DNA from: Phialocephala subalpina
Taxonomy: Eukaryota; Ascomycota; Leotiomycetes; Helotiales; Mollisiaceae
NCBI GenBank assembly: GCA_900073065.1
Contig: FJOG01000047.1
Span: 304,018-368,017, forward strand
Length of the DNA stretch: 64,000 nucleotides
Direction of reading: 5' to 3'
Every line of letters starts with the position of its first letter. The stretch's first letter is position 1. Below, in pieces: positions 1 through 64,000 of the stretch. The notes beneath the pieces are model-generated. The model was given only the letters and a program-made list of their open reading frames with translations. It searched no databases and was not told where the DNA came from. A program made the position numbers and the translations under genes.

Positions 1-213
1 GGTTGATCTGGACCCCTTAAACTCCCCCTCGATCAGAAATTCAACTCCTGTCCACGTGACTGCCCTAGATTTAGTCGGCGTTCTCGGTCAAAACAGACCT
101 CGGCATCTCCCCATGCTTACTTCTGGACCCCCTCAAAAACAACTCCAACTCCTTTGTCCTTCCGCAACACAACACACTTCTCTTCCTCTACATATACACG
201 CTTCACATTCACC

Positions 214-1611
214 ATGGCAGGCGAAAGACTCAGCTCCATCCTCAAGCATTTGACACCTGGCTCTTCAGGATTGTCTGCAATGTCAGCGTTCCTCCCGACG
301 TCATCTGCCACATGCTAACGTTATACAGTACCTCGAAGAACGCTGACGATGTTGTTATTACACTCGCAATCCGAACGCCGCTAGCCAAGGGTTTTAAGGG
401 AGGCTTCAAGGATACGGAGCTGGACTACCTTGTGTATGCATTGCTGAAGCAGGTCGTCCAGAAGTCCAGAATTGACCCACAACTCGTGGAAGACATATGC
501 TGCGGCAATGTACGTCCTACACAATCTGCGAATGGTATCAAGCTGATATCTTGTCCTAGGTCTCCGATGGAAAGGCTGCCTACAAACTCCGTGCTGCAGC
601 CCTCGCAGCTGGCTTCCCAAACACGACCGCCGCCTCCACTGTCAACCGATTCTGCTCCTCCGGCCTCAAGGCTACACAAGATATTGCGAACCAGATTGCT
701 TCCGGAAGCATTGAGATTGGTCTTGCTATGGGCGCAGAGATGATGTCTGTTGGAGGGGACCGACTCGAGAAGCCATTCCACCCCGAAATCCTACAAAACC
801 AAGAGTCCGCAGACTGCATGCAGCCCATGGGGCAAACATCCGAGAACGTGGGCAAGGATTTCAACATCTCAAGAGAATTGCAAGATAAATTCGCTGCAGA
901 GAGTTACCAACGTGCTGAGAGGGCACAAAAGGCTGGCTGGTTCGAGGATGAAATCGTACCAATTGTTACCGAGGTTAAGGATCCCAAGACTGGAGAGCTG
1001 AAGAAAGTTACCTTGACCAAGGACGAAGGACCAAGATGGGGCACAACATATGAGGGACTATCTAAGATTCGTCCCGCTTTCCCAGACTTTGGTGACAAGT
1101 CGACTGGTGGAAACTCTTCCCAGGTTACTGATGGCGGTATGTCCTTCTTACCCCGCTATTGATTCCCGTACTAACCCTTGAAGCTGCCGCCGTTCTCTTG
1201 ATGAAACGCTCTCGTGCCATCGAACTCGGGCAACCCATTCTCGCCAAATATGTTGGAGCCACCGTCGCTGGTCTTGCTCCTAGAATCATGGGTATCGGTC
1301 CTTCAATCGCCATTCCTAAGCTTCTGGGCAAGTTCAACATCACAATTGACGACTGCGACATCATCGAAGTTAACGAAGCCTTTGCCTCAATGGCAGTATA
1401 CTGCAAGGACGTCCTGAAGATCCCACACGAGAAGATGAACATCCGCGGAGGTGCTATTGCTCTTGGACATCCTTTGGGCGCTACTGGTGCCAGACAAATT
1501 GTAACTGGTCTCAGCGAAGCCAGGAGGCAGAAGAAAAAGGTTCTTTTGACGAGTATGTGTATTGGTACTGGACAGGGAATGGCTGGTTTGTTTGTCAACG
1601 AGCAGCTATGA
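214..1611 (+). CDS. peroxisomal 3-ketoacyl-CoA thiolase
   Basis: Catalyses the last step of beta-oxidation, cleaving 3-ketoacyl-CoA with CoA to acetyl-CoA and a shortened acyl-CoA. Four exons; introns 282-328, 510-559 and 1137-1183 have GT-AG ends and restore one frame of 417 residues, the usual length for this family. The N-terminus has RLSSILKHL at residues 5-13, an exact PTS2 signal (R-L-x5-H-L), so peroxisomal import through Pex7 is expected. Thiolase landmarks are present: acylated Cys115 in NRFCSSG, His371 in GGAIALGHPLG, and Cys401 in CIGTGQG. The start is the first ATG, directly before the PTS2. The fungal POT1/FOX3-type thiolase is the obvious family. Confidence 0.95.
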
Positions 1612-1992
1612 TTTGGGTTTGGATATGCATGATTTTGGCATTACAAAATGGGTTGGCATAGGCAATGAATGAATATTAATACGAATGCGGGCAATGCATG
1701 ATAATCTGATGCTGTTCTTCGTCCCTCTGGCAAGTGCCTGCATATCCTAGAAGTATTTGGAACTTGGTACCAACATTCTCCTTTTTAAATTGTCAGCTCT
1801 CGAAGGAAGCAACTGCTTTCGTTCAATCTTCTGCAAGGGCACATTCCATCATTGTATCGACTTTGAAGATGGGAAAGTCTACACTAGAGCTCGCTTCGTA
1901 TCGAGGTGCAGAAACCTGGTCGATATATAGTCCTCGTCGACAGACATCCGCCCACCACGAGCATACAACAGCCACGAAGGACAGCATTCGCA
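1612..1992. other. intergenic, no gene seen
   Basis: 3' flank of the thiolase and 5' flank of the next gene. An open frame runs upstream from the next gene's ATG but has no earlier ATG. I see no other feature. Confidence 0.5.
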
Positions 1993-2552
1993 ATGGACAG
2001 AGAGACTAACACTCTCCGATATCTTGAGTGGCGAGCCACGCAAGTCATCGGCGATCTTCAAGCACAAGGGCTTGGAACCAAAGCCAAACTCGACGAAGCA
2101 TTCGAAGCCCACAAGGTCGTATTCGAAGAGAGATATGGCGCATCTCGTACTGCACTTGCTGCTAGTAAATGGGGAGCACAAGAGTCTCCCATCGGCCTGC
2201 TCCAGAGGGCTATCAGAGCTATCTTGAAGAATTACGATCCGAGATACGGTAAGTAATGACATATTAAATGTATGGACAGCACTACTAACATCTCGCAGGC
2301 CTTAATTCCAAGGAAGAAGAAATTTCGCAAGAGTTTTATAATAGAAGCTTCGTTGCGCCGCCGCCGCCTTGGGGTATGTGATGTCGCGCACATCCGAGAT
2401 AATCGCTGACATCAACTAGATCTCAACATCCGCCAGCATTCCCACCTCGAGTAGAACAGCCTCAATATCAACATCAGGCATCATCAGCAGCCAATCCACC
2501 ACAAAGATACATGTTCGGCGAAGATCCAAATACCAACGGTCTACCATACTGA
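1993..2552 (+). CDS. hypothetical protein, first unit of a decayed repeated locus
   Basis: Not a recognised family. Proposed introns 2249-2298 and 2374-2436 (GTAAGT and GTATGT donors, CAG acceptors) give 148 residues from the first ATG. The N-terminal part is helical and charged, followed by a PPPPW segment. The C-terminus reads MFGEDPNTNGLPY. A very similar tail, MFGRDKNNWPY, occurs about 590 bp downstream in the next unit, so the units share an ancestor. The TGA at 2550 lies in the same frame as the next unit, so this stop could itself be a nonsense mutation in a once longer gene. An alternative acceptor (CTAG at about 2419) would give a shorter end but lose the conserved tail. Confidence 0.55.
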
Positions 2553-2561
2553 GCGATTGCG

Positions 2562-3143
2562 ATGAAGGGCCTCAGGGTATTGATCGGCCCATACTGTGGT
2601 GACGATGGGCAAATTTGTTCCATCGCTGGGAAGCATTTCGGGGTCTACTTTCGCCGCCAGAGACGACAAAAAGAGGACACACTGGTCGTGTGGTCAGAGC
2701 TTACTTACGAGCGAAAGAATCGAGAAAGAAATATCAAGCAAAGTTCAATCGAGACGCTTGATTATGCCTGGACGTTTCTCCGCCTCTGGGCCGAAGAAGC
2801 CGACCAGCATATGAAGCGGGGTACGAACCCACCAAACTTGGTAGATTGGTTAAGGGTCTAGAAGCAGTGGGAATCTACTAGAGCTGTTCCACAGCTCTTG
2901 GTCGAGCCGAACAGACCTCCGCAAAGCGGCCAACAATCAACTCTGGCCCGACCAAGCAATCAGGCACAGGTTCAACACTCACAACAACCTCCGGTATCAC
3001 AGCCGCCCAATCGTTTGATACAGCAGTCGCAACTTCGATCAAGCCCTCCGGGAGCTACCCACGTTTCGGTACTTTCTGACCAAGACAATAGGCCTGTACC
3101 GGAGTCAATGTTCGGCAGAGACAAGAACAATTGGCCGTATTAG
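2562..3143 (+). pseudogene. broken paralogue with in-frame TAG
   Basis: One reading frame covers the whole unit but is interrupted by TAG at 2859-2861. The paralogous unit downstream has LLNWLDVWKSYEA where this one reads LVDWLRV-stop-KQWES, so the stop replaces a conserved Trp (TGG to TAG). On the other strand that is CCA to CTA, a CpA to TpA change as made by RIP. Before the stop lies a charged helical region with SIETLDYAWTFLRLW. After it comes a Pro/Gln-rich linker ending in MFGRDKNNWPY. The protein family is unknown. I see no intron signals that could remove the stop. Confidence 0.6.
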
Positions 3144-3146
3144 TCC

Positions 3147-4921
3147 GTGTTTTTCAATTCACGTCCTCCCCACCACGAGGAACGTCAGCTGTTCTTAGGT
3201 CCTGAGTCAAACTTCCGGAAACTAGCATCGAATCTCTTCAAGCTTAATTTCCGGCATGAGAAGCGTATCAAAGACAATTGCCTAATCATCTTCCCCGAAC
3301 CTTTCCGCGAACCCACAAAACAAAGCGATATCGAGGCTCTTGGATAATGCTTGGAAGTTCCTTCGCTTGCGGGTGTCGGATGTCATCCAGATGTGGAAGC
3401 AGAAGACTGAGCCACCGACTCTGCTGAACTGGTTGGATGTGTGGAAGTCATATGAGGCTAGTGGGAGCTTCCTCGACGTCCCACTCCCGCCCAACAGACC
3501 TCCTCATATCACATTCGGTGCATCCCGAGAGTTTAATATTCGAGGTGTTGCAAGTCTCAATACGGGCACTGCTAATTCGTCAAGGCAAGGACCATCGTGG
3601 AAGGAGGCGGCACGAAAAGCCAACTCAGCAATCCCCCTTCCACCACCTCCTCCGCCTGGTCCCCCGCCTAAGAGTCCGAAGAATCAGCGGTCGAAATTTG
3701 GTTATTCCCGAACCTTTGTTAATCCTGATCAAGAATCCAAGATGGGTGTCAAACGTGGGATTAAACGCACATCGCATCTCGACTCCTTTCATTCTCCTCA
3801 AGATTTCCAGAACCGTGTCGCCTCGATATTCACCTTCGCCAGCTGTCTCTGACCTTGTCAACACATGGAATCAATCGACGAATGATGTCCAGCACCAAGC
3901 CGCATACCCAGTCTCGGCAGGAGCCGCCAGAGACACAACAGATAACACTGGGCTTGTTTATGATGGAGAGGCATGGGTCATGGACCTTAATCCACAACGC
4001 GTGGTGCCTCTGCCAGGACAACCACTGCCGACGCATACACGAGATGTCCCTAGGTCTCTTGTCAATCAAGATTTATCCCGGGAAGATAGATTCCACGCCA
4101 ATGTGCTTCGACAGGAGCAATACTTGCGCGAAACCAAAGCTCGGAAGCTGACCGAGGCTCGGAAGTATGCTGCCGCTTACGGAGGTTCGTCGAGCATGTA
4201 GGTCAACACATCGAGAAGCATGGGAGAACATCCAGTACAAGATTCGAGCGGAATTCCAGATTGGATGATTGAGGAAAGAGACTTTCCAGCTTCTGCTGCT
4301 CGCGCAGCGCCCCCGAGATTGGATGATGATGTACACCGCAGAAGTGCGACTCCGCAAAGACAAGAAGTGAGCACCATCCCAGCTTGGGAGTCGCCAAACA
4401 CTTCCCCGACTCCTACCGTTGCGCAGCCATCAGGAAACAACGATACGCAACGCAGAAACGCAGCTCCTCTAACACAGGAATGGGATATGTCCACCACTTG
4501 GATGCATCGGAGCAATAACTCATCCCAGATCTCGAGACATGCTGTTCATGAGAGTTATCGAGAATGGAGACATATCCCTCCCAGAATTTTCGGAACGAGG
4601 CCTGCGAAACTCAATACGCGATCGCGCCTTCATCGTTCATCTTACAGATCGGGAAGCACTGGCCCTGCCACAGCACCCACTAAACCACGTGACTATGTTA
4701 CCTCAACTGGAAACAAAAACAATGGTCAATACGGCAGTGATTCATTTGGTCGTGAGCCAGAAACTCGCCTCGATGCTACTCCTCCGAGCTGTCCTATATC
4801 TGCTGTCGCTCAAGAAATATCAAGAACTCGACCTGTTTCTTGGCACAGCGTTGATGCCACTCAAGATCAAGACGACGCGCCTGGCGCTCCGAGAGTGAAA
4901 AAACGTAGAAAAGGTCCATGA
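3147..4921 (+). pseudogene. broken third paralogue, frameshifts and stop
   Basis: Continues in frame from the previous unit's stop. It aligns with the second unit (QSDIEALDNAWKFLRL against QSSIETLDYAWTFLRL), but an extra G near 3343 shifts the frame. The coding sense resumes from 3340 with a proline run (IPLPPPPPPGPPPK). A second frame change near 3810-3840 moves to the frame that carries DLVNTWNQSTNDVQ onwards. An in-frame TAG stands at 4199-4201, after which the same frame continues to TGA at 4919 with a basic tail (VKKRRKGP). No plausible introns explain these breaks. Two frameshifts and one nonsense codon argue for a pseudogene, although sequencing error at one site cannot be excluded. 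Confidence 0.55.
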
Positions 4922-5261
4922 AGGGTAGATTGACGAGGCATAAACTCTAGCGAAGAGGAAGAGCTGTGAGGATGGTGGAGACGTGTTTTCCCAAGGTATG
5001 ATCCCTTAGCGAGCGTAAGTCGCTGGTTATTCTAGATATCGAAATAAAAATTTGTCTTGCTTTTTACGTCATTGCGTTCGCTTCGAGTTATGAGCGAGTC
5101 CTCCTCATCGCCGCCTCTCAACGCCCTGTCTTTCCTTTCTTCTTCTCTTTCTGCTTCCAACCTCCACCAGTCCCCTGTACCTTCTCGATCACCTAATCCA
5201 GTCCTTCTCAGCCTGCCCAAAAACTTCTCATCCTCCTATTCCCATTTATCAATCCCAAATA
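4922..5261. other. intergenic
   Basis: A 5'-to-3' open frame from an ATG at 5092 is Ser-rich and runs into the MITE. I do not consider it supported. Nothing else was recognised. Confidence 0.35.
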
Positions 5262-5515
5262 TACGGAGGCGCGGTTTTCAAGTAGTAAGCCATGCACGTG
5301 ATCTATGCACTTTATTAAAACACCAAAAATAATGTATTTAAGTATTATATTAATCATATGATTATTTAATTACTATTTATAATTATCTATAAAATACGAA
5401 GGTATAGTTTTAAAGTAATAAGCTTAGTCTAAGTATTTTTACTGCAAAATTCTTGATTTTGGGTGAGGAAAGCTCGGACTACAGCTCATTACTTTAAAAC
5501 CGCGCCTTCGTACTC
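5262..5515. mobile_element. MITE-like element with terminal inverted repeats
   Basis: The left end (5262-5292) contains TACGGAGGCGCGGTTTT. The right end (5488-5515) is its inverted counterpart, reading TACGAAGGCGCGGTTTTAAA on the other strand. TA dinucleotides flank both ends, as for Tc1/mariner-type elements. An internal copy at about 5396-5425 has TACGAAGGTATAGTTTT, where GCGCGG became TATAGG-like sequence, consistent with C-to-T mutation. The interior is very AT-rich. There is no coding capacity, so it is non-autonomous. It abuts a decayed minus-strand gene. Confidence 0.65.
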
Positions 5516-5960
5516 TCAAATAATGGCGCCAACCCATGCGGCCCACACTTCCTAAAATCTCCACTCGTTTTCCTTGAACCCAAATATCCAGCATATCTTT
5601 CGTAGAGAGCTTCTTCGATTTTTAATGCCCCCTCTTCCCTCGAATTTTCCGCTTGTTCGTTATTTGCTTCATTCTCAAGCGCTTCGTAATCCTCGTCCCC
5701 AACTGCCTAGTTAGGAGAGAGGGTGACAAGTGTGGATTTTATCCTCGCAGCTTCCTCTTCAGTGAGGTATGGGAAGATGATGTATACTGGGTCGAGTGTT
5801 GAGTTTAGGCGTGCGGCGGAGTCGGGGCTCTTTCCCACGTTTCGGGCATCGTAGATCATTACTTTGATTTTGTACCAGAGGTAGTTGCCTTTCTTCAGGT
5901 CTTCAAGTGTTGGTTGAAATTTGGTTGCCGTTTTGTTTGCGGGTTTGACTGTGTTTTAGG
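5516..5960 (-). pseudogene. hypothetical gene remnant interrupted by MITE
   Basis: The minus-strand frame reads PTLEDLKKGNYLWYKIKVMIYD and is clearly related to PTIEDLKAKPDLWYRIKVVIYD in the unit at 6231-6801, so these are duplicated genes of unknown family. The frame has a TAG after TLVTLSPN and then continues in frame with acidic sequence and ALYERYAGYLGS, running straight into the MITE terminal repeat. If the element is removed with one TA, the frame would end two codons later with IWD and a stop, suggesting insertion near the original C-terminus. The 5' end is unclear, and no ATG with good splice support was found. Confidence 0.5.
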
Positions 5961-6230
5961 ATGCTTCAAGTAAGGGACCTGAAAATGAGCTCATGTGCCT
6001 CCCATTGTAGTGTGAACTGGTCGCGGGTGAGCTGTTGTAGCTTACCAGCTCTCGAAGCGGGAGTCGGAAAGGGGAATCACGTATGCATAATATTTTCCAC
6101 TTCACGAACGTGCGATCCGATTCAATACGGTGTTCATTCTATTTTCCAAGTCCCCACATCTATGTTATATGCACTGTCAATATTTCCTGCTTCCATGATC
6201 ACGACCTCATATTTTTCCACCTAGGATTCG

Positions 6231-6801
6231 CTACAGTAGTCTATTCATAGCAGCATCAGCGTAGTTCCGCGCCATATCCCTCTTTTTCTGCCCCTTTCTT
6301 GCCCCTTGATTATTCGGAGGCAGTCCCACGACTCTCATCTTTCTAACGAAGCTCAACTCTTCCAGTTCCGGCTTCTCGATCTGGAAGACGTGGAGGTAAA
6401 GTGTTCCCAGATATGCTGGGTACAAGACTCGATATCCACAATCTCTTGGTGCATCAAGAGGCCTTGCATGGTTTGGTCGATTGTTTTGATTACTTTGAAG
6501 AACTTGATGCAGTACATTTCTCGTCTCCATTCTGGTCGAGAGGCCAAACGTATGCCGGCGAGGACTAAATGATAACTTTGATGATTTCAGCTTCCTTGGT
6601 AGTGAAGTATGGCGCACAGATATATATCGTGCTTGGCGTTTTGGTCAGCCTTGCTTTGGACTTTGGGTCCCTTGTTTGAAGAAGGTCGTATATCACGACC
6701 TTGATTCGGTACCAGAGATCTGGTTTGGCTTTGAGGTCCTCGATTGTTGGTGTGGGCGCTCGGAGTGATCGCATGTCGAACTTTTGAGCGAGTTTCTTCA
6801 T
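6231..6801 (-). pseudogene. hypothetical gene, paralogue of 5516-5960
   Basis: Opens with ATG at 6799-6801. The first frame gives 78 residues containing PTIEDLKAKPDLWYRIKVV, then stops at 6565. Coding sense appears to continue in other frames: REMYCIKFFK, then EKPELEELSFVRKMRVVGLPP, ending at 6231. A GTAATC...CCAG intron could join the last two pieces in frame, but the first junction has no plausible intron. It is therefore either a pseudogene or a gene with an exon structure I could not solve. Function unknown. Confidence 0.45.
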
Positions 6802-7543
6802 TTTCGTCTGCTGTTTAGATCCTATTGTTCTTGGTAATTGTATGCCCGAAACCCTTGTGAAGGGGTCACGACGAAAACTACAGGGAAGATCAAAAAAAGC
6901 ACCTCTAAGTCGAAATATCGCTTGACTTATTTAGGCGAAGATACTACGCTATATAAGGCTAGTGGCGTCGCAGACTCAGTAACACTGACTTGTTTCAGCG
7001 AAAGTTACGCTTTAAAGAGCTAGTGGCGGCCGCGCCCGCAGGCTCAGTAATATTAAGACAAGCACTTGAGACTACTCGAACTTTTCAAAAGCGAGTGAGA
7101 CTAAGCCCCCCCTCCCTTTGGGTTCGGGCTAGGAGGGGCGCCGCGCCCCCATACAATCCGAAGAGTTGGAAAAGCGGGTCATGGTCATTGTTTATGGAGG
7201 CGTAGAATTGTGGTCGAGATTTGCAGTGTCGGGTCACGTGGAGGGGAGGGGAGAGTCACTTCAATTCCCATGTCGACCAATCTATTAGCGGGAACGAAAG
7301 AATGGAAGAAATTGGGCACAATAACACGACTCTCAGTTTGTTTCAAGTTCTTAGCTCTCAATTAAATCCAACTATGCTCCCAAAGGGGTATCAAATTCCA
7401 CACTTTCCTTCATGACATTCCCAGTTCACCCAACGCCCATTTCTTCGGGTCTCGTATAGAATCATAATAGCCCGTCACAAGAGGCTGCGTCGGCCCAAGA
7501 CTGCAACCCCAAGACTGACCTTCTCACCGACCTCTGACCGACC
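6802..7543. other. intergenic with short degenerate repeat
   Basis: Two imperfect direct copies of a segment containing GCTAGTGGCG and CTCAGTAA start near 6947 and 7004, period about 57 bp. Around 7105-7150 there is a GC-rich stretch. No gene was recognised. Confidence 0.4.
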
Positions 7544-9073
7544 TCAAACTTCAGTAACGCTAGCCCGACTGCTCATCTTTCCAGTCTCAGGATCAAGATC
7601 ACCTAACGGCACCAATTGCACCTCATCGCCTGTCTCCGGGTCCCCATATCGTACCGTATAAGTCTGCGAATACACAATCGTATTCTCGTCAGGCTCACTA
7701 GGAATCGAAATTTTGTCTGATCGACCAAGCGAGGAATTGCCAGTTATGCGGCCATGGCTGTTGACGTATTGTTTATTGGAATTCTGGGTAGACCCGAGAA
7801 TCTTGGGGAATAGTCTGACTAGGAGAAGGCGCATGCTAGGCATGCAGGCGCAGATGATACCGACATTGATTTCAACTGTTGACCACTGCGCGACGGAGAT
7901 ATTGTCCCTTGTTGGGTTGATCGATTTCGCGAAACGGACGATGGATTGTAGGCGTAGAATGCTGACGACTGTAACACTATATATACTTGTTAAATCTGGG
8001 CGGGCAGCAATTGAGGACCAGTTCCAGAGAAGGTGAAAGATTGAAAACTCACAATGTGCCCACAACGAACATTGATGCAACGCCAACTTTCTTCTTCCAG
8101 TGAAGGTTGAGCTTGACCACTTGAGACATGGGGAGGCCAAGCATCCACGCGTCGAGCAGGATGCTGATCACGGCATTTGCCCAGGCCATAGCATTCACAT
8201 CGAAGCATTTGCCATGATGTTCGCCGTCCCAATTCTTCCAATAGTAATCGATGGGATGGCATTGGAATATGCTAGCTACGACGAAGACAATACCAAATAT
8301 GCTGTCGATAATAATGGTGCCCCAGATGAGTCGCCGAATCTTAGGTCCTGGAAAGATCCGTAGGTAGAAGAAGAGGAGGGAAAGCTTCAGCAATGCAACC
8401 TGAGCAAAGTAGAGTATCTCCATGACGTAAAAGACATGGATGAAATCTGTGATCTGCTTAAAGGTAACGGTCCAAATGTCCTTGCCGAGTCCATTGGAAG
8501 TAAGGCCGTGAACAGTTAACACGGAGCTCGGTATACCCGTCGCGAGTGTAATAGCAATGAAGTAATCATCGAGCCAGACCTCGGATTTGGTGAAGAACTT
8601 GGAGACCAGTCTTATCGCTACAGCAGCTCCAGAAACGGCACCGAAGACATTGGAGATGGTATTATATAGCCCGCTCTTATCCCGGATAGGAGCACCACAC
8701 GTCGTCTGAGTAACGTTCTTGGTCACTAATGGCAAGAAGTCAGAACTTGCGTTGAGGCGGGGCTGATTCAAAGACTTACCAAGTGCTTCTTTGAGAGTGC
8801 ACGATGCTTCAACACAAACCGTTACATCAATCTGCAAGGGCGCGTTTGTGCAGATACAAGTTTGGTTGGTAACTGAGCATGTTGAATTCTCAATTGCGCT
8901 TATAAGACAGCCCAGCTGGAGACTTTCGTTAGTTGTTGTTTTATGACTCGGGCTCGAAGGACACGAACCGCACACTGGGGAAGCTCAGCAATTGAAGAAG
9001 ATAATGAACTCTGGGCCCAAGTTCCTGTTACCAAGGCCAGGAAGAAAAGCGAGAAGCCTAAAAGTTTCTTCAT
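7544..9073 (-). CDS. CFEM-domain seven-TM receptor-like protein (rhodopsin/Pth11-like)
   Basis: Four exons; introns 8916-8968, 8726-8779 and 7977-8052 give 448 residues. Residues 1-20 are a signal peptide. Then comes a CFEM domain with eight cysteines, beginning LPQCALGCL, with the CIC motif and a last Cys in TTCGAP. Seven hydrophobic helices follow, from VFGAVSGAAVAIRL to GIICACMPSMRLLLVRLF. This is the layout of fungal CFEM-GPCR/Pth11-like proteins, placed in the plasma membrane with CFEM outside. Such proteins are implicated in surface sensing in plant-associated fungi, but the ligand here is unknown. The hydrophilic C-terminal tail has repeated DPETG. The start is the only ATG giving a signal peptide in frame with CFEM. 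Confidence 0.9.
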
Positions 9074-9565
9074 GCTTTACCTTCTATCAGGCATAATCGA
9101 TGCTGTGTGAAATTGGACAAGGTCTCCGAGGGATGGAAAATACTCGGGGGTAGAGAGGAATTAGTACAAAATGTGGGCTCTCCTCCCCGATATAAAGTTT
9201 GGCCACCACGTGGCTTTCCATTCTCCACAAATACAGTCTCAGTGAAGAGACATCAAACCGTTTCTCGAAGCCGATTGAGGTGGCGAAGAACATGGCGAAG
9301 AGCACTGACAAAAAGATTGTGTTTTGCGCTTGAACCCCTTGAAATCACACCAATGTAACGGGTCGGATGTCAACGAGTGAAACAAAACCAGGAGCCGCCC
9401 AAGCGAGCCGACAATTCCAGTACACCAGTTTGGTCGCAACGCCATGAAGAGACAATTATCCGATGCAATGCAGAAGCCGCCACGCATGATCTTGCATAAT
9501 CTTACCCCGGCAATGGGTCAAGTGCCCTTTCCGCGTATCTAACCGAATCGAACGATAAGGTTATT
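9074..9565. other. promoter region of the CFEM gene, no gene seen
   Basis: Divergent flank; only short unsupported open frames. Confidence 0.4.
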
Positions 9566-9885
9566 TCAATAAACCAGGTACCGAGCCAATTGAGGACACA
9601 CACGGCTGGCCGGATATCTCAAACTTCTTAACGGCGAAGGATACGCGTGGTAAAATCCATCTGCCGGTGTGGCGTGCAGTCAGTGTTAGCCAATGGAGTC
9701 CCTGTGTAATATCCAGGCCGCATAATTGCCCGTTCCAAGAAGTTGTCATCGGACTTACTGCAAGCAGGTCTACGCTTTGACGCTGTACAGTTGCCAAGAG
9801 GAGGATTCCCGCCTTCGAGAACGTAAAAGCGTTTACTAAGTCGGCTCAGGCCGACGATAACGAATAGAGCTGCAGTCTTTTTCAC
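9566..9885 (-). CDS. possible small protein with one intron, start unresolved
   Basis: A minus-strand frame with hydrophobic N-terminus (TAALFVIVGLSRLS) runs into a good donor (TTGCA then GTAAGT). It is followed by a branch-like GCTAAC and a CGGCAG acceptor. Joining them gives PACNGFYHAYPSPLRSLRYP and a stop at 9566. No in-frame ATG is visible upstream, so this may be a remnant or have an upstream exon. A small secreted protein is possible. The evidence is splice-signal quality only. Confidence 0.22.
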
Positions 9886-10464
9886 AATCTTACATAAGAA
9901 ACAACAGATCGATCAGGCTTCCTAAAGGCGACCTGACCTGCAGTACCACAAAATCCTTTTAGTTCTTTATTATTCAATCTCTACCCTTTTGCCATTTGCC
10001 CACGTCATCTAACCGACTGCTTCAAATTCCTCTCCTCCGACCCCTATTCCCCCTCTCGGCAAATCATTTCGGCTACCCTTGCACTGATTCATCTTCGTGA
10101 TGGCGCAACCAAATCGGTCACTCGATGAACTCACGCAGACCCACTATCAAAAGGCCCACTTGCTGCACGGCCCCACGTTGGAGATCTAGATCCTTCGGCT
10201 TTCGTCTCGTGAATTCAACCAATGCTGTTGATTGTAGCCTAGCCCAAAGTTGATACTGTACAAGATGTAGTCATGCAAGAAAAGGGGGCGGAAGGGCTCT
10301 CTCGAGTCAAGAGCTTCAGCAGTGGACAAATCAGAGTGAACCCCTGCAGTGGGTGGAGACTGGGGGTGGATTATGTGGAGGATGATGTGGAGGACTTTCG
10401 TAATAGCCACACCACACCTTAGCAAGGGAATAAAACTGTGTGAGAAAATGTTTTGGAAACTGCT
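9886..10464. other. intergenic
   Basis: No gene or repeat recognised. Confidence 0.4.
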
Positions 10465-10654
10465 TTCTATCCCCTCAACAATGGATTCGCTTGTGAATTT
10501 TAGCGCGAAACCCTTAGGTTAGGGTCCTTCAGCGCTTGAGAGCCTGGAAGTTTAACGATCCACTCCCTGAATTCCAGGCTGTTTTAGCGATCAACTTTTG
10601 GTGTTCCTGGCGCCAAGATGCTAAAATTCACTTCCATCGCTGAGGGGATAGGAG
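10465..10654. mobile_element. foldback MITE-like element
   Basis: The left end (10465-10505) reads TTCTATCCCCTCA and then GTGAATTTTAGC. The right end (10619-10654) is the inverted form, with CTCCTATCCCCTCA and GTGAATTTTAGC on the other strand. The pair extends about 36 bp with a few mismatches. Inside is a second inverted pair, AGCCTGGAA at 10541 and TTCCAGGCT at 10572. There is no coding capacity. I could not identify a clear target-site duplication. Confidence 0.5.
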
Positions 10655-10659
10655 ACTAT

Positions 10660-10803
10660 AGTAGGCCTAGACTATAGGGGACTATAGGGAGTGCAGTATC
10701 CGTCCTTTCCGATTTTTCAGGCAGGCATTTGGTCCGACGTGGCTGACTTTCCTACAAAAAGCGGCAAAGGCCGGATGATGCGGCCCCACCTATAGTCCAG
10801 AGT
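10660..10803. repeat. ACTATAG repeats and possible second small inverted-repeat element
   Basis: ACTATAG occurs repeatedly between 10655 and 10694. An inverted match, CTATAGTCCAGAG, occurs at about 10791-10803, so the stretch may be another very short non-autonomous element next to the preceding one. The evidence is weak, resting on short motifs. Confidence 0.3.
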
Positions 10804-11507
10804 AAATTAACCATCTGCGGGGGAAAAGTCTAAATTGACTATGGCGGCGAAATACTCCGTAAGCTTGCACGAATACTTCCCAGTCACGGATCCGCGCCTG
10901 GGTCTGGATAAATGCCCGATTCTACTAGTGACTGTAAATTACTCCGGAGTACTATGGACTGAGAGAGAGGTCCGGAAGCTTCCCCATTCGCAGCCCACGG
11001 GCGATAAGCGAGAAGCCCCTCGAGATCTTCCGCTTCTGCCGCTCCTCCCCTTTTCAATTCTTCGACTGATAACACTGATATAAGGTAAGGGGGGTATATC
11101 AGTCACACGTTAGCACCGAAAACTAGACAAGACTGTGAATGAGAGTGTGCCGTGAAATTTAGATTTCCCACAGCACTGGCAGGTCTCTCAAGTGAGCATT
11201 ATTCTTGCTACGTTGAGTTTTCTTTCTTGGGTCTTGTTTTGTCGATTTCACATGCTTTAGGAGAGTGGCAATGCGTTACCACGATGGCGGAGATCACTTT
11301 CTCAATGAATAGAGTTCATATCCGTCCTTCCCCATAAGAACGAAGCTCCGGAGATGGGACGACTATGCCATATTAACCACGTGCGTGGCTCGTGCTTCAA
11401 TTCCTGTTCGGACGAGGTATTTTACAACTCTGGTTTCCATCCTCTCATCTCGTCATCCTCTCACTCTTCAGTCTCTCAAGGTTACCGTTCAGAAGACAGA
11501 AGTCAGG
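10804..11507. other. upstream region of the FAD oxidase gene
   Basis: Contains the 12-bp palindrome TACTCCGGAGTA near 10941, and TACTCCGTA near 10853. CGG/CCG half-sites are typical of Zn2Cys6 regulator binding, but here this is only suggestive. No gene is supported. Confidence 0.3.
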
Positions 11508-13312
11508 ATGAAGCTCTCGACCGCCATCACTGCTTTAGTGGCTCAGGCCTTCATGGCCCTAGCTTCTAGTAGCTGCCGCTGCTTCCCTGGCGACTCCTGC
11601 TGGCCGTCGAATTCAACCTGGGCTACCCTCAACAGCACAGTTGGAGGTCGACTCGTCGCCACGGTGCCAATGGGGTCGCCCTGCCACGACCCAAATTACA
11701 ATGCTACCGAGTGCGCCCTCTTACAGAGCCAGTGGACCCTTCCGGAGCTGTAGTAAGTCTTCTCATGATCCTAAATTTAGGCGGGCAGGTTTTGAATTGG
11801 GATAGTTTATCATCGTCCTCGTCGGTCATGCAGCCGTACTTTGCAAATCAGAGTTGCGACGCCTTCACACCTGAGTCGCAACCTTGTCTGCTAGGGAACT
11901 ACGTCCGCTACGCCATCAACGTGTCAACGGTTGATGATGTAATCGCCGGCGTCAATTTTGCCCAAGAGAATAACATTCGCTTCGTGATCCGGAACACTGG
12001 TCATGAGTAAGTCAGATTCGCGTTCATGAAAAACACCTCAACGACTGACCTTTTCAATAGTTTCCTTGGAAGATCTACAGGTGCAGGAGCCTTATCTGTC
12101 TGGACTCACTATCTCAAGGATATCGAATACCCAGTTTGGTCGGACCAGTATTACCAGGGCCAGGCCATCAAAGTAGGAGCCGGAATTGAAGGTTATGAAA
12201 TCTTGGAAGCCGCTTCGGCCAAGGGTCTAGTTGTGGTCTCAGGTGAATGTCCCACAGTAGGCCTCGCTGGCGGTTTTACGCAGGGTGGTGGGCATTCTGC
12301 GTTAAGCACGAGTTTCGGTCTTGCTGCGGACCAGACACTCGAATTCGAGGTTGTTACTGCTTCTGGCGAATTGGTTACCGCATCTCGAACCGAGAATGCT
12401 GATCTCTACTGGGCATTGAGCGGGGGTGGTGGAGGAAACTATGGCGTTGTGGTCTCTATGACTGTCAAAGCACACCCGGATGCCATGATCGGTGGAGCAG
12501 GCCTTCAGTTTGCCGCTGCTTATACAACATCAGACCTATTCTACCAAGCGGTCTCGGAGTTCCACGCCCTACTCCCTGCTATGATCGACAACGGGACCAT
12601 GGTCGTTTACTACTTCAACGACGCATACTTCATCATCAACCCCATTACAGCCTACAACCAGACCTCTGCGCAAGTCCAGGCCATCCTCAGCCCCTTCGTA
12701 TCTGTCCTCAACAACCTTAGCATTCCGTTTGAGGTTGCCTATACCGAGTTTGCAACTTACGAAGAGCACTACAACACTTATATGGGTCCACTACCGTATG
12801 GCAACATTGGCGTAGCAGAGTACCAGTTCGGCAGTCGACTGATCCCCCGTTCGGTCGTTGAAGACAACAACGCGGCCCTCCAAGTCGCTCTACGCAACGT
12901 CACAGAGAACGGTGTCCTCATCGTCGGTGTAGCCGTGGACGTGTCAGCGCCAGTAAAGTCAGGCAACGTGTCGAACGCCGTGCTGCCGGCATGGCGCGAG
13001 ACCCTCGTCCATGCAACCTTGACGACGGCATGGAACTCCACAGCGCCATGGTCGGACATGGTTAAGCAGCAGGAGCTGATGACTGACGAATATGTCCCGC
13101 AACTCGAGTCCGTAACGCCTGGTAGCGGCTCGTATATGAACGAAGCAGATTTCCGCCAGCCAAATTTCCAAGAGGTATTCTTTGGGGACAACTATGCGGC
13201 GCTATTGGTTATCAAGGAGAAGTGGGATCCGAATTCGCTCTTCTATGCTGTAAAGGCGGTCGGCAGTGAGTTTTGGGATGTGGCTAACGATGGGCGCATG
13301 TGTCTGATATAA
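11508..13312 (+). CDS. secreted FAD-linked oxidoreductase, berberine-bridge-enzyme type
   Basis: Introns 11753-11805 and 12007-12060 give 565 residues. The N-terminus is a signal peptide (MKLSTAITALVAQAFMALAS). A PCMH-type FAD domain follows: RNTGHDFLGRSTGAGALS carries His148, the usual histidyl-FAD site. GECPTVGLAGGFTQGGG carries Cys212, the position of the second covalent link in bicovalent BBE-like enzymes. The C-terminal BBE motif is YMNEADFRQPNFQEVFFG, ending in WDPNSLFYAVKAVGSE. These enzymes oxidise sugars, alcohols or secondary metabolites with O2. The substrate cannot be told from sequence. No biosynthetic core gene adjoins it, so a secreted carbohydrate or defence role is as likely as a metabolite role. 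Confidence 0.93.
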
Positions 13313-13437
13313 TTGAAATTAACGATGTAATGATAGGAGCTAGATATTTTAATAAAAGCATTTGACAGGCAAATCGTTTGTGCTGCGTCGTGCGGCGATT
13401 GGTGGAGACTATGTTGATTTCATCAGCTCTTTGTCCT

Positions 13438-15307
13438 CTACTCTTGCCAAACCGTCAAATCCTCGCGCTTAATCCCAAACCACTCGCAAAACAAGCCTTC
13501 AAACGCCCACACACTCCCTTTGAACACCTCCCTGGCCTTCTTCATCTTCCTGACACCTCTCCCCACCCCTTTCGGTAACCAAAAGAAACTCGGAACCTGT
13601 ACCCGAGATCTCGGTGTCAGTATGCTAATTGGAACCACTTTAATGAGAGTAGAAATGTCCCAGGATACTCGGGACAATTAGGACTCTCGAAACAAAGGGA
13701 AAGGTAAATACTACTCCGAGAAGGCGAGCCTACCTGCTTCGTTTTCCCGATCCCCTCATGAAATGGGACATTCGCATCTTTTTCCCACCATCCGGGTTTT
13801 GGCCACTTGATTTTTTTCTCCAAGTTGTTTTCGAGGGAGTAGTCCTTCGCACCAAATCCAGCTCAGTGTCGTTTCCAGATTTGAGACCGTGGAGGAACGG
13901 ATGAGGATTGTTGAGAGCCAGAGAAGGTAGGGGTGGAGATCGACGAAGTGATCTGTTTCCACTTCGAAGATTGGGCCAAGGTCCGTCCAGCTCCAGTCAA
14001 AGTACTCCTTTAGCACCCCTGCAACATCGAGAACGATCTGATGCACTTTTGGCACTATACCCAGGGGTTAGCATTACTATTTTAAGCACCTCAAAGAGGA
14101 GAGGAGAATGTTCCAAGAGTTTCGGGTCGTTAGGACCCCGAAAAGAAACGGAAAGGGGAATTTAACGCTGAGAAAAAGGGCTTGCCTATACTCGAGATCT
14201 CCGAGTTAGCGTTCTTATTTTTAGCACTTCAAGGACGAGAGCAGAATGTTCCGAGAGGCTCAGGACATTTTTGGCTCTCAACACAAGGGAGAAAGGGGAA
14301 TATATATCCTAGCTAGGCTTACCTCCGAATTCAGCTATAACTTCCAGATCCTCATCGATTTCTTCTCCCTCAGGCAACAGAGCCATCTCCTCAACTAATC
14401 CCTCTACATCCACAAGTCCTAATTCCTCCAAGTTCTCGAAGATCTCCCAGAATCTTTCCTGTATCCTAGTATGTATATACAAGAACCCTAAGACTATGGA
14501 GAGAGATGGTGTGCATAGCCCAATAGAGTGTGAGATCAGATCGGTTATGTGGTCGAGACCTCCAGGGTTTGCACCGGGGTACTGCTCCTGCAGTTCGTGA
14601 ATGGCAAATGCGTGGTATGTGTTTAGGTTTCTAATTAGAGAGAGGAAGATGGAGACTTTTCGGTGGATGGATAGGCGAACCTCGTTTGTAAAGTCGATGG
14701 TTGAGATGTTTGATGGTAGGTGAAGGTTGGGAGCATTGAATTGAGGCGTTGTGGGGTGTGAGGGTGATGGTATTTCACCTGTGCCCAAGGTCTACATGTT
14801 AGTATGCCTTTGGGTACATTACATTGTCCCAGGAGAGATGGGACAATCTGAAGACGTTTGAGAGGGGCTATTGCCCCAAAATACCACTTACCTAGCGTGC
14901 TAGAATCTGGATTTTGATCGAGTTGAGGGGTGGTGATGCGAGGTGGCTGCAAATATAATGGGTGGAAGATTCTGGCGGATGCAGATGATGAGTTTTGTGA
15001 GGATGCTGAGGATGTTTTTTCGGAAGAGTGCCCTATCCAGGATCTTGGAGTTAGCATTTCTAGTTCAAGCACTTTAGAGAGGAGGGGGGAGGAGGATGTT
15101 CCATAAGTCTTGGGGCATTCCAGACTCTCGAATAAAGAGGAAAGGGGAGTAAAGCTTGTAGAAGGCGGGCTTGCCTTCGAGGGTATCTTGTTCGTAGTGT
15201 GTCTCTGGGGTAGAGGCAGGTAGGGAGGAGATGGGAAATTTGGCTGATGTTGAATCGGGAGAGCTTTCTTCACGCTTTGCCTCCACGTGCTTGTCTTCGG
15301 ACTCCAT
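13438..15307 (-). CDS. hypothetical protein with introner-like introns
   Basis: Family not recognised. Five exons: 15175-15307, 14892-15032, 14323-14778, 13734-14054 and 13438-13596, giving about 402 residues. All junctions keep frame except for one extra base in a T7 run (13811-13817 on the plus strand). Removing one base joins PRKQLGEK to IKWPKPGWWEKD and makes the last junction phase-correct, so this is either a homopolymer error or a real frameshift. The middle exon is helical with hydrophobic patches, as in SIGLCTPSLSIVLGFLYIH. The C-terminus VPSFFWLPKGVGRG to REDLTVWQE is shared with the neighbouring small gene. All four intron sites hold long introns (113-268 nt) built from related sequence; see the separate element entries. 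Confidence 0.7.
13597..13733 (-). mobile_element. introner-like element D
   Basis: 137-nt intron, GTAGGC...TACAG, phase 0. Contains CTTTCCCTTTGTTTCGAGAGTC, split here as CTTTCCCTTT and CGAGAGTC, plus TTGTCCCGAG...CCTGGGACA (inverted pair), AAAGTGGTT, CATACTGACACCGAGATCTC and GGGTACAG. Equivalent blocks occur in A-C in the same order. Confidence 0.75.
14055..14185 (-). mobile_element. introner-like element C, downstream copy of a tandem pair
   Basis: 131-nt unit from GCAAGCCC to GGGTATAG, sitting directly against element B. Contains TTCCCCTTTCC, CTTGGAACATTCTCCTCTCC, GGTGCTTAAAATAGTAATG and the CTAACCCC branch site. Its 5' end is a GC donor like element A. Confidence 0.75.
14186..14322 (-). 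mobile_element. introner-like element B, upstream copy of a tandem pair
   Basis: 137-nt unit from GTAAGCC to GTATAG. It is followed with no exon in between by element C, which begins GCAAGCCC. Shared blocks with A, C and D include TTCCCCTTTC, GGAACATTCTGCTCTC, GAAGTGCTAAAAATA and CGCTAACTCGGAGATCTCG. As a single intron, B plus C span 14055-14322 (268 nt). Confidence 0.75.
14779..14891 (-). mobile_element. introner-like element E (divergent)
   Basis: 113-nt intron, GTAAGT...CACAG, phase 1. It is weaker but recognisable kin of element D: both carry TTGTCCC...TCCTGGGACA, which can pair as a hairpin, and GCATACTRACA as branch site. Probably an older or degenerate copy. Confidence 0.5.
15033..15174 (-). 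mobile_element. introner-like element A (GC-AG intron)
   Basis: 142-nt intron with a GC donor (GCAAGC) and an ATAG acceptor. Flanking exons join in phase (GAA G / GG CAC). It shares blocks with elements B, C and D: TTCCCCTTTCC-like pyrimidines near the 5' end, CGAGAGTC, GGAACATYCTSCTCYC, AAGTGCTT and AATGCTAACTC before the acceptor. Typical introns elsewhere in this window are 38-94 nt and unrelated to each other. Confidence 0.75.
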
Positions 15308-15615
15308 AATGGCTGATATGAGAGGAAAAACTTTGCTTTGAGATAATACGAAGCAGATTTCTTGAGTGCGCAGAGAATTTCCATTGTATTCATGTACATT
15401 TTGAATCGGACTGAACCAAATGGTTACCCTAATTTAAACATTTAGGGGTTAATTATGATCTTTTAGAATGGAACTTTCTAGGAAAGCTCTAGTCAGCCTG
15501 TTTCTGAATCAGCATACTCTCCACGCTTTATCCTCCAGAAACATATTCTTACTGGGCACTCTTCAACAGTCACATTAAGAGGTCCAACATCAGGACAAAC
15601 AAACGCCTTAACGAG

Positions 15616-16010
15616 ATGGCATCAGACGTGAGCCTCCAGAGCCAAAACGCCAAGAATGATTTCACACCCTCTCTCCACCAACCAACGACTCAGCAGAACA
15701 ATGAGATCCCAGTTCTAAATGCTCAAGGTCAGTAGCAGCACTCATCCTTCCGTTCCTCGAGCTCCTTTCTACATCATCAACCACAAGTCCCACACAATTA
15801 GCCAGCAGCGATGAGAAAGCGAATCTTCCGGTAGAGAAGGGATACCCAGCTTCGCAGCAAACGCCGAGTTTCTTTTATTTACCGCATGGTTTGTGGAGAG
15901 AACCGACAATACACAAGGCGATGAGGCTGTTTGAGGGGAGAGTTGAGATATTTGACAAGATTTTCTGTGAGTATTTCGAAGTGAAGATAGAGGATCTTAG
16001 GAAATGGTAG
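15616..16010 (+). CDS. small paralogue sharing the C-terminal domain of the neighbour
   Basis: Intron 15728-15801 (GTCAGT...TTAG) gives 106 residues. The C-terminal half, TPSFFYLPHGLW to FCEYFEVKIEDLRKW, matches VPSFFWLPKGVG to FCEWFGIKREDLTVW of the divergent neighbour, so it is a partial duplicate lacking the middle domain. The TAG at 16008 is followed in frame by about 55 more acidic codons to a TGA near 16181. The stop may therefore be a secondary TGG or CAG to TAG change, and the original protein could have been longer. The two genes are head-to-head, 308 bp apart. Function unknown. Confidence 0.5.
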
Positions 16011-16439
16011 GAAGAACGCGATGTTGAGGAAGAGACAGATAGTGATAGTGAGCAAAATATAGGTGACGAGAAGGAGAATGAGAATATGGAGAACGTCTAT
16101 GAAGAGATCAGAGATACTAATTCGCGAGGGAAACTCGATCCGGTTGCGAGAAGGAAGGGAGACGGAGCGGATGAATGTTGAGGACCGTACGTACTTACTT
16201 AAGAAATGGCAGTAGAGTTATTACGGTACCTGTCAGCAGCGTTTTCAATATCCCAGCCTTGTCTGGACTTTTCTCAGGCTGGGCTGGGCCGTGAGGGGTG
16301 TCTTGACATTTTGTCCAGAAACACGAACATACACAGGAAAATCAAACGTATGGCAAGTTAAAAATCGATGGCAATGATGGGTATATGACAAACAAAACTC
16401 TCCGCCGTTGCTCCACCCACGTCTCTGATATCACCTCGG
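16011..16439. other. intergenic
   Basis: Begins with the possible read-through of the preceding gene (to about 16181). The rest is the 3' flank of the glycosyltransferase gene. Confidence 0.4.
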
Positions 16440-17978
16440 TTATGATAGCCCGACCACTTCCCTTAACCAAGGCGCCCTCGTTCTCAAGAACAGCGCCAAC
16501 TGCACCAATATCCACGTGACGACGAGTCCTCCCCAAACACCAACGATGATTCCCAGTCCGCCTGCTAACCTAGCATCAACGATTAGAATTCCGAGAAAGG
16601 TTCTTAGTTCTGGACTCATGAGAAGCCAACTGTATATCGGGATCGAGAGGCCAGGAATGACTGCTTGAGGGCCATTGTCTTGAGGTTGAGTTTGAGAAGG
16701 GCTGATAGAATGACTAGGCTGGAGAGCTTCAGCGAGTTTCCAAGCCACACTGTTATTGATTTTCTCCCATGTTGCTTCTTCCGCCATGCGTCTGCTTTCC
16801 TTTGCCATCTCCTCTCGTAATGAGCTGTCGGTGCCGAGTTTGACTACCTTCCCCACAAATTCGTCAAGTGCTGAGGGAGCGACGAGGTATCCGGATTTAC
16901 CGTCTGCGACGATTTCACTGGGTCCACCTTCATCTCTGGCAATGACGGGAACTCCGCTGGCCATTGACTCGAGGACAACGAGACCGAAGGTTTCGGTGAT
17001 GGAACAGTGCAGAAAGACATCTCCAACCGCATATGCCCTCGCCAATTCCTCTCCCTTCAATTGCCCCGTAAATTGTACTGTGCCCTTCCCGTTCAGATCT
17101 CCAAACATATCGTGGATATCCTGAATGACTTGCGGATTCTTATTCCCCCCCACAATCAACAGCTTGAAAGCAAAGCCCCTCGCATCCAACTTCTTCGCAA
17201 CCTGGGACAGGAATTCGAATCCCTTCTCCGGCGCGAGCCTCGACACAGAAACCAAGATCAACTCTCCATTTGGCGCCAACTTCTTTCGCATGTCCTGTGA
17301 TCTCTTTGTTGGATGGAATTGTTCGCAGTTGACTCCTCTCCTCAAATTCAACATCTTGTCAGGCTGGACTTTCGCTTTCTCGAGGTATTTGCGAACGAAT
17401 AGCGAGGGGTAGAAGACTGTTCGTACGCTGGCATGGCGGAAGAGGTAGCCTTGCACGCTCCGGAAAACCCATACTGCCCACGCATCGAGAGGTGTTGGGA
17501 AGAGGATTTCGCAATATCCTGACAGATCGGTCTGGAAGTTCAGCAATACCGGGACCGGCTTCTGCTGTTGTCGCAACTGCAGCAGAATTTGGAACCCCAG
17601 GCTCGCAGGACTCGCAAGGTATATCAAATCCGGTTCTTGTCCAAATGTCCTCCTGTACAACGCAGATAACCTGACGGGGTATACGACTGATAATTCGGGG
17701 TTGTAGGGGAGAGGGTAGCCTTGTAGTCGGACCTCGATTTCGTCGTTCGCAGGGCCCGAGGTCGAGACCGTGAGACTGTTGTCGCTCCCTGTAGATATTT
17801 CTGGCGCGACGACAGCAACGATTACGCCTTGTGCACGGAGGTAGGTTACGAGGTTGAGGGTTGTTCTTGATACGCCGTTGACAGGACCGAAGGATTCTGT
17901 CGCAAGCAGGAGCTTCTTCCCTCGCAGAATCTCTGGGAACTCTAGTCCGCCATCTTGCTTGGTTTTGGCGGTCGTCAT
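16440..17978 (-). CDS. family 4 glycosyltransferase with C-terminal membrane segments
   Basis: Uninterrupted 512-codon frame. The N-terminal Rossmann part has FGPVNGVSRTTLNLV. The donor domain has VSVSRLAPEKGF and the GT4 E-x7-E motif in ETFGLVVLESMASGVPVIA, followed by DEGGPSEIV, which fits a retaining GT-B enzyme. About residues 460-505 form hydrophobic helices (FLGILIVDARLAGGLGIIVG, then LVVTWILVQLALFL), suggesting membrane anchoring and a lipid acceptor. UDP-glucose dehydrogenase is transcribed divergently 1.3 kb away, so UDP-glucuronate is a plausible donor, as for SQD2-like or glucuronosyl-lipid enzymes. That is inference: GT4 includes mannosyl- and glucosyltransferases too. Confidence 0.88.
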   Translation of the reverse strand: MTTAKTKQDGGLEFPEILRGKKLLLATESFGPVNGVSRTTLNLVTYLRAQGVIVAVVAPEISTGSDNSLTVSTSGPANDEIEVRLQGYPLPYNPELSVVYPVRLSALYRRTFGQEPDLIYLASPASLGFQILLQLRQQQKPVPVLLNFQTDLSGYCEILFPTPLDAWAVWVFRSVQGYLFRHASVRTVFYPSLFVRKYLEKAKVQPDKMLNLRRGVNCEQFHPTKRSQDMRKKLAPNGELILVSVSRLAPEKGFEFLSQVAKKLDARGFAFKLLIVGGNKNPQVIQDIHDMFGDLNGKGTVQFTGQLKGEELARAYAVGDVFLHCSITETFGLVVLESMASGVPVIARDEGGPSEIVADGKSGYLVAPSALDEFVGKVVKLGTDSSLREEMAKESRRMAEEATWEKINNSVAWKLAEALQPSHSISPSQTQPQDNGPQAVIPGLSIPIYSWLLMSPELRTFLGILIVDARLAGGLGIIVGVWGGLVVTWILVQLALFLRTRAPWLREVVGLS

Positions 17979-19254
17979 CTTGCGCGGGGAGCTGTAGACC
18001 CCTCCAAATCGATTATGTAGGGCGATAAGCTTCTCTTTATCAGACCCTGTGTCTTCAAGAACTGGCAGACTCTACGCGAACAATGTCCCGCTGACCTTTT
18101 CATTTCCAAATTTTCTTGATGATCCAGGCCTTGTGGATGATGTACCGTTCCCTCACCGCGGGGGCGCATTCTGCCTCTCTTCCTGTCGTGCGTTCCGAAT
18201 GACCTCAACCTTCTCTGTCGCCGCTCCCAACCAAGACATATTGATGCTTGAGGTCGCGTTCTCTCACCAGGTGGACGCGTGATTGGTCGTCAGTCCATTT
18301 CGGGTGCAAGGCGGTGGTCTGGCCGGGTTTTCATCGTGTGTCGTTCCAATCATCCCAGAGCTTGCGGTTCCTACACGTGGGGTTGATTACTGGGAACGAG
18401 GCTGAGATGTGGTTTCTGTCCTGACTCTGTACATTGTTGAAGAACCCCACCAATCTGGAGGAGGGGTCCTTGTCGAAGTGATGGCATACCGATACAGGCG
18501 ACATGGTGATTCGTGGTCAGACAGCCATGAACGAGGGGCAATGTTGATGGATTGGTGGGAAGCAGGAGTTCGCAGTGCGAGCGCCGTGCAGAGTGGTGTG
18601 CAGACCCCTAAGCTAAACCTGTTTGGGCCACTTACTACAATCTTTTGACCATCACCGCTGTATCTCTCACTGATCCAGTACCACAGCCTTAACCAACGTG
18701 CGCCATTCTACTGGCTACAAACACATAATCGAGAGGGTATACACAGTGAGATGATCTATGTCATCTAGCATTTTCCTTCAGTCACAGTGCACTCGACGCC
18801 GTCACAAGGCCGGTGGATTCCGAGGTTGACCCCAATTGTTACCCATGATGTTGTCTCTTGTAAGGGAAGAGGTAGGGCCTGTAATCAATCGCGACTGCCG
18901 CAGCGGCGAGCCTTGCATCTGATCTTGATATTTCCGATTTCTGTTTCCTCTCTCCTGCATCCTCCGCCTGCAGCTTTCCGTTTTCCAAGCCTCACCTCCG
19001 TTCCAAGATTTCTTCAGTTCTAAGCTTTCAAAGTCTGCCAACATCATACGCGACAATAGGCTTCAGTAAAATGATATAAACGACCTGTTCTCGTGAATCA
19101 GTAACACGGGTGAGCTGATCCGTTCTATCCTCGGCTGAGAACCGAGTACGACCAAACCAAAGCGGTGAGTTTCCATGAGACTCTTCATCTTCATGACTGA
19201 TCAGAGAAGTCTTCTTTAGTACAAACGAGCACTATACCTCCTCCAAAGACCAAC
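17979..19254. other. shared divergent promoter region
   Basis: 1.28 kb between the ATGs of the GT4 and UDP-glucose dehydrogenase genes. No convincing gene on either strand. It likely holds both promoters and 5' UTRs. Confidence 0.5.
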
Positions 19255-21442
19255 ATGTTCAGACACCCCTCATTTCCCGCTTCTGCGGTCGACTCGGAAG
19301 ACAGCATCGTGGATATCTCCACAGCGCCAACAACACCCGATGGAAGCTTGTCCTTCAGTCCTGTACTACAGGCTTTGAAGCTACAAGACGCTCTGGAAGA
19401 TGCCGCCTCTGGAGGAAAGCAGAGAACGAGCAGCACATCTTTGGATGCTGTTCTGCATGGTAACAACGGCGTGAAGAATATTTGCTGCGTTGGAGCTGGA
19501 TATGTTGGTACGCATCTCTTTGGCAGACTCACTAGATGTCCGCCTCGAAATCGCATCTGCAAGTACTGATTTCGACCTGCAGGCGGTCCAACAGCAGCTG
19601 TAATGGCTTTTCAAAATCCGCATGTCAAAGTCACCGTCGTCGATCGAGATCCAAATCGAATCGCACAATGGAAAACGCGACACCTTCCCATCTTCGAACC
19701 CGGTCTCGACACCATCCTGCGAATCGCACGCGATGGCTCGAAACGCTTCTCCTTCACAAACGAGCCTGCGCGACCTGATTCCTTAGACAGCATGTCAAGT
19801 ACAACGAGCACCTCGGAATCAGAATGCGAGTCGCAATGCGGGGAACACAGGGACGAGATTGCAGTCCTTCCACGAACACCAAATCTTTTTTTCTCAACAG
19901 AAGTGAGCAAGTGTATATCAGAAGCGGATATCGTGTTGATAGCTGTCAACACACCTACAAAGATGCGGGGTATCGGAGGAGGTCGAGCAACAGATGTCAC
20001 AGCACTAGAAGCCGTGACAAGGGAGATTGCTATACATGCCAAGCCAGGAGCCGTCCTTGTTGAAAAGAGTACAGTTCCATGTCGAACTGCAGAAATTATA
20101 CAAGATACGGTATGTTTTCCTTCTCGGATGAAGTCTGGATGAAGAGGTGCGGTCTAGGTCCCTGAATGCCAAGAGGCTAATCCCCCCTTAGCTACAAATT
20201 CACCGTCCCCACCAACACTTCGAAGTTCTCTCCAACCCCGAATTTCTTGCTGCCGGAACAGCAATAAACGACCTTCTTGTGCCAGATCGTGTTATAATTG
20301 GCTCCTCGCCTACACCAGCAGGATATCGCGCTGTGGAAACTCTTGCTTCAGTTTACGCATCATGGGTTCCCAGGGAAAGAATAGTGACGATGAATGTCTG
20401 GTCCTCAGAACTCTCAAAATTGGTCGCAAACAGCATGCTTGCTCAACGAATCAGCAGCATAAACTCAATCTCAGCGATATGCGAGAAGACAGGAGCAGAT
20501 ATCGATGAGGTAGCGAAGAGTATCGGAATGGATCCCAGAATCGGAGCCAAGTACCTAAAATCCGGCATCGGATTCGGAGGCTCTTGTTTTCGAAAGGACA
20601 TCCTTTCTCTCGTCTATCTCGCGGAAACGCTTGGTTTAGACGAAGTTGCAGAATACTGGACCCAAGTCCTAACAGTCAACGAATGGCAACGAACCCGTTT
20701 CGTTCGGCGAGTAGTCAAATGTCTAAACGGTACTTTGGTGGGCAAGAAACTTGCAGTCTTGGGATATGCATTCAAAGCTCAAACAGACGATACGAGGGAA
20801 TCTCCTGCTTTGGAATGCATCAAGAATCTTTTGGAAGATTGTCCGCGCGAGATCGCAGTCTTTGATCCTTATTGCGAGCCAAGGATTGTGCGCGAAGAAA
20901 TTCGCAAACTTGTGGGAGACCATGTTCTCAAGGAAAACGGCGGCAATATCGAGGTCTACTCCGATGCCTACCAAGGCTGTGCAGGTGCTCATGCTGTGCT
21001 CATAATGACGGAATGCGACCAATTCCGCACCTCCACGCCTTCAAGTTCACACAAACTTGGCGCTCGTCAAACGAAAGTGCAGAAGTCGAAAAAGCCAACA
21101 GATCCGAGACCGTTCCAACGTCTTGAACCAACAGAATCCGAAATCTTGGCTTTGCAGAAATACCTAGCGAGCACTTATTCGACCTCAGATCCGCTTCAAA
21201 GGTATGAAGAAGAGCCAGCTTGTGAAGAGGGATGCGAGAAATGCGAAGGTGAGATGTCGAAAACTGTAGTCCTAGACGACAAGAGAGAAGAGAGATTAGA
21301 TTGGGCAAAAATAGCGTACCATCTCCAGAAGCCGAAGTGGGTGTTTGATGGGAGGAATGTTGTTGATATGGATGTTATGAGTGGGCTGGGTGTGAGGGTT
21401 GAGGGTATTGGGAAGGTTGGTTGGGGTGGGATTGGGAGGTAG
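19255..21442 (+). CDS. UDP-glucose 6-dehydrogenase
   Basis: Oxidises UDP-glucose to UDP-glucuronate with two NAD+. Introns 19508-19582 and 20110-20191 give 676 residues. NICCVGAGYVGGPTAAVMAF is the N-terminal NAD-binding fold. IAVNTPTK and EKSTVP are family motifs. Catalytic Cys392 lies in GFGGSCFRKD, and the C-terminal domain has GYAFKAQTDDTRESPA and VFDGRNVVD. It is much longer than the usual 450-500 residues because of an 80-residue N-terminal extension, a Ser-rich insert (SMSSTTSTSESECES) and a charged insert before the last strand. It is divergent from a GT4 glycosyltransferase, so the pair may act in one glucuronosylation pathway. Confidence 0.94.
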
Positions 21443-21764
21443 TGCTTTTCGTTTGTGCTTGATGATGAGATGAGTATAGATTGTCTACTCTAGAGATGGA
21501 TGCCAGGGGGTGTTCTTAGCATAGTTGCTAGCATTTTCTCATTACTTCTTTTATGGTCCTTGAGATTAGATTTGGAGTTTTTTGGTTTGATACCCGCAAT
21601 TCAACATACACTTCTGCAAGTTCATTTTGACTAGTTTTCAAGTTCTCTACTTCTTCAGGGCCAACCATCTCCCAACAAATTGCGGCTCATCTGAAGTATC
21701 AGATATCATGGGTATAATGACAAACTCCTCTTCTCGAATCATGTGTCAAGAAGTGCAAATAATG
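21443..21764. other. 3' flank, no gene
   Basis: Nothing recognised. Confidence 0.4.
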
Positions 21765-21894
21765 TACCGTAGAAATTGGATTATAAGACCATAGTCTTAT
21801 ACGGTTTTGTCTGTCTGAGGAAGGTTGGGACCTGATCTTATATCTCAGAGGGTCTTATACAAAAACATGGTCTTATAATCTAATTTCTACGGTA
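21765..21894. mobile_element. 130-bp MITE
   Basis: Terminal inverted repeats of about 28 bp: TACCGTAGAAATTGGATTAT at the left and, on the other strand, TACCGTAGAAATTAGATTAT at the right, both followed by AAGACCAT. One mismatch lies inside the arms. The ends are TA, suggesting a TA target site (Tc1/mariner-like). No coding capacity. Confidence 0.75.
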
Positions 21895-22479
21895 GTATGC
21901 CCTAGCATAGTGCCAAGCATTAGACACCTGTGTTTCTAGGGCGCGAAACATGTATTATGACAAACAAGAGCTTTAGGGGCATGATAGCTTATTACCGAAG
22001 GGCACTGATGTCTTTGTTTCAGCGCATCACAGCCTGTAGCCATGGCACTGTGGCCCTACATTTCTCATTGAGGCTGAAAGGGAAGCTTTGATTAGTGAAT
22101 AATTTGAAAGATTTCATTTTCTCTGGCCCATCTCATGAAATATAATCAAATTCGGTAAAAGCAGCCAATTTCGAGAAAATATTGTACTTTTTTATGAAAT
22201 GACCCGCATTAGGAGTTGACCGTCACAGATGCCTCGGGCATCAATAGGGAAAATTCCGCCTTGCCACGTCGCAACCCCTCAGCTCGACAACAAACACCCA
22301 ACTCCAGCTCACCACATCCTATCATTCATTCTCATCCCAAATATCATTTTCGCCCTTTGAAATTTTCATAACCGGTGTGTCTAACAAGGTTAGCCATCGA
22401 TTCATGACCGAGGCTCGGGGCGGCTTACGATAAAAGCACGCTGCATGTGACGCGAGATGGCTGCTGGTCGAGATCGAAT
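21895..22479. other. intergenic
   Basis: No gene recognised. Confidence 0.4.
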
Positions 22480-22649
22480 TTATTGGCCGTAGCCTGTCAC
22501 GGTGTCAATTTTAAGCTTCTCTGAGTGCCCAATGATGCAGAGGATATGATGTTCGTACCTGGATCGCCTGGCTGAGGCTGAGGCTTGGGTTTTGGCTTTG
22601 GTTCTTCTGCCTTGCATTGCTTTTGAAGGGTCTGTTTTTGTGGCATCAT
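22480..22649 (-). CDS. possible 43-residue Lys/Pro/Gln-rich peptide
   Basis: ATG at 22647-22649 starts a frame with EEPKPKPKPQPQPGDP. A short intron 22521-22558 (GTACGA...CTCAG, 38 nt) would join it to EKLKIDTVTGYGQ and a TAA at 22480. The protein looks like a soluble micro-protein. The frame is also open upstream to 22847, so a longer N-terminus is possible. The intron is unusually short and no family is recognised. Confidence 0.3.
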
Positions 22650-23491
22650 GTTGTTCGATTTTTGCGATTGTTGTGAAGGTGAAGGAATCGCCTTTAGGAC
22701 TATTGATGGTTGTAATGATAATGTTTGGGATGATTGTTGATGTCGAGGAATCACATTACGAGAGTTCACGAATGCAGCACTTATGTATCCTACATAGTCG
22801 CGATCAACTGCGGTGCTTTCAATCCAGATGGACCTCTTCAAATTCACACAATCGCATTTCCGATCTTCTTCCTCGATGACGAAGTGTGCGAAGAAGCATC
22901 TTCTCTAGAAGCTTGAGTATCGCTTTCTTGTGATAGCAAAGGATTCGAGTGCACTGCGTTCGTGACGGCCTCAAGGGATGATTATCCGGTTCAATCATGA
23001 TTCCAATCAGATCGCAGTGCTGCAACTAGCAATCGCAATCCATTAGGACATCGCTTTTGCGTGTTGAAGTAAAATCTGCCTTTCAGTACGCCCTACTGAA
23101 TCGCTCATGTGGCAGCTGGCAGTTGCTGTGTTGGCTCTGTTTGGCGGGTGGCTACTCATTTTTAGTGGCTGCCAGACCAATAAGGCTAAAATGAGGCTGT
23201 TGTTCACAATGCCCGCTGGGTTTTCACAAGCACAGCACTTGCCGCATGATGGAAGTGCTTCAGAACGCAAGTGCTTTTCAGATTTTTAGCTACAGCTGGG
23301 GAGATTTCAAGTTGTATCATGTGCAGGTGGGCATCATGTGCCCTCACCGGACCCGTTTTTCACCCGCTATCACCAACAAAAGGACTACTCGTTCCCATGG
23401 AGTATTGAGAATACCTATAACTGGACTGTTCATCGTTTTCTCTTCTTTTCAATTCTTCATTCTTCTATACGAGTGTTGTTAATCAAGGAAC
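22650..23491. other. intergenic
   Basis: Upstream region of the zinc-finger gene; no supported gene. Confidence 0.4.
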
Positions 23492-26267
23492 ATGGAACTT
23501 TGCCAGCAACCTACTGGCAGTGAGCGGTCGACGAGCAAAGATAGTAGTGTATCTTTGGGTTTCACAAAACCTGCTGCATGCGGTCTTCCAATCCAAGTAA
23601 AGCACCTACGAAGTGCACCGGAAGAGGTTGAATATGATTCGAAAAGTGTACAGCTTCCTTCTTTGACAGACGGCTCGTCAAGGTCCTCATCCATCTGCTC
23701 GGAGCAGATTACATCTTTATCCAGGAGTTTCTCGGCAGGATCAAACAACATAGAGTATAATTCGTGTGGTTGTAACTACGGTGCCTGGGTACCAGAAGAT
23801 GAGACTGGATCGCTTTCCCATCGAACGGGCAGCCCGGCCCCATTGCCGCGGTCAACTGTTTCCAGGTAATGTGAAACTGCGCCCTTAACACCTCCAAATA
23901 TTTTCGATGTCATGTTCTGACAGTCTGGAATCATTCAGGAATTTGCAACCTTCGGCAAGAGTGCCTACAGATACAGTTGATCTTCTCGGCCTTGAAGATT
24001 GTGGGCCGCAGCAAGGGTCGGAGTCACCCGAACAGTTGTCCAAAACCGCCTGCCACGTACACGCACGACATGCATCCACGAAGGCACCCTGCCAAAAGAT
24101 TGTTTCTTCCAGCGAACCTACGGCAATGGAATGCTCAGACATTCGAAAATCGAAATCAATTGCACCACACTCAGCTATTGACTCCGAGTCGAGTGATAGC
24201 AGCGAATCGGAAGATGAGAGCGACGACGACGACATCGCCAGAGATGATTGGAGCGGGGCAAACGATAATATCGAAGCTGCTATCTACCAATCAGTATTTC
24301 CGGATCTGAAGCTTGCTGCCTATTTGATCTCCAACATGTATTCGACGATAGTCCTTAGTTCAACGAAAAAGATCACCAGGAAAGTCAGCTCTTGGCAAGA
24401 GCAAATCACCACCTGCGCGACTGATTCGGGAGCTACAACCAGTACTGCGAAAGATACTTCTCCAAATATATCATCTAACACAGGCACCGGAGCAAGTCCA
24501 AAGCACGATAGGTGTCCTAGCTCTCCTGACGACAACATTGGTGATGATGAAGACGACGATGCTGACGAAGGCCGACGGAAAAGACTCAAAGAGAAATCTG
24601 TTGACAGCGGGTCGGAGTTCCCAGAACAGAGATTGGCCTGTCCTTTCTTCAAAAAAGATGCCTTGAAATATTCGGTTCTAAGTAGCAAACACTACAGGGT
24701 ATGCGGAGGACCGGGATGGCTGACAATTCCGCAATTGAAGTAAGTCTCCTCAACGAAATTGGCCTCGTCACGAAACGCCCAAGTTTAACGAGGAATGTAG
24801 GGAGCATCTCAAACGAGTACATTATCCCGTTCAATGTGAACGATGCTATGCCATCTTCAAGTTCAAAAGAGGAGAGCGATCCTCTGCAGTCTCTGAACTT
24901 GCATCGCACCGCCAGCAGGAAGAGCGTTGTCCTCGACTACCGGACTCTCTCAAAGAAGGGATAAGCGATGCTGAATGGTCTCGCTTGAGCGAAGAGAAGA
25001 AGAATCGTAAAGGCAAAGATGCTACGCCGGAGAAGCCTCAAAGCGCAGTTGACAAGTGGAAAGAGATATGGATCATACTGTTTCCGACAATTGAAGCACC
25101 ACAGACACCATGTAAGTGAATTCGAGGACCGAAAGATGTGCAACTGATTTTAAAAAGGGTACGATACTCTCTTACCCGACGAAACACCTCCATCTCCCTC
25201 CCAGGGACTAAACCATTNNNNNNNNNNNNNNNNNNNNNNNNNNNNNNNNNNNNNNNNNNNNNNNNNNNNNNNNNNNNNNNNNNNNNNNNNNNNNNNNNNN
25301 NNNNNNNNNNNNNNNNNNNNNNNNNNNNNNNNNNNNNNNNNNNNNNNNNNNNNNNNNNNNNNNNNNNNNNNNNNNNNNNNNNNNNNNNNNNNNNNNNNNN
25401 NNNNNNNNNNNNNNNNNNNNNNNNNNNNNNNNNNNNNNNNNNNNNNNNNNNNNNNNNNNNNNNNNNNNNNNNNNNNNNNNNNNNNNNNNNNNNNNNNNNN
25501 NNNNNNNNNNNNNNNNNNNNNNNNNNNNNNNNNNNNNNNNNNNNNNNNNNNNNNNNNNNNNNNNNNNNNNNNNNNNNNNNNNNNNNNNNNNNNNNNNNNN
25601 NNNNNNNNNNNNNNNNNNNNNNNNNNNNNNNNNNNNNNNNNNNNNNNNNNNNNNNCTCGAGGTCTCGGAACTGGTTTTCGCGGCCAAGCTTTCTGCCATC
25701 AAAGCTGCACATTCGGACGAGCATCTCAAAACAATGTTGCTTGATTCAGTTCGGAAAGCATTCCAAGCATGGGGCTCGACATTCAATGTTGCCGCCAACG
25801 ATACCACGACGGACTCGCTATCCTCTGGATCGTGGCAGCGTGTAGCCAACTCTCTAGCCCCACCTTCACATGAGGAATTGTCGCCGTGTACAGCCAGCAC
25901 TCATCTGTTCCCCAATCTCAACATCGGTACCCCGAATCAGCATTCTGCTATCCGGACGGCGACCATCCCAGCTCCATCCGATGTCAACATGGAACGAACC
26001 CTGTCGCCAGGCGCTGCATACTCAATGCCCCCCGTCTCTGGCAACTTCCCTTTCGACGCAAATCTCGCGGGTCGGTACCCTCAAGCTGCGTACTCGAACT
26101 CTACTCCTAGTCTCGCGGGTGCTAGGTGGTCATCACAAATGGATGGCTTGCAGTTTGATAACGGGTTTGATATGTCGACGTACCAGCCGGCCAATCACAG
26201 TATGCCGAATCAATGGAGCGGCCAGTATCCCGCGACGAACTTTCCGCGATTCGGGGGAGCTCCTTGA
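23492..26267 (+). CDS. C2H2-like zinc-finger protein, interrupted by an assembly gap
   Basis: Exons 23492-23865, 23924-24739, 24801-25111 and 25158 onward; introns are 46-61 nt and all phases match. The N-terminal 380 residues are low-complexity and acidic (SSDSSESEDESDDDD). The core domain LACPFFKKDALKY...CGGPGWLTIPQLKEHLKRVHYPVQCERC is the fungal zinc-finger module with Cys/His spacing like C2H2, and KEIWIILFP follows. After the N run the same gene continues as SELVFAAKLSAIKAAH and ends FPRFGGAP at TGA 26265. The exon frame before and after the 438-N gap does not match by exact length, so the gap size is nominal or hides an intron. It is probably a nuclear regulator; its targets are unknown. 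Confidence 0.85.
25218..25655. other. assembly gap (N run)
   Basis: 438 undetermined bases inside the last exon of the zinc-finger gene. Confidence 1.
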
Positions 26268-29200
26268 AAGCTTCTCATTGCACTTGCTTCGCGGTTCGAC
26301 CATAGACGACTTCCTCGAAGCGTGTATTTGATGTGTTCTGAAAGTATTAGTCGTTGGAAGTATAGAGTTCGTCATGGAAGATTTTTATTTATTGTATCAC
26401 GTGTTTCTTGATTTTTGCTGTCGTAATTGCAGATTGATTGGATTTCCTTGAGTTTTGTTTCATTCCTTGACGTTTGTTCCTCTTACTCTTTGGCTTTCGT
26501 CGCGACACTTTGTTCCTACTGGGGTTGATTTTGTACTTCGTTTTCGTCTGTGGAATTGTCCTCTCCTTACCACGTCTGATTTCTTACCTAGCAATAGTAT
26601 AATTAATGTCATAATACCGGATACGAAAAAAAGAGGCCAAGGCGACAATGCAAATGTTGATGTGAATATTTGATATTCTGGGAAAGAATTTTAACGGTGG
26701 GTGAGCTCCTTTTAAGTGATCGCATAGGATTCTGAGGCGTTGCGTTGACGCAACACAAATCCACAAGGCGACGATAAGATGCCAATTTTGATCACAGGAA
26801 GGCAAAATGCTTGGAATTTCGAGATAAAGAATGCTTAATCTCAAGAATAGATCAAGAAGTGGACGTTTCCTTCGAACAACGTAATTCGTGTCCACAAGGC
26901 GATGATGCGAATGATCTGAATGCTTGATGTTCCTGATAAAGGGGGAGTGGGGTGGGTGATAAGATGTTTCGAAACTCTGTCTTCGCATGAACCAACCACT
27001 CAGCCACTTAGCGTCACCATCTTGACCCACATTTGATTATCGTGAGGAGAGCGGGGAGGTGGAAAATGGGGAAGAGGTACGAATATGGCTGAGCATTCCA
27101 CTTTTTAGGAGATATTCGTGCAATCTGATCTGAAGATTGGGGAGGCTCGAAATAGAGACTTCGTGATTGGTAGCCCTGCTACCGTCTTGCTGCCACGCGG
27201 ACCAGTGCTCAACCACAGTCGTGGTGGGCCTATGAAGTATTCGTGATTGGTTATCGGACGAAATAATTCAAGGTACTGAGATAACAGGAAGCTTGCATCG
27301 AAGCCACGAGGTGCTTAACCAGGGCTTTGAGTAAGTGCAACCATCTGTGCTAAGATTCAACCTCCGATGCAGGGTCGCGAAGCTTGTTTGGAGTTCAGAT
27401 GAAGGACGAGCAGGAAGATGGGACAAGAATAGATATGCAAGCGCAGTGAAGAGCAAACAAGCTTTCGAAACATTTTGACTCCTTGTGATAACGGCATGCA
27501 TGTGCGGTAAGATCGAATGTCCGATGCAGCACCATGCAGGCCTGCGAAGCTTGTCTGCTGTAGTATTCAGGACCTGGAGATGAAGGAGGAGAAGAACGAA
27601 TGAATGCAGAGGGATAAGCTTTTGAGACAGTTGATAGAGGTATTCTTGGGTCTTGAATCGCAAATCCCGGCTTTGGTAAGGTTGAAGGCTCGATGCGTGG
27701 ATCAAATTTTGTTAAGTTCGAGGTAATAGGACACTTCGAAGCCTGGAGGGAACGAGCGACGGCAGAAATGGAGCATGTGCGAAAGAACCAAGCTATCGAT
27801 TAATTCATTTCAACAGGGTGAGGATGTAATCCTTCTTTTGATAGTGTTCGTCCGGGATAATTGAGGATGAGCGTCGCTCGGTGCCGAAGAGAAGAAGCTT
27901 GTTTTTGCGCTTGTTTGATGAGATGTCACTGAACATCCTCGTTCATGGTTTGCTAGACATCAGAACCGACTTGGCCCTGACGATGAGATGAACAACTTCA
28001 TCATTCCCACCGTCATCTACCAGACCTAGGAGACTCGAAGAAGGAACCGTGAAGTTTTTCGAGTCCTTCCCACTGAAACAAAGCCACTCCCGCTGGATGT
28101 CACCATCCTTCCCCCACTGCACCGGTTCAGGATCAAAGCTTGTTCAAACATGAGATGAAATGATGACATTCAAGCCACCGTCGCAAAGACAAACAATAGC
28201 AACTGCTAGGAAAATACATCACTTTCATAGCCGTTTCAAATCTAGCCATCTTCAGGATGCGGGGGAGATACCCCAACAACTGGCCAGACCGTTCGACCGT
28301 GGCGGTTCGGTACTGTCAAAATCGCCGATTGAGTTCGAACCCATGAGTGAATAAGTAAAATTAGAGACATCCCACATGGTCGCCATCTGCGCAAGGCTGG
28401 ACCCGAGAGAAAAAGGTGAAGAAGAACCGGTCCTGGAGTAGATCAGGGCGACGGTGTTTCATCGGTGAAAATGGAGCTATCGCCGAAATTTCATCATGCT
28501 AGAATGCCAAGAATAGTAATTGAAGAGGGCAGAGTGGACAGATGATGCGGTCAACAGATGAGAGACGTTGTTATTGAGATATTCGCATCAGATAACTTAG
28601 TGACCATTAACGTTGTCAGATCCACTGGTGGGTATGAAGTCGTCATGAGAATTGAGGCTCATCAATCAGCTGACGTTCAGCGCCCCAGGATATGAGGACC
28701 GCATCGAGAAGCAAGAGTGGCTCATGTTGCGGCGGCGTGGCGCTTGAGGAAATGAGTAAGTGTATTCCTTGATATCACTGGACATGTGGATATGGGTTGT
28801 CGTCGATCAAAGCAAATCCTATCGAGGAGAAGGAGGTGAGGTTCAACGGGCGGCTGTCGGGGTTCTTGTTCACCGATGTCCAGACAGCACTCTTCAGTGG
28901 ACTCGCTTATTAATTTCCAAGCGCCAAATCAGTTCTTAGTGGCTCGCTTCAGTGCTGCCTCAGGCTTCTCGTATCATCGTTCCCCTGTCACATCGGGTCT
29001 GATACGCTCAGAGCTTCACTCTCTCACAACGCTTGTTTTAACCACCCCTCGACCTCGACATCGCCACGCTCTTCTTCACCACTTCTTACACTTCAGCAAC
29101 CAGCCCATGCTTCACAGCCAAGACTACGTAACTCGATCCCTCTCCACCCAAGACCTTCCCACCTCTCACGGAGCGTGTTGCCGTTTAGAGTTGCTCCTGG

Positions 29201-29900
29201 ATCCTGGCCTCAACAGCCGTGCGGTGGATACAGTCAAAGCTTGGCTCACTGTTCCGAACACCGCTAGGATGGACGACAGCTGCTCTGTCTCAAGGACCCA
29301 TCCAGCACGGTTTCATTCATGCCAAAAGGCTCGCTTCATCGTCAATCTCCCTACGCTGGGCTAGAATGGGCAGACCTGGGTGGACTCGTTCTGTGCTTCG
29401 TCCCCATTCGGCGCCAGTATCCGACAATCGTTGTCACGAAGTATGCCTGGGTCAGGCCAGCTTGGTCTTGACCCGTATCAGACCTCGAGAAGTTCGTTTC
29501 TCCGTGTCTCGAGCACTGCCATCACACCATGATTCCCCTCAGAGGGTTTGAGTGCGGCGTGATCTCCTTTGGGTTGACGAATACTTCCAATGAACGCATG
29601 ACTTCCCTCCTACCGAAACTTTTCTAGGCCTGTTCGCCGAATCCTGCCCTTCGATTCTATTCTTACTTTCATTCTCTTCTACCTACCACACTTTCTAATT
29701 CATCGCTGCGCCAAACAAAACATTATCTGGTGCCTTCCTCCCACTTTGACTTTTGGGCAGGCCCCTTCCCTATTCTTACCTTCTCTTCCTTCCTGTCGGT
29801 TCTTTTCTTTCTGTGTGGACGTTGCCAATCGAGGCAGGCACGACAGACATCACATTCATTCAACCTTCGACCGCAGGACGGAATCCTAATCATCAAAACC
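26268..29900. other. 3.6-kb region without a recognisable gene
   Basis: Contains degenerate repeats: TCCACAAGGCGAYGAT at about 26758 and 26891, and two diverged copies around 27345-27460 and 27500-27620 sharing CCGATGCAG and GCGAAGCTTG. Open frames on both strands (for example 26584-27030, 27268-27705 and 28876-29364) have no domain, no codon signal and no splice support that I can see. It may hold long UTRs or non-coding transcripts. Confidence 0.35.
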
Positions 29901-30900
29901 ATGTTGGCCCTTACTTCTCTTCTTCTTATCAGCCAGGTGTCGGCGGGAGTTCTCAATGCAGCGCATATGGTCAGGAGGGGTGCGGAATTCGAGGAAAGCA
30001 TGAGGAGATACGTGGATGCTTTGGTGGAACCGATTGAGCGAAGGCAGACGCCAACGATACCGACGACGGGAATCAATGCGACGGAATGGGATGCGCAGAC
30101 ACAGGCCGCTTGTACGACATCTCTGGAGGCATTGAACGGTGTATCGAGCAATCCATCGGGAATGGCAGTCTGCTATAACCTGCCGTACTTGGACAACAGC
30201 ACTGGTGTTTTCGAGGCGGATCTGCGGTTGTATATGATTGCTGCTCCTTCAGGAACTTTCGCCGGTATCTCCTCGAGCAATGTGCAGGTTGGATTGGCAT
30301 ACAATGGAGCAACCGTTTCTGCAGTCAACGCCTCGTCACTGAAGAAGCGATCGGACGCCACATCTCTGATCTCTTGGCCAAGAGCGGTCGAGGTAGCGAA
30401 GAGAGCCACTGTCCCAACACTGGTTCAATCATACGCTTTCGTTGGACAAGTAAACCAGAACCTCCTGACCGCCAACATGGGAACGTACGTATATCAAACC
30501 CCGGTCCTCGAATCCCACTAACGTCCGCAGTGCCGCTCTCCAAAAAGTCCTCGTCCCAACAGTCACCCTCACAGGAACCGACGGCACTGGCGCACAAGTA
30601 AACACCTCCCTCTCCTCCGACGAAGCGACCTTTGTATCCGGCGTCTTCGCCGCCCAAGTCACCGTAACAAAATCGCAAGTCATCCCACCGATCCAAACCC
30701 TCGTCGTTGCATCCGATGCTCCATTCGTGGTCCCTGGATTGAACATCTTGATTGTGCCTATTGGATTGATCATTACGAGTATTTGGACCGTGTTGTTTGT
30801 TGGTACGATTGCGTATGGAACAGTCGGACGAATGCAATTCAGGGAACAATACAGAAGGAGAGCAGCGAGAGCCGAGAAGGGTGATTTGGCACGCATTTAA
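29901..30900 (+). CDS. predicted type I membrane protein, fungal hypothetical
   Basis: Intron 30485-30530 (GTACGT...CGCAG) gives 317 residues. MLALTSLLLISQVSAG is a signal peptide. The lumenal part has two nearby Cys (AACTTSLEAL, MAVCYNLPYL), several N-x-S/T sites, and possible Kex2-like sites at EPIERR and SLKKR. Near the C-terminus, from about residue 260, is one strong TM segment (NILIVPIGLIITSIWTVLFV) followed by a basic cytosolic tail (REQYRRRAARAEK). Unknown family; the layout suggests a cell-surface or secretory-pathway membrane protein. Confidence 0.75.
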
Positions 30901-32694
30901 ATGACGGTACATGATGCGGAGTTGGGTGGTGGAGATGGAAGGATGGATGGAACGAACAGAACGACTTCATTTCGTTATACCATATAGAATTTTTTTGTCA
31001 TAATGCTTGATTGCATCGTCTGGAGACGTTCGGGTATTGTTGGGATGGATGGGTATTGGGAGGAAGGCATGTTGTATTTAGTATGATGGGGGATACGTGG
31101 GCAATGGAGATAGGTATCAGTAGAGGCAAGATCGTTTTTGTGCTCTCTCCTTGATGGAGTCTTTCGACTGTATACAATCCAATTCAATCAGATACTCTAT
31201 CAAATACCACTCGTTATGGACTTCAATGTCCGTTTAAAGGCAGTTGCTTGGATTCACGATTGTGGTAATGCTAATGTTCGGACAGTAGTCACACTCTCTC
31301 TTCTCCCAAGCTTCTTGGTCATGGCAAGGAGAAGCAATTTGGGACAATGTTCATCAATCATTTCTCAGAGGTCTTGGTGATGACTGTTCGTTTGTCATTG
31401 GTCTTCTGCAACAATACCAATGTTCGAACATTTCTCAGACATCCCTCCTCCCGAAATTGTTCGTCTAGGAGAAAGGTACAAGGAGACAACAATTCCTTCT
31501 TGGTGCTGTGCTTCGACTGGTTACTCATATCATGTCGTCAGATAATACCTCGACTCTCATCGAAAAAAACGCTCTCCAGCTTTGCCATCTACAATTCCAC
31601 CCTTCTGTCACCACCATCAACATCTCGCACCTTGATGTCTATCGATTCTTCAATCCGATCCTCGAGACCCAACACGATTGAAGAAGGGAATCATTTGTTT
31701 TGTAGCCATAGAAACAAGTCCTGATTTCAGATTGGTGAGATTGTAAGTATACCGCACCGATTAATGCGAGGGATGGTGTTTCTTGGCTTTGGTGACGTTT
31801 CGAATGCGAGGGATGTCCTCATCGTGGCGCTGAGGCGGCTCTTGAGATCTTGAGTTTCGTACAGAACTTCATGAAGCTCCTGCAGCAATATACGCTCTCA
31901 GTTTGAGCATCATATCTGCCGTATCGCGCCATTTCTAGGGCAAGCATGAACCGGATTGATGATATTTTTAAAATTGCTTGAAGCCCAAGAAGAGGTGGTC
32001 GTCTCGGGTGCGATGATCGTAAAGACACAGGGATGCTCAGCGCTATTCTGCTTCTAGCCCCCTCACTGACGTGCATTTGCGTTCCACCTCGCCAACCAAC
32101 AACCTTCTCGCAAACGACACCGACAACGCATCACCGCCTCTCGTCCCCTCTTTCTATATACATCACAAAATCTTATGTTCCTATATGCAATTGCGTTTCT
32201 GATGATGATATTCCCATTCTTTCGCGCTCGCCTTCTTTCACCAACAAACTGATTGTCCAGCATTTCCAGGCATGAACCTGTCTGTTTCAACGGTGGACGT
32301 CGGGTTTATGCGTGTGTTAGGGAACGAAGCACGATTGGTTTGAATCCCATGCATATCAGCTCGAATAATGAGGGATGTAGGTAAGGATGGAGATGTATGC
32401 GAGGGGGGCATGGGTATGCCTTCTATGTGATGGATGGATGTTGTCATCGTAAGGTTGATGTGTTGTTCTCTTTTCTCTTTTTTTTATCGTCTGAACTCTT
32501 CTCCATATCTCTGTCTCCTCTGTTTCTTTGGCCTGGTTGCTGTCAATTGAAGGTGGGATTTGTTTATTTATTTACTGTTGATTGAAGGAAGTGGATAGGG
32601 AGGTATAGTATATCTGCCACGACGCATAGGGACTGGATTGGATTGGCCACCAAACAGCACACCAAGAGAAACAAGAAGAGAATAACATTGAGAG
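30901..32694. other. 1.8-kb intergenic region
   Basis: Two weakly similar segments near 31270 and 31410 share AATGTTCGRAC. There is no supported coding sequence. The last few hundred bases are probably 5' UTR and promoter of the following large gene. Confidence 0.35.
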
Positions 32695-35600
32695 ATGGAG
32701 AATCCGAGTAGTAAGGTGGCAGACCTAGTCACCCTCCTCCACACAAATATCGACTCCATCCACGCCTGCATAAACTCCCTCTCCGACACCACCTCCCACG
32801 ACGCCGAACTCGAACGCCTCGAACAAGAACGCGAGGAGAAGATCGCTGCTCTGCGGCAACAGCACGATGAAGCTGTCAAGGCGCTCGCGGATCAGCGGCA
32901 GAAAGAGGCAGAGGAGTTAGAAGCGAAGCGGAAACAGGAACAAGCAGATCTTGAGGAACAACGGAGGATCGAGTATGAGGAACTCATGGCTCGCAGACGG
33001 AAGGAGGATGAAGAGAGGAAAGCTAGGATGGAAGCAGAGGAGGCAGAGCGTGAGAGGTTGAAGAAGGAGGAAGACGAGAGAAGAGAGAAGGAGAAAGAGG
33101 AGAGTGAGAGGACGTTAGCGGAAAAGGTTGAGGCTGAGCTGGAGAAATTGGAAGATGAGATGGAGAGGAAGGTTGAGGAGGGGAAGAAGGCGCTCAGGGA
33201 TTTGGATGAGAAGCGGAAGGTGAGTTCCCAATTTTTCTTGGAGGCGGCAGGGAGGGTACATGAGAAGATGGGAAAGGTGGAAAAGGAGAGAATATGGCTA
33301 ATAGTAAAAAGGCGATCAACGCCCAAATTGACGCGGCACTCAATACCCCGACCGTTATTCCGGAGATAAGGTTCAGGAGTAGGGCGAAGACATTGAGTAG
33401 GGCGAGGGCGGATACTGTGATTGATGGCGGGAAAAAGGAGGAGCCTGCCAGCATTACAGAACCTGCAGTTAAGGCCAAGGACGTCGCGGCAGAACCAGAG
33501 ACAAAGCCTGAGGAGGAAGCACCGGTTGAGCAGAAGGATGGGCCATCGTCAGAACCAGAAGTGCAGGCTCCAAAAGCTGACGAGACACCCACCAGCGCTA
33601 CTTCTGAAGAAGCTACACCAAAGGAACAAGGGCATTCTGCTGAGCTAGAAGCAAATCATACCGAGGCTGTTGAAGCAGAGTCGAAAGATGCACATGTTGA
33701 GGACCCTGCGAAGCATGACGATGTCCCTGCCCTGTCTGAATCCGATCCACAAACCAAGGAGGTCTCTGAGGAACCAGCTTCGGATTTTCCTAAGGCAGAT
33801 GACATCCCGACTGAGATAAAGAAGGATGTCGATTCAGAAGACCACCATGACACTGCGGCAGAGAATTTGACTTCGGATCCGGTCCAGCACGACGCCGCTC
33901 CAACAATTCCCCAAGAAATCGCTCCAATTGAAGCCAAGGAAGAGTCTACAGGGCCAGAATCGGCGGAGTCTCCAGCTGCAGCGAGCGCTCAGGTTGAACG
34001 TGAGGAGGAGCATGTACCTAGCGCACCCGACTCAGTTGGCAAAGATGGATCAGAACATGTCGAGGGACCAACCCAAAGCAAAGACATTGAAGCAAAGGCA
34101 CCGTCTTCTGACAAGCCTGCTGCTGATGAACCTTCTGTCCAGGATGAGGAGCGCCACGATTCGACACCGGAAACTGTACCAGAAACTCACCAGCTCGAGA
34201 AGCCAAAGGAAGAGCTTGCGACGGGCCGAGAGATATCTCCCGAGGAATCGAAGGACGACCTTCCGGCCGAGCAACACACTGAACGGCCCGGTGGCATTGA
34301 TAGCCACGAACATCCTTCGGAAAACACACATACAGATAACCATACTGAACAGCCAAAGAATGAGCCGGTCAATGAGCCAGAGATCTCCCACCATGAAGAC
34401 GAACATCCTCCAGCTAATCAGCACACGGAACAGCCGAATGGCATCGATACCCATGGAACTCATCAGGAAGAGGGAGAATCAGAGCATGATGACTATGCTG
34501 AGCCACTAAACAGTGCTACCATTCAAGATGCTCTTCTGGAAGACAAGTCTCTCTACCCATTCGATGATGATGAACCACATTTGGTATCTCGAGACGACGA
34601 TGACCACAATTCCGAGCATGAGGATCAGGACGAACCCGAAGACGCAAGTCAAACGAACCATTTCCACGAAGCCTTGAAATCCGAATTTGCAGACTTGAGT
34701 CTGCGTACTCCCCCTCTCAATGTCAAAGAGAATCCGATAGAAGATTTGAAGGAGTCAGAGGCAACGGTAGCTCAGCCAGAGATCTCAAAACATGAGTCTG
34801 GCGCTGATACTGCAGCAGTGTCAGGAAACGAACTGCCAGATGTGCAGTCGGATCGAGGCGCGGACGCAGATGTTCGGGATGATGTTGGACAATCTGTTGG
34901 TGAGGGCGAACATGAGGTTGAGGTGAAGAATAAGCTGACGGATGAGATTCTATCTCATTCGCTTGAGGATTACGTATCAGAGGAGCATCACGAGCATCTA
35001 GCTGAGGAGGCATTCGAACCAGCTCACGGGAAAGAGGAACCTCAACAAGTCTCCGAGATCGTTGAGTCAGAACCACCCTATCTACATATTGAGCCTTCAT
35101 CTGACGACACGATCTCAAGAGATGTCAATGAGGCGGAAGAGCCTGGAAAGCACGATCAGGGTCCAAATAAGGAGCATGGGCACGACGACGATGCAAGAGT
35201 CACGCCTTCCGAGGTCCGCCAAGCATACTTTGGATCGGGGACCTCTCTTTCTATGGATCCCCCAGCCTCAGATGCCCCACACGTAGCTGAAGAGGCTGTA
35301 TCCAATGACACCCCAGCCAAGAATATCGAGGAGCCAGACGCTGCTGCTAGTGAATCCCATATTGAAGCAACCCCAGAGCCAGAAAGTCACGAGGAGCCCG
35401 TGACAGTGTCCTCATCTGCACCGCTTTCTTTGTCTACGGGACAAGATATATCTCGAATGGCTACACCCGAGCCTCCCCGTGAAGGCTTGGGAGAGGCTAG
35501 TAGCACCTTGGCTGTCGCGCCAGAGACACCTACATCAGGTCATTTCGCCCCCCATGCAGAGCTCGTTGAGTCTTCAAAAGGCGAGCCTGAGGTCAATGCT

Positions 35601-38600
35601 AGCGGTTCAGCGGAGAATGAGTCTCCAAAGGATTTCCCGACTCTGAATGTTCCAGGTCATGACCCAGACTCTGCTCCTGAAAATGTCCCATCTTCTCAGG
35701 AACGAGGAGGATCATTTCCAGAGACGCCAGCAGACCATCATCCCGAAGACCGCCACGATGATGGGCAACATCTTGGAGAGCATCTGATCGACGATCATGA
35801 GATCAGCCACCTCGATTTGGACCACGGACCAACCTCAACGGCTGAGAGTGAATCTCCAAATCACGACGAGCAACCACAAGAGTCCCACTTGACGGCTCCT
35901 TCAACTCAAGGTCAGGAACGCAATCTCAGCGCAGATGGTACCCCATTGGAAGCACCATTGTCGACGAGTGACGAGTTCTTCACACCAATGGTGGGAGGTT
36001 CACAGGAGAGCGAGAGCTCTCAGTATCCTTTGCCCGATCAATCAAGAAGTCATGAACCGACACCGACATTCCCCAAGGAGAGCGCAGTCGAAAATGATGA
36101 GCCTTCGAACACCCATTCGGATGAAGGCCTTCCGCAAACAAGAGGTTCCATAACACCTCCAGAGCCGGAGCAAGACCATCCAGACGTCCAATTGTCCATA
36201 GATCCAGTCTCACATACTGTTGTCCCGAAGCATGTCATTGAAGCTCTGGACGACGCAGGTGTAAATGGGCCAGGATCCCTCGAAGCTCAAGATTACGAAA
36301 TTTCAGCAGAACATGAAGCCGATACTTCTCACCTCGACGATTCCCACCTTGAGGACAATCATGGTGACAATTCTCACCTTGAAAGCTCTCAACGAGGCGA
36401 CATGTCCCATGACCAAGAGGCGATTGAGAAACAGGCGCATGTTCACGAACCATTGGATACCTCAGGGACTTTTGCAGACCATCAAGACATCTCACAACCT
36501 ATGACGGCCGCTTCCTCTCGTGCAGATACATTTGTTTCTGCCGAGGAAGGACAGGACTCGGACCGTGAGCATGAGCATGAGCATGAGCGGAATCATGATC
36601 GCATCAGGGACTGGCCTCTGCCAACAGACACATTAGCAAACAGAGATATTGGGCTTGATGCAGCTAATCAGCCGACTATACAGACTGATGATCCCGAGCG
36701 AGACCCATCCGATCACGCATTGCATGAGAAGCCGATACCAAGCCCTCTTGGTCTCGGAGCTGTAACTATGCATCACTCAAAAGAAGTTGATCGAGAAGAT
36801 AGTCCAGGTCCACAGCCTGCAGTCGACCCCACTCACGAGGATGAACACCAGCAAGCTATCAGTAACGTTGCTGCTGAGCCAGGCTTTACCCCTTCTGAGC
36901 GCCCAGAGCCTGAATTTGAACAGTATGCAGTACGACCCCAGACACCAGTTCAGGCACAGAGCTTTGCAGACCAACCTCAAACGCCTGTCCAAGTGCATCC
37001 ATACTTCTCAGAACACCATGCTGAATCTCCTGTCACTGTTTTGAATGCAGATGATCTGTTTGATGATGATTCAGATGAAGAAGAAGAATCCGATGGTTCT
37101 TTCCCACTTGGACAATACCAAGATGAGTCGCCTGTGAAATCCAGCGAAGAAAGATCGAGCGAACCTGAGAACGAATCTCAGACAGAGGATATAGCTGATG
37201 AATATCTCCCCGAGCCTCCCCTTGATGCTGTCCCTGAACATGCGCCGCTGCATCGATTCAGTGAAAGCCCGCACAGGAACTCGGGCCTATTTGCCAATCT
37301 TGTCGACACCATCAGACCAGACATCGGACTTGTGAGGCAGATGAGTGATCACCAGGCAGATGAGGAAGAGCACTCCGAACCAGCTTCAACCAGACCTGTC
37401 TCCGTTTCCTTTGACGAGTCAGCAGGTTCGTACGATTATGCTCCTCGAGACGACTCTCTTCATGTTCGATCCCACACTGCAGACACGGTACCGTCATTCG
37501 AGTCCTACGCCCACTCTGATACACCGACATCTCCATCTGAGACCGCTTCATCTCCGTTCCAAGAGACACCGCACGATGAGCCTCGAATTCAATCTTCATG
37601 GCAAGAGGACGCCCCTATCCATGACGAACATCAAGACTTGAAACCTCAAGCTTCTCCTTTGCAAGCTGACTTTGATCCTTTCAACTCGACTGCCAATCCG
37701 AACTATGTCACGCCAAAGACTAGCCAAGCCAACCTTCGGGAGACTGAGTACGATCCATACGATTATTCGGGTGGCGTTGATGCACCAAAGCTTCCCGAAA
37801 AAGACGCCCGACGCTCATCACTGACACCCAGTCCATTGGGGAGGCAGTTCCCTGCATCCCCAAGTCCGTCACGGCGACAGTTTCCAACATCGCCAAGCCG
37901 ATCACCTGGGTTCCCAACATTGAACACGTCTTCCGCATCTCAGTTCTCGGAGGGTCGACCCTACGACTCGCCAGTTTCGAGAACTAACTCGATGCACGAG
38001 GACCTGTCCGAGCAGCCATCATCATCGCCCTTCCCGTCCCCCTCCTCCCTCGCTCGCCGAACAACAGGACCATCGCCACCAAAGATAGCGAGTAGCCGTA
38101 CACCAGTCTCCTCGCCCTCAATACCCAGCAATAGCTTCTTCCAGAAGACTCGCTCGCTCTTTGAATCGGCATCTACTAGCCCCACGCCATCGCCAACCCC
38201 CCCTCCCGCTCGACCACTTTCCGGATTTTTCTCCGTAGGTCGATCTCCACCTCCACCTCCGCCACCGAGAAAGACTTCAAGACCTTCGAGTCTGTACCAA
38301 AGTGAGTCCGCAATGGCTGAGTACAATGAAGAAGAAGACGGGGAATTCATCGTCCGGAATCTCGATGGAGATGGGAAACCTCCCAGTCCAGTCTTCATCC
38401 CCTCCCGCGAATCATCCAACACGCCCAGTTCCCACGCCAACTCTCTCGCTCCGGCAGCATCTCTTCCCTCCGTAAATCCATCTCAAGAGATGAGGACGAA
38501 GGTGGCTTCAATGGAAACGGCGTAAGTAAAAGAGCGAGCAATCCTTTTTTGGGTGGGTTTTCCAGGCTCGTAGGAGCGGGCTCGGGTGGTCTTGAGGACA

Positions 38601-39147
38601 GCATTCATAACCCTGAGCGTCAGCAGCTTTTAAGTGGTAGTTTGGGAAAGGAGGGCAGGGCGGAGCAGCAGCAGCAGCGTTGATGAGTAGCCCTTGTAGT
38701 GGGGAAGGGCCTGCTCCGCCCGGAAGAAGGTTGAGGAGGAGTAAGAGGGGGAGGAGTGTTAAGAGGAGGGTTAGAAAGCCGGGGTTTGAGATGAGTCTGG
38801 AGATGATTGTGGAGGAGGATGAGGAGGAACCTGTTGTCTTTGAGGGAGAAATGATGGAGGGAGAAGTGGTTACGAAAGTGTCGAACATAGTCCGCACGGG
38901 TTTTAGCGCGAATGCCTGGAAGTTGGATGATGAATACGCTGTCAAAGCTGGACCCACGAGGGTTACGAATATTGTGCGCGTTGGTTTTGATGAAGATGCT
39001 TGGAAACTCGACAACCCCAAAGATGACTGGAAGCCAAAGGCAAAGTTTGAGTTCAAAGATGCTTGGCTTTGGGTCGAGGGTTGGCGAGCAAGGTTGAGGG
39101 CTGGTGGGGATCTAGTTGAGAAATGTAAATATGGATACGAGGGATAA
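32695..39147 (+). CDS. very large acidic coiled-coil protein
   Basis: Family not recognised. Exon 1 (32695-33219) encodes a long coiled coil rich in EER/EEK heptads. Intron 33220-33311 joins RDLDEKRK to AINAQIDAALNT. A 5.2-kb exon then encodes an acidic, low-complexity, probably disordered region (E, D, P, S, H rich), with polyproline near the end (PPPPPPPRKTS). After about 38440 the 33294-frame turns to noise, while another frame continues sensibly (SRSGSISSLRKSIS, then NPFLGGFSRLVGAG). A second frame change near 38660-38685 reaches the final piece with two related motifs, NIVRTGFSANAWKLDDE and NIVRVGFDEDAWKLDN, ending at 39147. The first break sits at a (CT)3 run and the second near a CAG repeat; no intron fits. 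About 2100 residues in total. Confidence 0.65.
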
Positions 39148-39309
39148 TGTATTACGATACACGATTAGCATTTGCAGCATATATAGCGTTTGGCTCAAAA
39201 GCATTGATATCCTCGTCTCAGCCTCGGCGGCATCCATCTATGGTCGAAAGCTCATCGCTGTAAAGCATCGATTAAGTACTGTACAAGAAGATATCAAAGA
39301 ATCGTCCTC

Positions 39310-39976
39310 CTAGTTCTTCAACTTCATCAAAGCATCCTCACCCCGAGCCTTCAATTGCTTCGCCTCAGCCAGCTTCAAGTCCCGCTTCTGCACCTCTCTC
39401 ATCACCTCCATAATCTCCACGCTCGTACCGTTCGAGACTGCTTCCGCATATTCGCGAAGATGAATATCGAGCACGGCGTTCGTGTCTTCGATGGCTTCGT
39501 ATTCGCGTTCGCTAATGAGGCCTTCCTTAAGATTTCTCTTCCCATCATTTCGGCACTGGAGCTTGTCAGCATTGATTAAGCACAACTTAAAGCACAGTGA
39601 ATAGTTAAGAATCACGTAAAGATCAAAATCATACGCAAGATTCAACACCAACTCCACCAGGATGAGTCACCCCCTCAGGTTCAAACACTGAGCACGCCCC
39701 AGCATTGACATCCGGACGGCAAAGATACCAAAGTCCATTCACCACAATCTTGTCAACATGTGCAGGTGGAGGGGAGCACCCGAGCGATGGGCAATGGCAG
39801 GGGTTGTCGAAGCCGCAAGGGCTGCCGACTCGGTAGCAGTTGTTGTCTGTAATGAGCCAGCGCCAGCCGCGCCAGGATACATTGGAGAGGCTGAAGAAGG
39901 CGTAGTTGTAGCCAGGACAGAGGGCTTGAGAGAGGCGTGCAAAGGCGAGAAGGACATAGATGGCGATGGGATGCAT
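39310..39976 (-). CDS. secreted cysteine-rich protein, candidate effector (copy 1)
   Basis: Intron 39556-39634 gives 195 residues. MHPIAIYVLLAFARLSQA is a signal peptide and is why I start here rather than at the in-frame ATG 35 codons upstream. The mature part begins LCPGYNYAFF and has many Cys (NNCYR, PCGFDNPCHCPSLGC, LWYLCRPDVNAGAC, GVESC). The second exon is a charged helical tail (KRDLKLAEAKQLKARGED). The Cys-rich part matches the next gene upstream. Extracellular action is likely; function unknown. Confidence 0.75.
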
Positions 39977-40082
39977 GGTTGTTTTGGTTGGTGAGTGTGT
40001 TGCGAGAGACAGAAAGTTTGTGATCTTGTGATCGAGGAAGAAGATGAGTTGAAGAGCGCTTGCCATTCGACCTCGACTCAAC

Positions 40083-40606
40083 TCACACTACACTAGCCTC
40101 TCGCCAAAAAGACTGCGTCTCGAAGTAGAAGGGACCAGTAAAGTAAGAAAGGAAGGAACTTACGCATGACTCAACCGGTTGCACATAATCACCTCCAGGA
40201 ATATGAGGAAGGATACAAGATCCAGCATTCACATCCCAACGACACATATACCTATCGCTCCTGTCAATATCGGACGCATCGCAACGGAAAAGTAAGTGGA
40301 GTGGAGGTACCAGAGAGTGCCTCGATCGTCTGGCGATGTGACCGCAATCCTGTTGACATAGGTGTTTGCACCTAAATTTGCACATTTGATATGGGAGCAA
40401 TCACACGGGTTGGGAGCGGCGCAACCATAAACTATGTTGCAACTATTGTCGGTTACGGCAAAGGGGGCAATGAAGCCTTGGTCTGCTTCGTCCTTTATCA
40501 ATGAGATTGGGTAGGTGTTGTCGAAGAAGGCGAAGTTGTATCCGGGGCATAGAGCATGGCCAAGTTGGGTGAGAACGAGGAGGAGGAAGAGGACGGTGAA
40601 AGGCAT
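40083..40606 (-). CDS. secreted cysteine-rich protein, candidate effector (copy 2)
   Basis: Introns 40261-40310 and 40113-40163 give 140 residues. The signal peptide MPFTVLFLLLVLTQLGHA precedes LCPGYNFAFFDNT. The Cys pattern follows copy 1: DNSCNIVYGCAAPNPCDC, CRWDVNAGSC, VQPVESC. The intron that I place inside LW/SDRYMCRW brings the two paralogues into register. The last exon adds only nine residues (SFWREASVV), so the helical tail of copy 1 is missing. The two genes are tandem and on the same strand. Confidence 0.7.
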
Positions 40607-41106
40607 GGTGGAATACTTGGTGAGTCTGGATGAGTCCGATGATACACGGGTGTCGTTGTCGTTCTGTAAATGGGTTTTGAATGAATGAATTCTGAGGTGA
40701 TTCTTATATGTGTTGAAGAAGATATGTGACGATGATATAGAAGCCAAGAGAAAGAGGGAATGGCCTGCTTTAAATATTGGGTAGTACTGAGGCTTTGACT
40801 CACCTAAAGATGACCGGATCAAGGTTATAGAAAAGGGAAGTTTCTCACTTACTCATTATAAGAGGACTAACTTGCAGTGATTCAAGGATTAGCTGCTCTT
40901 GAATTACTAATACTAGGCATGGTATTGAGTAGATATAATACCAAGCAAACTTAGTTTTAGTATTTAAAATATCAATATAAAATCGAGTCTCGTTAATGTT
41001 AATTAAATATCGCGAGAATCGATCTTATTAATATAATATCGATTCCTTATTATTAATTTTCTATATTTTCAAATTTTAATTTTTTATATCATATTAAACC
41101 AAGATT
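40607..41106. other. AT-rich island, probably RIP-affected
   Basis: From about 40905 to 41110 the sequence is strongly AT-biased (TTAATATAATATC-type runs), unlike the flanking 45-50 % GC. No coding signal. Probably a degraded repeat. Confidence 0.55.
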
Positions 41107-41816
41107 TTATTCTTTATAATCTCCCTTTGGTAATACTAGACCATCCCTATCTAACCCTACCGCTGCCGTAGTAACTATTTCCTCCAGATCATCATGACCT
41201 AGAAATAACTTTTCACAGTGTGCAATATGCCCAATGCTATCGCAATATCCCTCCATTTTTACACCAGTTTCCCTCTGTCGCCAAACCTTTCTCTAGTAAA
41301 AGCTACAGTGGAGCGCATGCCACTTTTGACTTGCCCAAAAACACCCAGTAGTTCCTGGCAGCATAGAGACTTCTTCTAGAGTCAACTCCTTGGTTCGATT
41401 TTTGTCGGCATAGTAGGTCCAATCGCCATTAGGATTGGTCCCCGACTTGTCAAACTCTGCAGATAATTCATCATCGCGGCATGCATCTAGCAGCCAGCAA
41501 GCTACGAGAGTGTCATACTTGCACCCCATCTCTATAGCTTCTGCCAAAGATTTTCCGTAAGAACATGAAGCACTTTTTGGTATCGCCGGGGCGTATTGCT
41601 TTGGTAGATGAGAGTTCCCAGTGTCATGGTTATAATGAAACCAAGCAGAAGTAAGCTCACAGCAATACATAGTCCTTGGATCTGACGATTCTTTCGTATT
41701 GAGAGTTGTTTGACATCTTCATCTACATCGACATGGTGCCTGCGCAGCAGATGCTCAGCACTTCCATTTTCGTTCTGAGAATCCTCTGATAGCCGCCGCA
41801 ATGTTCCCAGATCCAT
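41107..41816 (-). pseudogene. fungal single-TM protein with HC motif, nonsense and frameshift
   Basis: ATG at 41816. A cytosolic N-terminus, then TM IQGLCIAVSLLLLGFIITMT. The frame must shift by one base in a T5 run (41574-41578) to continue as SASCSYGKSLAEAIEMGC, DTLVACWLLDACRDDELSAEF and KWHALHCSFY. There a TAG (41293-41295) replaces what should be Trp: the same frame runs on for 61 more codons (RKVWRQRETGVKM...) to TAA at 41107. C-G-x-S-x-x-E-A-x-x-x-G-C, W-L-x-x-x-C-x-D-x-E-L and H-x-x-H-C-x-F-x-W are features of a widespread uncharacterised fungal membrane family. TGG to TAG is RIP-like. The gene is probably dead. Confidence 0.65.
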
Positions 41817-42120
41817 CACTGAATTCGTGTCTATAAAACAGATCAGAATATGATTCCATGAAGCGCAGCACAATATCTTGACCTTGACTCTACTCAAATT
41901 TAAATCACATATATAAGCGCAGTGTAAGAAGTTACAGTACCCCGAAGCGTAAGGAGTCGAAAATCGATTTCGGTCCACAAAACACTGAAGGGTTTGCGTG
42001 CCCGGAATCAGAAGATTTGAAGTTTTGCGCAACAAGAAACCTCAGTATGAACAGTGCTAGGTGTTTAATCACTGCGTAGCTATAGCTGTAGCCACATCCG
42101 TCTCTCACGCCTTTACGCTC
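41817..42120. other. intergenic
   Basis: 5' flank of the preceding gene; no gene seen. Confidence 0.4.
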
Positions 42121-42126
42121 TAATTA

Positions 42127-42365
42127 CTCGGTGAGGAACTCGGAAGAATGAATGAGTGCCTAGGTATGCATGCATACAATGTAGGAGGCCTGACTTCGAT
42201 CCCCCCTGTGCGCACCGCTATTGGTGGTCTTATCTTGTCACTTGACGTAACGTTCTTACTTGGCGGAGGAACTGGGAGGCATGAGTATGCATAAAATGTA
42301 GGAGGCCTGAATACCTCACCCGGCCCTGTGGGCACCGCTAGTCTCATTCCATCATTTGACGTAGC
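42127..42365. repeat. imperfect tandem duplication, about 120-bp unit
   Basis: Two copies each contain GAGGAACT, TATGCAT, AATGTAGGAGGCCTGA, CACCGCTA and TTGACGTA in the same order. Copy one starts near 42131 and copy two near 42259. The function is not known. Confidence 0.6.
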
Positions 42366-42858
42366 ATACCTCGAATCAATCAGGTACCATAACGGAGTGT
42401 GCCTTAGAGTATTACTAAACTACTAGCTAGTATACCTGGACGATTAACTCGTGCCATTAAACACAAAAAGCACTTCTCCGGAGCTGATCTCAGGAAACCT
42501 GCTACGCGGCTCGGCTCGATGCAACCGCAATTGTGGGGTAGTGCATTAGCACCGACGGGAGTGACTGGAGCATCCTTCTTGATGTGGCGAGCTGCAGAAG
42601 ACAGGGATTCAAAAGAGGGAGTGGATGCCTAAATTGCGTTCATGCCTGATTTAAGAGGCTTGATATCAAACAAGACGAATCCACCATTCCGTTCACGAAA
42701 TGTGAGATTCAATCTGCCTCGATTTCTGCTCCTGAATATACTAATCTGAAACAACCTTTTGCCACTCGATCAAGATTGCGTGGTCTTATTCGAAATCTTC
42801 TCCCTCCCATCTCAGTCTAATAGAAAGAAAGACCCTTGACAGGAAAACCTACGACAAT
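42366..42858. other. intergenic
   Basis: Upstream of the GST-like gene; no gene seen. Confidence 0.4.
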
Positions 42859-43880
42859 ATGGTCAACTATATTTTGTACCACTTTCAATGGTCATTATTC
42901 TCCTTGATGGCACGGTACACAATCGCCCTAAGGGGAAAGGCTGCATCACCCGAGGCTGAAATGAAAATCGAGGAGAAGTCGATTGATCTACACCGCGACG
43001 AAAATCTTTCAGAGCAATACCTTCTAGAGGTAAACCCCAAAGGCCAGGTACGTATCACTTGACCCTACGCTCCGATTGACTCATATGTATATTTTGACGG
43101 TGAACAAATCCTCGGAGTTCGCTGACTGGTGTTTTTCCAAGGTACCTACACTAACATCAGCAACGCTATCCACACCGCTTACGAACACGCTGGAGATCAC
43201 ATACCTCATTGACAACCGTTATCCAAGTCTCATACCCGCACCTCATAGATCGACAATTGAAGATCTCCTTGTCAAGTTGCACGCCATTCAGCCTCTGTCT
43301 CTTTCTATTCCCCCACCGGAAAATCGATCAGAGGGTATTCCGAACCCCGCCATTGGACAATACTTAAGCCAACCGGGTATTTCAGATGCGTGGCGCAATG
43401 CACTCATGTATAAGCAGGACTTGTGAGTAGTATGCCCCAAGTGGCTGGTTTCCTAAATGAGCCTGCAGCTGCTAACTTAAGGCCTCCAGTCATGCTAAAA
43501 CACTTCTCCGCGCGCTTGACGACGAGCCTATCAAGCGTGCAGAAGAGCAAGCAAGGCGATTCCTCGAAGATGTCCGCCAACAGTACTTTATGCACGGTGG
43601 TGAGACGTGGGTTTTCGGCGATGCAGTTGGTGCTACGGCTTTGGATGCCCACACCATCCCCTTCGTTGCTCGCCTAATCGATGCTGGCCGCACGGATCTA
43701 ATTCCGGAAGATGTGCGTAAGTATGCAGAGAAGGCCATGTCCCAAGCCGAGTGGCAGAATATTACGAATGGGAAGCCAACTATGTTTGAGATATGGTTGA
43801 AAAGCATGAGAAAAGATTATGCTTCGATGCAGAGAGACGAGCCATTTAGCGTATGGTTCAAAAGGCACACGCAATGCTAG
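42859..43880 (+). CDS. glutathione S-transferase-like protein
   Basis: Introns 43048-43141 and 43423-43489 give 286 residues. The N-terminal thioredoxin-fold part reads MVNYILYHFQWSLFSLMARYTI...LEVNPKGQVPTLTS, where NPKGQVPTL is the GST cis-proline loop. The C-terminal all-helical half has WVFGDAVGATALDAHTIPFVARL, typical of the GST C-terminal domain. It probably conjugates glutathione to electrophiles or reduces metabolites in the cytosol. It sits beside broken UstYa-type genes, so it could be left from a metabolite cluster, but nothing proves that. Confidence 0.85.
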
Positions 43881-44853
43881 TAATGATCATCACTCGGGAT
43901 GACCCGTAGTTGTCCTTCCAGAGAAATCAAAGTTTGGCCATCTTATGCCTTATAACTTGATTTGGCGAGTTTAGGAATTTTGTTGGTTGGATAAGCCGTG
44001 GGATATTTCCTACCTGTGAGGGTAAAGCTAATGAGGATATACTTCACGTGAACACGGAAAGCAATAAATGATATTCCATAATGAGGCCCGTGCAGCTTAT
44101 CTGCAGAGTTTGCTTAGGAACTCTTCCGTTCTTTGTAGACTATTTATCTGAATAGAGAAGCAGTTGACTACGTCGCACTCTCATCCCCTGACACTGCCAC
44201 TGAATATTGCAAGTTGTTCTAACAAAGTGTTCAGCGACAAGCGTTATTTGCCCCTCAATTAAAACAGATACTCGCTCAATTGTGTTTTTCATTGTTGACC
44301 TATTGAGCTCTGAAATTGCTATCAATATGATACCCTTGAAATACCACCACTTCATCGCCAAGCTTAAGGAAAGTAAGGTCTGCTCTCATTCCCTCCCAAT
44401 CCAGCGAAAGCTCAAAGCTCCATCTCAAATAAGTGATTCTCCAGCAACCCTTCACTATACCCCCTATTGAACTGTAATCGCAATCGCGATACTCCCAAAG
44501 TTCCCCAGTCCTGTTTTGGGAATGTTGCTGGACTAGATTTTCAGTTTTTTGAGGGGCTTTTCGGAGGCCATACTTACTGTTGAGCTATTTACGTATGATT
44601 ATGGACTCAACTGACGATTCTGACTCCGGTCCCTAGTTTGCGTCCCGATCGTGAAGGTAGCTGTGATAGACAGAAGAAGGATCTCTGGCCTCTGCTGAAC
44701 GAGGAGAAAGAGGTGCTGCCAGATCTGCAGAGGCAAGAGCAACGATGGCCGAGACCGAGAGGCGCATCCTGGGTTGATTTGATGAATAGGTGTTGAAAAA
44801 TGTTTGGATCCGTCCACACTATGCAAGAGGGTAGAAGGTGTGTCAGTTGCTGA
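43881..44853. other. intergenic
   Basis: A short plus-strand frame at about 44630-44797 (DLWPLLNEEKEVLPDLQRQ) looks coding-like in composition but has no start or partner exon. I do not call it. Confidence 0.3.
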
Positions 44854-45057
44854 TCACGTGTAGTGGGTCAAACTCTCTTTCCATATGTAGTATAGCTCAG
44901 GGGTAATCTCACAGACTCTTCCTCCCTTAGCTAGCTCTCTAGACTTAACAATGCGATCTTTTACCCACAGAATGATGCCCAGACCTCGTAGCATCTCATA
45001 AGGTGAGAGGTGTATGACAGTACGTAGACACTTGGCTTTCAGCGGTATTGTAGACAC
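44854..45057 (-). mobile_element. possible retrotransposon polyprotein relic
   Basis: A 67-codon frame contains HLSPYEMLRG and, 20 residues later, RIVKSRELAKGGRV. The spacing resembles the end of a copia-type integrase domain (TPYEML, then KSRKLAPR). It is only a fragment, with no flanking repeat found, so the assignment is tentative. Confidence 0.25.
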
Positions 45058-45349
45058 GAAATTGGAGGGGACTTAAGTGGTTACATGGCCGTATCACCCC
45101 AGAGCATGTTGGATATTAAGCCTCCATGATCCATCGACTTATCCAAATTTGGGCTCTCAGGCCTCCCACAGCAGCTTGTCATCGGACTTGGACCAATCAG
45201 TCAGCTAGATGCATCTATTAAGGATTCGAGTTTTGGAACTAGATTGTATGAACGAAACATCTGTATGATTTCCGCGTGCAACAATTTCCACCTTTTTTAT
45301 TGCAAGGTCGCGGAGAAACAGAAGTACAAAGTCGAAGCAACAATTCCAG
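45058..45349. other. intergenic
   Basis: No feature recognised. Confidence 0.35.
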
Positions 45350-46259
45350 ATGTTTACTCTACTGATACGCAAAGCCATAGAAACGGGTTCACAACCTTTG
45401 AAACATGCAGAGAATGCCGACTCCATCCTTCAGACTTCGGAGTTATCACCAGGCCGTGACAGTTACCATGAGGATAGCTCAGAAAGCTCTCCCTTCCTCA
45501 ACAACGGACAACCACAAGTGAGGCAATGGTTCCATTCATCGAAATTTTTCTTCCTTGATGTTTTGCTTGTGATGATTTGCGTTACATTGTGTTTCGTGGA
45601 ATTCACAAGCACGAGTCAGCACATCTGCTCTGGCAAGGAGACGTGACTGGATTCGTGCCATCCTTCTCCCATCAGATTGTCAGTTTCCAAAAACGCCCAG
45701 AGTTCATCTCAAATCATACATCGGAGGTATCACCCATAAAGGCTCGAGAGCTTTGGAAGACATTAGTCCCAGGTGAGAAGTCCAAATAATATTCCTGATA
45801 AAATAAAGTCACTGAAGTCACAGCGGCAGATGGGCAAGGTTTCGTCTATATCGACGAAAAGGATGCCAGAGATCACGATTTCCCGAAGCTCATTTCGTAT
45901 AAGATACCCCCTGAAGAAGCGGCCCCAGGAGTTCCGCTATCAGGGACTAGCTTGGGAACGTCAATTGTGCATTCACTGCATTGCCTGGTAAGTCGAAGAG
46001 CTCAACCAGTTAGGTACATATTGATGGTTCTCCCAGTACACAATAATGGCAGAATATGATTTGCTTACCCAAGGACAAAAACCATTCAACGTTGAACATT
46101 TGGACCACTGCTTCGACTATATTCGATAAGTCATCATGTGCGGCGGGGATATGGCGCTTGCTGGGGAGAACTTCCCAGGGGGGAGTAACCAGTTTGGGGT
46201 TCCGCATGTTTGTAAAATTGGGACGAGATTTATCGGTGGCTTGAAAAGAACAGAGTAAC
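45350..46259 (+). pseudogene. UstYa/DUF3328-family protein, frameshift and Gln-to-stop
   Basis: UstYa-type proteins are membrane-bound oxidases or cyclases found in fungal RiPP and other metabolite pathways. The N-terminal cytosolic part and TM (FFFLDVLLVMICVTLCFVEF) are in one frame. Near 45640 the frame must change to reach DVTGFVPSFSHQIVSFQKRP and ELWKTLVP. Introns 45773-45823 and 45988-46036 then give QGFVYIDEKDARDHDFPKL, HSLHCL and HLDHCFDYIR, the two HxxHC motifs of the family. A TAA at 46127-46129 follows, where relatives have Gln; the same frame continues with VIMCGGDMALAGENFPGG and GVPHVCK to TAA at 46257. CAA to TAA is the RIP change CpA to TpA. Probably non-functional. Confidence 0.75.
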
Positions 46260-47000
46260 AAACAGCTGGCAATTTGGTGGATCAGAGAGTCATTGGGTTC
46301 CTCCCACATGACTAATCGGTCAAAACTTGCAATTGAGGCTTCAATCAATAGTGAGATACTTCTCGTCCTGAGATCCAAATGGATAAATACAACCGCAAAT
46401 TCACCATGGAATGTATCGGTTCCACAATAAACCTCCGGGAATGAATTTTGAACGCTCACGTTGAAGCCTCCCCATCGACCAATGAATTGTGGTACGTCTG
46501 GGAATGAAGTGGGAGGCTTCTGTTCCTCTGCATCTTTCTGTTTTCCTGCTGCTTGTCCCGGCGGGTTGAAGCAGCAGGAGCAGATACACGACCAAGCCTC
46601 CATTCTTAGGCCAAAAGGTTTCGACTGTTCATCCCGAGCATGGTAGTACTTGATCGCTATAGTGGTAGAAGCATAGATTGCTGCACGATTTTTCTCAATG
46701 GGGAAAGAGCGTATTGCTTAGCCGTATAAAGAACCCTGCACCGGCGGAGGCCTGAAAGGTTTAGTTCGAGAACTTCAAGTCCGATGTCAAGCTGCTAGTC
46801 ATCATCCCTTTATCTAGCCGGACTGAAGAACTTTTCTTGCAGAGGGTGACGAATGTGCAATCTCTAGTGGGACCGCCCTCTAAACGCCGCTGATTCTAGC
46901 TTTTCCTGTCTCAAAATTGCATTCTTAACACAATTGACGCGACTTATCTCCAACCATATTGCGCAACGCGAACAAGTCTTCAAACTGCGTTGTTGTCGCC
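46260..47000. other. intergenic with ambiguous minus-strand frame
   Basis: A minus-strand frame (46010-46603) overlaps the UstYa pseudogene antisense. I could not support it. Confidence 0.3.
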
Positions 47001-47333
47001 ATGCCCAAAGATAATTCATACTTCGCCCTTCCAACGCTGAACGGAAGACCTGCTGAAGAAGACTCAGACCATGAGAGCTCTGACACGCTTCTGGCCAGGC
47101 CCATGAAATACCGTGCACCTCTGCTACTAAATAACCTATATTTCGGACTTCTCCTTGCAAGTTCTTTCTTATGCTGCATATTATATTTTCTCACTGGCCG
47201 CGGTATCTTCTGGAAACACGACCTTGACAAGATTTGTTTCAGTCATACAGCAATGTATTGTATGCCAGGAATAATTCTTTTGAAAAGTTGGGCTTATACT
47301 TACTTACCTGTGATCCTAATTAGCACCCATTGA
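47001..47333 (+). pseudogene. truncated single-TM protein, possibly UstYa-type 5' fragment
   Basis: ATG at 47001. Cytosolic part (MPKDNSYFALPTLNGRPAEE), basic stretch, TM NNLYFGLLLASSFLCCILYF, then about 45 residues to TGA. The length and topology fit the N-terminal end of a UstYa-like protein, but the HxxHC part is absent and AT-rich DNA starts directly after it. I consider it a remnant. It could also be a short membrane protein of its own. Confidence 0.4.
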
Positions 47334-48185
47334 AGAGGACATGAAAATATTCGCTTAATATAATATTCTTATTAATATATTCGAATTAAACCAAATTATC
47401 TAATAAAACGATGCGTAACTAATAATATAACTTTATGCCAATGTACATTGATTTCCTTATTGCATTACTACTAATTACGAGTCTTCAATTAATACCTCGC
47501 CTCAATCCATGCCTCAATAAATCTTCTAGCATCGCGCAATCCCAGTGCGCAAGACCATATCGGATCTTTAATTAGCTCTTGCGATTCCCTCTCGCTCATC
47601 CCCACTTCAATTACCGCAGTTCTGCCCATTCTGCGATTTCGCGGCTCTTTTCACATCGCAGCTCCTGCGACCACCCATCCCGAGCAGATCGTACTTCGAA
47701 TCAGAGTGGCCAATAAATCAATTAATTAATCAATTCATTGATAACTAATTACAATACGCTAATAATTTGGCCATTTTTATTAGCTCAGTCCGTTAGTTAA
47801 GTACTCGTCTAACCGATCATTAAATTATCAGTTGATAGCTTTTATTTTCGCGAACGCAGAAGCTGCTTCTTCTTTACAAACCCCCAAAACTGCCACACCG
47901 GCCAGTGCCTCTTTCCCCAGGAGTTTGCCCACTCATGCAAGTAAGCAACCAGGATGAAAATGACTTCTGAGTCCAAAAGAGTAACTCTTCTCCAGCAACG
48001 GGAAAATCCAAACAAACTTTGCTTATTCCAGAACCGACATCAGCTTCCCAAATCCTCAATTGGCTACCTACAAAAACAATAAAAAACAATAAGAAAACAC
48101 TGTTGCAGCATTTACCTCCCATCAATGCTGGTGCTACTTCCCTCAACAACGCAATATTGACTCTAAAGTCCACGATATATGCGAA
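47334..48185. other. AT-rich intergenic DNA
   Basis: About 47335-47480 and 47705-47840 are AT-rich with TTAATTAATT-type runs, consistent with degraded repeats. No gene seen. Confidence 0.5.
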
Positions 48186-51100
48186 CTAAACGTCCTGAGG
48201 AAAATTGACCGGCATTGCTCCCGTTTCATTGTCCTCCAAGGCCGTCTCCGTAAGTCTATTCCTGTATCGGAATTCATTGACAACACTAGTCAATGTCTTT
48301 TCAACGTCTTCCTTACTCACTAACATTCCAAGACCATCGGAAATCCACCCTGATTTTGAACCCACTTCATCGTGAACAGCGGACTGAAACTTGAGGTAAT
48401 AACAACAAGCTCCCCTGACAAACTCGTCATTAATGTGTCGTCCATCATACCAGTATATTCTCTCAAAGATCAGAAGCACATCCACACATTCCCTTACGAG
48501 ACGACGCGCCGTTTCGTAAGCGCGGGCACGGTTGGTTGTTGCGGTCGCTGCGATGGCGGCTACACCCGAGACGACTCTGCTTGGACCTGGGCTCAGATAC
48601 GCTGCAACGCCTGGGGCATAAGTTGCCGCAGAAGTTGCCGCAGAAGTTATCGTTTTCAGCCAATTCTTCTCTTCGACGGAAGGATAAATCAGGTTCCGGA
48701 TCAGGTCTGAATGCATGTCGGACTGGTAACCTTCATATTCGAAGGCATTATTTGTAACCCTCATTGCGTTTTTTCCGAATTTGTCAATGAGCTTTTGGGT
48801 ATTTGATGAATCCAAAGTCGGTCTACGCTTTTCCCACAGATCTGCAAGATCTTTGATGGCTTTCTTCAATTTCTTGTCGATCCAGATTCGCTGGGCTTCC
48901 GCGTGAATCTTCGAAATCCGGGGACCGGTCATTGCATCATATGAAGCTTTTCTGAGGTCGTTGATTGAATCAGCATAGACATAGCCTCGAGTGACGCTAA
49001 CAAACTTGTAGTTCAGCGCTAATGACTCAGGCTTGACGTCCTTTTTCTCCCATTGTTCGATTATTTCGTTTTTCTTCCTGTCCATTAAAGCCTCCAACCG
49101 AGCATTAGCATCTGGTTGATACGAGGATGGGAGACTAGATATCTCATCAACGTTGGGAGAATCTTGCTCTATCCTAGGATTCTCGCTCAAAATTTCATCC
49201 AAAACTTCCTTTTTCATATTGCTTTTCAGGAGATCAAGTTTTGTAAAGACAAGAATCAGAGGAACTTCCCCAAAGTCAAGTTTCAATAGCTCACGATCCG
49301 TTGGCGTGATACGGGGATTTTCGAGAGAAGAGCAGAACCTTAGATCATCAGTTATGTTACAGGCATCCTATCATCGTGAGTACTCACCAGACACAATGCA
49401 GCTGATCTTGTAGTAAGTCACGAGACCTGCTTTCTTTGAGGAAAGCCTGAATGTCTTCGAAATTTTCCTTCTCACCACTTTGCCATCCATTCGAGTCATG
49501 AATTAAATATGGCGAGTCGCCCCCTCCGAAAGGAACTCTAATGTCGTGATTACCCGCACTAGCCCCGTGAGAAACCTCCGTCTGCAAGATGTTAAATCTC
49601 TATCCTGAATAATCTCACAATTGCCAGTCTTACTACAGATTGGTTCAAAAACTTGTTGATTAAGCTCGACTTCCCTGTTCCACTGGGGCCGCATATTAAT
49701 ATCCTGGGCTTTTCGGGCTCTCGTTTTTGCATGATTGTACTAGTCACATTCCAGTACTTGCGATGGTCCTCGCAGACAAACGACTCTTGCTCTCGCAAAA
49801 TCTTTGCGTACGATAACTTGCTAATAGCTCGAATCATATAGGCCTGGGTATTATCCATGAAGAATACGGAAGGGTGTATGAAAGTACCAAAAGGATCTGA
49901 TTGGAGAGATAGAGTAAGTATCAGAGGATGAGAGTTGGTTACAAAATCGGCGCAGTCATGAACTTACTCTTCTTGTCGTCGACCCTTCCAATAAGCTTGC
50001 CGTGATTGAATATTTCCCTGTCTTTCGTTCCAACCCATCTTTCATTTACTGGGAAGCGTGGCGCATATCCAGGCTCTTCGAAAACGTTTGAGAGATCGTC
50101 CATCGACACTTCGATACCATTGCTGAAACAGATTGATTGTAGTTGTTCGCTCAATTTTGGCAAAACCGACTTATTCAGTGTCCGTACGCTTGGGAATATG
50201 AGATTAGCTGGGTTTAGAGTCGTTAAATTCGGTGCCGCAGTAAATCCCAACCCAAGCCCGAATTTTTGCGCTTCAGAAAGTATCCATTGAAGTGGCCATA
50301 GCGAAAGTCCATCATCTTCACAGGCACCCCCAAGATTTCCATGTACTCCTGCAAACCATGCCTCCTGAAAAGACCTCTTGTCATGGTCATACTCATCAAC
50401 TTCCTTGTGCAGCAAGAAGCGTTCTAATTTGTACTCCATTCGGCGCTCGAACAACGCCATAGCGTGTCTGACATGAAAGATATTATGGAGGAGTCCAATA
50501 TCATTCAGCCCAGAATCGTTGAAAGCTTTGACGGTGTCGAAGGCGCCCAGAAATTGAATGCGTGGTGAATCACGAGTATATTGGTTTCTGGGTTAGTTAG
50601 TGTCAATATGGGAAATTCTCGAGACAATGATCAAAGAACATAGACGGAGACAATACCGGAACCATTCAATCTGCATCGATACATGTCAGAAACGACTATC
50701 ATGCAAATCGTGAGATAAACTCACTGTGTTGCTTCTTCCTGGAAGATTGCCACGGAGATCCCGCCATATAGTCAATGCCTTTACGAATTCATCGTCAAAT
50801 TCCCTTGAATCCGCTCGCAAGGCTCCGAGATGCTGTAACATGCCAGCAACTGCTCGGGTTATGACTTTAAGATGTTAGGTGAGGCTCCCAAGGGGTTCAG
50901 TCAACACAAACAAGCACCGCGGCTGAAGCCAAACATGAAGAGCTCATCCTTTGAAGGACACAACTTGCAACACTCCTACCATCAAATTAGCTTGACGTTC
51001 ATTACGAACATCTTTGAATAAACCTTGACGACGTATATACATACCTTATAGACCTCTTTGATCTTAGCGTCGCAACCTGTTTCGCCACGCCCTGCGACAC

Positions 51101-51658
51101 CTCCAAAAACACTCGCCACCATCCCAGCCGAAGCACCTACACCTGTGATGAATTCGGCGCGTTTCTATCAATGTATCTACTTAGCACTGAGATATAGATC
51201 ATGAGAGCTTTGCCATACCTGGAGCCATATCTTGCCGTTCGCATCTCGAATCTTTTTCTCAAGAGGAACAAGCTGCCAGATTCTGAACACATTGGACGTA
51301 GCATCGGTGCGTTGAGCTCGTCATAATCAGACATCGCTGCGAAAAATGGACAATTTCACATACCAATCGAGCCATCTTGATCCATCCAAGTTCCTTCTAC
51401 ACAAATGACAAGTCTGCACGGATCGTGGAACTCTTTACAATCGACGCAGATGTCCTCCGCTTGGGAAGCTCGGCTGGCGCGCTCTGAAGTATGATCGGTG
51501 CTCGGGGGTCTTCTTGAAGGTAACGAGTCTCTATTGCGCACTTGGTTGCTTAAACTACTTGAGCTCTCCCAAACATTTTCCGAAAACTCAGAGGCCATCC
51601 TCTCGAAATCGGATTGGGAAATGTCGATTGGGAAATGCTTGCCTCGAAATGTGAACAT
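48186..51658 (-). CDS. DUF2235 hydrolase fused to a P-loop GTPase
   Basis: Ten exons, introns 51317-51363, 51165-51218, 50976-51044, 50865-50911, 50671-50724, 50588-50656, 49897-49967, 49582-49633 and 49339-49387, all in phase, 986 residues. Residues about 85-465 are DUF2235 (Tle1-like alpha/beta hydrolase): LVICVEGTWMDQDG, FITGVGASAG, nucleophile elbow GFSRGAF (Ser189), FLGAFDTV (Asp261), WFAGVHGNLGGA (His326), and the family end GTFIHPSV. The GTPase domain follows: Walker A GPSGTGKS (520-527), D567-S-N-G, and TKLD (635-638), then a long helical C-terminus with a hydrophobic stretch (TSAATSAATYAPGVAAYLSP). The hydrolase frame has a stop at 49939 only if intron 7 is ignored; its GTAAGT donor and CAG acceptor make the fusion the better model. 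Membrane lipid attack controlled by GTP is a reasonable hypothesis. Confidence 0.82.
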
Positions 51659-52085
51659 TCTTGGCTGGTAGAAACTTCAACAAAGTTGGCGGTATCCCAG
51701 CTAATCCCTACCACCTCGTCACATTCAGTCAGCCGCTTGCATGTATAGTACTTCGGTGGGCTGCCTGATCTACGCCCGATGTAGAGAAGCAATCATTTCT
51801 TTAATGTTACATTTTGCTCCGTTGCTTCTTTTCATCATCCAATCGGTTTGAAGTTCCTCGGTGAGCACATGCAACAGGATGCCCGGAATCAAGCCACGGT
51901 CGCAATGTGGTGTAAGAAATAGGTAAACAACTACCCGTAGCTACAACTTAGAATTAATATTGCTAAATACCCCTTCGATCGTAGCATGTTTTTGGTACCA
52001 TCTTCCCCCTTTCAATGCTCATGGCAAAGCAGGTAAGTATTGATGTCATGGGTAGTGTTTGTGATGTATCTGTGGAGTCCTTAGA
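51659..52085. other. divergent promoter region, first part
   Basis: 5' flank of the DUF2235-GTPase gene; no gene seen. Confidence 0.4.
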
Positions 52086-52480
52086 GCCTCGTCATGGCAT
52101 AGTCTTACTATACTATTTATCACTGCTGCAGTCTACTGCGGATACTAGGGTGTTGCAGTAACATGTGCAAGCCCGGCCCTTTTTTCGGGCGTACCTTAGC
52201 CCCCTTTTCAAGCATATATTAGTCTCGTCGTGGCATAATCTCATTGCACTATTTATTATTGCTGCAGCCTACTGCAGATACTAGGGTGTTGCAGTAACAT
52301 GTACAGGCCCGGCCCTTTTTTCGGGCGTACCTTAGCCCCCTTTTCAGGCATCTATTAGTCTCGTCGTGGCATAATCTCATTGTACTATTTATTACTGCTG
52401 CAGTCTACTGCAGATACTGGGGTGTTGCAGTAACATGTGCGGAACCAGCCCCCCTTTTCGGGCGTGTATCAGCCCCCAAG
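52086..52480. repeat. tandem repeat, 136-bp period, about three copies
   Basis: CGTCRTGGCATARTCT recurs at 52090, 52226 and 52362, exactly 136 bp apart. Each unit contains TGCTGCAGYCTACTGC, GGTGTTGCAGTAACATGT and a potential hairpin GCCCGGCCCTTTTTTCGGGC (degenerate in copy three). It lies between the divergent DUF2235-GTPase and AAA genes. Confidence 0.85.
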
Positions 52481-52652
52481 GCTTAATGATTTACGCCAAA
52501 AGGAATTTTCATCAGTACGAATTGAGCTGCGGTGAGCGGTTACGAATCTGATACTTGCTTCGGCTCCGTTGACTCGAATACAAGACCCGAGCCCCTTTGT
52601 TTCAATCAGTTTACCATAGTTTCAAGTAATTGCGACTTGACTACGAGGAGCA

Positions 52653-55600
52653 ATGTCAGATGAAGTCCTTGCTTCAAACGGCCCAAGCGGCCCTACCAAT
52701 TATCCTGGCGTTGTCAACAACACTGCAACTTCATTGCCTACAGAGGAGTCGAGAGCCCCTCAGGATGACGTCTATCAGCCTCTTCCAAATGAAAGCGTCG
52801 GCATTAGCTCAGTACATACAGCAGCTGAAGGAATCAAAACTCCTACCGGCAACTGCCAAAATGGCTCCAGAGACAAGAGCCTCGAAGAATATGAACACCG
52901 GAGATGCTTGGAAGAGACCAGCAACCTCAAGGGTCGCATCGAACTCTTAGAACAACATGTGGCTAGCCTCTGCGACTTCTTACCAACAGCCGATCGCGAA
53001 CCTGAGCAAACGAAGCCAGTAGAGGAGCAAATACCAATGGTCTCGGCATCGATACATGCAGCATCGGCTGAAATGAAAAGCAAGATCATTCAGAGTCTCC
53101 CTTTGGAAACTCTCTCATCTCCCAATACAGACATCGAAGTCTGCGACACCGAAGAGACATTCTTTCACCGGAAACACTCTGTCTACATGATAGAAATCTT
53201 GCAGCAAAGCTCAGATTCACGGAACTCGAAAAGATCCGTCAGTCGCCTTGTTGGCAGCCCAACCAATAGCGCAAGTGCTGTCGTCCCTTCGGCCATGCCA
53301 AGCAGGATCAGAATACGATCCGCATTAATATTAGGCCTGTTAGAGGTGGTCTCTAAGACAGAGCTCTATACGAAAGCCGATCCAACCGCCGCAAATCCAG
53401 CTCCAGCTCCAGTATCGTTGGTTTTTCTATATCCTTTTAAACTATTCGTTCGACATTACGCTGCGATCATTGGATACATCGAAAAGATCATGGATGGATC
53501 GGCAGAGACTTCAGGGAATGGCCAACCGACGAAGTTCGAAGTTCCCTCAATTCCAAGTCAACTCCAGAGTGCAGAGGCTCGTGAGCACTTCGGACTTCTG
53601 AAGAGATTGTTCGAGGAAAATTTGGGTTATCTGTTCACAATCCGTCGGGAGCTTCGTGATCACACTCGAACCACAGTTGAGTTTGAACACTTGTGGCTTT
53701 TGTTTGACTTGGGGGACATTGTCTATGAAAGAGAGGCCAATGATAACCCCCTTGGGGTTCCCCGCCTTTGGAAGATCACACATTATGGGGGTGGTAGGGA
53801 AATACTGAACGACAATGCTCCAGATATCACAGATCCATTTATCAAAGACGCTACGCCCAAGGCAAACTCAAAGGGGAAAGAAAATCCCTTCCATATACGG
53901 GGATTCTATCTTGAGTCTAGTGGAAAGGCTATTTTCACTGAGGAGGACGGCTACACAATACCTCCTTGGGATGGCGAGAGACCAGTACATGAGCTCAAGC
54001 TCTTTCCTTACCACTTTTGTGAACCGGGCAGAGATTTCACGGATGAGAATCGTGGTGCCTGGCTTAAGCGATTGGTTAAAGAAGGTCGAACGTATTCCAC
54101 ACTGAGGCCTGGTAAGGTTGTGTACTTAAAAGGCATTGGTGTTGGAGAGGATTTGAAAATGTCTGAGGTAAGCTCTACCCGAGTGACCACCTTTATATAA
54201 CGAAGCTAACATTCCCTTAGTATCAGTCTCAGGTGGTTATTGACTTCGAACAAGCTCAAGTGGAGGCCCCCAAACTGTCACAAACATCTAGTGAGCAGAA
54301 ACTTGGCGCGCTCGCGGTTCTCATGAGATCTTTACGCTCGCGTTCATCTCGGTCGTTGTTCATTCATTCCGGCGATACTCGAGAAGTAGAAGAAACTCCG
54401 CAGCGCGTGTCAGCCGAAGCCCAAACACTCAAGATTCTTGACACCATCCACAACGATAATTTGCTAGATCTCGAATATTTCCGGAGCGAAATGAAGAATA
54501 TAGCACCACCGTTAACTGCCTTCAACACTGCCGAGGCGTCTCAAATCCCCCTTCAGAACTATATTCTTTTCCCAAGGACTGCAAGTGGTTTTGTCTTATC
54601 GGCTCGAGAATGGGTGAATTTTGAGATCCGGGACCTGAGTAAGGTTCATTTCAACAAGAGTCTTTGGAAGGAGTTACAACTACCATACGGATACAAAAGA
54701 GCACTACTCGCAACAGTGAGAAGCCACGTTCGAGCCAAGGATTCTCTGCCAGAACACGACAGTATACCAGGCAAGGGAACAGGTGCAATTATTCTCCTCC
54801 AAGGATCGTCGGGTGTTGGTAAAACATTCACTGCCGAAGCACTAGCAGCCCACACGAACCGTCCATTGTATTCTATTACAAGCGGTGACCTCGGTGATTC
54901 TGTCAGTACTGTCGAACGACAATTAGTCAAAATACTCAATCGCGGCCGCAGGTGGGGCTGCGTTATCCTGCTTGACGAAGCAGACGTATACTTGACTAGG
55001 CGGGGCCAAGACAGCTTCCAACGAAATGCTATTGTGAGTGCATTTCTTCGCCAACTGGAACGGTACCCTGGTATAATGGTTCTCACCACCAATCGACAAT
55101 TGAACATTGATGAGGCGATTGCTCAAAGATTTCAACTCCGTCTCTTCTATCCGCCATTAAACAAGGAAGCAGTCAAGAAAGTTTGGGCACTTTACTGCAC
55201 CAAGGAGAAATGCCAACAACTTATCGCAGATCGGGTAGCCAAGAAGCCGAAAGTCGAAATTGGCGAAGGCGTTGATACTTGGTGGGAAACGCCGTACCAA
55301 CAGTCAATTGCGCCAAAGCAAACAGACCACAACTTGGGAGCCTCACTAGGCCCGAATGATGAGGACGAGCCACAAGCATGGTGGAGTGGTCGCGATATTC
55401 AATTCGCTTTCAGAGAAGCCATTGCATTGGCAGTTCACGACAAGGTGACGGAGAAAAGGGCTCATGCGAAGACTATGAGTGCTGAAGCAATGGAAAAAGC
55501 AGCCAAGATGGATAAAAAGGGCAAATCTGGACGTAAAGAAGTTCTACAGAAGCAAGCCATGGAAGTACAGAAAAATTCCCGAACAATAAGCGAAGACGAC

Positions 55601-55837
55601 GAGATCCTGATCACAAAAGAGTATTTCGACGAGGTTCTACTGAGGTTAGCCTCCTTCGATGAAGGTATCAAGACGATGCACGACCCTCACAGAGATGGTG
55701 ACTCCATTGGAGTTGAAGCTCCTGATGAAAGCCTGCAGTATCCGAACGATGAAAGTTACGAAACGACCATGACAGACAGCGACGTTTCACCATATGACAG
55801 CGATAGCAGCGACGAGGGCGAAAATTATTCATGGTAG
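52653..55837 (+). CDS. AAA ATPase with N-terminal DUF7025-type region
   Basis: Intron 54168-54220 gives 1043 residues. The N-terminal third is low-complexity, with a coiled segment (LKGRIELLEQHVASL). The middle (about 215-505) has LRDHTRTTVEFEHLWLLFD and GKAIFTEEDGYTIPPWDGER, the fungal DUF7025-like region that precedes AAA domains in this family. The AAA module has Walker A LQGSSGVGKTFTAEALA (about 700), Walker B WGCVILLDEADVYL (about 750), and NRQLNIDEAIAQRFQ. It ends in an acidic tail. It is probably an ATP-driven remodeller or signalling ATPase; the substrate is unknown. It is divergent from the DUF2235-GTPase gene across the tandem repeat. Confidence 0.88.
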
Positions 55838-56619
55838 TCGGAACAATTAGGTATAGAGACGAAGGAGCGGATCAACTGTTCTCGATACGATGGGGTTCTT
55901 TGTAGTGTAGACAGCTTCCTAGTTGAACAGCATATGCCAGCCGGATTTACTGAATAGAGTTGCGTAACTACGTCCCCCATATAAAGGCTTGGATTTACAG
56001 GGAGATAGGATAGTAGAAATTTGGACTTTAGTGATGGTAGCAATGGTTCATGGGGGAGACTCCCTAACCTACGGGCGTATTCACTGTCACGTAAGCGTCC
56101 CTAGCGGACGATGATATCTTCCTTCCTTCCCTGTAGTTTAGTATGAACTCATCTTCTGTCCTCTCCATGATTGTTCCTACATTCTGGGAGGTCTACTCCT
56201 TACATTCACTGTAATCTGTATTGATTTGGACACGCTGGCCACAAGCGCGTGCGGCGCGCGGTGCGATCGAGGGGCCTGCCTCCTAAGAGAAAAAAACCCC
56301 CCAAAAAGGAACCAAAGGGCAGCAGATATTGCATTTCTCAATAGTTCTAACATGCACGAATTATGTGGAGCTCTATGATCAAACTGGACAGGAAGGTTGT
56401 CTCAACAGTGCCAAGACAGTCATCTCCTGCAGAGTTAAGTATATGTTGTTAGCGCTTGTAACATTAAACTTGATTGGAATCTGATATGTACATGCTCATA
56501 AAGAGCCACAAGGATGTCCAAGAGGACTAGGCTGACTTATGAACCAACCTCTTTCTGGAACCGGCGTCGTGCTCTCTTGGCTTAATTAACTCGCTATCCA
56601 TCAAGTATTACCATATCGA
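55838..56619. other. intergenic between convergent genes
   Basis: 3' flanks of the AAA and kinase genes. A GC-rich patch lies near 56245 and an A/C-run patch near 56285. No gene seen. Confidence 0.45.
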
Positions 56620-59484
56620 CTAGCCAGCAAACCAAAGTAGATGCTGGTTCTCCCAGAAGACCTTTTCGAAGCCTTGGGTGTCATCATTGATAGCATCCGT
56701 TCTGTTGAATACTACTTCATCCCTCTGAATACCCCAATTCTGTTTAAGCAAGCCCTTAAATCGTGGCGAAAAAGAGAGGCTGAGGAACAATTTGAGCGGT
56801 GCGCAGGAAGATTCCACTTGATCCCCATACTGGTGTGCTAATTCCACCAGCGGACATATAACTTCAGCCAGTCTCTCAAAAGGGTAATCCTTGTTGGTTC
56901 CCAAGCCCACAAGTCGGTCAAGGACAATGATAACCCTCTGTGACCCTGGAAGACTCTTGTACGCCTTGATGAAACTGGCCATGACCTTAGATACATCTTT
57001 GGACTCCAGAATATGTGTTAGCTCGCATCTCTGGACAGCGACTTCATCTAGCAACATCATTTGGATCAAAAGGCTTGAAGCCAACTGAAGAGCTCTGTCC
57101 TGGGATTGTGTGTTGGTCTCCTGGAAAAAGTGATAAAGAACGTGATACCCGAGTTCTTGTCGCCTGGCATCTTTAACGACGCATGCGGCGACAATGGATG
57201 TGATCTCCGCAAGCTCCCGTGCGCGGTCACCGACATGAACGTAAATGACAATTACGCTCGAGGATACCATTGATGCCCATTTGTTGATGCAGTAGTTTTT
57301 CTTCGAGCGTTTCCATAGAGATTTGACCCTCCCCGAGATCTTGGCAGATCTCAATCCCAACCCATTTCCTGCGCTGACAAGCCTGCCCAATGCCTGTGTC
57401 TGTTTCCTCCTCATGTCCAAAAAGGACACGGGCAGGGCTTCTACAGACTGGAGGGGTACTGTTGCAAATCAGACGGAAGCTTTTACTATGGAATGATACT
57501 TACCTTCTTCCGACCCCCCATTTCGTACGCCGATATCTGTCACGGAGTCTAACGAGTCAGAGTTGCCTTCCACCCGAACACTGGCGTGAGCTTGCGTGTC
57601 GATGACTGGTGGTTTCGGGACGGGGGTTTGCGCCATGATAGGGGTGTGAGGTATAGCTTCTTCCAGCTTGGATTTCTCGAGAATCTCTTCAAGACTTTTG
57701 ACGACATCCCTCATTTCGGGGCGGTCTTTCGGATCTATCACCAATATTCTTCTCAAAAGCTCTACCAACAAGCTGCTGGAGTTCATGGCATCAACTTCCG
57801 AGCGTGAGTCAAGTCGGCCCAGCTCCTCCTCGACCTTGTCTAAAAGTCTCCCCGATGAATAGAACCTTTGGCAAGTACCATAAATAAATTTGTGAGTCCG
57901 CGCCTTTCTGAAATCTCTCAGTGCTTGCACCCCGAAACGCATATATACAGCAATCTCGAGAAGTATGCAGCCAAACGACCAGACATCGCTTGGACGGCTA
58001 GACTCGCCTTTTTTAAACTCATTCTCGATATCTTCTCGTTCAGGGGCAATGTATTGTCCTCCAGGATTTGGCGATAGCTGCTTTGAACCTTCAATGGGGT
58101 TTCTAAACGCAGCGTCTCCAAAATCCGCAAGAATGAACTGTTCGCAATCAACGAGTATATTATTCGGCTTCAGGTCGTAATGGCATCCAATCCTTTCGAC
58201 GCCGAAACCCTTATGGCTGAAGTTGTGGAATTCTTGAAGGGCAATAGCCAGTTTGTGAATAGCAGTATAGTAGGCCTGGTTGCTTGAAAAAAGGCTCCGA
58301 GGCTTCTCTCTGTCCAGGAATTTGTACAGATCCATTTCGTACTGCGGAAATAGTAGATTCAGGGTCCCGTTTACTGAATAAGAGTGGTACAACTTTATCG
58401 TGCTCTCATTTGCAGCCGAGTTGAGCCAGCGGTACATTTGTTCTTCGGATCGCGCCTTACTATCGTCCTTGAGCTCCTTCCGGACTAATTTCGCGTACTA
58501 AAGTAAGTTCAGTATCAACATGTGCATTGAAGGCCTGGTCACACTTACTAACGAGCGCTTCAAAGAAGAGTCCAGTGGTTCCCAATGGCGTGTATCGATT
58601 TGAAGCTCGTATAAATCACTAGATGCCCCTTGTGTTGAAGCTTTATTGTCCTTGAGATAAGGAAATATCATATTAGTATTATACTCCCTCAAAAAATCAT
58701 CTTCTCTTAACACAGCAGCGAGAAATTTCCATTGATGTGTGTCAAAGCGTTCTGCTTTGAGTGGATCGGGCAAGAATTCTTTAATCGTGCGTATGTTGAG
58801 AGGAAGACGACTGTCTATGCTATTGTTGTTGTCAGAGCGTGACAGAAAGGCCCGAAGGCAACCGGTGGCTCGAATATGTATCAGAATAGCTAAAATTTTC
58901 CTCCCGCCGTTAATAACTCTATTGGCGACATTCTCGTGATCGGAGAGCGAAATGCCAAAACATTGTCTCTTCAATAACTCCCGAATGCATGGCTCATCCA
59001 GAACACCTTCGAGTGTTCCTTCCGGAATGTATTTGTGATTATGGTCATTGCGTTGTCCTAAGCGGTATATTCGATCATCCAAATTGTTCAGTGCGAGTGA
59101 GTCGGATAGCAAAGCCATTCTCGCGGTGACCGTTCTGACCCGGAGTCAGATTCGATTTGGTTGAGAATCCCTTTACCCACTCTGATCCCTGAGAGACTCC
59201 TCTTCGCCCTGAAGAGAGTTAGAATATAACGTGGCTAGCGGAACTTGAAGGCAGGAGTTCGTTTGAGGAGGGTGTTGGGTCGCATACCTCTGTGAGCTTC
59301 TGAGGAATTCGAAGGATGTAATAGTCGTCCTTCTCCTAATGCGAATCCATCATTAGTATAAGTTCATACTTCCAGGAAGATGCCCACAAACCTCAATCTC
59401 GAAATTGGTGCCGAATTTAGACTTCAACAGTGTAACGAGCCTCTCCCGGTTTAAATACTTCCGCTGCAACTCCTGCACTTCCAT
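56620..59484 (-). CDS. protein kinase fused to a NACHT-like domain
   Basis: Exons 59392-59484, 59288-59335, 59177-59208, 58549-59134, 57504-58497 and 56620-57458; introns 42-79 nt, all phases agree, 863 residues. The N-terminal 250 residues are a helical region common in fungal kinases of this type. The kinase domain has YAKLVRKEL (about 254), HYDLKPNNIL (catalytic Asp361), ADFGDA (Asp378) and SDVWSFGCILLE. After a Pro-rich linker the C-terminal 280 residues have VLYHFFQETNTQSQDRALQL and VIIVLDRLVGL, the pattern of the fungal NACHT/STAND fold after its P-loop, but no GxxxxGK[ST] is visible before them. So the NTPase half looks degenerate. A signalling role is inferred. Confidence 0.8.
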
Positions 59485-59941
59485 GCTGGAAATTGTTGTG
59501 TCGGTCTTCGAGAGAATTGGCTCTTGAAACTATTCCGAATTGTTTTTCTCAGTGAAGGGTGAATTCTGCTTGAGGCCTTTGGCCATAGTCAGGCTGTCAA
59601 CTTTTCTTTTGTCGCTGACGTGGCACACTCGAGGACTTAACAGAACCAAATGTCAGTTGACTACCGGGTAAGCAAGCTTGCTGCAGACATCCATGTCTAC
59701 CTCGACATGAGCTACAGTAGGTACTGCGCCTGGGGGGCTTATCGGATGCGGCAGGTAAGAACGAAAATGTATTTTTAGATTGGCATACTGACCAATCGCG
59801 CATCGGGTAGTCGGTGAGTGAGCTTGGCCTGTGGTGGGGCTACAAACCTGCAGCCCGACCCAAGTGTACGCCATTTTTAAGAGCGCAGCAGACCTGGGTT
59901 CACCCGACCCGAGCAACCGTCTTTTGCCATCCCTTCCCATC
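59485..59941. other. divergent promoter of kinase and CorA-like genes
   Basis: 457 bp between the start codons. No gene seen. Confidence 0.5.
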
Positions 59942-61737
59942 ATGAGCGTAACAAGGGCCACGGAATACTGGCCTTCTGATGATCGAGACTTCATTGAAAC
60001 TCGATTTCAAGAGAGCACAGCACGATTATTCAAGGCTACAGGTGATAGCCAATTAGAATTAATCCAGCTAAGCGAGACAAACCTACCCGGTAACGTATTC
60101 ACTTGTGTTGTAGCGCCACCTAAAGGTAGTAGACTGTTAGTGAAGTGTTTGTCTAATATCTTCCACCTTTAGTCCCGACAACTTTGACATGTAATGACCA
60201 GAATAGCACAATATCAAGCGCAATGGTAGGGAGCTGAACTCAAGAAGCATTAGCAAGACACTGCTGATGAGTGTGAGGCTTTTAATGACTCTGAAAGTCA
60301 TAAAATATGGTGATAGTTCCGCCAGCGATCAAGCTTTGTCTTTCTGCTAACTACATGATCTTGTAGTATTGTCCGGCAAGAATACACTTGGGGGCGTTTT
60401 CTCGTTACATCGAGCGTTTTTCGAGCTGTGCTATTAGCTTGCGAGACATTTTTGCCATATTTAGATTTCGTCAACGCATTCGGATTTCGAAAAAGCGACG
60501 ATGACAAGAACTACAGCCGGTATTGCTGGCGGGCAGCAACTAGTAATAATAACGATGGTGAGTTCAAATTATTGACTCAAGAAACTTCGAATTTTAAACG
60601 TGCAGCAGAATTCTGTTACAACGTCAGATACATTGATCGAAATGGTCGAACCAACGGAGATCCATGGTCTCTGAGGCGCATAGGAGTCTATGAGCAGCAA
60701 TTTGACGGTGGGAGATCGAAATGGATTATTCTCCAGCCGTCCAGTCAAGTTCATAGAAGACTCCTCGAGTACTTTCAACTTCCTGTAGAAAGGATTGAGC
60801 AAAAGGCCGGAAATACACCGTTGCACGTCACAATCATGGTCGCATCATCTCGGCATTGGGGCGAGTACATTGATAGTCTGCGGCAACAGTTGAATGAAAT
60901 TGTCCGTCCCACCAGCACGAAGAAATCCTAATCCAATAAACTAACCTCAAGGCAGGATGTGAAAGCCCGTCTCTGTTCGGTTGGGAAACGCTGCAATGTT
61001 GATTACTCTATTACGTTTGCGGATTGTCAAAGGATGCATTCTCTTCGAAAAAAGTTACTGAGGGCACAGGCCGCTCTCAACTCTAATATAAAAATAGCCC
61101 GGGGTTGCGAATTACGATGCAAATATCTTCAAAGGCTTTGCCAGGTTCCTCCGCCGACCGCAGCTTTAGCGGACCTACAGGCTCATACGGCAGATCTGAG
61201 AACATACAACGAGGCCATTGCACTGCTTGTTAAAGACATAGACTCTAGTGCAATATTGGTAAGTTTCGGCTTTGATAACCTGCGAGTGAGAGTACTGACA
61301 TGGTTCTAAGCTTGGGAGAATTCTTGATTTTCGTAACCACGAAGCCATGTATGAGCAGGAGCAAGCCCTTCGCCACATAGCTTTGGCTTCAAAGATCGAG
61401 AACGAAAACATGGCAAAGCTAACTCGTCAAGCTGCGCAAGACTCGAAATTCATCAAGGCCTTGACAATGCTGGCAACTATGTATCTTCCAGCGACCTTAA
61501 TTGCAGTGAGTCTCATTATAAAACAGGACTGATGTCATGTAAATTAATCTATATATTTCCCAGACAATATTCAGTTCGAATTTAGTCGAGAGCCAAAAAT
61601 TAAACGAAGCATATGAGAAGTCGCACCTTGTCGCTACTCAAGACTTCTGGGTTTATGTCGTTTTTGTTCTGCCTTTGACCATATTAACAATGGTATTGAT
61701 TTTCTGGCTGTCCAGACGTTCCGCTCGTCACGTTTGA
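59942..61737 (+). CDS. CorA-like two-TM membrane protein with fungal N-terminal region
   Basis: Starts MSVTRATEYWPSDDRDFIETRF. Clear exons: about 60370-60901, 60956-61258, 61311-61505 and 61564-61737; introns 60902-60955, 61259-61310 and 61506-61563. Middle region: EYTWGRFLVTSSVFRAVLLA, CYNVRYIDRNGRTNGDPWSL and SKWIILQPSS, typical of a large fungal family. The C-terminus has the CorA-like helix pair, ATMYLPATLIA then TIFSSNLVESQ and a second TM (FWVYVVFVLPLTILTMVLIF). The 5' part is unsettled: an intron 60131-60177 joins APPK to VPTTLTCNDQ, but the frame then seems to break near 60230 before ELNSRSISKTLL. The canonical CorA GMN loop is not seen, so Mg2+ transport is doubtful. Confidence 0.75.
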
Positions 61738-62062
61738 CATCCTCTATCCAAAGCTCCAAGCCGTCAGCAATAGCCGTCAAAGAACGATGGCTAAAACTGA
61801 ACATGGATCATAAGACGAGAGAAGGGCATGCTAGCAAAGTTGGGTGGATCCGCTATCAATCTACATTACCAACACCGATATTTGATGAGAAACCCCTGAG
61901 CGCATCAAGCTTTAGAAAGGGCCCAGGTTGGATGTTGGGATCTGTATGCTTTGGCTGACCGGACGGGGTGTTTGTTCCTTTCGCCGACGTATCAGAGGGC
62001 AGTTTTGACTCAGACTTGGCCTTGTTCTTAGCCTTTTCTTCTTTTTGTTTGTCAGTCTCCTT
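61738..62062. other. intergenic between convergent genes
   Basis: No supported gene; a 74-codon frame overlaps the CorA-like stop and continues to 61958, without support. Confidence 0.35.
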
Positions 62063-62618
62063 CTACTTATCTTCATCTGCACTGTTATCTTCACTCTAGA
62101 TATTCTTAGCTAGCATTCTGATCCACACATACACTACATACCGAATCCGAATAGGGGTGGTCAGAGTCGCATTTATAATTGAGGTTTTGCTCCCGTTTCG
62201 TCAAAGCTTTTCTAGTCTTCTTGCCGAGCTTCTTCTGGGCTTCGAGCTTCTTACAAGGGGGCGTGAAACACGCTGAAGAGCAACGCAGAAATTGTCCCTG
62301 TGCATGGGCATTTGCATTTTTCACTTTGTAGCAAGACAGGCAGACCGGGGATAGCTGTCTGCGGTGTACAGTGGTGACGGAACTCGGACCCCTAGCTAGG
62401 CGAAGGGGGTCCTGTTGAGGCCCCTCGTTAAAAAGTTGACGATTTCTGATGAGATGTCGAATGGGGTGAGAATCCCGAGCCGTGCCTGAGCCGACCTGAG
62501 CAAAGGGGCTCTCGTCACATGAGCAGAAGCGACGACATTCCCGTGGTATAACATCAGATCCAGAGCTTGCGGAAAACAATGCATGACTACAGTTAGCCAC
62601 GATTTCAACAACAAACAA
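62063..62618 (-). CDS. Cys-rich, probably zinc-binding small protein, 5' end unresolved
   Basis: The frame contains SPVCLSCYKVKNANAHAQGQ, FLRCSSACFTPPCKKLEAQK and KLGKKTRKALTKREQNLNYK, with Cys pairs spaced for metal binding and a basic helix. Intron 62096-62141 (GTATGT...CTAG) joins it to an acidic end, SEDNSADEDK, at TAG 62063. No ATG occurs in the frame, so an upstream exon must supply the start, perhaps through a CTGTAG acceptor at about 62588. Family not recognised. Confidence 0.4.
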
Positions 62619-64000
62619 TAGACAGTAAAGCTGACCTATGGAAGCTTCCGCAATACAAGACTACGAATACATGAACCTCTTGCAACCAGCTCGGCCTCGT
62701 CCAGAAATCCTTAAGGTGGACCAAGACAAAGAGAACGGAACTGTAACTACAAGACCACAGAGGCGATAGAACTGAGCAAACCCCTCCAGACTTCAACGAT
62801 TCATCTGTCGCAGACGCGGAGAGGCCGTGGATTCCGGTAGAGGAGGCAGATAATGAAGAGGCCGAGATAAAGAGGAATCAAAGCGCTTAGCGGGTGACGG
62901 AATGATGTACAAGAGCAGGGTTGAAAAGCATGATGAGGCTATGTAGGGAGGACTATCGATGTATGAGGATAGCCTAGAGAATATCTTTAATATCTTTTGC
63001 CATAAAGGCAAAGCAATGATAGTATCGTTGTGTTTAATGGAGGTTGTTCTGTTTGATAGATCGACCCATCTCCCGCTGAATGATTTGGCTATGTAAGTGG
63101 CGGATGTCGTCCTCGGAACGTTTTATTGATGCCCTCTAACAGTCTGGTTTAACACTCCAACGCCTAATATTACCATTTAACTTGCGGATACGGCGCTTTC
63201 CCACCTCAATTTGCTTGCAAAGCTTGCATTCCTTACTTATGCACTGTGTAGCCATAATGAGCTTCATGCTGCATGTTTCACCCATGCAATACGCTTTCAA
63301 GCAAGGCTGACGGAATGAGGGCCACTTCTAATCGTTACACGTGAAAAGCTCCTGATCGAAATAGTACATTGTGTAGGAGACTACTACTGGGAAAAGTGGC
63401 ATGCTCGTTCAGTGTCTGCCTTGTTGGATGCTCGCCAGCGAAGTGAAGGATCAATAAAAGATATGAATAATAATGACTTCTATTATTACCCAATTGGACT
63501 TTTAATTATTCATATCCTCAAAGGTATTAGTACAAATCATATTAGTATTTGCGGTAGCGAATATAATCTTTATTTGAAAGCCTATTATTATTGAGAATAG
63601 ATTTCCCAATGTGGTTTAAATTCCAGTAGTAATAAATTTGCTATATATAGCCCAAGAAGGAATACTTGGTACCATGATTCCATATATAAATATTCCCGTG
63701 ATACGATATCCTAATTATAAAGAGAAGTATAGGCTATCAAATACTATAGTAAATAAATAGTTAGAACCAAGTATTCTACTTCTATTACTAATAGGAATTG
63801 GATTATTAGGCCTGAGTTTTATTTGAATTATAAGGATTATATATCTAAGTATTAAATTAATTATTAATTTTATTAAATAGCGATTATAATTATAAATACT
63901 TCTAGTTATAATTATAAGCTTATAATTATAATTAAGGATTTATTTAATTAATTAATTAAATAATATTAAATTCAAATACTTTAATTAATTATTTTTATTA
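62619..64000. other. intergenic ending in a strongly AT-rich island
   Basis: No gene is supported from 62619 to 63470. From about 63470 to the window end the DNA is very AT-rich (TTAATTAATTATTTT-type runs, few CpA), consistent with a RIP-degraded repeat that continues beyond the window. Confidence 0.55.

What the first reader, a model, noticed from the sequence alone, without database searches (positions are those of the whole stretch)
13438..15307. Introner-like elements: related introns repeated within one gene
All four intron sites of this gene hold sequences of 113-142 nt per unit that share ordered blocks (pyrimidine stretch TTCCCCTTTCC, CGAGAGTC, GGAACATTCT, AAGTGCTT, GCTAACTC, GAGATCTCG then ATAG/ACAG). 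Other introns in the window are 38-94 nt and unrelated to each other. Ordinary introns do not resemble each other, so these look like copies of a mobile intron that spread recently. Introner-like elements are known from some Dothideomycetes fungi and certain algae; this family may be new.
Basis: partly seen in the sequence, partly recalled or inferred. Interest (0 to 1): 0.88.

Follow-up and report, generated by a model that had tools for sequence, protein, structure and literature searches.

The report
Copy-making introns in a root fungus
A gene of the root fungus Phialocephala subalpina carries several copies of a roughly 139-letter intron that is repeated in about a hundred or more places in its genome, a family of intron-making mobile elements that I found no report of for this branch of fungi.

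Summary
The finding is real. A profile built without the window copies finds four strong matches in the window (E 1e-23 to 5e-29) and one much weaker one, 14779-14891 (E 0.0019). The genome is Phialocephala subalpina. Seven searches give 142 places; 136 remain after six were dropped, 85 of them found by two or more searches. Similarity begins at the 5' splice site and ends at the 3' one; insertion is mostly between AG and G; no target duplication was seen. Flanks joined without the element stay open over 240 nt in 43 of 62 copies, against 21-22 frame-shifted, 8 antisense and 3 unspliced. In xanthine dehydrogenase, removing four copies and two other introns gives the published protein letter for letter. 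The family consensus folds end to end (z -4.9), but copies show no covariation. Copies within one gene are not each other's nearest relatives: repeated insertion, not local duplication. This is a new family of ascomycete-type introners, probably spread through RNA (inferred). The closest sampled pair is 90.6% identical, so the spread is not fresh. A fixed-spacing palindrome shared with unrelated places is unexplained.

The parts
13438..15307 (-). host gene (species-specific protein; published as PAC_17724 with other exon borders)
   Evidence: exons joined across the units read open from 15307 through exon 3 and most of exon 4, then the frame breaks in exon 4; only relative found is the published P. 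subalpina protein, 100% identical over 63% of the query; no Pfam family for two of its pieces
15033..15174 (-). introner unit 1, 142 nt, GC-AG
   Evidence: profile without window copies: 91.1 bits, E 1.9e-27
14779..14891 (-). probable degraded introner unit, 113 nt, GT-AG
   Evidence: 13.2 bits, E 0.0019, 0 of 500 shuffles as high; pairwise not significant; no other genomic match as DNA; published model also removes it
14186..14322 (-). introner unit 3, 137 nt, GT-AG, directly followed by unit 4
   Evidence: 94.3 bits, E 1.9e-28
14055..14185 (-). introner unit 4, 131 nt, GC-AG, head to tail with unit 3
   Evidence: 78.6 bits, E 1.3e-23
13597..13733 (-). introner unit 5, 137 nt, GT-AG
   Evidence: 96.3 bits, E 4.7e-29
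13656..13676 (-). central palindrome TGTCCC-N9-GGGACA in unit 5
   Evidence: 5 matches in the window at up to 2 mismatches, two places on both strands plus one other; mean 0.56 in shuffles
14825..14845 (-). central palindrome TGTCCC-N9-GGGACA in the degraded unit

Best explanation
The units are copies of one introner family (introner-like elements) of Phialocephala subalpina: complete spliceosomal introns of about 139 nt that multiplied into many unrelated genes. Shown: copies run from the 5' splice site (GTAAGC) to the 3' splice site (TAYAG), sit mostly between AG and G, leave no visible target-site duplication, and restore the reading frame when removed. Shown: the family consensus can fold end to end into one hairpin whose outer helix starts four bases inside each splice site. 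Inferred: the mobile form was an excised intron RNA whose hairpin protected it and held both ends together; the spliceosome (or a repair enzyme) put it back into the coding strand or the transcript of another gene, followed by copying into DNA. After insertion the splice sites are kept and the hairpin decays, so older copies become ordinary introns. Several copies landed independently in the same genes. I put the identity as an introner family at about 0.97 and the RNA-mediated route at about 0.55.
For: Genome-wide copies: 43 matches with 40 of 57 candidates scored, 40 with 40 of 119 scored, best 93% to consensus, 40 with 40 of 106 scored; patterns 68 hits against 4 in the reversed control, 61, 48 and 88 against 0. 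Boundaries in an alignment made without splice-site rules: 33 of 35 start with GT and 28 of 35 end with AG at the same column. Flanks of 60 copies: last exon base G in 51, AG in 33, first base after G in 44; no excess identity between the two borders. Joined flanks open over 240 nt in 43 of 62, frame-shifted 21 and 22, antisense 8, unspliced 3. Four of eight joined proteins have a Pfam domain running through the junction (clathrin, xanthine dehydrogenase, amidase, WLM); the clathrin heavy chain aligns to PDB 1xi4 without a gap at the junction. Xanthine dehydrogenase: four copies (118.5, 111.1, 100.5 and 38.6 bits) plus 46-nt and 146-nt introns removed give 1184 residues identical to the published protein. 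Consensus fold -47.9 kcal/mol, z -4.9, 300 shuffles. Of the 136 places, 19 pairs lie within 4 kb, all on the same strand, about 1.1 expected; pairs in one gene are less alike (0.677) than random pairs (0.734).
Against: No RNA-seq was seen; splicing rests on reading frames, homology and the published models, and the published model of the window gene reads through unit 1 and stops inside unit 3. RNAalifold predicted no pair at all on the alignment; single copies fold little better than shuffles (mean z -1.1 of 32) and pairs do not covary (83.7% paired against 83.5% shuffled), so the role of the hairpin is inferred from the consensus only. A target duplication of one or two bases cannot be excluded; in the scan of 320 offsets the largest excess was z 3.4 inside the element and z 3.2 at the border. 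In 12 of 62 copies no frame was open over 150 nt. GT/GC and AG in the 82-copy set were partly set by my border search. No autonomous element and no reverse-splicing intermediate was seen.
Confidence: 0.8

Rival explanations
1. DNA transposition: the units are short non-autonomous DNA transposons with imperfect inverted ends that insert at AG|G and happen to carry splice sites, as proposed for algal introners.
For: The consensus ends are near-terminal, imperfect inverted repeats; most introner families outside ascomycetes look like DNA elements (PMC9860276, section 8 read).
Against: No target duplication in 60 copies; sense orientation only in the clusters (19 of 19 pairs within 4 kb) and far more open frames in sense than antisense (43 against 8 of 62); the same paper reports no TSDs or TIRs in ascomycete families.
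Confidence: 0.2
2. Local tandem duplication inside the gene made the window copies, with no mobile element.
For: Units 3 and 4 are directly adjacent; copies cluster in genes.
Against: Copies are spread over many contigs; copies in one gene are on average less alike than random copies; no exon sequence is duplicated between units 3 and 4.
Confidence: 0.02
3. Ordinary introns that look alike only through shared splice signals and pyrimidine-rich composition.
For: The degraded unit 14779-14891 cannot be told from shuffles in three of four pairwise tests.
Against: Copies up to 93% identical to the consensus over the whole length; 6 of 6 pairs of the other units beat all shuffles.
Confidence: 0.01

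Closest known systems
Introner-like elements of Dothideomycetes (Fulvia fulva, Dothistroma septosporum, Zymoseptoria tritici; PMC4457414, abstract and sections 3 and 11 read)
   Same: complete spliceosomal introns in many unrelated genes; longer than ordinary introns; several in one gene; degenerate towards ordinary introns; no known protein
   Different: other class (Leotiomycetes, Helotiales); lower identity (best sampled pair 90.6%) than the 98-99% reported for active families, closer to the situation described for D. septosporum; I did not compare the sequences, since no letters of those elements were at hand
Internally symmetrical sister stwintrons and cropped introns of Hypoxylaceae and Xylariaceae (PMC8469720, abstract and passages; PMC12403724, abstract)
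   Same: inverted, pairing ends that bring both splice sites together; no target duplication; symmetry lost in divergent copies
   Different: the window pair is two complete introns end to end, not a donor-split stwintron; the helices here are interrupted and four bases inside the ends
Introners surveyed across eukaryotes (PMC9860276, sections 5, 8, 9 and passages read)
   Same: ascomycete type without TSD and biased to genes
   Different: the main text names no Phialocephala, Helotiales or Leotiomycetes in the terms I searched; its supplementary species list was not available, so this genome may be in it
Micromonas introners (from the papers above and recall)
   Same: intron invasion of many genes
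   Different: algal; some carry target duplications and are thought to be DNA elements

Membership tests
Introner / introner-like element | similar introns in many unrelated genes | tested here: met
Introner / introner-like element | similarity extends to the splice sites at both ends | tested here: met
   33 of 35 GT and 28 of 35 AG at the alignment columns; composition at borders
Introner / introner-like element | spliced from transcripts | tested here: inconclusive
   frames restored, XDH product equals the published protein; no RNA-seq seen; published model of the window gene misses units 1, 3, 4 and 5
Introner / introner-like element | newly gained positions compared with relatives | not testable with these tools
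   no related genome offered for G000
Fungal (ascomycete) introner-like element | no target-site duplication | tested here: met
   60 copies; 1-2 bp cannot be excluded
Fungal (ascomycete) introner-like element | stable predicted secondary structure | tested here: inconclusive
   consensus z -4.9, copies mean z -1.1; RAlifold none; no covariation
Fungal (ascomycete) introner-like element | longer than ordinary introns of the genome | tested here: met
   about 139 nt against a published mean of 80.2 nt (PMC5148876, passages)
Currently active family (98-99% identical copies) | near-identical copies | tested here: not met
   best of 68 copies 90.6%; not all copies sampled
[D1,2] stwintron | internal intron splits the donor of an external intron after its first base | tested here: not met
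   units 3 and 4...GGAG|GTAAG...TATAG|GCAAG...
DNA-transposon-type introner | target-site duplication | tested here: not met
DNA-transposon-type introner | terminal inverted repeats | tested here: inconclusive
   near-terminal, imperfect pairing in the consensus only

The most novel reading that the evidence does not exclude
The central palindrome ATGTCCC-N9-GGGACAT of the introner is a working module (an RNA hairpin or a protein-bound site) that outlives the rest: it persists at fixed spacing in many otherwise unrelated, partly ordinary introns, so a good part of the introns of this genome would be introner fossils that can be recognised by it. Basis: 112 places against 4 in the reversed control, 42 of the 50 listed places with spacing 9 although 4-14 were allowed, loops only partly like the introner loop; by eye it lies in recognisable introns at several places and in a degenerate form in a 46-nt xanthine dehydrogenase intron. 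Against: about half of the ten non-family places read show no clear intron, and the arms were exact by the search itself.
Probability: 0.2. Interest if true: 0.75.

Novelty: new member of a known kind. Interest (0 to 1): 0.55.

Why it matters
Where new introns come from is an old question, and ascomycete introners are the outlier that does not look like DNA transposons. A family in the Helotiales, with copies of graded age, many hits in the same genes and a genome of a laboratory-culturable root endophyte, gives another independent case for testing reverse splicing against DNA transposition. It also shows that published gene models can miss such introns.

Tried and rejected
Local duplication: rejected. 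Known RNA family: nothing near a gathering score in 13300-15500 (best 14.8 against 45 bits). Host protein as a clue: no Pfam match for two pieces and no relative but itself. RNAalifold on the alignment gave no pairs, so the consensus fold was used instead. A search for target duplications at other offsets gave nothing convincing. 14779-14891 as a second family: only itself. A stwintron reading of units 3 and 4 does not fit.

Rows dropped before counts: of 142 places six were dropped: four that the profile did not confirm (L092, L093, L094, L101) and both strands of one place where the near-palindromic pattern matched both ways. Of the 20 central-pattern-only places fetched, 12 match the profile there at E below 1e-6, two weakly (0.0005, 0.008) and six at E 0.12 or worse; two of these six (L097, L098) were kept in the 136 because they look like shortened copies by eye. 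Fifty-one of the 136 rest on a single search. Two of the window's own units (15033-15174, 14186-14322) are not in the 142 because the self match was left out. Of 82 extracted copies, 62 passed the score and length filter for, 60 for (units 3 and 4 of the window left out; looser filter).

Full report
What is there. On the minus strand of 13438-15307 the gene is interrupted at four sites. Three of these hold clear members of one repeated intron family (15033-15174; 14186-14322 plus 14055-14185 end to end; 13597-13733), the fourth (14779-14891) a probable degraded member. A profile built from 28 copies found elsewhere in the genome, without the window's own, ranks exactly these five first in the window: E 4.7e-29, 1.9e-28, 1.9e-27, 1.3e-23 and 0.0019. 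The fifth is the weak point: pairwise it does not beat shuffles in three of four comparisons, and in the fourth 2 of 500 shuffles reach it; part of its score comes from a hairpin found also outside the family.

Where. The published protein PAC_17724 of Phialocephala subalpina lies on a contig of 368,017 bases, the length of the contig of this window, and matches the gene at 100% identity over 63% of the query. Its published model reads through unit 1, removes 14779-14891 and stops inside unit 3, so the annotation misses most of these introns. The genome paper (PMC5148876, passages only) gives 69.7 Mb, 454 sequencing and a mean intron of 80.2 nt; the passages I saw do not mention introners. Exon 4 changes frame near a run of A, which could be a sequencing error or a real break; I left it.

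How many. Seven searches of the genome, pooled by position, give 142 places; after dropping six there are 136, on both strands (61 and 75), 85 of them found by two or more searches. The pattern searches gave 68, 61, 48 and 88 hits against 4, 0, 0 and 0 for the reversed patterns. DNA searches score only 40 candidates each (of 57, 119 and 106), so the true number may be larger; on the other hand 51 of the 136 rest on one search.

Anatomy. The consensus is GTAAGCCCACCTTCTCGGAGCAATATTCC...GGAATACTGACACCGAGATCTTGGGTAYAG, 140 columns. In an alignment made without splice-site rules 33 of 35 copies start with GT and 28 of 35 end with AG at the same column. Outside these borders composition is flat but for a splice-like context: G before the element in 51 of 60, AG in 33, G after it in 44. 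There is no excess identity between the two borders; among 320 offset pairs, each with 60 shuffles, the largest excess was z 3.4, inside the element, and z 3.2 at the border. A duplication of one or two bases cannot be excluded.

They behave as introns. With the element removed, 43 of 62 copies have a frame open over 120+120 nt in sense; shifted by one or two bases 21 and 22, antisense 8, element left in 3. Twelve of 62 have no frame open over 75+75 nt. Of eight joined products scanned, four have a Pfam domain running through the junction. In clathrin heavy chain (L072) the junction aligns to PDB 1xi4 without a gap. In xanthine dehydrogenase, four copies (one weak, 38.6 bits), a 46-nt and a 146-nt intron were removed; the product from its start codon, 1184 residues, is contained letter for letter in the published P. 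subalpina protein, and it aligns to PDB 3una through the junctions. The end of the 146-nt intron was chosen for an open frame; the profile does not recognise that intron as a member.

Fold. The consensus folds into one hairpin from base 5 to base 136 at -47.9 kcal/mol against -31.4 for shuffles (z -4.9, 300 shuffles). The 32 single copies average z -1.1; RNAalifold finds no common structure on the alignment; with the consensus structure imposed, 83.7% of cells pair against 83.5% when partners are shuffled and 28-46% when slid. So the symmetry belongs to the family's source sequence and is not maintained after insertion.

History. Among 68 copies mean identity is 73.4% and the best pair 90.6%. 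Copies cluster in genes: 19 pairs within 4 kb, all same strand, about 1.1 expected under even spread; 12 clusters. In the 68-copy set, 23 of 23 pairs within 4 kb are on the same strand, and they are less alike (0.677) than random pairs (0.734; 5000 permutations). Genes were thus hit repeatedly from the common pool.

Mechanism. Exact intron borders, sense orientation, AG|G sites, no visible duplication and a symmetric source sequence fit re-insertion of an excised intron RNA, by reverse splicing or by end-joining of the folded RNA, as argued for other fungal introners (PMC8469720, passages; PMC9860276, section 8). This step is inferred, not shown. Selection for splicing would also remove antisense copies of a DNA element from coding exons, so orientation alone does not decide.

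Known or new. The kind is known. Searches of the paper library for introner with Phialocephala (none), with Helotiales (one paper, on Pleosporales) and for introner-like elements with Leotiomycetes (one, on Dothideomycetes) gave no report for this lineage. The survey of 1,700 annotated species (PMC9860276) reports 48 species; its species list was not available, so this genome may be in it.

Unexplained. The centre of the consensus is the palindrome ATGTCCC-N9-GGGACAT. Arms of this sequence with 4-14 bases between them occur at 112 places, against 4 for the reversed control; of the 50 places listed 42 have exactly nine bases between the arms, with loops only partly like the introner's (14 of 42 match it at six or more of nine positions, about 1 expected). 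Some places are family members or other introns, others show no clear intron. Whether this marks old introners, an RNA hairpin or a protein-binding site is open.

Noticed in passing
window 13656-13676 and 14825-14845; genome-wide: Palindrome ATGTCCC-N9-GGGACAT: 112 places (spacing 4-14 allowed) against 4 in the reversed control, 42 of the 50 listed with spacing 9; a related pattern gave 103 against 1. Only part of these lie in the introner family.
   Followed up: partly
window 14055-14322: Two complete introners end to end with no exon between, the second with a GC donor; it could be removed as one 268-nt intron or in two steps.
   Followed up: partly
window 13734-14054: Exon 4 of the host gene changes reading frame near a run of A; the published assembly is from 454 reads. 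Left as it is.
   Followed up: no
L097 and L098: Short introns that look by eye like introners shortened on both sides of the central hairpin; the profile does not confirm them there.
   Followed up: partly
L048/L010 (xanthine dehydrogenase): Six introns in about 4.3 kb, four of them introners; the 46-nt ordinary intron carries a degenerate form of the palindrome.
   Followed up: partly
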